Positions 1 through 64,000 of a stretch of DNA of 64,000 nucleotides are shown here, one piece after another. A program made the position numbers and the translations under genes. The DNA is taken from contig JALTWR010000008.1 in NCBI GenBank assembly GCA_027046965.1, positions 62,001 to 126,000 of the forward strand. Direction: 5' to 3'. The stretch is from Candidatus Altimarinota bacterium (GTDB lineage: Bacteria > Patescibacteriota > Gracilibacteria > Absconditabacterales > Absconditicoccaceae). Under the pieces are notes generated by a model, which ran no database searches, was not told the origin of the DNA, and was given only the letters and a program-made list of their open reading frames with translations. The stretch's first letter is position 1, and every line of letters starts with the position of its first letter.

Positions 1-1
1 G

Positions 2-364
2 GTTGATTCTGTCACAAAGGAGTTGGTAGGGAATTTGCAAATAGAAAGTAGAGGTTTTGTATATTCCTCAGAGGTTAAAAAGATACACACAAATATTGTC
101 GAATTCGCTAAAAAAAGATATCAAAAATATCTTAAGCAAGACCCTTCTAAGCCGGTAAAAGAAATTTTAAAACAAATAAAAGAAGATTTAAATGATTATT
201 TAACTAAGACTGTGGGTAGAACTCCGATGCTCATACTTTCTTTTGTGTATATAAACAGGAATCCTTCTCAGGTCCCAAATTGAAATTGAGATGAGGATGA
301 TGTTGTTGGCATGACTCTAGAGGAACAATGATGAGAAGCTAAAATATACAGCAAAGAAAAATAG
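2..364 (+). CDS. rnj: Ribonuclease J, C-terminal part (5' end outside window)
   Basis: The visible 120 residues match the C-terminal end of RNase J, the metallo-beta-lactamase-fold endo/5' exonuclease of mRNA decay and rRNA processing. The family traits seen are an ESRGFVY segment near residue 19, a helical stretch, and the closing TVGRTPMLIL segment that corresponds to the T-x-R-x-P-M-I end of the family. Three TGA codons just before the end are read as Gly, and the gene ends at TAG after a short charged tail. The catalytic beta-lactamase and beta-CASP domains lie upstream of the window, so activity cannot be judged here. Confidence 0.85.
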
Positions 365-466
365 AGCACAGTCAATCTATTTTTAAAAAATAAGATATAA
401 TTAGCTTAACATTTTGCAATAAGTCCTTATTATGATAGTAGTTTAATTAAGCTTTAATTGTATTTT

Positions 467-943
467 ATGAAAACCTCATCTTTGAGAGAGAATATAATAG
501 CTATCATCGTCGCAGCCATCTTGTCATTTTTAATAGTGTTTTCAATAGGTAATCTTTGACTTTTGCAAAGTAGTGTTATTTCTCCATCTAGAACGCCTCA
601 AAAGGCTTTAAAGGATGTCGAACTGGTCTTGAAAGGATGAGACATTAATATAGTTTCTAACGTGCCTTTACAAGGAGTTAAATGAATATCTTTAACTTTA
701 TTAGTTAATCCTGAAGTAAAGCTTTCTAGCTGAGTTAGCGTCTCTACTACTTTAAAAGGGGCTCAAATATCCTTTTCAGAAGAATGAGATGGTATTTATA
801 CCTTTTATATAGATTACAAAGGAGATATTAAAAAGTGAGATGTAATTTTGTTATTCCCATTTAGTTGACAAAGTAAAGATATTAATATTGGTGATGTAGT
901 TGTCTCTGATGGGGTTGGACAAGGTAGACAACTAACATTTTAA
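467..943 (+). CDS. Membrane-anchored surface protein, cohesin-like appearance
   Basis: A 158-residue protein not assigned to a family. The N-terminus has a short basic segment and a hydrophobic stretch at about residues 9-33, best read as an uncleaved signal anchor. The rest is beta-rich with alternating hydrophobic residues and ends in a GDVVVSDG-type segment, a layout that recalls cohesin-type or other Ig-like surface domains; that comparison is by eye only. Six or more TGA codons are read as Gly. It lies 20 bases upstream of the larger secreted Ig/Fn3 gene on the same strand, so the two probably share a transcript and a role at the cell surface. Confidence 0.6.
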
Positions 944-963
944 ACTATAATAAGGGCTTTAAG

Positions 964-2673
964 ATGAAAAGAACATTTATAGGTACATTAATAGGTTTGA
1001 TTTCAATGAGTTTTGTTTTAGCGGCTGATCCTGCTGCTATAAAGGTGGACATTTCTCCAAATCCTTTAAAGGCTAATCAAGCTGGAGATTTAATTTTGGA
1101 AGTTGTAGATGCGAATGGGGACACGGTTACTGATTTTGAAGGAGATGTTATTTATTATGTACAAGATGAGAATGGACAACAAGTAACAGATGTTACCTTG
1201 CCCAATGCTGAAGATGATGTTGGGCGATATACCTTTACTTTGGAGGATCAAGGAAAAAAAGTTTTTAGATGATGAATATCTTTTCCCAGTCCTGGTACTT
1301 ATATAGTATATGCTGAATCTTTGGATAATAATGAAATAGCAGGAGAAAAAGAAATAAAGGTTTTGGATGAAAATGAATTAGCTTGATATATATCTATCAC
1401 ATCTCCTATTAGTTGAGAGGTTATAACTACTCCTGTTGCCGCTGTTGTTTGAGAATCAGATCTCCCTAATTCTTTAATTCAGATTTATGTAGATGGTAAA
1501 GAGCTTGTTACAGTTAGAAGTGATGAGTGAGGTAATTTTTCTACCAACATTTCTGGTTTAGAAAAATGAAATCATAGGCTAAAAGCCGTGGTAAAAAGCT
1601 TGGATTGAAATGAAGTAGTTGCTCAATCTGAAGAAGTGCCATTTGTTTATGATTTTGACGATAATCTTTTGGAATCTATTACTTTTTTACCATCGAATGT
1701 AGTAAAAGTTGATGAAAAGATTCAAGTAAATGTAAAAGCTCGTGATGATGTTAATAGTGCTATTTTGAAAATATGAGGAAAGGCAGCTCCTATGGCTCAA
1801 GAGGATATAGGGAAGTTTTCCTCTATAGTAGTCCTTAAAGAGGCTGGTACTTATCCTGTATCACTGGTTTTGGAGACGGAAAATTTCTCCAAGACTTATA
1901 CTTGACTAGACCAGATTATAGTTGAAGAAACTCAACCTCATCCTGCAGCGGGAGAGGAATATACTATTAGTAATGTAAAAATTGAACCAATTGCACCAGA
2001 ATCTATAATAATATCTTGGGATTATAGCTGAAACATTCCTGCTTTTGTTGTCAAATATGGTACTGGGGAAGATAATCTTAATTATGGTATTATGGTGAAC
2101 CAGCCAGAGGCTCAGATAAGCGGATTAAATATTAATCAAAAGTATTATTTCAAAATTTTAGGGGTTTCTATTACTCCCCAGGAACTATCTCTACATCCTT
2201 TGTATAAAACCTCAAAATTGATTACAGGGCATTATATGGATACTTTAGAAATTTTATCGGAATCTCCCCAGATATTAGCTTATGCACCATTACAAGGGGA
2301 AGGATGCAAAGTCTCTAATGTTAAAATTAAGAGTGTGGTAGAAAATGGTAAACATTATCTTAAATGGGATCCTGTACCAGGTGCACAAAGATATATAGTT
2401 TATAGATCAGAAAGTCCTGTTGAGACAATTGATCAAATGGAAATATATATGGTTACTACAGGTACTAAGGTTGTATATGATTATAATCCTGATGCTGAAA
2501 AAGATATTTATAATTGGTTTGCTGTAGAAGCTGATTGTGATACTTCTAGAGCTCAAATATGAGAAATTGAGAAAGTGAAAGTTGGGCCATTTGATGTATT
2601 TATTAGACTCTTTATTTTAGGGCTGATCGCTTATTTTGCTTATAAAATTTGGGTACTTTATAGGGAAGTATAA
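964..2673 (+). CDS. Secreted multidomain protein with Ig-like and fibronectin-III-like repeats
   Basis: A 569-residue exported protein. A classical signal peptide covers residues 1-20 (MKR start, hydrophobic core, cleavage near VLA-AD). Then follow an Ig-like region at about 25-130, a second one at about 145-225 opening with TSPISGEVI, a third beta region to about 330, and two Fn3-like domains at about 336-430 and 448-540; the last holds two cysteines about 90 residues apart that could form a disulfide. A single membrane helix (about 545-565) and the short tail YREV anchor it with the bulk outside the cell. Likely role: adhesion or a surface structure, inferred from architecture. A strong terminator follows directly. 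Confidence 0.75.
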
Positions 2674-2700
2674 ACAAAGATAGGATATTATATTTTAAAT

Positions 2701-2730
2701 GTAGGGCATTGTCGGCCCTACTTTTTATTT
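2701..2730 (+). terminator. Rho-independent terminator after the surface protein genes
   Basis: A perfect 7-bp stem GTAGGGC/GCCCTAC with a 7-base loop is followed by TTTTTATTTT. It closes the 467-2673 unit and separates it from the glmS promoter. Confidence 0.9.
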
Positions 2731-2741
2731 TAAGATGAATA

Positions 2742-2769
2742 TTGAAAAGGAGCGGGGAATTTTTATAAA
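2742..2769 (+). promoter_or_regulatory. Predicted sigma70-type promoter of glmS
   Basis: TTGAAA (2742-2747), 16-base spacer, TATAAA (2764-2769), just after a terminator and 31 bases before the glmS ATG. It matches the TTGAAA-N16-TATNNT form seen at several other sites in the window. Confidence 0.6.
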
Positions 2770-2800
2770 AGGGGTGTTTTTATTTTTTAAACAAAATCAT

Positions 2801-4621
2801 ATGTGTGGGATATTTTGATACAAATGAAAAACTCATAATATAAAAGATGTGCTTCTTACTTGACTAAAAAGACTTGAATATCGTGGATATGATTCTGCTG
2901 GTATGGCTTTTTTGAAAAAGTGAGAGGTTAAAGTGGTGAAGGCGCTTGGGAAAGTAGCAAATTTAGAAGAAAAGTTAAGAAATATAACTATAGACAATAG
3001 TTTTGAAGCTGGTATGGCTCATACTAGATGGGCAACTCATGGAGGTGTTACTTTGGAAAATACCCATCCTCATTGGGATTCTGGGCAATCAATTTTTTTA
3101 GTGCATAATTGAATTATTGAAAATTTTAAAGAACTTAAACAAGAGTTGACCAAAAAAGGGTATAGCTTTTATTCTCAGACAGATACTGAAGTAATAGCTA
3201 AACTTCTCGAAGATAATAAAAAAGATACCTTGCTAAAAACAGTGGAAAGTGTATTGCCGTTGCTGGAAGGAGCTTATGCATTGCTGATTTTTTCAAAAGA
3301 TTTTCCTGATGAAATGGTTGCAGTTAGATTTGGGTCGCCTTTGGTTATTGGCTTTAATGATCAAAAAGAAATCTTTTTTTCTTCCGATACCCAAGCTCTA
3401 GCCGGTTTTGCTGATAAGGTGATTTTTCTGGATGATGGAGATGTGGTGGGTGTTAAAGGCAATGATTTTGTGATAAAATCCAATGGTAAGCTTATTTCCA
3501 AAGCTATTGAAAAGATAGATGTTGAATCTTTAAAAGCTGAAAAGTGAGATTTCCCTCATTATATGCTTAAAGAGATATTTGAACAACCAGAAGTTTTGAA
3601 AAATGTATTTAGGGGGAGAGTAGATTTTAAATCAAAAACCTTACATGCAGATGCATTTAGAGAATTGGATAAGCTGGATATTCAAAGAATAGTTTTTATT
3701 GCTTCTTGAACTTCTTATCACGCATGAATAGTAGCTGCAAGATGGTTTGAGGACTTGGTGGGACTAGATACTGGCGTAGAAATCGGTAGTGAGTTTGTAT
3801 ACAAAAATTTTAAGGTGAAGCCTACAGATCTATATGTTTTCATTTCTCAATCTGGAGAAACAGCCGATAGTATAGAAGCATTAAAATTAGTTCAAGCCAA
3901 AGGAGGGAAAACTTTCGGGATAGTTAATGTTGTATGATCAACAATTGCCCGTGTTACGGATATGGGCATGTTTACTAGAGCTGGTACAGAGGTTGGAGTA
4001 GCATCTACCAAAGCCTTTGTGGCTCAGCTTGGTACTTTACTTTTGGTGGCTTTGTATCTGGCTTATAAAAATGGTATTGCCAAGCCTGAGTTTGATAAAA
4101 TTATAGAGGACTTAGCAGCTATCCCTACTAAAATAGAAGAAATTTTGTACCGTGAAAACGCAAATATTAAGGATATTGCTTATCAGCTGGTAGATTATTA
4201 TAATTTTTTCTTTCTAGGAAGACATTATCAGCTTCCTATAGCTATGGAAGGATCTTTAAAATTTAAGGAAATTACTTATTTGCACTCTGAGGCTTATCCA
4301 GCTTGAGAATTAAAGCATGGTCCTTTAGCGCTAATAGACGAAAAAAATCCTTCAATATTGATAGCACCTAATGATCTTATGTTAGAACATAATATTTCTA
4401 CTTTGGAAGAGGTGAGAGCCAGAAAAGGCAAAGTGGTGGTTATTACAGACTCACAAGCAATCAAAGGAGATTGGAATATTAAAATTCCTTCTACAAATAG
4501 ATTTTTGTATCCATTTTTGACAGTTGTAGTATCACAATTACTTGCCTATCATGCTGCTCAAAAATTATGAAGAGAAATAGATAAACCTAGAAATTTGGCC
4601 AAGAGTGTTACGGTTAAATAA
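2801..4621 (+). CDS. glmS: Glutamine--fructose-6-phosphate aminotransferase (isomerizing)
   Basis: Makes glucosamine-6-phosphate from fructose-6-phosphate and glutamine, the first step towards UDP-GlcNAc for peptidoglycan and other glycans. The 606-residue length is normal for the family. The protein opens MCGIFGY, so Cys2 is the N-terminal nucleophile of the glutaminase domain (about 1-220); this fixes the start at 2801 even though an in-frame ATG exists at 2735. Two SIS sugar-isomerase domains follow (SQSGETADS near residue 350; [19 protein letters not shown] near 480), and the end is the usual [11 protein letters not shown]. About ten TGA codons are read as Gly. It has its own promoter and is convergent with the next gene, two bases apart. 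Confidence 0.96.
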
Positions 4622-4623
4622 GT

Positions 4624-5385
4624 TTAATGTAATATATTATCATATATATATTGTTTCGCTTGCTTTAGATCTGAAGTAGTTTTTATCAAGGCGTCATTGT
4701 AGTATATTTCAACTTCTCCGCTCATAGTTTGATAAATCTCTACAACTCACTTTCCGGGGATGTACAATTCATATATTTTGTTGTAATTAGAATTGATAAA
4801 ATTTTGTAATTGTTCTAAAGACTGGAAATCTTTAAATACGCCAGACTGAACTTCAACATTCCGTCAAGATTGAGTCCTTGTAGCTATGAAGATAGTTCCG
4901 TCTGGAGCTTTTATTTCTTTTTGGGAGGTGTTTATAATCTGCTTGATCTGTTTCGCGGTCTGTGAGGTAGGAGTGGTAAGGGTTGTAATTCATATTAAAG
5001 ATATTAACAAAGCACTTAACAAAAAAGCTCAAATTATCTTGTTTTCGGTGCTATTTTTTAAAAATGAAGTAACCAGCAAATAAATTAATAATGCGCCTAG
5101 CCCTATGCTTATCAAGGTAGTAAGAGTTAATGCATTATAGGAGCTCAGCAAAGTTATTATTATCAATGCTAGTGATAATATTAATATTGCTATTCCAAGT
5201 GGACAAAAATAATCAGTTTGTTTGTGCCTATTGTTAAATAGTAGCATTCCCAATATGGCTACTGAGATAATTATAATCAAAATCCAACTAATCCAAGTAG
5301 GCCAACTGTAAAAATAATTAAACAGAGATGTTACTAGTATAGCAAATGTTCCTAGGTGAACTACGATTTTTTGTGACTTTTTCAT
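4624..5385 (-). CDS. Membrane protein with five predicted helices and a C-terminal soluble domain
   Basis: A 253-residue protein of unknown function. The N-terminal half contains about five hydrophobic helices (roughly residues 8-28, 32-50, 64-82, 88-107, 116-136). From about residue 140 a polar domain follows with a KAPDGTIFIATRT strand and paired helices, ending KQYIYDNILH. The start is the ATG at 5383-5385 (MKKSQK), because the longer reading frame upstream begins with a non-ATG codon. TGA at four or five places is Gly. Its stop codon lies two bases from the glmS stop on the other strand. No family recognised. Confidence 0.7.
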
Positions 5386-5511
5386 GAGTATGATATATAT
5401 AATATAAAATGTACGTTGCTTTAAAACTATAAATTTAACAATAAAAGTCAATATGTTTTATTGTATATATACGGGTATTGGCTACCCAATTTTAAAAAAA
5501 GTAAAAATTCC

Positions 5512-5539
5512 TTGAAATGAAATATTAAATAGTTAATAT
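5512..5539 (+). promoter_or_regulatory. Predicted promoter of the tRNA cluster
   Basis: TTGAAA (5512-5517), 16-base spacer, TAATAT (5534-5539), 21 bases before the first tRNA. The seven tRNAs are closely spaced with no terminator visible between them, so one transcript is likely. Confidence 0.5.
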
Positions 5540-5560
5540 TCTTCACGCTTCCAACTAAAT

Positions 5561-5633
5561 TGGGGTGTCGCCAAGTAGGTAAGGCAACGGGCTTTGAACC
5601 CGTCATTCCCAGGTTCGAGTCCTGGCACCCCAG
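5561..5633 (+). tRNA. tRNA-Gln (anticodon TTG)
   Basis: Complete cloverleaf: acceptor TGGGGTG/CACCCCA with the U1-A72 pair and G73 discriminator typical of tRNA-Gln, anticodon loop CTTTGAA, T-loop TTCGAGT. The 3' CCA is not encoded. Confidence 0.93.
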
Positions 5634-5642
5634 TATTTGCAT

Positions 5643-5714
5643 TGCGGGGTGGAGAAGTGGTATCTCGCCGGGCTCATAACCCGGAGGTCGCTGGTTCAAA
5701 TCCAGCCCCCGCAA
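5643..5714 (+). tRNA. Initiator tRNA-fMet (anticodon CAT)
   Basis: The anticodon stem CCGGG/CCCGG contains the three consecutive G-C pairs that mark initiators, with loop CTCATAA. The acceptor stem is TGCGGGG/CCCCGCA, so position 1-72 is a U-A pair instead of the C1/A72 mismatch of E. coli. T-loop TTCAAAT, discriminator A, no encoded CCA. Confidence 0.93.
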
Positions 5715-5725
5715 ATTATGTTTAT

Positions 5726-5798
5726 TCGGGAGTAGCTTAGCTGGTAGAGCACCTGGCTCTGAACCAGGGGGTCGTAGGTTCGAGTCCTACCTCCCGAG
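5726..5798 (+). tRNA. tRNA-Gln (anticodon CTG)
   Basis: Acceptor TCGGGAG/CTCCCGA with U1-A72 and G73, anticodon stem CCTGG/CCAGG, loop CTCTGAA, T-loop TTCGAGT. It complements the TTG isoacceptor two genes upstream. No encoded CCA. Confidence 0.93.
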
Positions 5799-5816
5799 AA
5801 TTGTGAGAAGCTTAAA

Positions 5817-5898
5817 GCCGAGGTGGTGGAATTGGCAGACACGCCTGGCTTAGAACCAGGTGCCGCAAGGCGTGCGGGTTCAAGTCCCGCCCTCGGTA
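5817..5898 (+). tRNA. tRNA-Leu (anticodon TAG)
   Basis: Class II tRNA with a long variable arm (GCCGCAAGGCGT region), anticodon loop CTTAGAA, T-loop TTCAAGT. The acceptor stem GCCGAGG/CCTCGGT closes with a G1-U72 wobble; discriminator A. No encoded CCA. Confidence 0.92.
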
Positions 5899-5908
5899 TT
5901 GTTTTGTC

Positions 5909-5982
5909 CGGGGACTAGCTCAGATGGCTAGAGCGCTAGTCTTGGGAACTAGAGGTCGTGGGTTCAAGTCCCACGTCCCCGA
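5909..5982 (+). tRNA. tRNA-Pro (anticodon TGG)
   Basis: Acceptor CGGGGAC/GTCCCCG, anticodon stem CTAGT/ACTAG with loop CTTGGGA, T-loop TTCAAGT, discriminator A, no encoded CCA. Confidence 0.93.
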
Positions 5983-5986
5983 AATC

Positions 5987-6060
5987 GGGCGGGTAGCTCA
6001 GTCGGTTAGAGCGCACCTCTGATAAGGGTGAGGTCGGCAGTTCGACCCTGCCCCCGCCCA
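5987..6060 (+). tRNA. tRNA-Ile (anticodon GAT)
   Basis: Acceptor GGGCGGG/CCCGCCC, anticodon stem CACCT/GGGTG with loop CTGATAA, T-loop TTCGACC, discriminator A, no encoded CCA. Confidence 0.93.
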
Positions 6061-6063
6061 TGT

Positions 6064-6135
6064 GCCAGGGTAGCTCAGTGGTAGAGCAGAGGCCTGAAAA
6101 GCCTTGTGTCGGCAGTTCGATCCTGCCCCCTGGCA
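6064..6135 (+). tRNA. tRNA-Phe (anticodon GAA)
   Basis: Acceptor GCCAGGG/CCCTGGC, anticodon loop CTGAAAA, T-loop TTCGATC, discriminator A, no encoded CCA. It is the last of the seven tRNAs; an imperfect hairpin (GCAAC...GTTGC, about 6148-6188) lies between it and the tuf promoter. Confidence 0.92.
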
Positions 6136-6183
6136 ATTCAGATAATGCAACGACTCTCTCCTAGCGCAGAAGCTAAGAAAGAG

Positions 6184-6211
6184 TTGCAATGAAGTATAAA
6201 ATTTATATACT
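6184..6211 (+). promoter_or_regulatory. Predicted promoter of tuf
   Basis: TTGCAA (6184-6189), 16-base spacer, TATACT (6206-6211), 43 bases before the tuf ATG. Confidence 0.55.
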
Positions 6212-6254
6212 TGGCAAGTCATATTCTTTTTAAATACTAAAAAAAACTTAAACG

Positions 6255-7436
6255 ATGGCTTTATCCAAACCCCATGTGAATGTTGGTACTATTGGTCACG
6301 TAGATCACGGTAAGACTACTTTGACTTCGGCTATTTTGCAAGTGTTGGCTACAAAAGGTTGGGCGCAACCTTTGAAGTACGATGATATTGATAAAGCGCC
6401 AGAAGAAAAGGCTAGAGGTATTACTATTAATACAGCTCATGTAGAGTATGAGACAGACAAGAGACATTATGCTCACATTGACTGTCCAGGGCATGCAGAC
6501 TACATCAAAAACATGATCGTTGGTGCGGCTCAAATGGATGGTGCGATCTTGGTTGTTTCTGCTGTAGATGGTCCAATGCCTCAGACAAGAGAGCATATTT
6601 TGTTGGCTAAACAAGTTAATGTGCCAGCGATGGTTGTATTCTTGAACAAGACTGATATGGTGGATGATGAAGAGATGTTGGAATTGGTGGAAGAGGATGT
6701 TAGAGATCTTCTTTCTAAATATGGATATCCAGGTGATGAGGTTCCTGTTATTAAGGGATCTGCTCTTAAGGCTTTGGAAAATCCAGAAGACGAAGAGGGG
6801 CATGCTAAGCCTATTTGGGAATTGGTAAAGGCAATGGATGAATACATTCCTCTTCCTGAAAGAGATATAGATAAGCCATTCTTGCTTCCTATTGAAGATG
6901 TGTTCTCTATTAAAGGTAGAGGTACTGTTGTGACAGGTAGGATTGAGAGAGGTAAAATTAAACTAAATGATGAAGTAGAAATAGTTGGTCTTTCTGATGA
7001 GATTAAAAAGACTGTTGTTACGGGAATTGAGATGTTCCATAAGCAGTTTGAAGAGGCTGAGGCTGGTATGAATGTTGGGTTGCTATTAAGAGGTATTCAA
7101 AAAGATGAAGTAGAAAGAGGGCAGGTATTAGCTGCTCCAGGTAGTATTACTCCACACAAAAAATTTGAAGCAGAGGTGTATGTTCTTAAGAAAGAGGAAG
7201 GAGGTAGACATACTCCATTTATGTCTGGATATAAGCCACAGTTCTATATGAGAACTACAGATGTTACAGGTACTGTTACATTGCCAGAAGGAGTAGAAAT
7301 GGTTATGCCTGGAGATAATGCTAAGATGATAGTAGAGTTGATATATCCAGTTGCTATGGAAGAAGGTATGAGATTTGCTATTAGAGAAGGTGGTAGGACT
7401 GTTGGTGCTGGTGTTGTTACAAAAATTCTAGAATAG
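6255..7436 (+). CDS. tuf: Elongation factor Tu
   Basis: GTPase that delivers aminoacyl-tRNA to the ribosome. The 393 residues include all the GTP-binding motifs: GHVDHGKT (P-loop), the switch I segment [21 protein letters not shown] and GSALKAL, followed by the two beta-barrel domains. It is notable that about 35 glycines are all encoded by GGN and none by TGA, although neighbouring genes use TGA freely; CGA and CGG are absent too. It sits between the tRNA cluster and the S10 operon, without fusA, rpsL or rpsG upstream, and is followed by its own terminator. Confidence 0.98.
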
Positions 7437-7467
7437 TTTGAAATAACTACTCTTAGATAAAAATTTA

Positions 7468-7487
7468 GGGGCCTGGGGCCCCCTTTT
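7468..7487 (+). terminator. Terminator after tuf
   Basis: GGGGCC-TGG-GGCCCC stem-loop followed by CTTTTATA. It separates tuf from rpsJ; no clear promoter is seen in the 18 bases before rpsJ, so partial read-through into the ribosomal operon is likely. Confidence 0.75.
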
Positions 7488-7505
7488 ATAAGTTTAGTAT
7501 TGCTG

Positions 7506-7856
7506 ATGGCAAAAGCAAAGTCAGTGAAGGAGGTGGGAGAGAAAAAAAATACTCCAAAAATCAGGATTAAGCTTAGAAGTTATGACCTTAAGATGTTGGA
7601 GACGTCTGTTGCTAAGGTTCTTGGTCTGTTGGTAAAATCTGGTGCCAAAATTAAATGACCAATTCCGCTTCCTAAAAAAAGAAAGCTATATACTGTGCAA
7701 AGAGCGCATTTTGTTTACAAAGATTCAAGAGAGCAGTTTGAAAAGATAACCTATACAAAACTGATCGATGTGGTAGAGGTTGGTGACAAAACAGTGGAAT
7801 ATTTGCAAAACTTGGTTATTCCTGTAGGAGTATTGGTTGAGGTAAGGATTTATTAG
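7506..7856 (+). CDS. rpsJ: 30S ribosomal protein S10
   Basis: First gene of the S10-spc operon. 116 residues, with the family core IRIKLRSYD near residue 20, the KGPIPLPKKR loop near 52, and the end NLVIPVGVLVEVRIY. The Gly of KGPIPLP is TGA. Compared with the usual 100-105 residues it has an N-terminal lysine-rich extension of about 17 residues. Confidence 0.96.
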
Positions 7857-7883
7857 GTTTTAAATAATTTTATTGTGCTAATT

Positions 7884-8465
7884 ATGAGCTTAGGAATATT
7901 GGCCAAAAAAAGGGAAATGACAAGAGTGTATGAGGATGGTAAGATGGTGCCTGTTACTGTGTTAGAGGTGGTCCCTCAAGAAGTTGTGAGAACAAAGAGG
8001 GCTGAAAAGGATGGTTATAATGCTATAGTAATCTGAACTGGCAAAAAGGAGCTTGATAAAGACAAAGGGATAAAAACTAAATATGTTTATCAAAGGGAGT
8101 TTAGAGTTGATATTTTAGATGTTGCTGAAGAGTTTGTAGACAACTTTTTGAAGGATCTTAAGGAGGTGAAATTAAGAGGAGTTAGTAAAGGAAAAGGGTT
8201 CCAAGGGGTTGTTAAAAGATTTGGTTTTGGCGGAGGCCCAGATACTCACGGTTCTAAGTTCCATAGAGAAATTGGTTCTACTGGTCAAAGAAAACCGAGG
8301 AGAACAGCTAAATGATATCCTATGCCTGGTAGAATGTGAGGAGAAAAAATAACTTTGGCTTCTGTAAAGGTTGTATCAGTTATAGAAAAAGACGGCAAGA
8401 AGTTGATATTGGTTAAGTGATCTGTTCCTGGGGCTTATAATTCTATAATAGAGTTAATGAGATAA
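7884..8465 (+). CDS. rplC: 50S ribosomal protein L3
   Basis: 193 residues. Family signatures: the opening [36 protein letters not shown] near the middle and [23 protein letters not shown]. Several of those glycines are TGA codons. Start chosen at the ATG preceded by an A/T leader, 27 bases after rpsJ. Confidence 0.96.
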
Positions 8466-8488
8466 TTTTAAATAACAATTTAGAGTAA

Positions 8489-9124
8489 ATGGCTTACAAG
8501 TTAGATATTTATGGATTAGATGGTAAGAAAAAAAAGGAGGTAGAATTAAATGAGCAAATATTTAATGAGGCGAATGTTAATGAGTCATTGATTCATGAAT
8601 ATTTATTGTATCAACTCGCAAATGCTCGTTTGCCTATAGCTCACACCAAAACAAGAGGTGAGGTTGATTATTCTGGAAGAAAGCTTCATAGACAAAAGGG
8701 ATTGGGGATGGCTAGAGTGGGAGATGCTGGTTCGCCTATTAGAAGAAAGGGTGGAGTAGCATTTGGACCAAGGAATGATCGTAATTGGAGTAAAAAAATG
8801 CCAAAAAAGATGAGAAGAAAGGCCTTGTTTGGAATACTAACCAAAAAATTATTAGATGAGGAGCTTAGGGGGGTTGAGAGTTTTGATCTTTCTGAAATAA
8901 AGACTAAGGAAGCTTACAAGGCTCTATGAAAATTGAAATTGGAGGGTGTTAAGGTTTTATTGGTGTATAGTACAAAATGAGATTGGCAAAGGGCATTCAG
9001 AAATCTTCCTAATGTTGATTTTGTTGATGTAGGTAACTTAAATCCTCATGCATTATTGTCCCATAAGGTTGTTTTATTTGAAGAGGGTGCTTTGGACAAA
9101 TTAGCTGAAGTTTATTTAAAATAA
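8489..9124 (+). CDS. rplD: 50S ribosomal protein L4
   Basis: 211 residues. Seen are the RQKGLGMARVGDAGSPIRRKGG loop region that lines the exit tunnel, and the C-terminal segment NLNPHALLSHKVVLFEEGALDKL. Two TGA codons near the middle are Gly. L4 is also an early assembly protein and in some bacteria represses the S10 operon; no such leader is visible here. Confidence 0.96.
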
Positions 9125-9133
9125 TATATTCAA

Positions 9134-9472
9134 ATGAATTGGTATCGTGATAGGCTGGCTCAAAGGGCTAAAAAGAGTCAAAGTGTAAAGCTGCTTCAAC
9201 AGGTTAGTGTATATGATATTATAGTTAAGCCAGTTTTGACAGAAAAAACTATGAATATGCAGGAGCAAAAAAATCAATACGTTTTTGTGGTTGATAAAAG
9301 AGCTACTAAAAATGATATTAAAAGAGCTATAAAAGAGATATACGGTGTTGAGCCCATAAAAGTCAATACAATAAATATTCCTGAAAAAAGAAGGTTTAAT
9401 AGATTGGTTAGAAGACCTTTAAAAAAGGCGATAGTGGTGCTAAAAAGTGGAGATAAAATAAATGTTGTTTAA
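9134..9472 (+). CDS. rplW: 50S ribosomal protein L23
   Basis: 112 residues without any TGA. The family core is [24 protein letters not shown] followed by [21 protein letters not shown] and a basic [14 protein letters not shown] stretch. An extension of about 27 residues precedes the usual start. It binds 23S rRNA at the tunnel exit. Confidence 0.95.
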
Positions 9473-9492
9473 AAAATAATATATTTAATATA

Positions 9493-10344
9493 ATGGGTAT
9501 CAAAACTTATAAGCCTTACACTCCTTCTAGAAGGTTTATGACAGGTTATACGTTTGATGAGATAACAAAAACCAGACCAGAGAAATCTTTGACAGTTTTT
9601 GTGCCTTCTAGTGGAGGAAGAAACAATCAATGAAGGATAACAGCTAGATTTAGGGGATGAAGGCATAAAAGGCTATATAGGATAGTAGATTTTAGGGGAT
9701 ACGATAAAATAGGTGTTCCCGGTAAGGTTGTTAGTATTGAGTATGACCCTTTTAGGAGTGCGAGAATAGCGCTTGTTAGCTATAGAGATGGTGAAAAAAG
9801 ATATGTAATAGCATGGAAGGGGGCTAAGGTGGGAGATGAAATAATGAATGGCCCTGATGCTCCATTGGTTCCAGGCAATAGGAAACAATTAAAAGATATC
9901 CCTGATGGTTTTAATGTTTTTAACTTAGAGGTCACTCCGTTTACTAAGGCTAAGCTGGTAAGAAGTGCTGGTAATTATGCAACTATTACCTGAAGGGATG
10001 AGGCTAAGGGATTAGTCTTTGTAAAGATGGGGTCTGGTGAAATAAGGTTGTTTAATGAAAAAGTTTGGGCAACTATTTGAGAGGTAAGCAATGAAGAACA
10101 TAAAAATATAGTTATAGGTAAGGCGTGAAGAAGTAGATGGTTAGGTAGAAAGCCTCATGTACTTGGAAAGTCTATGAATCCTGTAGATCATCCTCATGGT
10201 GGTGGTGAAGGACATACTGATATTTGATTGAAGTATCCGAAATCATTCAGTGGTAAACCGGTTCCTCCAGGTAAAAAAACTAGGAAAAAGGGGAAGTGGT
10301 CTGATAAGTTTATAGTTCAGAGAAGGAAATCTAAAAAGAGATAA
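9493..10344 (+). CDS. rplB: 50S ribosomal protein L2
   Basis: 283 residues, slightly longer than usual. Recognised by [11 protein letters not shown] at the N-terminus, [17 protein letters not shown] near 40, and the C-terminal peptidyl-transferase segment [19 protein letters not shown]. Roughly eight glycines are TGA, including several in the conserved RNA-binding loops. Confidence 0.97.
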
Positions 10345-10369
10345 ATTTAAATCATTCTATTAAACAGCT

Positions 10370-10627
10370 ATGGCAAGATCGTTGAAAAAAGGATTTTATG
10401 TAAACCCTAAGTTACTGAAAAAAATAAAACAAATGAATGAAAAGGGTGAAAAGAGAGTGCTTAAGGTGTATGATAGGGCAACTCAGATAGTTCCAGATAT
10501 GGTGTGAATGACCTTTGCTGTTCACAATGGTAAGCAGTTTATAAGCGTGTATGTTACGGAAGATATGATAGGTCATAGGCTAGGAGAATTTGCTCCAACT
10601 AGAACTTTTAGAGGACATCCGTTTTAA
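10370..10627 (+). CDS. rpsS: 30S ribosomal protein S19
   Basis: 85 residues. Begins [19 protein letters not shown] and ends with [13 protein letters not shown], both typical of S19. One TGA (V-G-M) is Gly. Confidence 0.96.
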
Positions 10628-10642
10628 AGTTTAAAATAATTT

Positions 10643-11047
10643 ATGATGCAAGGGCTTAGAGCTACATTACAAAAAACTACCAATATTGGTAAAGAGCTGC
10701 CAAAGCAAAAAAGAGCTTCTATAAGTGCTACATTAAGATATGCACTTTCTTCTCCTAAAAAGATGGAGTTAGCTGCGAAGCTTATAAGGGGTAAAAATAT
10801 TCAAGAGGCTCAAAGAATATTAAAGTTTGCTCCTATCAAGTCAGCTAAAATACTTTTGAAGGTTTTAAATTCTGCCATAGCAAATGCAAAAAATAATGCG
10901 GAAGTTGCGGTTGAAGGGCTAATAGTTAAGAGAGTGGATATAGGTAGAGGGCCTAAAATTCTAAGGATTAGACCAGTATCTCGCGGTAGGGCGCATCGTT
11001 ACGTTAAACATAGGAGCCTGGTTAGAGTTGTTTTAGACACTAAATAA
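10643..11047 (+). CDS. rplV: 50S ribosomal protein L22
   Basis: 134 residues with no TGA. Core: ATLRYALSSPKKMELAAKLI, AKILLKVLNSAIANAKNN, and the tunnel hairpin ending RPVSRGRAHRYVKH. CGC and CGT here clearly encode conserved arginines, in contrast to CGA/CGG elsewhere. Confidence 0.96.
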   Translation: MMQGLRATLQKTTNIGKELPKQKRASISATLRYALSSPKKMELAAKLIRGKNIQEAQRILKFAPIKSAKILLKVLNSAIANAKNNAEVAVEGLIVKRVDIGRGPKILRIRPVSRGRAHRYVKHRSLVRVVLDTK

Positions 11048-11058
11048 ACATTTACCTG

Positions 11059-11712
11059 ATGGGACAAAAAGTAGATCCAAGAGGATTTAGGGTGGGATTC
11101 ACAAAAGTACATCCGACTGAATGGATGGCAAAGACTAAAGCGGATACTATGAACTTCTTTTTAGAGGATATAGCTATATATAGGGCTATTGAAGATTTTT
11201 ACAAAAGAGCGGCTATTGGTAAAATAGTGATCAGGAAAACGAAAGATGATGGAGAAGTTCTTATTTTTACAGGTAAACCAGCAGTAGTGGTTGGTAAGCA
11301 GGGTAAAAAGTTGGATGAATTTACAAAATTCCTTAAGAAAAGAACTGGCAGAGAGTTTAAAATAACTGTGAAGGAAATAAGAAATCCTGAGTTAAGTGCA
11401 AAAATATTAGCAGAATATGCTGCAGAACAACTTGAAAAAAGGATGCCATATAGAAGAGTAGCAAAGGGAGTTTTATCTAGAGCTATGAGTAAATGAGCTA
11501 TTGGTGCAAAGATACAGATATCTGGTAGGTTAAATGGTGTTGAGCTTTCAAGAAGTGAACAGTTTTTAGAAGGTAGGATTCCTTTGCAGACGCTAAGAGC
11601 AGATGTGGATTATCATTATACAACTGCTTTAACTAAATATGGTATTTTATGAGTTAAAGTGTGGATATACAAAGGAGACATATTGCAAAAACGTGGATCA
11701 TCTAAAAAATAA
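11059..11712 (+). CDS. rpsC: 30S ribosomal protein S3
   Basis: 217 residues. The N-terminus [13 protein letters not shown], the KH domain ([12 protein letters not shown] near residue 77), and the C-terminal [14 protein letters not shown] and [16 protein letters not shown] segments are all typical. One TGA in SKGAIG and another in ILGVKV are Gly. Confidence 0.96.
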
Positions 11713-11742
11713 ATTATTTAAATATACTAACTTAAATTAGTC

Positions 11743-12162
11743 ATGTTGCTTATGCCCAAGAGATGGAAGTATAGAAAACAAATGAGAGGAAGAAACAGAG
11801 GTGTTGCTACCTCATGAACTGAAGTTGCTTTTGGAGAGTTTGGTATGAAGGCTTTGGAGAATGGATATTTGACCAACAGACAGATAGAAGCTGCCAGAAA
11901 GGTTTTAGTAAGATATGTTAGGAAGGTAGGTAAGTTGTGGATAAGAGTTTTTCCAGATGTTCCCTATACTAAAAAGTGATTAGAGATGCCAATGGGTAAA
12001 GGTAAAGGTGATGTAGATCATTATAGGGCTAAGATCAAAAGATGAAAGATTATATTTGAGTTGGTAGGTATTGATAGAGAAACTGCTCAAAAAGCAATTA
12101 ATTTGGCAGCATATAAGCTTCCTATAAAAGTTAGATTGGTGGAAAGATGAGAGGTTAAATAA
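11743..12162 (+). CDS. rplP: 50S ribosomal protein L16
   Basis: 139 residues. Signature regions are [41 protein letters not shown] and [18 protein letters not shown] glycines occur at four sites, including W-x-E replaced by the G of the conserved T-S-G stretch. It organises the A site and tRNA elbow contact. Confidence 0.96.
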
Positions 12163-12192
12163 GATATTTTATACCTAAAGGTGCAAGGAATA

Positions 12193-12399
12193 ATGAAACC
12201 TATGACAGCAAAAGAACTTAGAGGTAAAAGTATTAAAGAATTGGTAAACTTAAGGAAAGAAACCAAAAAAAAGCTATTTGAAATGAGGATGAAAAATGCT
12301 GTGAGGGCATTGAAGGAAACTCATTTGATAAAGATTGCCAAGAGAAATATAGCCAGAATAAACACAGTTCTTAAGGAAAAACTTACACAGTGAAAATAA
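12193..12399 (+). CDS. rpmC: 50S ribosomal protein L29
   Basis: 68 residues. MTAKELRGKSIKELVNLRKE and the helix VLKEKL identify it. The start is taken at the ATG 12193; an in-frame GTG four codons upstream is less likely. The frame passes a TGA and ends Gly-Lys-TAA. Confidence 0.93.
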
Positions 12400-12430
12400 T
12401 AATTTATATCTCTAAAATACTAATATAGTT

Positions 12431-12694
12431 ATGGTTATCATAGCAGGAAAAAACATTAGAGAGTTTGTGGGTAAAGTAGTTAGTGATAAGATGAAGAAGA
12501 CTATTGTAGTGGAAGTAGAAAAAGTAAAGGTTCATCCTCTGTACAAAAAAAGATATACTATTAAAAAGAAATATTATGCTCACGATGAGAAACAGCAAGC
12601 TAAAGAAGGGGATATAGTAAGAATCAGGCAGACTAGACCTTTGTCTAGGTTGAAAAGGTGGAGGCTGGTGGAAATTGTTGAAAAAGCTCAATAA
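12431..12694 (+). CDS. rpsQ: 30S ribosomal protein S17
   Basis: 87 residues, no TGA. OB-fold protein with [25 protein letters not shown], and [23 protein letters not shown], all standard for S17. Confidence 0.96.
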
Positions 12695-12727
12695 AATTAA
12701 GGATTTAAATAATATATCATTATAGAG

Positions 12728-13096
12728 ATGATTCAAAACGAGACTTTAGTGAGAGTTGCAGATAACACTGGAGCTAAGACAGCAAAGGTGATAAGAATAC
12801 TCAAAGGGTCCAATGCCAAATCTGCCACAGTTGGTGATATGGTTGTTGTGGCTATTAAAAGCGCTAATGCGTGAGGGATGGTTAATAAATGAGATGTGAG
12901 CTGGGCTGTTGTAGTCAGGACCAGAAAAGAAATTCCCAGAAAAGACGGGACCTATTTGAGGTTTGAGGATAATGCTGTAGCTTTGATAGAAAAAAATAAG
13001 ACTCCTAAGTGAAAGAGAATATTTGGTCCTGTTGCTAGAGAGCTTAGAGAAAAATGATTTGCTCATGTAGCAACTATGGCGGAAGATATTATTTAA
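12728..13096 (+). CDS. rplN: 50S ribosomal protein L14
   Basis: 122 residues. Starts [17 protein letters not shown] and carries the conserved [25 protein letters not shown] end; the Gly of K-G-F is TGA, as are three more. Confidence 0.96.
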
Positions 13097-13121
13097 GTCT
13101 TTAATTATAATCTTATCCAAA

Positions 13122-13418
13122 ATGAGGAAGATAAAGTCAGGAGATACAGTTATGATAATGAGGGGCAGATATCAAGAAAAGGGAAAAACTGGAGTTGTAG
13201 AAAGAGTTGAGGACCAGAGAGTATATGTTAAGTGAATGAGAATTGTTAAAAAAGCACTAAAGGGTAAGGGTTTTGTAGAAAAAGAAGCCCCTATTGATAT
13301 ATCAAATGTGATGGTAGTATGTCCTTCTTGTAAAAAACCTACAAGAGTTGGGATTGAACAAAAGGATGGTAAACGTTATAGGGTTTGTAAAAAATGTGGG
13401 GCTAAGTTAGATAAATAA
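13122..13418 (+). CDS. rplX: 50S ribosomal protein L24
   Basis: 98 residues. The KOW part ([26 protein letters not shown]) is followed by a C-terminal four-cysteine module, CPSC near residue 66 and CKKC near residue 91, that would bind zinc. One TGA is Gly. Confidence 0.95.
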
Positions 13419-13451
13419 TAAGGGATTTAACTTAATAATATTTTTGAAGCG

Positions 13452-14000
13452 ATGAGTTTGTACGAAAAATTTAACAAAGAGATTAAGCCTGAGTTAAAAA
13501 AGGAGTTAGGAAAGAAAAATATTAATGAAGTTCCTAAGTTGGATAAAATAGTGGTGAGTATGGGGATATGATCTTTGGTTACTAGAAAATGAGTCAAAGA
13601 TTTTAGCGATTTAGAAGAAAATTTGAAAGTCATAACTGGTCAAAAACCCCATATTATTAAAGCTAGAAAATCTGTATCTAACTTCAAGCTTAGAGAGGGG
13701 ATGCCGGTGATGCTAAGAGTAACTATTAGAGGTAAGAGGGCTTATGATTTTATAGATAGATTGGTTAAATATGTTTTGCCTAGAGTAAGGGACTTTAGGG
13801 GAGTGTCTCCTAAGAAATTCGATGGTAAAGGAAACTTAAATATTGGTTTGAAATCTCAGATGGTTTTCCCTGAGCTTACACCAGATGACATCAAAACTCC
13901 TCAAGGGATACAAGTTACTATAGCAACTACTTCTGCAGTGGATGAAGAGGCTCAAAAATTATTAGAAAAGTTATGAATAATATTTTTACAGACTAAATAA
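13452..14000 (+). CDS. rplE: 50S ribosomal protein L5
   Basis: 182 residues. Signature stretches: NEVPKLDKIVVSMG, ITGQKPHIIKARKSVSNFKLREGMPV, and the end QGIQVTIATTSAVDEEAQKLLEKLG. TGA glycines at three sites; the frame runs through the last TGA to a TAA eight codons later. Binds 5S rRNA. Confidence 0.95.
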
Positions 14001-14008
14001 ATTATTAA

Positions 14009-14233
14009 ATGGCTAGAAAAGCATTGGTAGTAAAGCAAAAAAAATTATTAGAAAAAAAGCTAAGGTATCAGAAAATGGGTAAGAAGATGCCTAAATCTAC
14101 TAGGTATTACAATAGATGTCAAGTATGTGGTAGAGTTCATGGGTATATTAGAGAGTATGGAATTTGTAGAGTGTGCTTTAGAAAATATGCCAGAGAGGGG
14201 CTAATAGCTTGAGTTAGAAAGGCTAGCTGGTAA
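14009..14233 (+). CDS. rpsN: 30S ribosomal protein S14, zinc type
   Basis: 74 residues. Two CxxC pairs ([15 protein letters not shown] and [12 protein letters not shown]) form the zinc site of the short S14 class. The end is GVRKASW, with TGA as Gly, exactly the family ending. Confidence 0.96.
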
Positions 14234-14266
14234 GATTGATATTTTAACTATTAATAAATTGTGGAT

Positions 14267-14671
14267 ATGGCTATTGTAAATTCTCCTATTCATGATCTGC
14301 TTGTAAGAATTAAAAACTGATATTTGGCAGATAAAGGAGTTGTCGAAGGAGTTGTATATTCTGGTTTTGTTGAAAATGTTTTGAAGCTTTTAAAAAAGCA
14401 TAATTTTATTAAGGATTATGAGGTTAGGAAAGATGGTAATAAAGCTTTTGTAGATATTGTTTTGTGGCGTGTAAAAGATAAAGTTAATGATATCCCTGTA
14501 ATAAAATTTTATTCTAGACCTTCAAGACGTTGGTATGTATCTTATAAGGACTTAAGACCTGTAGCTGGAGGTAGAGGTATAGGGATAATTAGCACATCTA
14601 AAGGAGTTATGGATACTTATACTGCCAAAAAGAATAAATTATGAGGAGAATTAATTGCTGAAATATATTAG
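14267..14671 (+). CDS. rpsH: 30S ribosomal protein S8
   Basis: 134 residues. NSPIHDLLVRIKNGYLA (TGA as G), the middle VIKFYSRPSRRWYVSYKDLRPV, and GGRGIGIISTSKGVMDTYTAKK are typical. Ends at TAG. Confidence 0.95.
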
Positions 14672-14696
14672 TATTTAAATATGAAATTTAACTATC

Positions 14697-15242
14697 ATGT
14701 CTAGAATAGGAAAATTGCCAATTCAGTTACCAAGCGGGGTTGAAGTAAAGATAGATTGAGAAGTTGTTAAAGTAAAAGGGCCGAAATGAGAGCTTGAATT
14801 CTCACTTCCTGAGGGAGTTGAAATAAAGATGGAAGACAATCAATTAAAGGTGACCATCCAAAATGATATGTATAAGGCTTTGTGGGGAACCGTAAGAAGC
14901 GTTTTGTCAAATATGGTTGAATGAGTTTCTAAAGGGTGGTCTAAAAAATTATTAGTGGTAGGTGTTTGATACGGTGTCCAGGTTCAAGGGAATAAATTAG
15001 TATTGAAATTGTGATATTCTCATCCTATAGAGTATCAATTACCTGATGGTATAACCGCTAAAGTAGAAAAGGATCCAAAATGAAATGATGTTCTTATCTT
15101 AGAAGGAATTGATAAGCAATTAGTGGGACAAACAGCTGCAGTTATTAGAGAATTTAGGAGGCCTGATCCTTACAAAGGTAAGGGAGTTAGGTATGCTGAT
15201 GAAGTGTTGATTCTAAAGCCTTGAAAGGCAGCTAAAAAATAA
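14697..15242 (+). CDS. rplF: 50S ribosomal protein L6
   Basis: 181 residues. [16 protein letters not shown] at the start and the C-terminal [30 protein letters not shown] are diagnostic. Eight TGA codons are read as Gly, one of the densest in the operon. Confidence 0.96.
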
Positions 15243-15273
15243 TCATTAAAATTTAATTGTAACTGTTAAAACA

Positions 15274-15633
15274 ATGGATAAGCTTAAGAAGCACTTAAAA
15301 GAAATTCATAGAAAATATTTGAGAAGGAAGCATAAAACAAACACACTAACTAAACGCAATTCTAATCTTCCCAGATTGATTGTTCACAAATCAAATAAAT
15401 ATAATTATGCTGAAATTGTGGATAGAGACGGTAAGACACTAGTATATCTGACAGATTTGAAGTTAAAATGAGAAACTAAGAGCGAGAGGGCTTTTGCTCT
15501 ATGAAAAGAGGTTGCCAAGTTGGCATTACAAAAAGGTGTAAAAAAAGTAGTATTTGATAGAAATGGATATTTGTATCATGGAAGAGTTAAAGCAGTAGCC
15601 GAAGGGGCTAGGGAAGGAGGATTAGAATTTTAA
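15274..15633 (+). CDS. rplR: 50S ribosomal protein L18
   Basis: 119 residues. Basic N-terminus, [25 protein letters not shown], and the closing [26 protein letters not shown] identify this 5S rRNA-binding protein. Confidence 0.95.
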
Positions 15634-15656
15634 TTTTTAACAAATAATGGATAATA

Positions 15657-16139
15657 ATGGCACAACCAAGAGAAGAAAAACAACAAAAGGAATTTGAAGA
15701 AAGACTGTTGGAGGTAAGAAGGGTAACAAGAGTTACAAAAGGTTGAAGACAACTTTCTTTTAGAGCTATAATGATCGTAGGTAATAAAAAAGGAAAAATA
15801 GGGCTTGGAATTTGAAAAGCTCAGGATGTAGTATGAGCTGTAAACAAAGCTGTTCATGAAGCCTATAAAAACTTGATTGAAGTGCCTATAGAAAAAGGTG
15901 GAACAGTGCCTTATGCAAAGACCTTTAAATATAAATCTGCTTTGGTAAGAATATTGCCTGCAGCACCGGGTACTGGTCTAAAAGCATGATCATCTGTTAG
16001 AACAGTTTTGGAGCTGGCAGGATATAGTAATATTTTGTCTAAGATTATTGGTACAACAAATAAGTTAAATAATGCTTTAGCTACTATTAGAGCTTTACAA
16101 ACTTACAAGAAAAAGGAAAATGTTGCAGCATGAAATTAA
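15657..16139 (+). CDS. rpsE: 30S ribosomal protein S5
   Basis: 160 residues. Seen are [45 protein letters not shown] and LPAAPGTGLKAGSSVRTVLELAG. TGA is Gly at six sites. An ATG ten bases upstream leads to a dead-end frame, so 15657 is the start. Its last 20 bases overlap rplO directly: rpmD (L30), which normally lies between them, is absent. Confidence 0.96.
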
Positions 16140-16578
16140 AAAATCTAAAGGAATAATCAAAAAAGCTAAAAGGGTTGGTAGAGGGAATGCTTCTGGAAAG
16201 TGAAATTATTCTACAAGAGGGCTTAAGTGACAATTAGCAAGGTCAGGAGGAGGAATGCCACCATGGTTTGAGGGGGGACAAACTCCATTAAGTATGAGAT
16301 TGCCTAAACTAAGGGGGTTCAAAAGATATTATAAATTAGTAAAAAAATATCAAATAGTTAATCTTCGTGATCTGCAAGCAAAAGAAGCTATTAAAGATGG
16401 GCAAGAAATTACTAAAGAGATTCTTAGAGAAGCAGGTTTAATCAAAAAAGCAGATGGGCTTGTAAAAGTTTTAGGAGAAGCCAAAGACTTTAAAAAGAAA
16501 TTGGTGTTTGTGTGAATAGACGCCTTTTCTAAATCAGCTAGAGAGGCAATTGAAAAGGCAGGAGGAGAAATCAAGTAA
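16120..16578 (+). CDS. rplO: 50S ribosomal protein L15
   Basis: 152 residues. KRVGRGNASGKGNYSTRGLKGQ and the SGGGMPPWFEGGQTPLSMRLPKL segment are diagnostic. The start ATG at 16120 lies inside rpsE; the downstream ATG 16130 is out of frame, and no other in-frame ATG precedes the conserved GRG region. Confidence 0.94.
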
Positions 16579-16605
16579 ATTAGGATTTATATTCAAAACT
16601 TTTAA

Positions 16606-17946
16606 ATGAGAGTTGTTATAGACTATCTTAAAGGGATTTGGGAAACGCCATCTTTAAAGAGAAAGATTCTTTTTACTTTTGCTATATTAATTGCCTACAG
16701 ATTTTTGGTTTTTTTACCAGTTCCGTTTGTAAATATTAAAGAGTTGTTCACTTTGATCTCTCAGAACAACTTATTACAAGCGGGAGCAGGAGGAGGATTA
16801 GAATATTTAGCGGTTTTGCTGGGTGGTACCTTGGATAAGTTTTCTATTATAACTGTGGGGTTAATTCCCTTTATTAATGCTTCAATCGTGATTCAGCTTC
16901 TAACAGCAGTTTTGCCACATTTAGAGGAGCTGCAAGAACAGGGAGAAGTAGGGCAGATGAAAATCCAGCAATATACTAGATGGTTGACAGTCCCATTTGC
17001 TTTTTTGCAGGCTATAGGGACAGTATATTTCATACATTCATTGGCTCCTAGCGTGATAAATACTACTATGGGGATAGTGCTTTTGTCCGCATTTAGTATG
17101 ATGGTATGAAGCATTTTGTTGATGCGGCTTGGTGAGACTATTACTGAAAAGTGAATATCAAATGGTATTTCGCTTATAATATTTTCTTCTATTGTTGCTG
17201 GAATAATGTCAAAACTTTTTGGGTACTTGGTGGGAGCAGGTTCTACAGAATTGCAAAAAGTTATTGTATTTGTTTTGTTGGTGGTAATAGTGCTTGTGAT
17301 ACTTTCTATATTGCTTATTAGAACTGTCAAAGAGATCCCAATTATATATGCTAGAGCTGGTAGAGTGGAGGAAAGAGCTGTATTGCCTATACCATTGAAC
17401 CCTGTGGGAATGATTCCGATAATTTTTGCTATGTCTTTTATTTCATTCCCTTATTTAGTAGCTACTTTGTTTGTTAAAAAAGGAGTGGAAAGCTCTACAC
17501 TTTACAATGTTGCTAATTGGATTCAACAAAATATGAATATTTATACCAATCAACCAGCTCCCTTAGCAATAGGATTGTTTTTTGTTTTAACAGTTCTTTT
17601 TACTTTCTTTTATACAATTATTGTATTTAATCCCGAAAGAATGGCGGAAAATATCCAGCAAAGGGGAGGTTATATTCCTTGAATTAGGCCTTGAGAGGAG
17701 ACAGCTAAATATCTCAATAAAATCTTGATGCATTTGAGTTTTTGGTGAGGAATTTGATTAGCATTGGTAGGGATCTATTCTTATATTTTGCCATATTTGC
17801 CATTTGTGAAAGATTATGTTGTAATGTCTGGTACTTTGCCAGTAGTGGTAAGTGGTGCAGGTATCATTATTATAGTGGGAGTTGTAAAGGAAATTATTGA
17901 CAAGGTTAATGGTGAGCTTTTGATGGAAAGATATGAAAAATTATAA
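16606..17946 (+). CDS. secY: Protein translocase subunit SecY
   Basis: 446 residues with ten membrane helices, the channel of the Sec translocon in the inner membrane. Conserved points: the N-terminal KRKILFTFAILIAYR, helix 2 region NASIVIQLLTAVLPHLEEL, the LGETITEKGISNGISLII loop, and [29 protein letters not shown], where Gly in both GIRPG positions are TGA. The secretion gene ends the ribosomal operon; adk, map, infA, rpsM and rpoA do not follow. Confidence 0.97.
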
Positions 17947-17985
17947 GATTATCTAAAACATAATAAATTGATTATATACTATTAG

Positions 17986-18011
17986 ATCCCTCAGTTTATG
18001 GGGGATTTTGT
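17986..18011 (+). terminator. Terminator after secY
   Basis: ATCCCTCA-GTTTA-TGGGGGAT stem-loop (one G-U pair) followed by TTTTG. Marks the end of the S10-spc-secY transcript. Confidence 0.75.
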
Positions 18012-18053
18012 GTTTATGTAAAAATTTTTTGTTTCTTTGTTTTTCATAGAGAT

Positions 18054-18081
18054 TTGAAACAGGGCAAAATATAAATATAAT
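18054..18081 (+). promoter_or_regulatory. Predicted promoter of dnaX
   Basis: TTGAAA (18054-18059), 16-base spacer, consensus TATAAT (18076-18081), 31 bases before the dnaX ATG and just after a terminator. Confidence 0.65.
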
Positions 18082-18112
18082 CAGTGAAGATTTATTTAGT
18101 GCTAAACCTTAA

Positions 18113-19501
18113 ATGTCTTTTTACCTTAAATATCGTCCTCAAAGATTTGATGATATTGTAGGACAAGAGTTTATCAAAGATATACTAAAAAATCAGGTTA
18201 AAAAAAGCAATATTTTGCATTCATATCTTTTTCAATGACCTAGAGGGACTTGAAAGACTTCTACAGCTAGAATCTTCGCTAAGGCTATCAATTGTGAAAA
18301 TCCCCAGGATGGTAATCCTTGTAATAATTGTAATGCTTGTCAATCTATTAACCAAGGAACCACCCTGGATGTTGTGGAGATAGATGCAGCTTCTTATACT
18401 CAAGTGGATAATATTAGAGAGGTTATAATAGAAAAAATAAACTATCCACCCTCTAATCTAAAAAAGAAAGTCTATATTATAGACGAGGTGCATATGTTAT
18501 CCAAATCAGCTTTTAATGCGTTGTTAAAAGTAATGGAGGAACCTCCATCTTATGTGGTATTTATTTTAGCAACCACTGAAATCCAGAAAGTGCCAGATAC
18601 TATTGTTTCTCGTTGTCAGGTATTCAACTTTAAAAATTTAACAAAAGAGCAAATAGTTGGTTATTTAAAAAAAATTTGTCAGAAAGAAAGCTTAGAATGT
18701 GATAATCTAGGACTGGAGGCTATCGCTGCAGCATCTGAAGGAGCGTTGCGTGATGCTATAAAATATCTTCAACAGGTTAGTGTATTAGGCAAGGTAGATG
18801 TTGAAACTGTTAAAAGGTTCTTGGGAATCGTAGATCAGCAGGCTATAAGTGATTTGTTGAATTTGATTAAACAGCAAGATTATGAATGAGTTAAAGCTTT
18901 GTTAACACAGCTATATGAAAAATGAATTGATTTCTCGTACTTTGTGAAGCAGATTTTAGGATATATTGAAGAGATATTTACAACCGATCCTGATTTCTTG
19001 GGGAGGGTTTGAGAAGTTTTGATAAAGAGTTTCCAGCAATTCAAATACATATCAGATCCAGTTGCTGTTATGTTGGTAAATATTGCTTCATTGACTGAAA
19101 ATAAAGATACTAGCTCAAAGAAATCAGTAGATGAAAAAAAAGCTAGTTTCTGATGAGAAAATGGAGAAAACACCACATCTTTAGAGTCAGCTGTTCCTTG
19201 AGGTTCCAAACTTCAGTGTGACGTTCCTAAAGTTAGTATTAGTCCGGAAGAGCTTAAGGAGAGGTTAATCCAAAAGATTAAGGATCCATCACTAGAGGGA
19301 GCTATTAAAAAATATCTTTCTTTTGAAGAAGTTACCAAAGATGTAGTAAAAGGGGTTGTAATAAACAAATTTTATTATACTCGTTTTATGAAGGATGAAG
19401 TTTTATTTTTGATAAAAAATGCCTTAGCAGATATTTTAGATGTAGAAGATGTGGAATTTGTTATTTCTTATAAAGATCCCAAACAGCTTTTAATTGAATA
19501 A
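18113..19501 (+). CDS. dnaX: DNA polymerase III subunit gamma/tau
   Basis: Clamp-loader ATPase of the replisome. The 462 residues hold the AAA+ module: opening LKYRPQRFDDIVGQ, Walker A GPRGTGKT at about residues 42-49 with both essential glycines written TGA, a zinc module of four cysteines near residues 63-80 (CENPQDGNPCNNCNAC), Walker B DEVH near 126, and sensor SRC near 166. The C-terminal part past about residue 360 is short, so only a gamma-length or a short tau form is made. It is first in a unit with an unknown helical protein and a Nudix hydrolase. Confidence 0.95.
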
Positions 19502-19510
19502 ATTTTAAAA

Positions 19511-20482
19511 ATGGACAAAGAGATCTCAAATTTGTATGAGGAAGTTATAAAAAGTTATATATTGAGATTAGGAGAGCTAGGGCAGCTGGACGAGGGGAAA
19601 AAGTCTTTGCCTCATCTTAAGGAGGGAGCTAGTTTTGGTATTAAATTGGCGATATATTTGGAGAAAGTAATAAAAGATAATTTTTGACAACAAGCAGATG
19701 CAGTAGTTAAGAGATATTATGATAAACTAAAAGAGGCTTTAAAATCTCTTTTGTCAAATGTAGGAGGTGGAGCTAAACCTGTAATTATTAAATCTATGGA
19801 ATTACAAGTGAAGTTGATGCTTTTACCATTTGAGGAATTTTTAAATGTTTTGAAAGCAGAGGTTTTTAAAAAATGAGGTATTGAACATATTTGAGAAGAT
19901 AAATCATTAGCCAAGCTGATTTCTTTCTCGCAACAAGTTTGAGAAGATTTTTACCAAGATTTTGAAAAAAAAGAGCTAATATGGGGAGAGTATGAACTTT
20001 CTAGGCTAATTTTTCAAGACGTTTGTTGATTTTTAATGTGTGAAAATAAGCAATTATGGCAAGATAGGTTTTTGAAGGCACAAAAACAAAAAGAGCAAAG
20101 AGAGTTTGATATATTAATGCAACTTCTTAAAGAAGGACAGCTTAATGTTTTGAAAAATATTTATGACTTAATGGCTCCTTCTTTGGATAAAGTCAAAAAA
20201 TGAAAGATCCCTTTTGAAGAATTTTATTCAGAGCTGCAAAAAATTGATGATATTTTAACTGAGTTGGGAGATGTCCCAAACAAGGATGTTTTTGCTCTTA
20301 ATTTTTTTGGGAAAATTGTACAATCCTTGAAGGGGAGCAAAGAAGAGTGATGATTGTTGAGCAGTTTTAAAAAAATGCTTGGTCAGACTGGGGGTGATGC
20401 AGGTCTAGATGATGAGCAGTTAAAGAAGTTGATTTATTTTGTCAAAAAATATCATAATGAACAACTCGATAATAAATGATAA
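19511..20482 (+). CDS. Unknown helical protein
   Basis: 323 residues, mostly alpha-helical and charged, with no membrane segment or signal peptide and no family I recognise. Glycines are written TGA at about ten places, mainly in loops. The last sense codon is TGA and is followed at once by TAA. It begins nine bases after dnaX and ends one base before the Nudix ATG, so it is translated with them; a link to replication is possible but only from position. Confidence 0.7.
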
Positions 20483-20483
20483 G

Positions 20484-21095
20484 ATGTCTAGAGAAATAAT
20501 GGTAATCCCTACCAGGGAAATTTTCTCGTTTGTAAAACAAAGAAATGGTCTTTTACCGGCTAATGAGGATTTGCTTAAACATATAAATTATAATCATCAA
20601 TGGATGAGGAGAGGAGAGGCTGAAGAAAACCCTGATTTCAAGCAGCCTATCCCTTATTGAGTTTTGGTTAATTCTAAAGGAGAAATATTTTTATATAGAA
20701 GATGAGGAAAAGGTTCTGCTGCTGGTGAAAAGAGATTACACGAAAAGTTGTCTATTGGAGTGGGGTGACACGTAGAAAAAAAAGATGTTTCTGAGGCTGA
20801 AAACCCTTTAACTCTTACTTTTCAAAGGGAGTTGGAAGAAGAAATTTGATTAAAATCTAAAGATGTTGATGAAATTAGATTGTTAGGGTTTGTAAATGAT
20901 GATTCAAATGAGGTGGGTAGAGTTCATTTGGGGATAGTCTTTTTGGTGAGAGTCAAAGAAGGGTTTGAGCCCGTAATGAGTGATGGAGAATTACAAAGCG
21001 GAGAGTTTATGTCTGCAGAGGAAATTAAAAGGTTAGTTAAGGATTGAGGGGATATGGAAACTTGGTCTCAAATTATTCTAAATGAGTATTTTTAG
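20484..21095 (+). CDS. Nudix hydrolase-like protein
   Basis: 203 residues. The Nudix box is recognisable: GGHVEKKD, then an insertion of about ten residues, then RELEEEIGL near residue 120, giving the metal-binding R-E-x-x-E-E core. The family hydrolyses nucleoside diphosphates linked to another moiety; the substrate cannot be told. The preceding PIPYGVLVNSKGEIFLYRR strand is typical of phosphoesterases of this family. ATG 20484 directly after the upstream TAA is preferred over in-frame starts inside the previous gene. The last 23 bases overlap the end of the recombinase gene on the other strand. Confidence 0.85.
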
Positions 21096-21978
21096 TATTT
21101 TGGATTAGGTTGTGAATCTTTTCTAGATGTTTGTCGGTTACATGGGTATAAATTTGAGTTGTATTAATTGATGCATGTCACAAGAGAGTTTGGACAGCTC
21201 TTATATCCGCTCATTTTTGCAAAAGAGCAGTGGCGAAACTATGTCTGAGAGTGTGTGGAGTAACTTTTTTGTTAATTCCTGCAGCTTTAGCATAATTCCT
21301 TACTATGTTTTCTACCATCACTCTTGTTAGAGGTTTCCCTGATGAATTATTTGAATGACTGACAAAAACAAAAGGGGATGAGTCTTGTCTGAGCTTGAAG
21401 TACTCTTTGATGAATTTAAGTCACTCGTCAGTGAAGAAAGTTGCTCTTAATTTGTTACCTTTTCATATGACTCGGAATTGTTTTTTTTCTAGGTCTATGT
21501 TTTCTTTTTTCAGATTGATTAGTTCTGATACTCTAAGTCCTGATCCAAAAAGCACTTCCAAAATGGATACGTTTCTATACTTTAAAATTTCTTTCTTTTC
21601 AGATAATGCTTGTTTTTTAAGTTTTTGTATTTCTTCTAAAGTTAAAAAGTTAATGGTTCTAGGAGGGTTTTTACCAAGTTCTAATTTTTCTGGTGAAATA
21701 GTCTCTACATCATTCTTAAGTAAAAATTTCAAAAAAGATCTAATAGCCACTATATGATAATTAATAGTGGTTTCGCTTAAACCTTGTTGCTTTAATTTTT
21801 GCCTAAATGAAATTATGTTTAAAGGATTGATCTCTGATGGATATATATCTCAACTGAATTGTAAAAATCTGTTTAGCCAAAGTTGATAGTTCTCAATAGT
21901 TTTGGGTGAAGAATTTTTTGTAACTTCCAAATATTTCAAAAATAGGTCTATATAATCACTTAATTTGTTAGTTGCCAT
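21073..21978 (-). CDS. xerD: Tyrosine recombinase of the XerC/XerD type
   Basis: 301 residues. An N-terminal SAM-like DNA-binding domain (about 1-100) is followed by a catalytic domain with the full set of residues: Arg in GSGLRVSEL near 160, Lys of the GKGNKLR beta hairpin, H-x-x-R in HTLRHSFATALLQ, the LLGHASINTTQIYTHV helix with His and the nucleophile Tyr. Such enzymes resolve chromosome dimers at dif; XerC versus XerD versus a phage integrase cannot be settled, and no dif-like site was found. It starts 11 bases inside the end of the acidic membrane protein gene, so translation is coupled. Confidence 0.88.
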
Positions 21979-23329
21979 ATACTAATGCCTCCAATTGATT
22001 TAATAAATAATCAGCTTTTTGAAGGTCTCCCTCATCAATTAAGGCAGATATCTTTTTTTGGAGAACCTTTGCTCTTATTTTATCTTTAGTAGATTGAAAT
22101 TCAACCTCATCCATTAATTGCTGGAGATCTGTTAGCCTTGTTTGCAAATCTTGAGCTGTCAAAACATCTTGTTCTGTGTCTTGCTCATTTTGACCTGTTA
22201 GTTCCCTAGTTTCTTCTAGTTGTTGAGTCTGAGCCGTGTCTTCAATATTGTTGTCAGTGATTTCACCAGTTTGGGCCTGTAAAGGATGAGTATCGGTAGG
22301 CTGTGTTATGGTAGAGACTGTATCTTTTTGCTTGTTCAATAAATTTGCAATTACGTCAGGCATAGATGCCATAAAAACCACAGCTCATCCTATGAGAACA
22401 ATTACTAACCCAGCACCTATCAGGATGCCTTTTGGTAGACCTCTTTTTTGAGTAGGTTTGTTTTCTGATTCATAGGCTTGTTCAAGAGAAGTTGGAATTT
22501 CTTCTTCCAAAGGTAAGCTTTCCTCTTTAGGAGAATCATTCTCTACCAGAGACTCAAGAGAGTCTAATTGTTGTTGGGGCTCTGGAGAGCTTGGTTGTGT
22601 TTCTGCTTCATAATTTGTAAACTCTTCTGCTTGGGAGTTTTGTGGAGTTGTTTCTTTTTCAAATGGATCAGTTTGTGGTGAGCTTATTGTTTGTTGTAAT
22701 TGTTCTGTTGGATTTTCATTAACAGCCTCAGAGATTTGTTTTTCCTGTGCCGCTTGCTTCTGTGAAGGAGGCTGTGATGATTGTTGATCTTTTTCTTCGG
22801 AGTGATCCGTAGGTTCCTGATTGAGGGCTTGCTGTTGAGAAGCATCATCTGTATCCTCTTCAGCTGTAGGAGATGGTTTTTCAGAAGGTACGTTATCATC
22901 TGTTTGAGTAGGTGTTGCTGTTTCTTGGGATGCAGGCGTGTCTTTATTTGTTAGATCTGTTTGACTATCTTTTGTCTCTTCTCCATTGGGTTCAGCAACA
23001 GATAAATCTAGATCTATATTTATTTCCTCGTTTTTTTCTTGCGGAGAAGAGTTTAAGACAGATTCATCAATTTTAATTTCAGGTTCTTCTGTTTGTTGAG
23101 AAGATTCTAGAGGCAAATCTAGATCAACTTCTTCTTTGGAAGCTTCCTGCTCAGTTGGCAAATCCAATTGTAAATTACTTATTACATCACTAAGATCAGA
23201 AACTTCTTCAGATGATGGAACTTGTGCATCTAATTTCAAAGAATCTATCAGCTTTTGGGCTTCGTTTTCTGCTTCCTCAGCAGGGTTTGAACTGCTACCA
23301 TTTGTTTTTGGAGTTTTGTTTTCTGCCAT
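21968..23329 (-). CDS. Acidic, low-complexity single-pass membrane protein
   Basis: 453 residues, one gene once TGA at 22385-22387 is read as Gly inside the membrane helix. Residues 1-300 are strongly acidic and rich in Gln, Glu, Ser, Pro and Thr, with motifs such as DLDLPLE and IDLDLSV, and look disordered. A basic KRGLPKG precedes one hydrophobic helix (about 303-325), then a Q/T/E-rich outer segment and a C-terminal helical hairpin (LQTRLTDLQQLMDEVEF..., about 385-450) that may be a coiled coil. By the positive-inside rule the long N-terminus is cytoplasmic. No family recognised. It has a near-consensus promoter and is followed by the Xer gene. Confidence 0.75.
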
Positions 23330-23372
23330 TAGAGAATTCTTAAATGAATAAATTTTAATGATACTATATTAA

Positions 23373-23401
23373 ATTATAGGATTGGGAGTAAAATTTGTCA
23401 A
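23373..23401 (-). promoter_or_regulatory. Predicted consensus promoter of the acidic membrane protein / xer unit
   Basis: On the minus strand TTGACA (23396-23401), 17-base spacer, TATAAT (23373-23378). Both boxes match the sigma70 consensus exactly; 44 bases before the ATG. Confidence 0.7.
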
Positions 23402-23474
23402 AAAACATTAACCCTTTTTTTAAAACTAAATATGAGTATAACTATATGAGTCTTTTACTAACTCTGAAAAACCT

Positions 23475-24470
23475 ATGTTACTTTATCAATCTAAAATATG
23501 GCGTGAAATTAATGAGGAGGTTTTTGGTCGCAATATTTGGGAAATCAATCTTAATAGCTCCATTAAATGGGGTATTACAAAAACTAAAAGGTTTAAAAAT
23601 CTAGGTTTTAATATTTATCAGCTTTTGGGAGTAAATGCTGTATTCAAAAAAGAACTGTTAAAAAAAGATATTCAATATGTTACAAGTAAGGTTTTCACTA
23701 ATCGGAGAGATATATATTTGCAAATTTGACGAGTTAATGAAATTGGGAGGTGCTCTTCTAAGATTTTGAGGAAAAGGGGGGAGTGTGAGGATCTTGTAGA
23801 GAAAAAAAAAGATATAAATAATTTCCTCACAGAAAAAATCGGGCTTAAAAAGTCTTTTTATCAAAATATGCCAGAAGCTACTGTTGAGATTAATCTATCC
23901 CAATCTGAAGATGATATCTTTAAAGATATTTCTGCCACCTCCAAAAGATATATTAGGAAATATGAAAAAAACAAATTAGCCCTTAAGGGAGTTGATGAAG
24001 AGAAAGGAGTTTCAAAGTTTTGGGAGCTATGGAATCAAATGGCTCAAAAAAAGAATATTTCTATTTGGCCTCAGTCTCAAACTTTAAAATTAATAAATTT
24101 GTTGCATCAAAAAAAACAGTGATGACTTTTTGTCGCTGAAACTCCAAATTGAGATATTGCCTTTGGTGCAGTTATAATATTTTTAGAAAATAGGATTGTT
24201 TACCTATATGGTGCTTTAAACCCTGCTTATCCTTGAAGTAGTTACCGGTTTATGTGGCATCTTATATTGTGGAGTAAACAAAAGGGATTTGAGATATTTG
24301 ATCTATTAGGGGTTAAGAGTATAATTGCACCAGAAACCCATACTTGGTCAGATATTTCTAGATTTAAATATTCTTTGGGGGGAGAACATATTGAATATAT
24401 AGGAAATTTTGATATTGTTCATAATGTGTTTCTTTATGAGGCAGCTAAGATATTTAAAAATTTAAAATAA
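23475..24470 (+). CDS. FemAB-like aminoacyltransferase family protein
   Basis: 331 residues with the layout of peptidoglycan-bridge FemA/FemB/FemX (GNAT-fold) enzymes: an opening LLYQSKIWREINEEVF that corresponds to the family's LQS-x-x-W helix, FKDISATSKRYIRKYEKN near residue 150 (the dISak-RR-ikka region), and the closing ALNPAYPGSSY...GFEIFDLLG segment with FKYSLGGEHIEYIGNFD. In other bacteria these enzymes add amino acids from aminoacyl-tRNA to the stem peptide. CGG/CGA at three places would be Trp under the code used here. The start is the first in-frame ATG; a non-ATG start up to eleven codons earlier is possible. Confidence 0.75.
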
Positions 24471-24477
24471 AACCAAA

Positions 24478-25889
<1,412 letters not shown>

Positions 25890-25893
<4 letters not shown>

Positions 25894-26480
25894 CTAATAT
25901 TCGGAGCTATCATATAGTTTGGAGTGAGCATTGAAATTTTTTGCCAAGGAAAGCTTTTTATGATTTCTCATTGAAAATATTTTCTATTTCGGTCAAAAAA
26001 TAACTCTCCATCTTGTAAAAATTGAAGGTTTATCATTTTTTCTTCTGGGATATAAGGGGAAAATTCAAATGTTTGATCAAATGCAGTTTGTTCTTCAATA
26101 GAGATTTCTTCATAATTTATAATTTGATATGTTCCATTTTGCAAATCATAAAGCCAGGTTTTTTTCTTTTGCCCTATAAATAGATAAATTTTTGTTGGCA
26201 GGTTGAAATTTTTACTTAAGTGCTTAAAAAAAATAGGTTTGGAGAGTTGATATAGTTGGATTTTGGGATTAAGCCATTTGAGCAAATTGATAACTAAAGT
26301 GCCTATACGAATATTGGTAAAACTTCCAGGTCAATTTATAATATAGACTTCATCTGTTGGATATCTTTTGATAATATCAGATAATAATTGGGGAAACTGG
26401 TGTTGTATTTGGCCGTAAGTTCTTCGTGTTTGTCATTTGGTTGATAGCCAAATTTGATTAGAGGAAATATTTATTAACAT
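25890..26480 (-). CDS. tsaB: TsaB-like protein (tRNA t6A37 synthesis)
   Basis: 196 residues. The diagnostic stretch is VYIINGPGSFTNIRIG near residue 50-65, matching the GPGSFTGLRIG motif of TsaB, the non-catalytic partner of TsaD in threonylcarbamoyladenosine formation. The C-terminal half is divergent and short. The expected N-terminal actin-like strand is kept as MLINISSNQIWLS. CGT encodes the motif arginine. TsaD, TsaC and TsaE are not in the window. Confidence 0.75.
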
Positions 26481-26570
26481 TTGTCTTTTTCAAGATTAAA
26501 GCTTTTAGTTTATATTTATTTTTTGCAAAAGTTCTATATAATAAGCTGATTTAATATTCAAAAGCAAGAT

Positions 26571-27329
26571 ATGTTAAAATTTTATCCAGTGGTCTCTGCA
26601 CATCTTAAGTGTGATAAGTTATTGTCTGATATTGAAAACTTACAAGCTAGTGGCCTTGTAACACATGAAATTGACTTGGCTGATGTGATATTGGTAATAT
26701 GAGGAGATTGATGGATGTTGAAAAGCATCAAAAAATTTTTTAAATTTAAAAAACCGTTTCTAGGGATAAATTGTGGTACACTGGGCTTTTTGCTTAACAA
26801 TATCTCTTCTTTTGATTCTTTGAGGAGTCTAACTTGGAGGGACTTTGATGTTGTAGAAGAAAATCTTCTGAAGGTTAGCAGCGATCAAAAACAAGACTGT
26901 GTGGCTGTAAATGATGTTATTATATGAGGAAGTATATTGGACTTTGGAGAGTTTAAAATTAAGGGAGAAAAGGAGCAAATTGAGTTTTTAGGAACAGGCA
27001 CAGTTATAAGTACCCCCATTGGCAGCACAGCTTATTGGTTGAATTTGGGATGACCTGTGATGCCCTTAAAGGCTAATATTTGGTGAATAGCAGGCATTGC
27101 TAGCAAACCTTTTGAGTTAAAAATAATAGATCCTCAAAAATTAAATATTTCATGGTCTAGTAAGTATAATTTTATGGTTGGTGTAGATTGACGGCAGTGC
27201 AGGTTTGATAAAATTAAATCACTGGATATTGCTCCTTCTGAGGAGAGGTTTAAATTATTGTTTTTAAAAGACCAAAATTTTGAGGTAAAGAGGCTAAAAT
27301 ATGCATCCAAAAAGCTTCATAAATGCTAA
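26571..27329 (+). CDS. nadK: NAD kinase
   Basis: 252 residues. Phosphorylates NAD to NADP. Motifs: VIGGDGWMLK near residue 44-53 (two of the glycines TGA), GINCGTLGFL near 65, the adenine-binding NDV near 120, TPIGSTAYW near 150, and GVDG near 208. The N-terminal domain is short. A TATAAT sits at 26537-26542, 29 bases before the ATG, without a convincing -35 box. Divergent from the TsaB-like gene. Confidence 0.9.
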
Positions 27330-27396
27330 AGTTGCGCAAATTGGTCTATACTATTATAATTTAATATAGGGAATTTTTAATTTTTTTAGGTTGTAT

Positions 27397-28623
27397 ATGT
27401 CTGATCTTAAGCCTAAAGAATCTTTTCCTACATCTAGGGATTGAGAAAATACTGTTTCTTTAATTTCAAAGAAAACTTGAGAAGTATTATCTCATATTTT
27501 TAACATTTTCAAAAATCATACTACAGGAGTTGTTAATGCGTTGAAGTTTCATCAAGAATTAAAAAAAGTATTGCAGGAAAATGTCCAAAAAATCGAGCAA
27601 GAACCAGGGTTGTTTTTTAGGATTTTGTTTTGAGAATTGTTACCATCTTATATAGAGAAAAATTTTTGAGTTAAAACTAAGGCTATTGGATATTTTGAGG
27701 AAACAGAGGATTGATCATTAATTAAATTTAGTAAGGCTCCTGAAGGGTGGCCAAAGAAACAAAGTGAAAAATGACAAAAAGAAAATGAGTGCCAAGATGT
27801 GGGAAGATGTTGATGCGAATATAATCCTGATTCCAATGAAAATATTTTTAAGTTTAAATGGGGTGAATGATGTATAATTGCTCGGCTAGAGGGAGATGAT
27901 TTGCACAATGTTAAGAGAGCTTGGAGTTTTTTTAAATTGGTTTTGATCTGGGAGGCTCTATTAATAGTCAAAATGTGAATTAAGGCTTTAAAAAAAGAGG
28001 TAAATAAACTTAGGAAAGATTCAACAACGGGTCTTTTGAGAAGAGAAGCTTGGGAGAGGGCAGTATATGGCAATATAGAGTTGTTATCAAGGGGGAGTTT
28101 AGTATTTTTGGATCTTAACAATTTTAAGCAGATAAACGATAAATTAGGGCATGATACGGGAGATGAGGTTTTAAGAATGCTTTGAAATGCTATAACAGAG
28201 GCATTTAGGTCACAAAATGATATTGCTGGAAGATGGGGTGGAGATGAATTTATAATTACTATAGGGTATGATAAGATAAGTCCTGATGAGATAATAAACA
28301 GAATAGGGAAAAAAATGGAACAACAAATACAAAATTCAGAATTGGAAGATAGTGTAAAATCACAAATTCTATATCGGCTTTGTAACGGTAATTTAGGTCA
28401 AGATGATGCCCAATCTACTCAATCTGCTGATAATTGTGGGTATAATTTTGTGGCTGTTTGAGTGGTAAATAGAGCTCAAATCAACAAGAAATTAGATAAT
28501 TTAGAATGGGAAGACTTTAAAGGAATTTTGAAAAATTTGATTGAATCTTTGTCAGAAAATATGAAAAATCATAAAAGAAACCAAAAAGATAACGGGCAGC
28601 TCCCCAAAGACGGTGCTGATTAA
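27397..28623 (+). CDS. GGDEF-domain protein (probable diguanylate cyclase) with N-terminal sensor-like domain
   Basis: 408 residues. The GGDEF domain (about 210-400) has [21 protein letters not shown] and GRWGGDEF, so the active-site motif is intact; cyclic-di-GMP synthesis from GTP is the expected activity. There is no RxxD inhibitory site: the residue five before the motif's D is Ser in SQND. The N-terminal 190 residues look like a GAF-type fold with three or four cysteines (C-x5-C-x-C near residues 140-150) that could bind metal or cofactor. An amphipathic linker helix joins the two. The promoter may be TTGCGC-N17-TATAAT (27332-27360). No c-di-GMP receptor or phosphodiesterase is seen in the window. 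Confidence 0.8.
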
Positions 28624-28703
28624 GTCCTTTTGTGCTATTTTCGGTAGAAAAAGCTTTGAAAATCTGTATTTTTAGGATGTTTTAGTTGGCTAGATTTTGT
28701 AAA

Positions 28704-29690
28704 ATGAAAAAAAGAGTTTTGACCTGAGTTAAGCCTACATCTGATGTGATTCACTTGGGGAATTATTTTGGAGCAATTAAGCAAATTTTGAACTGGCAAA
28801 AAGAATGACTAGATATAATCTTATTTGTGGCAGATATGCACGCTACCACCACATTGCATGATTGAGAGACTTTAAGGAAAAATATAATTGGGTTAGTTAG
28901 GTCCTATCTTGCTAGTTGAATAAATCCTGAGAGAGTATTGGTTTTTAAACAATCTGATGTTGCAGGCCATGTACAACTTTGATGGGTGCTGGCTAGCATT
29001 ACTACTTTAGGATATATGAAAAGGATGCATGCTTACAAAGACGCTTTGCAAAAGTGAAAGTCTGATGAAATAACTATGGGGACCTTTAATTATCCTATAC
29101 TTATGGCTGCTGATATTTTGCTTTATGATCCAGATTATGTGCCTGTAGGTAAAGATCAAAAACAACATTTGGAATTTACTAGAGACATCGCTGAAAAGTT
29201 TAATAGTATTTATGGAGAGACTTTTAAACTTCCTCAGTCCTGGATAGATAAAAATGTTGCTACTATACCTTGAATAGATGGTCGTAAAATGTCCAAGTCT
29301 TACAACAACTTTATTAGTTTGTTAGAAGATGATGATAGTTTATTAAAAAAAATTAGGAGGATCCCAACATCTCCGATCCCTATAGATGAACCTAAAAATC
29401 CAGATGAGTGCAATGTTTTTAATATGTTAAAGCATTTTTTAAGTGATGAGGAAGAAAAAAAAATCAGGAACAGGTATGAAAAAGGAGGATTAGCTTATAA
29501 AGAAGTAAAGGACCTGCTCTATGAAAAAATAAAAGAGTTTCTGGCGCCTATTAAAAGGGCTTATCAAAATATTCCTGATGAAGAAATTAAAAAATTATTA
29601 GCTCAAGGTGCCCAAAAAGCCAATGAAATATCTAGTAAAAAAATAGAAGATGTGTATTTTAAAGTTGGGTATTTAATTTCAAAATCTTAG
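28704..29690 (+). CDS. trpS: Tryptophan--tRNA ligase
   Basis: 328 residues, normal for bacterial TrpRS. Class I signatures: the [19 protein letters not shown] region near residue 7 (HLGN is the HIGH motif), [26 protein letters not shown] near 150, and GRKMSKS near 196. Six glycines are TGA. If CGA/CGG are Trp codons, this enzyme must also charge a tRNA-Trp with a UCG-type anticodon. Followed after two bases by ruvA. Confidence 0.95.
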
Positions 29691-29692
29691 TG

Positions 29693-30244
29693 ATGTTTCA
29701 TTTTATCAAGGGTAAATTGGAAACTCAAATAGAAGATAAAAGTTTTGTTCTATCTTATGGAGGTCATATAGGGATAGAAGTGTTTTATCGTGGCCAGCAA
29801 AATGGAGAAGTTGAACTTTGGCTTTACCCTTATTTTGATGAAAACTTGCATACGCTCAGATATTTTGCTTTTGATTTTTTAGAACAAAAGGAATTTTTTG
29901 AGCAGATAATAAAGCTTCCAGGCCTGTGACCCAAAACAGCTTTTCACATAGCTTCGTTGCCAGTGGAGAATTTGAAAGAAGCTTTGAAAAGGGGAGATGT
30001 TGAGTTTTTTTCTGCAATTCCTGGCATAGGGACTAAAACATCTAAAAGGATAATAGTGGAGCTTCAAGGAGCTATTCCTTCGATTGGTGCTTCTGTTTCC
30101 AGTGAAGAGAAAAAGATTATAAATATTTTAAAAAATTATGGTTATGATGCTGAACAGATTAAAGAAGCACTAAAGAAAATGCCATTTTCACTTTCTAAAG
30201 AGAATATGAAGGAAGCTATGAGTCGGCTTTTAAAGAATCTTTAG
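29693..30244 (+). CDS. ruvA: Holliday junction DNA helicase subunit RuvA
   Basis: 183 residues. OB domain (FHFIKGKLETQIEDKSFVLSYGGHIGIEV, 1-62), then two helix-hairpin-helix motifs (LPGLGPKTAFHIA near 77 with TGA glycines, and AIPGIGTKTSKRIIVEL near 107), and the C-terminal RuvB-binding helices ending LLKNL. It binds four-way junctions and loads RuvB. The last 29 bases overlap the end of the minus-strand O-antigen-ligase-like gene. Confidence 0.93.
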
Positions 30245-31646
30245 AGCTTTTTTGAGAAAGGTACAATCCCCAAATAATTCCTCCTATTGTCATAAAAAAA
30301 TAGGTTACGATTCTTTCGCTGAGAGGGTGTAATACAATGCTTTGTAAAAGTAGGGCTGCCAATCCAAAACTTCGGGCACCTAATAATTTTTGGATATGTG
30401 TCCCTTTTGTTTTTAAATACATAATAGGCTTGAGCAAATTAAGATGTATACCTAGCCATATTAAAAAACCTATTATTCACAGCTCCATTCGTACTTGTAG
30501 GTAATGGTTTTCAGGATTTAGTCATTTTAGAAATTCAGATCCTCATTTGGAGTTTATCTGACTAATTTTGTTGCAAACTTGAAGATGGGGTTTTAATCTA
30601 CAAAGTTGATGTGATGCGGCACCAGAACTTCCGGGCCCTCGCCCAAGTATGGGTTTGTTTTGTACAAGTTTTCGGGTTTCATAAGTAAATATAAAGTGTC
30701 AAGTATTTGATCCACTTCTGGAAGTATATCATTTGTAAATGAAGGGAAACATCAACAATATTAATACACTTCATCAAATCAATAACTTTTTGAAGTATTT
30801 TTTTGATGATAAAAAAAACATTCAAAATAAAACAATACTTTCTAGTAAGAATGTAGCTATAGCTGCTCTAGAAAAAGTCAACATTATTGCCAAAAGCCAT
30901 AAGCTCCAGTTGATTATAGTCTTTTGAAACTTTAACTTTTTAAGAACCATCACAAAATAAATAGGGAAAAATGCGGTTAGAAAAAAGGCTCGTCACAGTG
31001 GTAACTCAAACACAAATTGACTGCGTACAAAGCCATAAAGTATTTCTGTTTTCTGGGCTGCTATTGGTTGAGAAAGATGCATAGCAGAGTTTATTAAGTT
31101 TTTTTGGTATCCTATGTGAGTTAAAAAAGATGGTTTTGTAAATATCATAGCATACCAAAAAAAGGATAGGATAATTAAGTTAGGAAGCCATTTTTTGGTG
31201 AAAATTAATAAAAAGTTATATAAATTTTTAAAAATTTGCTGATTGGTGCTAGCTAGATAATAACTAGCAAAAGATAAACTTAGAAGCACAATCAAATAGA
31301 AGATATCATATTTCACAAAGAGTACATATCCTAATATGCTAGATGGATGTACAAAGGCAAGGACTAAAGCCCAAATTCCTAAAAAAATAGTTCAAATGGT
31401 GACAGTTTTAATTGTAGAGTTTTCAAAAAATTTTTGAGCTAGATAGGGATTTTTAAAAATTAGATAAATATCCCAAATAAACACTAAGATTATCAATATC
31501 TCTTTCCAAAGCCATATGGCATCGGGAACCAGTTTTAATTTGTATTTAAATAATGCAATTAAAGGGACCTGTAAGAGCAGCAATATCAAAAAAAATTTAA
31601 TTGCAAAAATTAAGATACTTTCCTTTTTTAATGTTTTATTCCACAT
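30216..31646 (-). CDS. O-antigen ligase / Wzy-like polymerase, multi-pass membrane protein
   Basis: 476 residues with about 11-12 hydrophobic helices. The large extracytoplasmic loop carries NKPILG-x-GPGSSGAASHQ near residues 330-345 and NHYLQV-x-MELGIIGFL near 385, the G-x-GxG and H-N-x-x-L-x-x-x-E-x-G patterns of the O-antigen ligase/polymerase family. CGA codons at several points (for example 30639-30641, the x of LG-x-GPG) fit the Trp common there. It would ligate or polymerise surface glycans on a lipid carrier. It starts inside the end of the PHP gene (11-base overlap) and ends inside ruvA. Confidence 0.8.
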
Positions 31647-32559
31647 CTAGTTGCTGTTGATATTTGGAATAAAGCTGCTGGATGATTGGGGAGGGCCTGT
31701 AATCTGGGAAAAGAATTTGCCCCATAGGAATATCTATATTTATTTGATTAGCTAATTGCTCAGTGTTGTGGATGAGTTGTTTTACAAAGCTTAAGTCCAA
31801 TTGATTTTTTTTAGCTATATCCAGAATCTCTTTTTGAGTTAGTATATGGAAATCTCAGTGCTTAAATATATGAGGTGTATTGCCTGCTCAATATTTAATT
31901 TCCAATGATGCTAAAAATGCTTCTTTTTGAGAAGCTGTGGCATAATGATAATTTGAGGATATTATTGGCGTTCATAGGTCTTTAAGTTTATATAAACTTT
32001 CTCGCAAAACTTTGAACACAGGCAGTTTTTTGAAGTCTTGGATATTAAATTCTATAAGTAGATTTTGTGGTCCAATTATTTCAGATAGTTGTGAAAGTAA
32101 GTCTTCAGCTTGATTTAGAGATCCTCACGAAAGTATTAAATCTCATAGGACGCTGTTGTGGGAACCTACAATAAGATATACGTTTTTAAGGGAGGATAAT
32201 TGTTTAAAATCTACTCTAGGGATATCATTAAAAAGCCCTTTGGTGTTCGCATATGTTGTAAGCTCAAGTAATTCTAGGTATCATTCATAGTTTTTTGCCA
32301 AAAAAGTAGCAAATTTAGGTTCCCAGTTTTTTGGGGGAGTAGAAGAGATAGTCTGTATTAAAGGCAAATCAACTCCTATAAGCGGATTTATATTGTTTTT
32401 TTTTGCATTGGTATAAAAATCTATAATTCCGTACATTCACCAGTAATCTGTAAGAGCAATTGCTGACAAGCCTAACTTAGAAGCTGTGGAAATTATATCT
32501 TGTATGGAGGCACTCGCATCCAATAATGAATAGCTTGAATGGCCATGCAAAGATATCAT
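31636..32559 (-). CDS. Stand-alone PHP-domain protein resembling the N-terminus of DnaE
   Basis: 307 residues. The N-terminus ISLHGHSSYSLLDASAS...GLSAIALTDYWGMYGIIDFY...NPLIGVDL closely follows the PHP domain of bacterial DNA polymerase III alpha, and the NYHYATASQKEAFLASLEIKYG segment follows its later part, but the polymerase palm, fingers and beta-binding parts are missing. The HxH motif is kept, while the usual TDH is TDY. It could be a phosphoesterase/exonuclease, a polymerase cofactor or a relic. It overlaps the following membrane gene by 11 bases, and upstream 60-230 bases hold no gene on this strand. Confidence 0.75.
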
Positions 32560-32798
32560 AATCGTTTGAAGGTAATCTAAAAAGTAATGCTAGATTATAT
32601 TGTTTTTTATATGGATTTAAATAGAATGTCAATATTTAAGATTTTTCACTCTTAAAATATGTCTAATGCAAGTTTAATTAGCAAAGGAGTGGAAATAATT
32701 ACCATGTCTAAATTTTCTAAATCCCAAGACTTGACGTCTCTGTTGAAGAAGTTTTTGATTTTGCCTTTGTGCTAAGATGAATATGGGCTTGTTTTAAT
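32560..32798. other. Intergenic stretch without a convincing gene
   Basis: AT-rich spacer between the divergent PHP gene and the small ORF at 32799. A 38-codon ATG frame (32659-32775, plus) is present but has no recognisable features. In another frame a run without TAA/TAG begins at 32721 and joins the 32799 ORF, hinting at a decayed or non-ATG-started gene. Confidence 0.4.
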
Positions 32799-32966
32799 AT
32801 GGGGCATTATCCCAAAGAACAAAAATACAGATTTCAAAGATTCAGAAAATATGCAGATAGATTCTTTAAAGGCGAGAATCTCTTAGGCTACTTTTTAGAA
32901 GAGGTTGATGAAATAAACACAATTTTCTTTAAAAAATTTTGAAAGTTAGTGCCGTCTTCCTTTTAA
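32799..32966 (+). CDS. Small ORF, possibly remnant of a longer gene
   Basis: A 55-residue ORF starting MGHYPKEQKYRF, basic and aromatic at first and acidic in the middle, ending KLVPSSF. One TGA is Gly. In the same frame there is an uninterrupted upstream run of 26 codons (from 32721, with VSVEEVFDFAFVLRG) that looks like coding sequence but lacks an ATG start. It ends 12 bases before the nrdA stop codon on the other strand. No family recognised; a truncated gene is as likely as a real small protein. Confidence 0.35.
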
Positions 32967-32978
32967 GCAATACAACTT

Positions 32979-35516
32979 TTATTGACAAGACTCACACATC
33001 ACTTTTTCAAAGGGATCAGTAGGACAGGCGTTTTCTCAATAAAGCTCCCCAGACCTTAACTTTTCAAAGTACTCGTCACCTTTTGTTAGTCTAATATATT
33101 CTTCAATAATTTTTTCTTCTTCAGCACTAGGATTATTGGGGTCTATGGTTTCTAGCTTTTTCTCTAATTCTTTAATTCTTGCTTGTTTGGGGTCAGATGA
33201 ATCTGTTAATGTTGTGGCGATTTTAACTTTTTGCTTTACTCCAAACCCCTTCCTTGCTCCACGTTTGTTAACCTTTTGGGTATATTTTTCTCCTTGTATT
33301 TTTTTCTCGATAAAACAATAATATGTTGCTTTGAGCCCTTTTTTCCAAGCATAAAGGTATATTTCCTCCATGTTATCTCTTAATTCTTCTTTGAGATACA
33401 TATTTCTACTAATGGATTGATCTACCCATTTTTGCCAAGCAGCAGCTATATCAATTTGTGAAAAAGGTGATATTTCATAAGCGGTCTTAAACAGTTTTTT
33501 ATCTATTATTCAGTCCAATTCAGGTATGTTTTGTATGCTACCTCCAGCATTAATTATTTTGGATTTTATTTCTTCATTCCATAGCCCTTTTTCTTTTAAT
33601 TGATTTATAAGTGCTTTTATAATTATGGTAAATTTTCCTGATAATGTTTCTCTAGAATATACGTTGGCAAAATAAGGATCAATAGTAGAGGAGGTCCCAG
33701 CTATTAATGAAATGGATGAGGTCGGAGCAATAGCCATTAATACTAGATTTTTTCTAGGTTTGTATGGTGGCTTTTCCCATTTAGCATATTCTTTTTGATA
33801 AAATGGAAAAGCTCCTTCCACTTGAGCTAATTCTTCAGAGGTTTGAAGGGCCGTAGTGTATATAAACTCTCCAAGTTTGTCAGAGAGTTTAACTGCTTCA
33901 GGAGATTCATAAGGTATATGCAAGTCTATAAACATTTCTGCCAGTCACATAATTCCAAGTCAGATTGGTCTTAAGTCTTGTGAATTTTTTTTGGATTCTG
34001 GTGAAGGATAAAAGTTTATGTCTATTACGTTATCTAGAGCTTGTATAGCTATTTGTACTGTCTTTTTTAACTCTTCCCAGTTGATTAGCTCTAGCTTTTG
34101 TTCAAATGAAAGCTTTGATATGTCTTGATGATGTGTTTTTTTCACAAATTTGGATAGATTTATAGAGGCAAGGTTACAAACGGCTGTACTTTGTTCAGAA
34201 TTTGGAATTCATATTTCTGTACATAAATTGGATGAGTGGATTATGCTATATTCTTTTGCAGGATTTTTTTCATTAAATCTATCTTTAAATGTGATCCAAT
34301 AGTTACCAGTTTTTGCTAGCCTTATCAAAATTTCCTTGTAAAGATTTGTAGCCTTCATCTTTTTCCATAACTTCAATTCTCCTTTTTCAGCTTTTTGTAT
34401 ACATTTGGAGTAGTATTTACTAAATTCTTTACCCCATTTAGTTACCAGTCCTGGGCATTCTTTAGGGTCAAACATATACCAATCTTGGTCTTTTTGCACT
34501 CTTTCCATAAACTCATCTGGTATCCAGCTGGCTGTGTTTAAGGATCTTGTCCTAAGATAATCATTTCAGTTGGTCTCTTTTAGGTCCAAGAATTCTGTAA
34601 AGTTGTAGTGCCATGGCTCCATGTATATTACTTCAGATGACCTCCTTCTTCCTCCTTGCATTATAGCATTTATGATTGTATCATAGATTTTGATAAAAGG
34701 AATAGGCCCTGATGATTTTGAGTTAAGAGTGTCAATATGAGATCCAGATGCTCTGAGTTTGCCAAAATAAGTTCATACTCATCCAGCATATTTAGCGAAA
34801 AAAGCAGTTTCTTTTGCTTTGTCCATAATACTCTCTAGAGAATCTCCAACTACGTTTACATAGCAGCTGCTCAGTTGAGAGATTTTCATACCTGAATTAA
34901 ATAAGGTGGGAGTAGAGTGGACATATTTTAACTGTGCCAGTTGGTTATAGATTTTTATAGCAAGTTCCTCTTTGTCTTGTTCTGTAAGAGACAGTCCCAT
35001 TGCAATTCTCATCCACATCCATTGAGGCTTTTCCACCAATCTTTTTTGAGAGTCTCTAGTTAAATATCTATCTTTCATTATAGAAAGTCCAAAGTAATTT
35101 AAGTGTTTGTCAAATTCATAATTTATACTTAACTCAATAGCTCCTAGGTTAAAATCTTTCATTTTAGGATTTAAAATTCCGTTTTCAACTCACCAGTTTA
35201 TATAATCAGCAAAAGAAGCAAATTGTTTGTTTACCTCTTTATTGATTATTTTTACTAACTGAGCAGTAGCTACTTCATCATATAGGGGATCATCTGTAAT
35301 TAAAGGTTCAATAGCCTTCAAAAGCAACTGATCTATTTCTTCTGTTTTTACTTGTGGAGGTAGCTTTAATTCAAAATTTTTTAGTATTTTTACCAAGGGT
35401 ATAAATTGATCTTCAAATGGTACATGTTGAGTTACCTCTTCAATAGCTTTTATAATCTTTTCGGTTTTAAAAGGCTCTTGAGTGCCGTCTCTGTGTATTA
35501 CTACTTTTTGGCTCAT
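32979..35516 (-). CDS. nrdA: Ribonucleoside-diphosphate reductase, alpha subunit
   Basis: 845 residues; reduces ribonucleotides to deoxyribonucleotides. An N-terminal ATP-cone (VVIHRDGTQEPFKTEKIIKAI, 5-95) suggests dATP/ATP control of activity. Catalytic residues are present: Cys in LSSCYVN (about 207), the N-x-C-x-E set in SSNLCTEIG, the partner Cys in TAVCNLAS, the radical-relay Tyr pair in ATYYC, and a C-terminal CESCQ redox pair. CGG/CGA is not needed to explain it. Transcribed after nrdB, 21 bases away. Many glycines are TGA. Confidence 0.95.
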
Positions 35517-35537
35517 AATGTAGTATTGTGTTATAGT

Positions 35538-36524
35538 CTAAAAGTTTGTATATTGGTTTGGGGTTGTTTCAAAAAAGTTTTGTAATACCATCAAATCTTG
35601 CTTTTCAAGCCATTTAATAGGATTTTTGTCTACACCAAAATAAGGAGCAAATCCTAGTTCCTCTAGTCTTCTATCTGTAATAAATTTTAGGTATCATTCC
35701 ATCTCTTCATAAGAGACACCAAAAACTATATGATTTTCAAAATGTCTTTTTAAGAACTTTAATTCCAGTTCTACACCATCAGTTAGAGTTTTTCTTACTT
35801 TTTCCACAAATTGCTCATCTTCAGCCAATTCAGGAGTTTCTTCTAGCATAGCTAAAATTAATTCTATTCCTAGTTGTAAGTGAAAGCTTTCATCTATTAA
35901 TACTAAATCTACACCATTGTTAACATTTTTCATTTTCCCTGTTTCTCTCATAGCAAAATACAAGGTGAACGCTGAGTAAAAAAATATTCACTCTTGCAAG
36001 ATATTGTTTACTAAAATTGCATATAAAATTTTCTTTTTTCATTCTAATGTGTCAGGGTCAATAATGTTACCAGCTCCCACGCTAATGGCATCTGCGGCTT
36101 GAGCCACCAGTCCTTGTTTTTCTTTTAATAGAGGGTCTGTAGTGGTTTTTTCATACATCTGCTTACGATCCATACTGAAAGTGTTAAGTATCATTTCAAA
36201 AAAATCTGAGTGAATGTCTTCCATAAACATTTGTACTGTCATAGCCATTTTTGCATGAGGATGAACTATGTAAGGGTAAAATGCTTCTCATAGCACATTT
36301 TGAACTAATAATTCGCTAGTGACAAAATAACCAATTAGATCGTGAAATAAACGCCTTTCATCATCATTCAAAGATTCGTAATCCATAACATCTTGCTGGA
36401 TATTGATTTCTTCCGGAAACCATACTGCCTGCTTTTGCCTCACATATAGCTCGCGAAAAACATCATGAGATCCGTCAAGTTTGATGCCGTCTAATACAGA
36501 CTTTTTCCCTACGATTTTCACCAT
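35538..36524 (-). CDS. nrdB: Ribonucleoside-diphosphate reductase, beta (R2) subunit, class Ic-like
   Basis: 328 residues from the ATG at 36522-36524; a longer frame begins with TTG and is not preferred. The dimetal ligands are all visible: Glu71, Glu102 and His105 (MEDIHSDFF), Glu178 (LQEGIFFY), Glu212 and His215 (DESFH). At the position of the radical tyrosine (E. coli Tyr122, seven residues after the second Glu) there is Phe109, and the first ligand is Glu, not Asp. Both traits are those of the class Ic (Chlamydia type, Mn/Fe) R2 proteins. Precedes nrdA in an operon; a promoter is not obvious. Confidence 0.93.
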
Positions 36525-36660
36525 TGCTCTTAAAATTAGGATGTAAACTAGATATAGGGGGATTGCAGCGATCAAAATACTACATATAGTGGTATGATTT
36601 TCGATTCTGTATTCAAGGAAAAAAGTAAAAAAAATTTTTGTAGCTAAACTAGATTGTTTT

Positions 36661-36688
36661 TTGCTTTAAAGTTGATATAAATTATTTA
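36661..36688 (+). promoter_or_regulatory. Possible promoter of the MraY/WecA-like gene
   Basis: TTGCTT (36661-36666), 16-base spacer, TATTTA (36683-36688), 32 bases before the ATG at 36720. A weaker match than the others. Confidence 0.35.
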
Positions 36689-36719
36689 GCGTAAAGAAAT
36701 TTAATGATAAAAAAATGCT

Positions 36720-37799
36720 ATGATGGAAGTGAAGGTCTTGATAGGACTTTTGGGGCTAACTGGGGCAATAGCAGGATGGTGGATATTTAAAAAGATTGGT
36801 ATTAAAGATAGACCTTGACCAGATTTAACTAGAAAATATCAGGTTCCTACACTGCAAGGGATTATGTTGTTTGTTTTGTTTTTGGTAATTATGTATGTTT
36901 TTTATCCGAATTATTTTAGTGATATTAGATTTATATCATTTGTGATAGCAGGGGGAATTTTGGTGTTGGTAGCTGTTTTAGATGAATTTCGAAAACTTCC
37001 CTCTTGGTTTAGACTGTTTGTTCAAATTTTGGCAGCTTCAGTTGTTTTTTTTGTGGGAGGAATCGGGTTTAATTCTATTTTGGTAGGAGATTTGGTCATA
37101 CGTTTGCCTTTGCGAGTAGATTTTATTTTGAGTGTTGTTTGGTTTTTGGTATTTGTAAATGCCTTGAATTGGTTTGATGGAATCAATGGTCAAGCTTCAT
37201 GATTAGCAACTTTAGGCTTTTTTTCTATAGCTCTTTTAACTAAGTTTATAGTTGTGCCAGCTTATTGGGAATATATTAAACCTTCTGAGCTTTATACTTT
37301 GGAAATGATTATGAATATAGGTTATGTATTGTGAGTACTATCCTTTTTTTATTTTATAATGGAATGGAAGCCATTAGGGTTGTTGAGGGATGCTGGGGTG
37401 ATGTTTTTAGGTTTTGCTTTGGCGTGGTTGACCTTACTAGGAGGGGGGAAAATGGGTACTGTTTTAATTGTACTCTCTCTTGTAATTTTTGACGCTATTT
37501 GGGTCATCTTGAGTAGAATTTTTATTTACAAAAAAAATCCGCTGAAGGGAGATTATTATTCTCACCTACACTTTCGCCTTATGAACATTGGATGGTCTAG
37601 AGAAGAAGTAAGGGCTTTTGTCCTAGTATGGTCTTTGTTCTTTATGGTTTTGGTCTTGCTTCAGTGAACTAACAAGGTTGCAAAATTGACTATATTTTTT
37701 TTGATGGCTGTATTGTTTTTTGGTGTTAATTGGTATATATTTGTGGTAAAAAAATTGGACAAAAAGGGGAAGATGTATGGTAAAGAAAAGGAAAATTAA
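36720..37799 (+). CDS. MraY/WecA-family phospho-sugar transferase
   Basis: 359 residues, about ten membrane helices. Family motifs: RKYQVPTLQGI near residue 38, VLDEF near 85 (the usual Asp-Asp pair is Asp-Glu), NALNWFDGINGQASG near 155, and YYSHLHFRLMNIGW near 280 (the His-rich cytoplasmic loop). These enzymes move a sugar phosphate from a UDP-sugar onto undecaprenyl phosphate. NWFDGINGQ points to the WecA/TagO side, not MraY. A TagA-like transferase lies 7 kb downstream, so a teichoic-acid-like or O-antigen-like polymer is plausible. Confidence 0.85.
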
Positions 37800-37817
37800 T
37801 TTATTAAGTCTGTAAAA

Positions 37818-40463
37818 ATGGATCTAATAGCTGCAACTTATGAAAATATATGACCTTTTAAAGATCAGCTTGTTAGTATTAATTTTAAAAAAGGTAAATA
37901 TCTTATAAAAGCACCTATTGGGACCGGGAAAAGCTTTTTGTTTTTTGATGCACCTTTATTTGGATTGTATTGATCCTCAAGAAGTGTAGGGAGGGCTGTT
38001 TTGAATGTTAGAGCTTCACAAGGCTTTGTGAAATTGCTTTTTGAGGACAAATATGGGCAAAAGTGGTTTGTAAAAAGGAATATTAGTCGTAGTGCCTCTG
38101 GATGAGAAAAAGTTGCTTCAGAGCTTTTCAAACTAACAAAGGATGATATTGAGACCTATTTGGATGATTCTTTGAAAAATGTAGTTAATTGGTGAGTAGA
38201 GATTGAATCTCTTATTCAGCCATATCTAGTGGTTGAGGAATTTAAATCATCAAGGGAATTACAAAAGGCTTTGGATCTCTTGATGCCTCCCAAAGAGGTG
38301 TTTTTGAGTACCTCTTTTTTGGTGCAAGATTCAGAAAACATTTTTGAAATACAGCCATCGGAAAGGATTAGGGTTTTTAAGGAAATGTTTGGACTGCTTG
38401 ATATTGATATGGCTAAGGAAGTAGTTGCTGATAAAAGAAAAGAGGTACGCTGACAAATAAGTGCCTTGGAAGATGTTACTATTGTTAATGAAAAATTAAA
38501 AAGGTCTTTGAGTAGTCTATATACATTGCTAAAACGTTTGTTGGAAACCAACGGTGATAGCGGCTCATCAGATATAAAAACTTTTATTGAAGATTATGAA
38601 ATTTTGTGAGATAAGATAAATATAGAAAGTTTTAATCTTCATATTAGAGCAGATGACTTGAAATTTTGGGAAGATAAGGTGAAATTACAGATTCAGCAAT
38701 ATCATCACTTGAAAACATCCTTTGACGAAAAACAATCTCAATTTCTAAAAATAAAAAAGCAGCTTGATGAAGTTGTGGAAAAGATTGGCCAGCTCAGCTT
38801 GGATAAAGAAAATATAGAGAAAAAGCTCAAGCAAATTGACGCATCTAATATTGATGAACTAGATAAAAAAAGACAGATTATTGTTGATCAAATTAAGGAT
38901 TTGGACAATCAACTTAACTGGACTGCTTTGGGAATCAAAAAAGGTGACTATCCAAAGGTTTTTGTATTTTTTAAAGAGTTGGAAGAAGAGTGAAAAAGGC
39001 TATGACAGCAGCTTAGAAACTTAAAAGATAAGCTAGAAAACTTGGAATGACAAAAACTTAAAGTTCAAAGTTTTTTAAAGGATCTGGAGGAGTGAGGTGA
39101 AAAATACCAACAATTATTACATAAGGAAATTGAAACGCAAAAAAGATTGATCAACGAGCAGTTAGGACACATTGAAATAAAGCTAGAAGCTCTAGAAAAA
39201 GAAAAAAAGAGGAGTTTGAAGTTACTAGAAGAGTTGCAAGTAAAATTAAAAGGCATTAAAAAACAAACCTTTTGGTGCAAAAAGATAAATGCAGATTGTC
39301 CATTAATTGTAGAGATTGGTGAAAAGGTTTTTGGCATTCAAGCACAAGAAGACTTAGTTTTACAGATAAATACATTGAAAGATGAACTAAAGGAAATTGA
39401 TTTGCAATTAAAAGGTCTTTTAAAACAAAGGGAGAAGTTAAAGAGTGATTTGAAAAATATAGAAAAAACGGTTGATATTTCATCTTATATTCAAAAAGAA
39501 AAAGAACAAATTATGTCTAATTGGGACTTAGCAGATCTGGAAAAACAATTACAAAAACTCCGTATCGATCTAATTCAACAAGAAGAAATCCTAAACGCAA
39601 AGAGAGAGGCTTTTAAAAAGCTTTGATGAGTTGTTTTTAAAAAGCAAATTTGGCCCCAATGGGAAAACCTTAATAGTCAGCTTAGGGATATTGATGAACA
39701 GATAAATATATTGAAGTCTCAACAAAAAGAGAAAGAAAGTTTGATGGCTAAAGTTCAAAAAATTAATGGGGAGATTAGCCAACTTGAAAAGCATAAATCT
39801 AATCTAAGAGAACAGATAGAGCAGTTGCAAAGTATGATAAGCGAACTGGACAAACAATTAAATAATATAGATTTTAGATCTCTTGATGCCAAGCTTCAAG
39901 ACATTAACAAGGTAAAAACCAATATTGTACAGTTGGAAGAAATAATTAAAGATTTTACTTGGAGGCAAAAGGAGCTTCATAAATTAAAAGACAAAGAAAA
40001 GGTCTTAAAGGACCTTACAAACATACTCGGTAAAGAATTGATGGTAGTAGTGCTGCAAAATTTTTTGCCTGTCTTAGAAGATCAGATAAACTCATTGCTA
40101 AGTGAAGTTGTTGATTTTCAATTGCGCTTTAGTATGAAAGAGACTAAGTCTGGAGAACAGCAGCTTGATATTAAGATCCTAGATATGCATTGAGAAAGGG
40201 AAGTGAAGTCTTTGAGTTGATGACAAAAAGTAGTTTTGCGTCTTGCATGGATATTGTCTGTTTCAAGGATATTAAATGCTAGATTTTTGTTTTTGGATGA
40301 GACAATAAATAATTTGGATATAGATTCAATTGGTAGAGTTGCACGTATGCTTAAGCATTTTTTAGAAAAATCGCCAATAAAAAAATTTTATGTTGTGACA
40401 CATTCTGTTCAGATACAGTCTATGGATATATGGGATTGAGTGGTAGAATTAAAAAGTGACTAG
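37818..40463 (+). CDS. sbcC: Rad50/SbcC-like coiled-coil ATPase
   Basis: 881 residues. N-terminal half-ATPase: Walker A APIGTGKS at about 34-41; then two long coiled-coil arms (about 220-430 and 520-740) around a central Cys-containing apex, FWCKKINADCPLI near 490-502, a CX6C arrangement instead of the canonical CxxC zinc hook. C-terminal half: signature SLSGGQK (both glycines are TGA-TGA at 40218-40223), Walker B FLFLDETINNLD, and the H-loop VTHS. Usually partners with the SbcD/Mre11 nuclease in DNA end processing; no such gene is adjacent. Confidence 0.88.
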
Positions 40464-40583
40464 GGGTTTACTGCACTCTATTTGGAGGGCTTTTGTGATG
40501 CCTTCAGTCTAATCGGCAAAGGAAATTTATTAATAATAAAGTATTTAAGTCTTAGCTATTATAGAAATTGGGAAAGTCCATCC

Positions 40584-41960
40584 TTAAAGATCCAATATAA
40601 AATAAGTTAATGCTGCCAGAAAGCCTGCTATAGGTAGTGTGACAACCCAAGCTAATACAATATTTCTTACTATTTCTTTTTCGATATAGTCTTTTGTTTT
40701 CCCTTTTAGTCTTTTTTGATATTCTCTAAAAAATCCGACGCCAAATACACCTCATATAGCTACATGAGTTGTGCTTATAGGAAGTCCTAAGTGAGAAGCT
40801 AGCAGCACTGTAATGGCAGTTGCTAAGGCTATTGAGAAAGCTCTTGGTTGATCAATCTTTGTAATTTTTTTACCAACTGTTTTGATGATTTGGGCTCACC
40901 ATATCATTAATCCTACTGCTAGTCCTAATCATCATAGCATCATAATCCATGTAGGTATGTGGGTTGATCATATCACTATTTCTCAGTTTTTAACCAAATC
41001 ATTAATTGCTGCAACAGGTCATATGGCATTGGCTACATCATTTGAACCATGAGCAAAACTCAAAAGGGATACTGCAAATACTAGAGGGACATTAAACATT
41101 CTTTTGATGGACTTTTTGGAGTTTTTAAACAATCAGTTGTGTTTTAATAGATAGATTCTCAATCGTATGTAGGTAATTAATCACACTAGTGTTCCCATCC
41201 ACAATGATTGAGTTAAGTCTATACTTATCACTTTTTTTAACCCTTTTAACATTAAATACATTGTAAAAACACCAGCCATTGTTCATACAAATACTGGTAG
41301 CCATCTTTGGGTTGCAGTGTACCTGTCTTTTTGCCTAAAAATGGTGACAACAATGATATATGAGAAAATAGCAGCTAATACGCCTCACATTAAAGGAGAT
41401 ATTATCCAAGAAAGTGCTATTTCTCCAATTTTACCCCAATTAATTATGTCTATTTTAGGTACTGCCATTAACCCTGCTCCTAGTAATGCTCCTATTGTAG
41501 AATGGGTAGCACTTACTGGCACTTTCATAAAGGTAGCTACATTGACCCAAATAGCTCATCATAATAATGTGGCTATCATAATATGTAAAAATATTTGAGG
41601 ATCACTAATAGCTGTTGGAGAAATAATTCATCCTTTGATTGTCTGAGTAACATCTCAACCAGCTATTAACGCTCAAGCTGCTTCGAATATTGCGGCTATT
41701 AAAACGGCTCCCACCAAGTTTAATGCCTTGGCTCAAACTGCTGGGCCCATATTGTTTGCTACATCATTGGCTCCCATAGCCATAGCAAGGTAAAAACCTA
41801 GTATTGTAGCTAATATCAGGTACTTGTTTATATTGCCATCATTTGCCATTGTGGCTCGGAAAATTATTCCTATTAATATCGCACCTGCTAGTATGTACTG
41901 AAAAAATCTTTTCCCATCAGAGGGGGTTATTATCTCTTTCAACAATTTTTTGGCTTTCAT
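40584..41960 (-). CDS. pit: Inorganic phosphate transporter, PiT family
   Basis: 458 residues, ten or more membrane helices. Two inverted repeat signatures of the family are present, GANDVANNMGPAV near residue 65 and GSNDVANAIGPVAAIND near 280, and the paired PVSATHSTIGALLGAG and PISTTHVAIGGVFGVG segments. About 20 glycines are TGA. A cation-coupled phosphate uptake role is expected. A candidate promoter on the minus strand is TTGTCT-N16-TATGCA (41988-42015). Confidence 0.93.
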
Positions 41961-42031
41961 TTTATTTTTATTTTTAGTAAAAGATTATGCATATTTTTAG
42001 TTATTTTTGAGACAATGTGAAGTAAAAATTT

Positions 42032-42060
42032 TTGACAAACAAAATTGTGTGAAGTATAAT
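42032..42060 (+). promoter_or_regulatory. Consensus sigma70 promoter of the 42099-42712 unit
   Basis: TTGACA (42032-42037), 17-base spacer, TATAAT (42055-42060); both boxes match consensus. 38 bases before the ATG at 42099. Confidence 0.7.
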
Positions 42061-42098
42061 TAAATATGCTTTTAAATTGATAATATTTTTCAAACGTA

Positions 42099-42455
42099 AT
42101 GGCTATTTCACAAGGAGATATATTTGCACTGCAAGAGTGATTTAAAAAACTATCAAATGAAGAAAAAGAGAAGAAAATTTTGGTTATGATAAAATATTTG
42201 GTAGAATCAGGTAATGTCTTTGAAAAATTGGAGGCATTTTTGTTAGCAAATCCAGGTAAGCTCAAAGGAGAAGAATTAGATCAGATATATGCAGCGTTGA
42301 TAAATGCCTTGTATTCCTTTGCATTGGAAGAAATTCATAGACAATTTGCCCATTTGGAGAAAATTTCCAAGATGCTTGATGAAGCTTACAAGAGAGAACA
42401 ATCTCAAAGAGAAAGGGAAACTGAAGAATTAGATGATTTACTTCAAAACATATAA
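42099..42455 (+). CDS. Small helical unknown protein
   Basis: 118 residues, predicted all-helical, with a charged C-terminus REQSQRERETEELDDL. One TGA is Gly. No signal peptide or membrane segment and no family recognised. It has one of the best promoters in the window and is followed after two bases by another small gene, so the pair is probably made together in quantity. Confidence 0.65.
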
Positions 42456-42457
42456 AA

Positions 42458-42712
42458 ATGGGACATCCAGAGATGTTTAATAAAAAAAATCCAGAGTTTA
42501 AAGACAAAAAAGAATTTGATACGGAATTTCTCAAAGAAAAGGGGCTGCACTCTAAGGAAATAGATTTATTGAGAGTGGCTCAGAAAAACAACTCTCCTGA
42601 AAATGCAAAAAGAGAAGTAGCTAAAAATTTCGAAGAGAATCTTGACCCTACTTTATTGGATAAGATAAAATGATCTAAAGCAGAGAGAGAATTGGATGGA
42701 GAAATTGTATAA
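42458..42712 (+). CDS. Small charged unknown protein
   Basis: 84 residues, highly charged and helical (KKNPEFKDKKEFDTEF...), starting MGHPEMF two bases after the preceding stop. One TGA near the end is Gly, after which it ends ELDGEIV. No family recognised. Its stop is three bases from the aspS stop on the opposite strand. Confidence 0.6.
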
Positions 42713-42715
42713 AAA

Positions 42716-44557
42716 TTATTTTTCTCTTTTCTTTTTGATTTCTAATCCTAACTCTTTTAAAAGCTGTGGTTCGATCTCACTAGGAGCCTTTAACATCAGG
42801 TCTTCTCATTTTTGTGTTTTTGGGAAAGCAATTACTTCTCTGATATTCGGCTCATTTTGGTAAACCATTACAGCCCTATCAAATCCCACTGCAAATCATC
42901 AATGTGGGGGAATGCCATAAGAAAAAGCTTTGAGCATATGACCAAATCTGTTTTGAATTTGCTGAGGAGTTAGGCCCAATATTACAAAAATTGCCTCTTG
43001 TAATTGTGCGTCGTGAATTCTAATACTTCCTCCTCAAATTTCATAACCATTTAGTACCAAGTCATAAGCATCAGCTTTTATTTGAAGTATTTGTTTTCTG
43101 TCTTCTCAAGATAGTTTACCATCTTTTTTTATCTTTTGGGCTAGTTCTAGTACTAATGGAATGTATTCGTCTTTGGGTTTAGTGAATGGATGGTGCATTG
43201 CTGCCATCTCGTCGCTTTCTTCATCATACTCAAACATTGGAAAATCGACTACTCGAGCAAAGGCTAATTCATTTTGTTTTCATTGCAACAAGTTGAGATC
43301 TTTGATGAGTATATTTCTTAGGTATCCTAGAAAATCAGTGGCTTTAAGCCATTCGTCAACTTGCATAAATATTGTAGCATTTGAATCATTGCCTAGTCAT
43401 AAAGCTTGCTTAAATTGTTGTAGCAGCTCAGAGTTAAAATATTTTGTAAGAGGTGATTTTATTTCTGTCCCTTCCACCACAAAGTACGCTAGTCCTTTTG
43501 CTCACTTTTCTTTGAGAAGTTTTTCAAATTTATCTATTTCTCATCTGGTATAAACCTTGGGTACTACAATAGCTTTTGCAACACCTCCCGCCTCGATTAT
43601 TTTTTTGAAAACTTGTAAATCAGTTTGTGATATTATAGTAGTTATATCTTGAAGTTGCAGTTGATCTGTTCTTAGTTCGGGTTTGTCTATACCGTATTGG
43701 TCCATAGCTTCGTCAAACGTCATCCTTTTGAATGGCTTGAAAACCAACGGTCTTGAAGGATAAAGTGATTCGCTAAGGTGAGTAAATAAATCCTCTAGTA
43801 TATTTAACACATCTTCTTGCTCCACAAACGACATTTCCAAATCTATTTGAGTGAACTCTGGTTGTCTGTCTCATCTTAAATCTTCATCGCGAAAACATCT
43901 AGCCAATTGTACATATCTGTCAAATCAGCTTACCATCAAAATCTGTTTAAGTTGTTGGGGGGATTGAGGTAATACATATGCTTTTCCTGGAGAGTGTCTA
44001 GAAGGTACTATATATTCTCTAGCCCCTTCTGGAGTATTTTTGATAAGTGCAGGAGTCTCAATGTATAGGAAATTGTGTTTGTTTATCAGATAGTTTAGTG
44101 CCTCTTGTGTTATTTTGGCTCTTGCTATAATATTTTGCTGCATTCTTTGTCTTCTGAGGTCTAGGTATCTGTATTCCATCCTTGTTTCTTCTTTAAGCTG
44201 GGTTTCAACATCCACAGGGAACGGTAGAGTTTGTGACTCACTTAAGATTTCTATTTTAGAAGGGATCACCTCAATCTCCCCAGTTGGTATGTCGGGGTTT
44301 TCAGTTCATTGGGGTCTTTTTACAACTTCTCCATGGACTTTTATTACATATTCTGGTCCGATTTTTTCTAGAAGCTCCATTATATCGGTGGCAGTAGTTT
44401 TGGGGTCAGCTTTTATTTGAGTTATTCAATATCTATCTCTAAGATCTACAAAAATGATCCCTCAATGATCTCTTATAGAGTTTACTCGTCCTGATAAGAC
44501 AACGTTTTGTCCGATATGAGAGGTATTTAACTCTCCAAGCGTATGCGTCCTATGCAT
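42716..44557 (-). CDS. aspS: Aspartate--tRNA ligase
   Basis: 613 residues, bacterial type with a GAD insertion (about 290-420). Class II motifs: the OB anticodon domain VVLSG-x-VNSIRDHGG, FVDLRDRYG; motif 2 region [24 protein letters not shown]; and motif 3 [11 protein letters not shown]. Two CGA codons (44486-44488, residue 24; 43253-43255, residue 435) fall where the family has Trp (the G-W-V and W-V-x-DFP positions), while CGC encodes the Arg of CFRDED. This is the clearest single-gene evidence for CGA=Trp. It ends convergently with the small charged gene. Confidence 0.96.
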
Positions 44558-44575
44558 GGTATTTTTGTTCTTTAA

Positions 44576-44920
44576 TTAAATAGATCTTCTAGAAGCTTTA
44601 GCTAATTTTTTTCTAATCCATCCAGAGATGGGGATCTCAACAAACTCAAGACCTCCAGATGGAAGTTTCACTAGTCTGTATCAGTCTCTGTCTACTCTTA
44701 GCCTAGTCTCCCAGCAGATTTTCCTTCCTTTGGCGAACCGGTGATAAAGATGCCCTTTGGGGTTTTCTTTTGCAATTACTACGCCAAGCTGTTTAGCTTC
44801 CTCCAAAGAAAGTTTCCTTTTGGGATAATTAAATCTTTTTTCTCACTTCATTCTAGAAGCTTGTTTTTGAAGCTGTCTTTTTTTGGCTGCTATCCCACGT
44901 TTGTTTGTCCTTGAAGCCAT
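44576..44920 (-). CDS. Small basic protein of unknown function
   Basis: 114 residues, very basic at the N-terminus (SRTNKRGIAAKKRQLQKQ) and with a beta-rich middle (LYHRFAKGRKICWETRLRVDRDG), ending KKLAKASRRSI. The composition suggests nucleic-acid binding, perhaps ribosome-associated, but I do not recognise it. TGA codons at two places are Gly. It lies 18 bases upstream of aspS and is probably co-transcribed. Confidence 0.6.
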
Positions 44921-44995
44921 GTTAAAATTCTTTAAAAACAGTAAAGCACGGTAAATGATAATTATTTTGTGTTTTTAATCAATTGAAGTTTGTAT

Positions 44996-45742
44996 ATGGA
45001 ATATCAAGATTGTCTCGAGGTTTTTTGGCAAAAACTGTGTGGCTTAAGTAAAGATAATTGTGGTTCCAAAGTCTTGGAATTGTACCATACTAAAGGGTTT
45101 TTAACAGTAAATTTCGCTTATTTTGCAGTGTTGGTAAAGTGAAATATTATTGATGGAGCGTGTAATGAGTTTTGAAAGTATTTTTTGTCTGCTGATTTGA
45201 TCTTGCCAGATGGTATTGCTTTGAGACTGCGAGCCAAAAAGAAAAAATGAATGAGCTTGGAAAATATGAATTGAGATGATTTTTTGCGTTGGTTCTTTGG
45301 ACGGCTGGATGGGTTGGAAAAAAACTATGTGGTTGTAGGATATTGAGGTAAAAATGATGAACTTTTAATAGAGAAAACTAAACAAGAGTTTACTAAAGTT
45401 AGCAAAAAATGATTTGACAAATTTTTTCATGGGTATGGTGAACTGCCTTGGGAACAGCTAAATTACTTAAAATCTTACAAATGATTAAAAATTCTTTTAC
45501 AATCTAGAGGGGGACCTCAAGAAGAGTGGACAGTTAAAAATTTAGATAAACTTCGTGACTTTGGTTTTTTGGTGTTTAATGTTTGAGGTCTTTTTGATCA
45601 TCGGAGTGGTGTTGAACCTAGAGCACCCAAGGTCTTGCAAAAATTTAAATTGGAATGGTTGCGGCGTTTAATCCTTAATCCTCAAAAAAATTGGGTTAAA
45701 GTAAAGGATAGTTTTAGAGTTTTTAAGGAGATTTTGAGATAA
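44996..45742 (+). CDS. WecG/TagA/CpsF-family glycosyltransferase
   Basis: 248 residues. Family features: LILPDGIALRL-x-AKKK near residue 70-83, SLENMNGDDF near 88, VVGYGGKND near 115, RGGPQEEW near 178, and GGLFDH-x-SG...PRAPKVLQKFKLEWL-x-RL at about 200-225. CGA at 45230-45232 takes the place of the Trp in the family's V-W-A-A-R stretch, and CGG at 45662-45664 the aromatic of E-W-L-Y/W-R-L. It would transfer ManNAc-type sugars to a lipid-linked acceptor, downstream of a WecA/TagO-like enzyme. Confidence 0.88.
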
Positions 45743-45784
45743 GAGAAGTTGATTAAATTAATCTGAGCGTGCAATAATTTTCTC

Positions 45785-45812
45785 TTGAAATTAACTTAAA
45801 AACTCATATACA
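45785..45812 (+). promoter_or_regulatory. Predicted promoter of the rplJ-rplL operon
   Basis: TTGAAA (45785-45790), 16-base spacer, TATACA (45807-45812). It would start transcription near 45819, at the head of the L10 leader. Confidence 0.6.
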
Positions 45813-45818
45813 TTCAAA

Positions 45819-45950
45819 ATGTAGTTTGAATATCAAACTACCAAAGACAGTAGGTTCCTTGTGTTTGCAAGGGTAAAGCCTACCGAGGTGGGAATCTTAA
45901 ATTTAATATTTTTCCACCTTGGAGGTGGTTTTATTTTTTACATTTGTAGG
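45819..45950 (+). promoter_or_regulatory. Ribosomal protein L10 leader (autoregulatory mRNA element)
   Basis: The 5' untranslated region carries the features of the L10 leader: AAAGACAGTAGGTT, a hairpin TTCCTTGTGTTTGCAAGG, GTAAAGCCTACCGAGGTGGG (AGTAGG pairing with CCTACC). In Firmicutes and others, L10(L12)4 binds such a kink-turn element and shuts down its own operon. Here it is followed by an attenuator hairpin, so control is probably at transcription elongation. Confidence 0.8.
45914..45939 (+). terminator. Attenuator terminator in the L10 leader
   Basis: CCACCT-TGG-AGGTGG stem followed by TTTTATTTTTT, just 12 bases before the rplJ ATG. The upstream copy GAGGTGG (about 45885-45891) could pair with CCACCTT and act as antiterminator, giving two exclusive folds. 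Confidence 0.75.
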
Positions 45951-46472
45951 ATGGCTCTAACTAGGAAAGAGAAGGGTAAAGTAATAGATGAGTACAAAAA
46001 ACTTTTGCAGGATGCTAAAAATGTGGTAGTTATGGAGCAGAGTAGTATTCCTGTAAATGATGTGGTAAACTTGAGAAAGTGAGCAGCAGTTGGCGGGGGC
46101 AAATTAAAGGTGGTTAAAAAGAGATTGTTTTTGAGAGCATTGGAAGAAAGTGGTTATGAAAATGTTGCTAGAGAGGATTTGTCTTGATCGGTGATGGTGT
46201 TGTTTTCTTTGGATGATGAATATGCTCCTTTGAAATCGGTTGCTAAGCAAATTAAAAGCTGGCAAAAAGAGGGCAAGGAGTTTGGTCTTAAGTTTTTAGG
46301 GTGATGGTATGAAAAAGCTTGGAAGGATGCGCAATTTGTTGATACGATTGCGAGTATGCCTACTAAAGATGAATTGCTTGGTCAATTTGCATATCTGCTC
46401 AACTATCCATTGCAATCTTTTGCTTATGCTTTGGACCAAATTGCTAAGCAAAAAGAAGGCGAAGGTAATTAA
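45951..46472 (+). CDS. rplJ: 50S ribosomal protein L10
   Basis: 173 residues. N-terminal L11-binding part (LTRKEKGKVIDEYKKLLQDAKNVVVMEQSSIPVND, KLKVVKKRLFLRALEES) and a C-terminal helix for L12 dimers. Four TGA are Gly. The start is the ATG at 45951; the longer frame from 45861 overlaps the leader RNA and is not used. Confidence 0.94.
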
Positions 46473-46512
46473 TGTTAGTATTTAGATTTTACACAGTTAA
46501 TTAAAATTCAAA

Positions 46513-46893
46513 ATGGCGTTATCAGAAAAAGCACAGAAAATTATTGATTTGGTAAAGGAATTAAGTGTGGTAGAATTAAATGAACTTGTTAAGGCTCTAG
46601 AAGAGGAGTTTGGTGTTAGTGCGGCACCTGTTATGGTTGCTGGATGAGCTGCAGCTGGTTGAGAAGAGGCTGGTGGAGCTAAGGATTCTTTTGATGTAGA
46701 GTTGACAGAAATAGGAGATCAAAAAATTAACGTTATAAAGGTGGTTAAAGCTGAGTTGGGCTTGGGCCTTAAAGATGCGAAAGAGTTGGTTGAAAAAGCT
46801 CCTGTAGTTATTAAAGAGGGGGCTAAGCCTGAAGAAGCTGAAGCGTTGAAGGTAAAATTGGAAGAAGCTGGAGCCAAAGTTACTTTGAAATAA
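46513..46893 (+). CDS. rplL: 50S ribosomal protein L7/L12
   Basis: 126 residues. N-terminal dimerisation helices, Ala/Gly hinge (two TGA glycines), and the C-terminal domain [32 protein letters not shown], which recruits translational GTPases. Operon with rplJ; rplK and rplA are not adjacent. Confidence 0.96.
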
Positions 46894-46919
46894 TATTTAA
46901 TTATTTATTCTAAGCTATA

Positions 46920-47579
46920 ATGGCTATTTCTTTGGAAGAAGTTGTAAAAAATAAGGGATATATAGGAGGGCTTAAGTCGGATGCTAATCCCAAAACTAGA
47001 GATTGGTGGGTTGATGTGATAGATTGAGTGGTTATTTTGGATCCTCAAAAAGTGGCAGTTGCTGTAGAAAAGTTAAAAGCTGCTATTGATGAGGCAGTAT
47101 CATCTGGCAAGAAGGTATTGATAATTTATGAAAAGAGCTTGCTTAGAGAGGAGATCGAGCAAATGGCTGCTAAAAAAGGGGTGTACTATCTTAATTACAA
47201 AGTGCCAGGAGGTATTCTTACAAACTTTGATACTATATTAAAGAGGGTTAGGTCGATGAATGAGTTGAGAGACTTTATCAATTCTCCTCAGTTCCAGCTA
47301 TTGACTAAAAAAGAAAAATTAACTAAAGAGAGGGAGTTACAAAAGCTAGAGATGGTTTATAAGGGGATCAAAGATCTTGATTCACATCCAGACTTAGTTA
47401 TAGTTGTGGATGGTATGTATAAACCTTCTTTGCTAGACGAAGTTAAAAAGTCTAGGATTCCTTATTTTGTAATAACTTCACCATCTTTAAATAGAGAGTT
47501 GGATGAAGATAGGATTGTTGTTACTAATGTTCAAAGTTATAAGGCATTAAGGAGTTTGTTGGAGTATGTGTTATCTTAG
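46920..47579 (+). CDS. rpsB: 30S ribosomal protein S2
   Basis: 219 residues. NPKTRDWW near 25, YYLNYKVPGGILTNFDTI near 97 (the family's RWLGGTLTN), and HPDLVIVVDGMYK near 155 are diagnostic. One TGA is Gly. Lacks part of the usual N-terminal segment. Ends at TAG. Placed between rplL and tsf with a small membrane protein gene in between. Confidence 0.93.
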
Positions 47580-47601
47580 AGATTTATTATTCACCTAGAA
47601 T

Positions 47602-48024
47602 ATGACTAAGTATGACTTTAGTGGACTGCTTAGTTGAGATTACATCCCTTCTGAGCTAGAGAGAAGGAGGGCTGTGCTTTATTACCTGCTTGTATGAATC
47701 TTAACCTCATCTGGGAAGGTCAAAAGTGAGTATGAAGAGTGGCACTTTAGACAGGCGATTTGATGGTGGTTGGTGTTTATTCTTATTTGGATTTTGAGTG
47801 TGCCTCTCTCTATGCTATTGGCTCTAGGAATTGGATTTGTTGCTTGGTTTATATGATTTGTGTTAATTGTTGGTTGGCTGGTCCTTTGAGGTTATCTGGT
47901 AAAAAATGCTTTGGATGGTAAGGTGGTGGTGGATAAAAAAGGCAAAAAAATGATATTATTCCCTTTTTTAAAGGGACTTGGAGACTGGGTAAGAGAGGTT
48001 TTTAATGCTGAAGAGGATAAATAG
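47602..48024 (+). CDS. Small membrane protein of unknown function
   Basis: 140 residues. A polar N-terminus with RRAVLYYLLVG helix, a second pair of long hydrophobic helices (about 56-78 and 82-104), then a short basic tail VVVDKKGKKMILFPFLKGLGDWVREVF. It sits between rpsB and tsf, an unusual place for a membrane protein. Five TGA are Gly. Family not recognised; small Tic20-like or DUF4870-like proteins share the general look. Confidence 0.6.
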
Positions 48025-48057
48025 GATATAATTTATTTCAAAAATATAACTATAGCA

Positions 48058-48858
48058 ATGAAGGTAGATATAAAATTGGTGAAGCAATTAAGAGATATGA
48101 CCAAAGCTCCTTTTAAGGATGTGAAAGATGCTTTGGAAGAGGCTTGAGGTGACTTGGATAAAGCGGTGGAAATATTAAAGGCAAAAGGGGCTGCCAAGGC
48201 AGCTAAAAAAGCTGATAGAGAGACAAAAGAAGGTATTGTAAAGGTATTAGAAACTGACTCTTGAGTGTTTGGAGTAAAACTTTGATGTGAAACAGATTTT
48301 GTGGCAAAAAATGATATGTTTTTGGAGCTAGCTGATATGATCCTTCAAAAAACTGCTTGAAGAGGTGAGTTTTTTGGTTCGTGGGAAGATGCGCCAGAAG
48401 ATCTAAAATCTGAGTTAACATCTTTGGTCCAAGAATATATAGGTAAGATAGGTGAGAATCTTAAAATATTAGATTTATTCGCTATTTCTAAAGAAACGCC
48501 TGTGTATGTATATGTGCATCCTGGTAATAGAGTTGTTTCATTGGTGTTTTATAAAGGAGATGAAGGAGTGGCAAAAGAAGTAGCATTGCAGGTTGCGGCT
48601 ATGAGCCCATCCTTTAAGGATGTGGCTTCTATTCCTAAGCAGGAATTAGAAGACCTTAGAGCTAAATTTAAACAAGAATTAGCTGATTCAAACAAACCTG
48701 ATGATATAGTAGAAAAGATAATAGAAGGTAAATTAGCAAAGGTCTTTGAGGAGATGGTTTTGGAAGAGCAGCCTTATATTAGAGATGATACTCAAAAGAT
48801 GAAGGATGTTATGAGAGATAAAATAGAAGTAGTAGAATTTAGGAGATTTAGTATATAA
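48058..48858 (+). CDS. tsf: Elongation factor Ts
   Basis: 266 residues; nucleotide exchange factor of EF-Tu. The TDFVAKND motif near residue 78-85 contacts EF-Tu, and the N-terminal UBA domain reads [34 protein letters not shown]. The last part EQPYIRDDTQKMKDV matches the family end. Four TGA are Gly. Confidence 0.96.
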
Positions 48859-48867
48859 AATTAAACA

Positions 48868-49251
48868 ATGGCTAGATATGAACTAGTGGCTTTATTGGAT
48901 CCTAGATTGCCTCAGGAGGAAGTAGAGGCTTTGGGTAAAAAGCTTAGATGATTTTTTGATGATTCTGCACTTAAGGATGAGGATGATATTGGTTTGTTGC
49001 CTTTGGAGTATGCTATTAAAGGTGTGGATAGAGCTTATTTCTTATCATTGCTGTTGGATGTTGAGCCTGCTATGCTGGAAGAGATTAGGAAAAAAATATC
49101 CTTGGAAAAAGGGGTTTTGAGGTTCTTTTTTTACAAAATGTGACCTAAAGATAAGTTTTTTAAGTTTAAGGAGTTAAATGCTAAGTTGGAAGAATCTTTA
49201 TCAAAAGCAGATGAAATATCTTGAGAATTTGGAGAAATGAATATGAGCTAA
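48868..49251 (+). CDS. rpsF: 30S ribosomal protein S6
   Basis: 127 residues. MARYELVALLDPRLPQEEVEAL and LPLEYAIKGVDRAYFLSLL...EPAMLEEIRKKISLEKGVLRFFFYK are typical. It opens the rpsF-ssb-rpsR unit; the rplI gene usually found near rpsR is not here. Confidence 0.93.
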
Positions 49252-49287
49252 TGATTTTAGATTTTATAATATTAAGCATACTGTAAA

Positions 49288-49695
49288 ATGCCAGGACAAA
49301 GAAGTGTAAACGAAGTTATTATGATTGGATGGGTAGCTAATGACCCTCAACTTAAAGAGAGTCAAAGTGGTCAAAAACTAACAGTATTTAATTTGGGTAC
49401 AAGAAGGTTTTGGACCACTAAAGATGGTGAGCCAAGAGAAGAGGTTCAATATCACAAAGTTGCAACTTGGGGGAAGTTGGCAGAAAGGGCTCACAAGATC
49501 CTTTCAAAGGGAAGAAGAGTTTATATTAGAGGTTATTTGCACAATAGAAAGATTGAAGTGGAAGGAGAGGAGAAACCAAGGGTTATAACAGAGGTGGTAG
49601 TTAATGATTTGTTGTTGTTGGATAGGAGGAGGAATGGAGATAGAAAAGAAGAGAATGGTGTTGAAGAAGAAGTTGCTAATGGAGAGGAGGAATAA
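49288..49695 (+). CDS. ssb: Single-stranded DNA-binding protein
   Basis: 135 residues. OB fold with SVNEVIMIGWVANDPQLKES, LTVFNLGTRRFW, HKVATWGKLAERAHKILSKGRRVYIRGYLHNRKIE. The C-terminal tail is acidic (EEEVANGEEE) but does not end in the usual DDDIPF-type tip. No TGA. Lies between rpsF and rpsR as in many bacteria. Confidence 0.94.
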   Translation: MPGQRSVNEVIMIGWVANDPQLKESQSGQKLTVFNLGTRRFWTTKDGEPREEVQYHKVATWGKLAERAHKILSKGRRVYIRGYLHNRKIEVEGEEKPRVITEVVVNDLLLLDRRRNGDRKEENGVEEEVANGEEE

Positions 49696-49725
49696 TAAAT
49701 GTTTTATATTTATTGAGGTTAAGTA

Positions 49726-49926
49726 ATGAAAAAAACTTTTTTTGCTGATTCCAAAAATCATGAGTATATAAATTGGAAGGCGGTATCAGCTCTTAAAAAA
49801 TATGTAACAAGATTTGGAGATATTAAACCTAGAAAGTATACCTGAGTTAGTGTTAAGGTTCAAAAAAAGATAAGGAAGAGTATCATAAGAGCAAGAGAAC
49901 TAGGCTTGCTTCCATATATTCGTTAG
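49726..49926 (+). CDS. rpsR: 30S ribosomal protein S18
   Basis: 66 residues. YINWKAVSALKKYVTRFGDIKPRKYTGVSVKVQKKIRKSIIRARELGLLPY is S18 throughout; the Gly of KYTGV is TGA. Ends at TAG. Confidence 0.95.
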
Positions 49927-49967
49927 TAAAGCGGATTTGGAGAGTTTTATTAGATTTGTTTTTCAAG

Positions 49968-50147
49968 ATGGCAACTAAACTTAATAGAGTCAGGAAATAT
50001 AAATGGAGTAAAAGAATTAAGACCCATTGATTTAGAGCTAGAATTAAAACTAAAGATTGAAAAAAAGTGTTGTTGCGTAGAATGAGAAAAGGAAGGAAGG
50101 TTTTAACTGTATCAGATTACAAGAGGAAATTCGGTCCTTGAGCTTAA
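49968..50147 (+). CDS. rpmH: 50S ribosomal protein L34
   Basis: 59 residues. [36 protein letters not shown] matches L34 (THGFRAR...GR-x-VL-x-RR...KGR). Both the HGF and KDGK glycines are TGA. A 14-residue C-terminal extension ends Gly-Ala. rpmH is next to the S18 gene, not near dnaA/rnpA as in most bacteria. Confidence 0.92.
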
Positions 50148-50225
50148 GAGATTACATCTTCTTTAATATTTACCCTGATGGGTTTATGAAATTATTATCT
50201 TGTTTTAGATGGTGATATATGCTAA

Positions 50226-50254
50226 CCCCTATTGTAAAATGGATAGGGGGTTTG
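50226..50254 (+). terminator. Weak terminator or leader hairpin before rpoB
   Basis: CCCCTAT/ATAGGGG stem with a 10-base loop followed by GTTTG. The T-run is poor, so this may be a weak terminator after rpmH or an attenuator in the rpoB leader. Confidence 0.5.
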
Positions 50255-50299
50255 TCCTAATAATGGAAAAAAGTGTTTATTAAATAAAATTTTTTCATC

Positions 50300-53848
<3,549 letters not shown>

Positions 53849-53870
53849 AAAATTTTATATTAACTTATAA

Positions 53871-57743
<3,873 letters not shown>

Positions 57744-57782
57744 TTTATTGGATAGTTTTTTTCAATTTTATGACTTGTTTTA

Positions 57783-57811
57783 CCTCCTTCCATATAGGAA
57801 GGGGGCTTTTT
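57783..57811 (+). terminator. Terminator after rpoC
   Basis: CCTCCTTCC-ATATA-GGAAGGGGG stem (one G-U pair) with a run of six Ts behind it. Confidence 0.85.
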
Positions 57812-57824
57812 TATGTTTTTGAGA

Positions 57825-59174
57825 TTATTTAACTTGGATATCTTGCAACCCTCTTTTAATGTCAAAATCTATATCTTCATTGTCCAAAAATAGTTTTATG
57901 TTGTGCTTTTGTTCAATATACTTTCATATTTGGTGTGCGACTTTTCTTAATGTTGGGTGGACGAATCTTGTTGATCTAAGTTCCGCCAAATATACTAAAG
58001 CTGGAAGTGTTCATTGTAAAAAATTAGTAGTGAGGTATCACATAGGAATATAATATTGCCTTATCTCTGGGGATATATCAAGCTGATCTGTTAATTGTTT
58101 TATTTCCTTAAGGTGTTTTTGAGCTTCTTTTTGCAATTCTTTGGGTAGTTGTTGAATGTACCAAGGGTGAAATCCTATTTTGTCTGTTAATAGGGGCATT
58201 TGCTGATCTGGGGCTCTATGTCTTTGTAAATCTCTAAAAGACCCAAAGTCTAGCAAAAACTTAAAACTTATTATCCCTAAGCTATTGAGAAATTGAGGGA
58301 GTTCTGTTTTAGCATTAGGTCTTTGCTCTAAAAGTGGTTGATATTTTTTAACCTGCTTTGTGTCTATATTATCCTTGTAAACCTCGAATTCAGGATATGG
58401 ATACTCAAAAAAGTAATAAAAATCTTTTGATAACTCGGCGTATCTTTCTGTATCTTCATAAGTTTTAGTGGTGAAAGAGTTTGGATATTTTTGGATGCTA
58501 ACCTGTAAAATAGCTTTGGCAACTTCTCTTACTTCTTCAAGAGGATGGTGATTGAGCCGTAAGATTCTATCTTGTATTTGCCTTAGATTGCTGTGCCAGG
58601 CTAAATTAGTTGATGTTCAGGCTGGCAAAAACCCTCTTGCTATATCAAAGGCCTTGGCATTTATGGCTTTTTGCCAAATACTCTCTTTTTGATCTGGATT
58701 TCTAGGATACTTTTTTGCTAAATGATTTTTTAGGGGAGGCAAAATATTTAAATAAAATTGTCTTTGCTTTTCTTGAATCTGTTCTCCTAGCGATGTTCAA
58801 CTTGGGTTGTGAATCTTTTGTTTTGAAAAATCAATATACCTTGTTGAACTCTCTTGTCCAGAATATAATTTGTGATGTTGAATGGCCTTAGCAGCTAGCA
58901 TACTTATTCATTCAACGAAGAGTGTAGCAGAGCCACAATCTCCGATGCTTTTATGTCCATATCATACATAAAATTTGCTCATAAAATTGGCTGCTCATTT
59001 TTGTTTGAGAATTTCAAGATGGTGCTTAATTCAGCCTGTGGAGCGAGAGTGTAATGCTTGTAACATAGCTTCTGCTTCAGCATCTATTACAGCTCAGGTA
59101 TCCAAAATATAAACGTTAGCTCAAGAGGAAGTTTGAACGTGTAAATGCTGGAGTTTATTTAGATCTTTTTGCAT
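57825..59174 (-). CDS. thyX: Tandem two-domain ThyX-like flavin-dependent thymidylate synthase
   Basis: 449 residues, about twice the usual ThyX length. The N-terminal half has YGHKSIGDCGSATLFVEGIS near 70, QHHKLYSGQESSTRYIDFS near 99-117 (S-x-x-E-x-STRY kept, RHR reduced to HHK), and an AWHSNLRQIQDRIL segment. The C-terminal half has FRDLQRHRAPDQQM near 325 (RHR kept, STRY lost) and LAELRSTRFVHPTLRKVAHQI. Both halves therefore derive from ThyX and would methylate dUMP to dTMP using NADPH, FAD and methylene-tetrahydrofolate. Pairs with dcd and nrdAB functionally. No thyA in the window. Confidence 0.85.
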
Positions 59175-59280
59175 GATAGAAATTTAATTGTTAAATCTAA
59201 CTACAGAGTAAAAATTTTGGACTATAAATCTAGGAAAGGTTGATTAAAAATTTATTGCTTTTATTTGTTTTGTTGTTGTC

Positions 59281-59308
59281 TTGAAAAAAGAAACTAAATT
59301 ATTATTAT
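59281..59308 (+). promoter_or_regulatory. Predicted promoter of the rpmA-rpmF-nusB unit
   Basis: TTGAAA (59281-59286), 16-base spacer, TATTAT (59303-59308); the leader to the rpmA ATG would be about 38 bases. A second match TTGGTA-N16-TATTGT (59311-59338) lies closer, leaving a leader of only some eight bases. Confidence 0.5.
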
Positions 59309-59352
59309 CCTTGGTACTGTGAAAGTTTTTTATATTGTCAACAAAGTGGTAA

Positions 59353-59631
59353 ATGGCTCACAAGAAAGCGGCTGGTAGTGCCAAGAATCTTAGAGACTCA
59401 AAGCCTAAGTATCGTTGAGTTAAATTGTTTGGTGGACAGTTTGCAAAAGCTGGTAATGTTATTGTTCGTCAAAAAGGCGAAAAATATTATCCGGGATCAG
59501 GAACCTATATGAGTAAAGATTTTACTATTCATGCAAAAATGGATGGTATAGTGAAATTTGCCAAAAAAGTAGTTAGAAAGTTTGATGGCAGAAGATTTGA
59601 AAAAACTATGGTGATGATAGAGCCTAAATAG
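59353..59631 (+). CDS. rpmA: 50S ribosomal protein L27
   Basis: 92 residues. [42 protein letters not shown] matches L27, whose N-terminus reaches the peptidyl-transferase centre. It starts with the mature-type AHKKA end without the short prosequence of some Firmicutes. rplU (L21) is not next to it. One TGA is Gly. Confidence 0.95.
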
Positions 59632-59659
59632 ATATTTTATAAAATTTTAAAGTAGAAAA

Positions 59660-59887
59660 ATGGCTGTTCAAAAAAAGAAGGTATCCAAAACAAGATCGCA
59701 TAGAAGGCATTCAACTTGGGAGACTAAAAAGCTCAAAAAAATTACTAATAAGTTAAATATAGTTAGATGTCCAAACTGTGGAGAAGAAATTTTAGCTCAT
59801 AGAGTATGTCCAAATTGTGGATATTACAAATGAGAGCAAATAATCACAATTAAAGTTAAGTCCAAGGAAAATGTGGTTGAAGCTTAG
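59660..59887 (+). CDS. rpmF: 50S ribosomal protein L32
   Basis: 75 residues. MAVQKKKVSKTRSHRRHSTW and the zinc ribbon [22 protein letters not shown] are diagnostic (four cysteines). The Gly after YYK is TGA. Confidence 0.95.
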
Positions 59888-59920
59888 TTTTATTGTTGGG
59901 TAAAGTTATTTAAATAAGAT

Positions 59921-60478
59921 ATGGTAAATATTCGTGGTAGGATTATAGCGAGAAAAGCAGTGTTCATTTACTTTTATATGAGGTATTTTTGGGAGTTTTT
60001 GCCCAGGCAAGACTGGGTATTGGATGACGTTTATCAAGCAGTGAAGGCGGCTTTGCTTAAGGAGATTGATTACAGTGAGTTCAAAAAACAGTTGGAGTTA
60101 AGTCAAAGTCAGCTAAAGGATCGAGAAAATATGATTAGTTATGTATTGAATAATTTTTTTCAAAAAGAGATAGATATTGTAGATGGGGCGTATATAGATA
60201 AAGTTGCCCCTTTTTTTGATGAATTTAAAAATGAAGTAGAACAAAAGGTAGATCTTTTGGCTCGCTCATTTAAATTTGAAGAAATGGATATTGTGGATAG
60301 AGCTATTTTTTTACTAGGGTATGTAGAAAAAAGGAAAGTGGGAACAGAACCAAAGTTGATTCTTAATGAGATGATAGAATTAGCGAAAAGATATTGAGAT
60401 GAGGGATCCTCAAAGTTGATTAACGGAATAGGTCATCATCTAATAATAGAAGAGAGTGTGGTTGAAAAAAATAACTAA
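59921..60478 (+). CDS. nusB: Transcription antitermination protein NusB
   Basis: 185 residues, all-helical. The C-terminal EEMDIVDRAIFLLGYVEKRKVGTEPKLILNEMIELAKRYGDEGSSKLINGIGHHL matches NusB's conserved end (VINE-ve-AK-fG-----FVNGVLd). The N-terminus RGRIIARKAVFIYFYMRYF corresponds to the ArBoxA-binding helix. Required for rRNA antitermination with NusE (S10). CGA in KD-x-ENM would be Trp. Confidence 0.85.
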
Positions 60479-60523
60479 ACTCCTAAAATAACGAAGGTAA
60501 TTACTTAAATTAGTGTTTGCAAG

Positions 60524-61276
60524 ATGGCTATAAAAGAGTGGGAGATAGCAATTAACAAAAAACTTCCTCAGCGAGAGGCGTACCTAAAAAAATTGGGAAT
60601 AAATATAGACGAAGTCAAGGATAAGCAACTGCTGGCTACTGCTTTTATCCATAAATCTTTTGCAGCTGATTATAAGGATATTGTCCCTTATAATGAAAGA
60701 TTAGAATTTGTGTGAGACGCAATATTGTGAGGTGTGGTAGCAAAATATTTGTATTTAACACTAACAGATCAATCTGAGTCAGTTCTTACTTTGTACAAAA
60801 TAGCTTTGGTTAGAGAGGAAATGTTAGCTGAAGTCGCATTAGAAATTGACTTGGCTCATCAGATTTTAGTGGGCAAAGGAGAGCAAAAAAGAGGTGGTAA
60901 CTTTAAAAATAAAATTTTAGCTGATAGTCTGGAGGCTTTGATAGGATATATATATTTAGATTTATGATATGAGGAAGTAGAAAAATTCATTAAAAACACT
61001 GTGCTCAAAAAGTTACCAAAAGTTGGAGAAAAAGTAAACATTAAGTCTTATAAGACAAGCTTGCAGGAGCTAATCCAAAAAAAATACAAGACATTGCCCA
61101 CCTATAAGGATTTTGTTAATGAAACAGATGATAGAGGGAATCCCCTTACTTTTAGATCTGAAGTATGGGTTAAGGGGCAAAAAGTTGCTCAGTGAATAGG
61201 TCCTAACAAAAAAAAAGCTCAGGAAGATGCAGCTAAAATAGCATATGAGGCTCTTCTGAATGGAAAAACCAATTAA
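60524..61276 (+). CDS. rnc: Ribonuclease III
   Basis: 250 residues. The RNase III signature NERLEFVGDAILG near residue 58 has TGA for both glycines of GDAILG; the second acidic set LADSLEALIGYIYLD near 140 is intact. The C-terminal dsRNA-binding domain reads DPRGNPLTFRSEVWVKGQKVAQGIGPNKKKAQEDAAKIAYEAL. Processes rRNA and structured mRNA. Follows nusB in an RNA-processing cluster. Confidence 0.95.
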
Positions 61277-61301
61277 ATTTATCTAGTTAATAGTAAAACC
61301 T

Positions 61302-62246
61302 ATGAAAACAGCGTGGGATATTGTAGGGAAATGGCCTTTGTGGGTATGAATTGCTCTTACATGGATGGTGGCAGCTTTGTTCTTGTTTTTTAACAATATG
61401 AGATTAAGTATTGAATTTACCGGATGAGCTCAAGCCAAAATTGCCAATCTTTCTGGGGCTGATAGGCTGAGTGAGGATCTCAAGAGTTACTTGTCGTCCC
61501 AAGGATATGAAGATATACAGATAGGAGTGGCCAAAGAAGGGGCATATCATACAGTGCTTATAAAAGCTGCTATACCTAAGGATCAAGATGCTATTCAGTT
61601 TTCAGATATGGTCAAAGGTTTTTTGCTTTCTCATGGATATGTAAAAAATGTTGATGATATACTTTCTTTCTCTTTAGTATGACCTAGCATAGGGGATTAT
61701 ATGAAAAAATCAGCTGTGAAGGCTATCATATGGGCATTGATATTAATTGTTGTATATATGCTTTTTGCATTTGCATCCATTAGGGAGCATATATCACCTT
61801 TGCTTTTAGCATTGGTAACACTGTTTACATTGCTTTTTGACGTAAGTAGTGCGGCAGGGTTTTATGGACTGTGGGAAGCTATAAACCCAACTATTCAGGT
61901 AAATAGCATATTTATAATAGGGGTATTGATTATTATGGGTTATAGCATTAACGATACTATTATAATTTTTGATAGGATTAGGGAAAATCTTATCTTAGAA
62001 GACTCTAAGCTCAAAAAAGGTAAAATTACTGAAAAAGAAGTTTTCAATAAATCTTTGTGGCAAACAATGCGTAGGTCCATAGGAACCTCTCTTTCCACCT
62101 TGCTAGCTTTGTTCGCTTTATTTTTATTTGGAACAGAAATCTTAAAGATTTTTGCAGTTGTTGTTTGAGTTGGTGTGATAGCTGGTACTTATAGTTCTAT
62201 ATTTGTGGCAGCACCTCTTGCGTATTTCCTATCAGGTAAAAAGTAA
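61302..62246 (+). CDS. secF: Protein translocase subunit SecF
   Basis: 314 residues. One N-terminal membrane helix, an extracytoplasmic domain, and five C-terminal helices with the RND-type motif GYSINDTIIIFDRIRENL near 210. RFTGG region appears as SIEFTGGAQAKI near 40 (TGA as one Gly). Normally works with SecD, which is not adjacent. Two bases before dcd's ATG. Confidence 0.92.
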
Positions 62247-62247
62247 G

Positions 62248-63300
62248 ATGCTCGTTTTGGTAGATAAGGATATTAAAAAATTGCTTTCTCAAAAAGCTTT
62301 GAGATCCCTTAGTAGGTCATCGTTGGATGCATTTGTACAACCAGCCAGCTTGGACTTACCTGTTGGTAAAGAAATTTTTTTGGTGGACCAGAAGTTTTTA
62401 CCCCTATGATGATCTGTAGAAAAGCATCTGTTAAGACATCAAGTAAAGAAAGTTAGGCTTCGCAGATGAGAGAAATATACTTTATTTAAAGGGCAAACTT
62501 ATCTGATTCCTGTTTTAGATATATCTTTGCCAGAAGGTATTGAATGAAGACTTTCTCCCAAAAGTAGTATAGGAAGGATAGACTTACTCGTTAGAGGAGT
62601 CTTTGATAATGTGGCAATGTATGATATCATCCCTACTTGAAGCAAATGAAGGTTGCGACTTGAGGTTACTCCTCAATCTTTTAATGTGGATATTAGTCCA
62701 GGGGTATCTCTTTCTCAGCTTATGTTTTTGGCTGGACAAAAAAGAGGGGAAATAAAGGTAGAGGAGCTCAAGGAGCAAATACTGCTGTCCTCAAATCACT
62801 CTATGATGGTTGATGGTAAATTAGTTTTTACTATTGATTTGGAGTGAGAAGTTGTATGATACAAGGCTATAAGCACCTCCAAAGTTATAGATTTAACTAA
62901 GACTTCGTTTTACAATCCGGAAGACTTTTTTAAGCCAGTTAAGCTAGATCCTTGTAAAGCATTTAAAAGGCTTACTTTGAGGGCTGGAGACTTTTATATT
63001 TTTGCTACTAAAGAAATAATTAATGTGCCTTTAAATATTGCCTTGGAATGGCAGCCTTTTTCTCATTTGTTGGGAGAATTAAGAGTTCATTATGCATGAT
63101 TTTTTGATCCAGGATTTAGAGCAAAGGGAGTTATGGAAGTGCGTGCTCGGGAAAACATTAAACTTTATGATGGGCAACCTATTGGAATGTTTGAAATATA
63201 TTTTACCAAATGAGCTCCGGCTACGCCGTATTGAAGTGCTGGTAATAATTATCAGGGACAAAAATGACCTAGATTAGCAAAATTCTTTAAAGAAAACTAA
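62248..63300 (+). CDS. dcd: dCTP deaminase, long two-domain form
   Basis: 350 residues, twice the length of the common trimeric dCTP deaminase, as in the long DCD subfamily. N-half: LDAFVQPASLDLPVG near 30 and the RLSPKSSIGRIDLLVRGVFD segment near 98-112. C-half: ELRVHYAGFFDPGFRAKGVMEVRA near 280 and DGQPIGMFEIYF. It converts dCTP to dUTP, feeding ThyX. CGA at residue 137 (GRL-x-LEVTP) and CGG near residue 302 would be Trp. Two tandem TGA-TGA in the N-half. Confidence 0.9.
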
Positions 63301-63306
63301 ATAGTT

Positions 63307-63334
63307 TTGCAAAAAACCAGTTTTTAAGTATAGT
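63307..63334 (+). promoter_or_regulatory. Predicted promoter of the RelA/SpoT gene
   Basis: TTGCAA (63307-63312), 16-base spacer, TATAGT (63329-63334), 30 bases before the ATG at 63364. Confidence 0.55.
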
Positions 63335-63363
63335 TTTTAGTGTCTACTTTTTAAACAAGCTCG

Positions 63364-64000
63364 ATGCTCAAAGCGTTAGATAAGTTTTTTGATTATAAAC
63401 CGGTTTTGTCTATTGAGGAGTTAGAAAGGACAGATTTCAAGAATCTTTTGGAAACTGCAAAAACCTATCTTTCTGAAGATGAAGTTGCAAAAGTAAAGCA
63501 AGCCTATGAATTTGCTAAGCAAGCTCATGGAGATGATAAGAGGCTTTCAGGTGAGCCTTATTTGGTTCATCCTGTTAAAGTTGCTAATTTTTTAATGGTT
63601 TTGAAGCCAGATATTGAAACTATAATTACAGCTCTTTTGCATGATGTGATAGAAGATACGCCTTATACTTATGAAGATATTCAGGTCCGTTTTTGAAAAA
63701 AAGTAGCGGATATGTGTAGTGGTTTGGAAAAAGTATCTAAAGTTAGATACAAAGATCTGCCCAAGGATAAGGCAGGAGAAGCTAGACACTTGGAAACTCT
63801 AAAAAAGACCTTTTTGGCAATGGGTAGAGATTTGAGAGTAATATTTATAAAGCTAGCAGACCGTGTACATAATATTCAAACTTTACATTTTCATCCCAAA
63901 GAAGAAAAAAGGAAAAGAATAGCTCTCGAGACAATGAAAATTTATGTCCCTATTGCTCAAAGACTTTGATTAAGTTATTTTCAAACATTATTGGAAAATG
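63364..64000 (+). CDS. spoT: RelA/SpoT-family (p)ppGpp enzyme, 5' part
   Basis: The first 212 residues contain the HD hydrolase domain: HPVKVANFL (His), ITALLHDVIEDTPYTYEDI (HD pair), and FIKLADRVHNIQTLHFHPKEEKRKRIALETM (the conserved helix with NIQTL). This hydrolase half is complete in its metal ligands (H, HD, D), so a SpoT or bifunctional Rel type is more likely than a synthetase-only RelA. The gene continues past the window. One TGA at 63694 is Gly. Confidence 0.9.

Follow-up and report, generated by a model that had tools for sequence, protein, structure and literature searches.

A tyrosine-free, class Ic-like ribonucleotide reductase R2 subunit outside the Chlamydia-type clade in a recoded Absconditabacterales genome

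In class Ic ribonucleotide reductases (RNRs) the oxidant is stored as Mn(IV)/Fe(III), a state reached when its Mn(IV)/Fe(IV) precursor accepts one electron via Tyr222 and Trp51 (PMC4118035). Tyr222, the relay of this activation electron, was described as conserved among class Ic R2 subunits (Griese et al., PMC4118035). The pairing of Phe at the radical position with Glu as first metal ligand marks class Ic-like R2 proteins (Ruskoski and Boal, PMC8463856), and the Glu ligand is not a determinant of metal identity (PMC4118035). In the literature cited here, the Chlamydia trachomatis enzyme is the only Tyr-less Mn/Fe reductase studied in depth. Two other groups share the Glu ligand: class Id, which also stores its oxidant on the metals (PMC6754362, PMC8463856) and keeps the tyrosine together with Lys at +4 and Trp at +7 from the Glu (PMC6754362), and the R2-like ligand-binding oxidases (R2lox), which have neither the radical tyrosine (PMC4118035) nor a C-terminal tyrosine (PMC3824934). 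Class Ic was found to be polyphyletic by neighbour joining (Lundin 2010, as cited in PMC3824934).

This article describes an R2 gene of a Candidatus Altimarinota bacterium (Absconditabacterales), located in a window of 64,000 nucleotides (the whole stretch of DNA analysed; contig JALTWR010000008.1, positions 62,001 to 126,000, assembly GCA_027046965.1). Judging from its residues, its modelled fold and its genomic partner, we consider it likely that the protein is the R2 subunit of a working O2-dependent class I RNR in which the metal pair, instead of a tyrosine, carries the oxidant, as in class Ic, and that it belongs to a separate lineage. The features of the locus, all on the minus strand and, for the R2 codons, assigned by alignment, are:

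35538..36524, minus strand: class I ribonucleotide reductase R2 (NrdB-type beta) subunit of 328 aa, with TGA read as Gly (open reading frame, Pfam, relatives)
36420..36422, minus strand: Trp35 codon; residue of the radical path where electrons enter, equivalent to E. coli Trp48 and C. trachomatis Trp51
36312..36314, minus strand: Glu71 codon (GAA), first metal ligand; E. coli NrdB has Asp84 and C. trachomatis R2 has Glu89 at this position
36210..36221, minus strand: codons of ligands Glu102 to His105
36198..36200, minus strand: Phe109 codon (TTT), at the site of the radical tyrosine; equivalent to E. coli Tyr122 and C. trachomatis Phe127
35991..35993, minus strand: codon of ligand Glu178
35904..35906, minus strand: Leu207 codon, at the position of the activation-relay Tyr222 of C. 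trachomatis R2 (PMC4118035)
35895..35897, minus strand: Ile210 codon, replacing the near-universal Arg of the RDE motif
35880..35891, minus strand: codons of ligands Glu212 to His215
35550..35552, minus strand: Tyr325 codon, C-terminal tail, link to R1 (Tyr338 in C. trachomatis)
32979..35516, minus strand: R1 (alpha) subunit, 845 aa, with an N-terminal ATP-cone (profile search)

The gene runs from 36524 to 35538 and its product scores 215 bits against Pfam Ribonuc_red_sm. An earlier reading of the DNA made from the sequence only (the sequence-only reading) had given the same coordinates, which hold, and lacked the strand and the recoding: the frame is open only when TGA is read as Gly (table 25), as table 11 breaks it at four in-frame TGA codons (G79, G162, G179 and G277). 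Gly79 and Gly179 are invariant glycines among the relatives, including genes free of in-frame TGA, which confirms the recoding. Neither R2 nor R1 contains a CGA or CGG codon, and the protein as read is thus unaffected by a reassignment of these codons to Trp.

Alignment with C. trachomatis R2 pairs the six metal ligands one to one (E71/E89, E102/E120, H105/H123, E178/E193, E212/E227 and H215/H230) and sets Phe109 on F127, so that the three residue claims of the sequence-only reading, namely the six ligands, a first ligand Glu instead of Asp, and Phe where class Ia and Ib carry Tyr, were borne out. Glu71 and Phe109 are kept in 24/24 rows of the clade formed by Absconditabacteria-like and Aquificota genomes and hence reflect neither sequencing error nor chance; a sequencing or translation artefact was rejected on this ground and because reading TGA as Gly recovers conserved glycines. 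The possibility that a misplaced alignment conceals a tyrosine was rejected as well: the stretch from E102 to F109 is gap-free within the clade and against C. trachomatis R2, and no other Tyr falls on the radical position. The first-ligand residue and the radical-position residue change together, and no row combining an Asp first ligand with Phe at the radical position occurs among 121 aligned R2 sequences. Trp35 and Tyr325 are conserved across the clade (the sole apparent Arg at position 35, in L040, is a CGA codon, read as Trp in its group), and F182 aligns with C. trachomatis F197 between the metal sites.

The likeness to the chlamydial protein (1syy, 4d8f, 4m1i) thus extends from the Glu/Phe pair and the six ligands, whose spacing agrees to within a few residues, to the phenylalanine between the metal sites, the radical-path Trp, the C-terminal Tyr and the fold. 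The best PDB sequence matches were 6y2n (E 1.8e-36) and the C. trachomatis chains 1syy/4d8f (about 2e-35), the next reaching 6e-25. An AlphaFold model built from six sequences (mean pLDDT 76, low at residues 16-40 and 308-328) had C. trachomatis R2 as its top match (Z 33.7, rmsd 1.7 A over 271 residues) with 6y2n within the same top rows, while the best non-Ic chain, 2rcc of Bacillus halodurans, reached Z 30.1; such a shared fold, here a predicted one, does not show which metals are bound. The two proteins differ at 26-27% identity in that the window R2 has Leu207 for Tyr222 and Ile210 for Arg225. Leu207 is present in 24/24 clade members, Arg (or Lys) at position 210 is otherwise almost universal, and the combination of Glu/Phe with Leu207 and Ile210 was found in these 24 sequences and nowhere else among the 121. 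E. coli NrdB (class Ia) shares the fold, the ligand scaffold and a Leu at the Tyr222 position, and differs in its Asp first ligand and Tyr122 radical.

The R1 gene starts 21 bases downstream of R2 on the same strand; in the sampled Ic-type loci, in contrast, R1 precedes R2. By comparison with E. coli NrdA, its catalytic residues are presumably the active-site Cys218, Cys432, Glu434 and Cys447, the Tyr732-Tyr733 pair and the C-terminal Cys841/Cys844. At the level of sequence, the electron path that leads from the metal site over Trp35 and Tyr325 to R1, with its Tyr-Tyr pair and active-site cysteine, is unbroken. Searches of the organism's own genome (0.85 Mb assembly, 95% complete) returned one R2, one R1 and one anaerobic NrdD; NrdI (PF07972) was not found, nor was a Nramp Mn transporter, Nramp being the importer searched for, nor a separate class II enzyme, since the sole match to the NrdJ model was R1 itself, below the cut-off. 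A search with PF02867 turned up no further large subunit in five genomes of the same family or in several Aquificota genomes, and the R2/R1 enzyme is therefore very probably active there. Just downstream of R1, a 307-aa ORF (31636-32559, minus strand) opens with a stretch resembling the PHP domain of DNA polymerase III alpha and lacks the remainder of the polymerase.

Descent was examined with maximum-likelihood R2 trees of 94 and 65 rows, from which the four trait columns were left out. The clade of the window R2 forms one group (support 100/100), whose sister is another Tyr-less Patescibacteria group (L021-L028, L030; 99/96 in the 94-row tree, 97/97 in the 65-row tree), a relation recovered in the R1 tree at 100/100. 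This sister group has the Glu/Phe pair as well, and differs in three respects: its residue at the Tyr222 position is Trp, position 210 keeps Arg or Lys, and R1 is followed by R2. The class Ic R2 proteins of Chlamydia, haloarchaea and other Patescibacteria fall in a different clade, close to Tyr-bearing proteins, and class Id lies far away. AU tests, with p-values that are not fully a priori as the groups were defined after the tree had been seen, rejected holding together all Tyr-less R2 rows (p 4e-5), the clade, its sister and the Ic clade (p 9e-6; p 9e-4 without 6y2n) and the three Tyr-less groups in the R1 tree (p 0.004). Placement with the Chlamydia/haloarchaea clade, the phylogenetic check that had been proposed for a class Ic assignment, was thus contradicted by both trees. 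From these trees the tyrosine would have been either lost more than once or regained by some relatives. Two side observations concern the radical site: the Asp/Tyr R2 of a Pseudomonas plasmid (L052) is sister to the Phe/Glu protein 6y2n, a close pair in which the radical site has switched, and two further divergent R2 proteins of Aquificota (L111, L112), which have a Glu first ligand, Phe at the radical site, Trp in place of Tyr222 and Lys in place of the Arg, may represent another separate Tyr-less lineage, going by their residues.

The name class Ic-like given by the sequence-only reading therefore stands in one sense and not in another. By the Phe/Glu residue rule (PMC8463856) the protein as translated is class Ic-like, and Trp35, Tyr325 and the nearest structures by sequence and fold agree with this; by its residue at the Tyr222 position (Leu207) and by its descent in the R2 and R1 trees it is placed outside the R2c clade of PMC4118035 and PMC3824934. 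Class Ia and Ib have an Asp first ligand and a Tyr radical where this protein has E71 and F109, and the NrdI flavodoxin that goes with class Ib is missing from the 95% complete assembly. Class Id and R2lox identities were rejected on their defining residues: Gln75 (+4), Leu78 (+7) and Phe109 stand where class Id has Lys, Trp and its tyrosine, and R2lox has no C-terminal tyrosine and no R1 partner, whereas here Tyr325 is invariant and R1 adjacent.

A metal-centred oxidant is the best reading because Phe109 cannot hold an oxidant at the radical site, and by analogy with class Ic this oxidant is probably Mn(IV)/Fe(III). In the proposed sequence of events, Mn(II)/Fe(II) would bind R2 and be oxidised by O2 to Mn(IV)/Fe(IV); one electron, arriving mainly via Trp35, would then yield Mn(IV)/Fe(III), which would start each turnover by taking an electron from the R1 cysteine over Tyr325. 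With the Tyr222 equivalent absent, the activating electron would have to use the Trp35 route alone, dispensing with the Tyr222 branch of C. trachomatis, much as in E. coli R2, in which the activation electron passes through Trp48 and a Leu occupies the Tyr222 position. The identity of the cofactor is not transferable by descent, as the lineage lies outside the Chlamydia-type clade in both trees. A more specific and tentative proposal, which we hold with reserve, is that the recoded Absconditabacteria and the Aquificota (Hydrogenothermaceae) share an independent tyrosine-free subclass of class I RNR with Tyr222-free activation and perhaps a metal preference of its own.

Other explanations differ in where the oxidant would sit and in how the tyrosine was lost. 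The clade may be true class Ic by descent, with a single loss of Tyr in an ancestor shared with the Chlamydia clade and Tyr and Asp regained in nested relatives, which would be compatible with the Mn/Fe mechanism; in the R1 tree two losses and a loss followed by a regain cost about the same by parsimony, and switches do occur, as the Tyr-bearing plasmid protein beside 6y2n illustrates, but reversal of two coupled substitutions would be required and the window clade would also have had to lose the Tyr222 relay and the Arg, so that we regard this history as possible, if somewhat doubtful. A di-manganese Mn(IV)/Mn(III) oxidant assembled with superoxide as in class Id, Mn/Fe not being the native form, is unlikely. 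Class Id likewise combines a Glu first ligand with an oxidant on the metals (5olk/6sf4 of L. blandensis NrdBi, 6cwo of F. johnsoniae), a feature that the window R2 would share, the GTDB class of the window includes genomes with genuine class Id proteins (L041, L042), and the absent Tyr222 relay would matter less; against it stand the Tyr, Lys and Trp that class Id retains (PMC6754362) and its distance from the clade in the R2 tree.

A di-iron enzyme with another nearby tyrosine as radical holder appears more improbable still. Tyr183, which aligns with E. coli Tyr209, and Tyr66 are both invariant across the clade, but the former is found also in the Mn/Fe-using C. trachomatis R2 (Tyr198) and in Tyr-bearing R2 proteins, the latter falls on E. 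coli Tyr79, not known as a radical site, and the Asp-to-Glu change that accompanies the loss of the tyrosine would go unexplained. That the gene is decayed or encodes an R2lox instead of a reductase subunit can practically be dismissed: the Glu ligand and missing radical tyrosine do recall R2lox, but NCBIfam models of R2lox reach 23 to 48 bits where the best reductase model has 201, the tail tyrosine and the R1 neighbour speak for a reductase, and the gene is intact in complete clade members.

The close relatives of the window R2 (59-69% identity) come from four other recoded or Patescibacteria-type MAGs and from Hydrogenothermaceae. Clade members were found in 6 of 288 sampled genomes of the window's GTDB class (E < 1e-150), all of its own family, other genomes of which in this sample have a much more distant R2 or none; the distant ones that were read are of the Tyr/Asp type (e.g., L087, L088). 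In Aquificota the gene is present in 35/136 genomes at E < 1e-100, plus three fragments. In one Hydrogenothermaceae contig (L036) the neighbours, read from sequence, include cytochrome c peroxidase-like and molybdopterin-oxidoreductase-like genes; because these are the neighbours expected of free-living Aquificota, the gene has probably moved between the two groups. Contamination of the Hydrogenothermaceae MAGs by Absconditabacteria was rejected given these neighbours, ORFs that are open with TGA as stop, and the 35/136 genomes. No relatives occur among the viral contigs searched (viral_contigs), the best phage and plasmid matches listed are below 34% identity, and a literature search by title and abstract combining RNR with Persephonella, Gracilibacteria or Patescibacteria returned nothing on the clade. 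In Hydrogenothermaceae, R2 and R1 are separated by a 569-aa ORF similar to homing endonucleases (L036, 6001-7710), which is absent from the window, and three R1 frames (L132, L138, L140) measure about 1150 to 1230 aa, about 400 aa above the others, which suggests an intein or other insert in these predicted proteins.

The idea that class Ic is polyphyletic is not new; what is added here are maximum-likelihood trees of R2 and R1, AU tests and a difference at the residue level. A second Tyr-less lineage outside the C. trachomatis clade would make it possible to ask if the coupled exchange of Asp for Glu and of Tyr for Phe suffices for a metal-centred oxidant, and if the Tyr222 relay is really needed. 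Expression should be straightforward with Aquificota orthologs that have no in-frame TGA.

Class Id-type R2 proteins (L041-L044, L128-L130) were encountered in Patescibacteria, some of them in the window's class and family; they have Glu first, the Tyr kept and the Lys/Trp signature, several carry an N-terminal ATP-cone, and L041 scores 635 bits against L. blandensis NrdB (5olk).

A further observation concerns the genetic code. Where PDB homologs have a conserved Trp, the window has CGA or CGG in 5/5 positions checked, in RpoB, AspRS (two), PepA and SecY:

50300-53848: rpoB, codon 739
42716-44557: aspS, codons 24 and 435
24478-25893: pepA, codon 433
16606-17946: secY, codon 174

The reading of CGA/CGG as Trp, in addition to TGA as Gly, is the published Absconditabacteria code (PMC8629427), on the strength of which the organism is described here as Absconditabacteria-like, and table 25 therefore still mistranslates these codons of the window as Arg. 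In the window's GTDB family, five R2 genes (L040, L087, L088, L124, L128) have CGA at the otherwise invariant radical-path Trp, which may be taken as an independent sign of the same reassignment.

Follow-up and report, generated by a model that had tools for sequence, protein, structure and literature searches.

The window, a stretch of 64,000 nucleotides from a genome of Candidatus Altimarinota bacterium, encodes a protein in which two diverged ThyX domains are fused head to tail, and this protein is probably an active flavin-dependent thymidylate synthase. Two of the fused chains would form a pseudo-tetramer that resembles the canonical ThyX homotetramer and has two composite active sites; from the sequence, combined with the subunit roles in published structures, we put the probability of this reading at about three in four. 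The residues that the two halves have lost are complementary, the pattern is nearly invariant among relatives found in bacteria, archaea and large phages, and the protein is the only visible dTMP-making enzyme of its genome.

The gene and its two ThyX halves

The tandem thyX gene lies at 57825..59174 on the minus strand, as do all its features given below, and with its 11 TGA codons translated as Gly it encodes 449 amino acids (stop codon at 57825-57827). These are the coordinates already given by an earlier sequence-only reading, and the frame is open only with TGA as Gly: it is broken when read with table 11 and is a single frame of 449 codons with code 25. The broken frame could raise the suspicion of an artefact, in which a wrong code, a frameshift or a chimeric assembly has joined two partial ThyX genes, but the TGA positions coincide with conserved glycines (Gly at TGA positions 60, 71, 186 and 379 in 48/54, 52/54, 54/54 and 53/54 relatives that need no recoding), and the same two-half ORF is found in hundreds of relatives, most of which use the standard code. 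The artefact is refuted by these two observations and has practically no probability left. Also rpoB, rpoC and other housekeeping genes of the window require TGA as Gly, which is the correct code for tandem thyX. The genes rpoC and tandem thyX run towards each other, and a terminator-like hairpin, recognised by a consensus match only (57783..57805, plus strand), lies between their ends.

The Pfam family Thy1 (PF02511) matches the protein with 1.7e-25 and 90.4 bits (curated cut-off 24.8) in two stretches, and in the genome search the two halves appear as two Thy1 matches with 1.7e-19 and 4e-4. With approximate boundaries, the N-terminal half comprises residues ~1-245 (58440..59174; Thy1 match at residues 45-231; E 5e-8 in hhalign against TM0449, the ThyX of T. 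maritima) and the C-terminal half residues ~246-449 (57828..58439; the second Thy1 match with 4e-4; hhalign E 1e-5). With two Thy1 halves within one open frame, a C half with FGxxRDxxRHR and an N half with E-x-S-x-R-Y, the protein belongs to the tandem ThyX class. The NCBIfam thyX equivalog TIGR02170 is not reached (59.5 bits at a cut-off of 87.9), and tandem relatives that are fused to a thymidylate kinase likewise stay under this cut-off. The canonical ThyX motif, for which a single domain has RHR and then S/E/SxRY, is split across the halves, and all catalytic residues of ThyX are present when the whole chain is pooled.

The structure prediction that the sequence-only reading had proposed was carried out for the monomer, and it gave a confident fold: the AlphaFold2 model, based on a 60-row alignment, has a mean pLDDT of 92.9 and a pTM of 0.90. 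The best PDB matches of this model are all ThyX, each of them single-chain, and the predicted fold is thus that of ThyX; there is no solved tandem ThyX among these matches. A model of a tandem viral protein (A0A6B7EUB9 in BFVD) matches over the full length with a TM of 0.89, and PolB (PDB 4p5a), a UMP/dUMP methylase, is listed as a weak structural match only.

Complementary losses and the proposed composite site

For residue mapping, profiles of the N halves and of the C halves were each aligned to TM0449 by hhalign, and residue numbers are those of T. maritima unless stated or unless a residue of the window protein is named. The reference sequence of TM0449 agrees with PDB 1kq4 over all 220 residues except one near the C-terminus. 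The sequence-only reading had found S-x-x-E-x-STRY in the N half, with HHK in place of RHR, and RHR in the C half, which lacks the S/E/STRY residues, and the alignments confirm exactly this split. The N half carries the stretch AIQ-HHK-LYSGQ-E108-S-S110-T-R112-Y113, where His100-His101-Lys102 (58869..58877) correspond to R78-H79-R80 as a degenerate RHR, and Glu108-Ser-Ser110-Thr-Arg112-Tyr113 (58836..58853) are the retained dUMP/FAD loop (E86, S88, R90, Y91) that acts in the role of subunit C in the canonical enzyme. The C half carries FGSFRD-LQ-R318H319R320-APDQQMPLLT without a counterpart of S/E/STRY; its signature FGSFRDLQRHR (58215..58247) includes the retained RHR 318-320 (58215-58223), which stands for the role of subunit A. 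A complete site within one half would have contradicted the sequence-only reading, and at the level of sequence neither half has RHR and SxRY in register. The complementary loss extends beyond what had been described, as R174 is lost in the N half (Leu207) and kept in the C half (Arg400, 57975..57977; subunit A role, activating N3 of dUMP), while R147 is kept in the N half (Arg180, 58635..58637; Arg172 in M. tuberculosis, contacting the dUMP phosphate) and lost in the C half (Gln373). In addition, the N half has retained R165 as Arg198, whose counterpart in the C half is Pro391, and the E86-Y91 loop is absent from the C half.

The partition was counted in 206 non-redundant tandem ThyX relatives of bacterial, archaeal and large-phage origin. 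Among the N halves, Ser76 (58947..58949; T55 in T. maritima and S71 in M. tuberculosis, an FAD contact in the subunit B role) is Ser in all 206, E108 is conserved in 201, S110 and R112 in 206 each, Y113 in 200 and R180 in 204, and RHR is found in 0/206. Among the C halves, R318 is conserved in 206, H319 in 199, R320 in 203 and R400 in 204; the position of R180 is Gln in 160/206 C halves, and that of R400 is Leu or Met in nearly all N halves. Exceptions to the partition are few, and certain phage loci are truncated or divergent. The complementary pattern is nearly invariant over these relatives and is not due to chance. HHK was considered as a meaningful motif and rejected, since it is peculiar to the window sequence and relatives carry D, W, S and others; the constant feature of the N halves is the loss of RHR, and R80 is still Arg in 126/206 of them. 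A C-half RHR...STRF in two relatives (L075 and L083) was judged a chance match, as it is shifted by two residues against the canonical loop, and one relative (L012/L019 of genome G069) was excluded as its gene is interrupted by a scattered N run.

Two further positions differ from canonical ThyX in ways of their own. Beside RHR, in the nucleotide pocket, Asp315 (58230-58232) replaces Q75, and this Asp is a class-wide feature (183/186 tandem sequences). In the longer tandem clade (L023, L073, L081, L247 and others), the folate-side His53, which is His74 in the window protein, is Asp in 114/142, the same change as in the laboratory mutant H53D of PDB 4kar.

Canonical ThyX forms a tetramer of 222 symmetry whose sites each involve three monomers (PMC3498832), and the sequence-only reading had pointed to such multi-subunit sites; the residues retained here match the published roles of the subunits. 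The FAD of subunit A is contacted by RHR from A, by Ser71 and Arg190 from B, and by the backbone of Gln103 from C, according to a review on the enzymes of M. tuberculosis and H. pylori, in which the stacked dUMP is bound by Arg95 (R78) and Arg199 (R174) from A and by Arg87, Ser105 (S88), Arg107 (R90) and Tyr108 (Y91) from C (PMC6514825). The dUMP phosphate is bound by Arg172 (R147) together with Arg87 and Arg107 (PMC9571937). What the C half has retained is the published A set, and what the N half has retained is the C set plus Ser71, and since a canonical site takes RHR with R174 from one subunit and S88/R90/Y91 from another, the losses follow the subunit roles.

It can thus be expected that the C half always takes the A role, with its counterparts of RHR and R174, and that N halves take the roles of B and C. 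Under 222 symmetry, A is joined in its site by two further subunits and the fourth takes no part, so that a C half as A implies N halves as B and C. The fourth subunit would be the other C half, and a dimer of fused chains would therefore have two complete sites and two abandoned ones. Each composite site would consist of the C half of one chain and the N halves of both chains, and two such sites, one per chain, would remain in the dimer instead of four, the two reciprocal sites having decayed. The mixed active site of the sequence-only reading therefore stands as a composite site deduced from the residues, with a refinement: the dimer would have two, each built from three subunits and not closed within one chain. 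A different pairing, in which the C half takes the B role or a site is closed by just two partners, the N and C halves of a single chain, is rather unlikely. It would fit with R165 (Arg190 in M. tuberculosis, a B-role residue), which is unevenly partitioned and which the longer clade has retained in its C half (in both halves in 84/142 and in the C half only in 37/142), but the compact clade has retained R165 mostly in the N half, and the Ser of the GHxS motif (T55/S71), a motif that is absent from the C half, is in the N half in 206/206.

Probable thymidylate synthesis

The genome to which the window belongs comprises 855 kb and is ~95% complete. Neither ThyA nor a thymidine kinase was found in it, nor any further ThyX, as the two halves are its only Thy1 matches, and serine hydroxymethyltransferase (SHMT) is present. 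The tandem ThyX is the only visible dTMP-making enzyme of this genome. In the phylum (380 genomes), where matches to the tandem profile were taken as confident at E below about 1e-18, 82 genomes have the tandem profile and 207 have ThyA, and both are found in 3 genomes instead of the expected 45 (p 1e-28 in a test that ignores relatedness). In the family, 10 genomes have Thy1, 29 have ThyA and 0 have both (p 2e-5, relatedness again ignored).

Some Patescibacteria have a kinase-like domain ahead of the tandem ThyX in one frame of 736-776 aa (L250:1331-3661, plus strand; L252:1834-4044, minus strand; L251, a frame of 758 aa), and the two of these thymidylate kinase fusions that were scored both exceed the cut-off of the dTMP kinase equivalog. 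Several other frames of 737-796 aa in Patescibacteria may represent the same fusion. A chain of thymidylate kinase, ThyX and ThyX couples the formation of dTMP to its next step.

In the Chlamydiota, Thy1 is found in 76/79 genomes, nearly always matching twice within a single frame of ~530-590 aa, and three small genomes that were examined encode proteins of 529-530 aa with the same motifs. The ThyX of C. trachomatis is reported to turn over and to make tetrahydrofolate (PMC12584634, citing Griffin et al. 2005). As this enzyme is reported active and chlamydial ThyX is nearly always tandem, it is very probable, by analogy, that the activity of some tandem ThyX has already been demonstrated. For the protein of the window, dTMP synthesis can be expected.

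A protein of this fold might also serve another substrate and methylate a different uracil nucleotide, or make a modified base like PolB does, with the short clade having come from large phages or having passed to them. PolB (PDB 4p5a) shows that the ThyX fold can switch its substrate, the compact clade also includes large phage contigs, and the Asp in place of Q75 in the nucleotide pocket is nearly invariant. This is nevertheless improbable, as the tandem ThyX is the sole candidate for a thymidylate synthase in its own genome, excludes ThyA across the phylum and forms fusions with thymidylate kinase in relatives, and as Chlamydiota depend on the same type of ThyX. Even less credit can be given to a degenerate or regulatory pseudoenzyme, in which both halves are decaying and no site is formed. 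Each half by itself lacks essential residues, and the title of a PDB entry calls a C. glutamicum ThyX not required for thymidylate synthesis, but the remaining residues are nearly invariant across bacteria, archaea and phages, and no other source of dTMP was found in the genome. An active, fused ThyX with composite sites is therefore preferred.

Other genes of nucleotide metabolism are encoded in the window. Near the tandem ThyX there is a two-domain dCTP deaminase (DCD_N and DCD_C; 62236-63300, plus strand), so that two neighbouring enzymes of the dUMP/dTMP pathway are both two-domain, and the genes of the ribonucleotide reductase large subunit, which has an ATP cone, and small subunit lie side by side (32979-36575, minus strand). 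The window also encodes a GGDEF protein (diguanylate cyclase) of 410 aa (27391-28623, plus strand) in this genome of 855 kb.

Distribution, origin and known relatives

GTDB genomes were scanned with a degenerate pattern, which matched 458 stretches that encode tandem relatives; the best 80 of 458 were kept. The GTDB relatives belong to Patescibacteria, Chlamydiota, Acidimicrobiia and other Actinomycetota, Chloroflexota, Cyanobacteria (Calothrix, Richelia), SAR324, Nitrososphaerota and DPANN archaea. IMG/VR contributes 79 tandem ThyX loci on viral contigs, and named phages with tandem ThyX are Vibrio phage BONAISHI, Yong phages and Microcystis phage LMM01. On Bacillus plasmids there is a divergent ThyX-like CDS of 1,698 bases (L236; Bacillus licheniformis plasmid NZ_CP014843.1), and the part of it that was read is without RHR at the N-half position.

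A tree was built from 27 N halves, 27 C halves and 7 canonical ThyX, and in it the N halves and the C halves each form one clade with 100/99 support, as expected of one ancient duplication; the halves had been aligned group-wise before merging, which can favour such separate clades. Duplication, fusion and division of labour, as proposed by the sequence-only reading, are well supported by these clades and by losses that are nearly invariant in the 206 relatives. In the compact clade, copies from its own class and phylum form a group with the window gene (98-99 SH-aLRT), and this group lies in a mixed set of Patescibacteria and phages, which points to past exchange with phages. The split ThyX is an old and widespread design and no local curiosity.

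ThyX is a drug target that is absent from humans, and both its motif and its inhibitors have been framed on symmetric homotetramers. With slightly more doubt than confidence, it can be proposed that the division of labour is ancient and class-wide, with the C half acting as the flavin/RHR subunit, the N half as the one that brings the dUMP loop, and half of the sites of the ancestor given up, in Chlamydiota, Actinomycetota, Chloroflexota, Nitrososphaerota, Cyanobacteria, Patescibacteria, DPANN archaea and large phages. If this is true, it would be a general structural rule that has not been described before, and the ThyX motif of these organisms would have to be redrawn. Should all tandem ThyX, apparently also those of the Chlamydiota, be obligate asymmetric pseudo-tetramers with two composite sites, a large class is overlooked or wrongly scored by the usual motif and by the NCBI equivalog model. 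The fixed roles of the N and C halves would also allow each role to be mutated separately, which a homotetramer does not permit. The class is also a clean case of duplication, fusion and complementary loss that has been preserved over bacteria, archaea and phages.

The protein shares with canonical ThyX (PF02511; TM0449 and the ThyX of M. tuberculosis) the fold, the Thy1 profile and, with the halves pooled, the full catalytic set, and it differs in being two fused halves with complementary losses, in the Asp for Q75 and in two expected composite sites instead of four. A duplicated ThyX of Chloroflexi was recorded by Valas and Bourne in 2009 and termed uncharacterised, and the passage concerned does not mention a split active site (PMC3224940). 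It has the domain duplication in common with the window protein, and Chloroflexi sequences analysed here (e.g. L094) show the same partition. Apart from that note on duplication, the literature searched, from which subscription journals are mostly missing, yielded no description of a split-site ThyX, and RefSeq labels such proteins as FAD-dependent thymidylate synthase (Euzebya). The window gene is a compact-subtype member of the known duplicated ThyX, and the class-wide division of labour is perhaps undescribed.

The ThyX of Chlamydiota is likewise tandem, with ~530 aa, and shows the same partition in 22/22 chlamydial sequences checked, but it belongs to the longer clade, with Asp as the counterpart of His53 and R165 in both halves, whereas the window gene is ~80 aa shorter and keeps the His. 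In the chlamydial proteins L247-L249, a His-rich stretch (HHHHH or HHYHH) lies between the halves. The tandem ThyX of large phages are compact relatives outside the Patescibacteria with up to 44-45% identity, and in contrast to these phage-encoded proteins, the window gene falls among copies from its own bacterial class and phylum.
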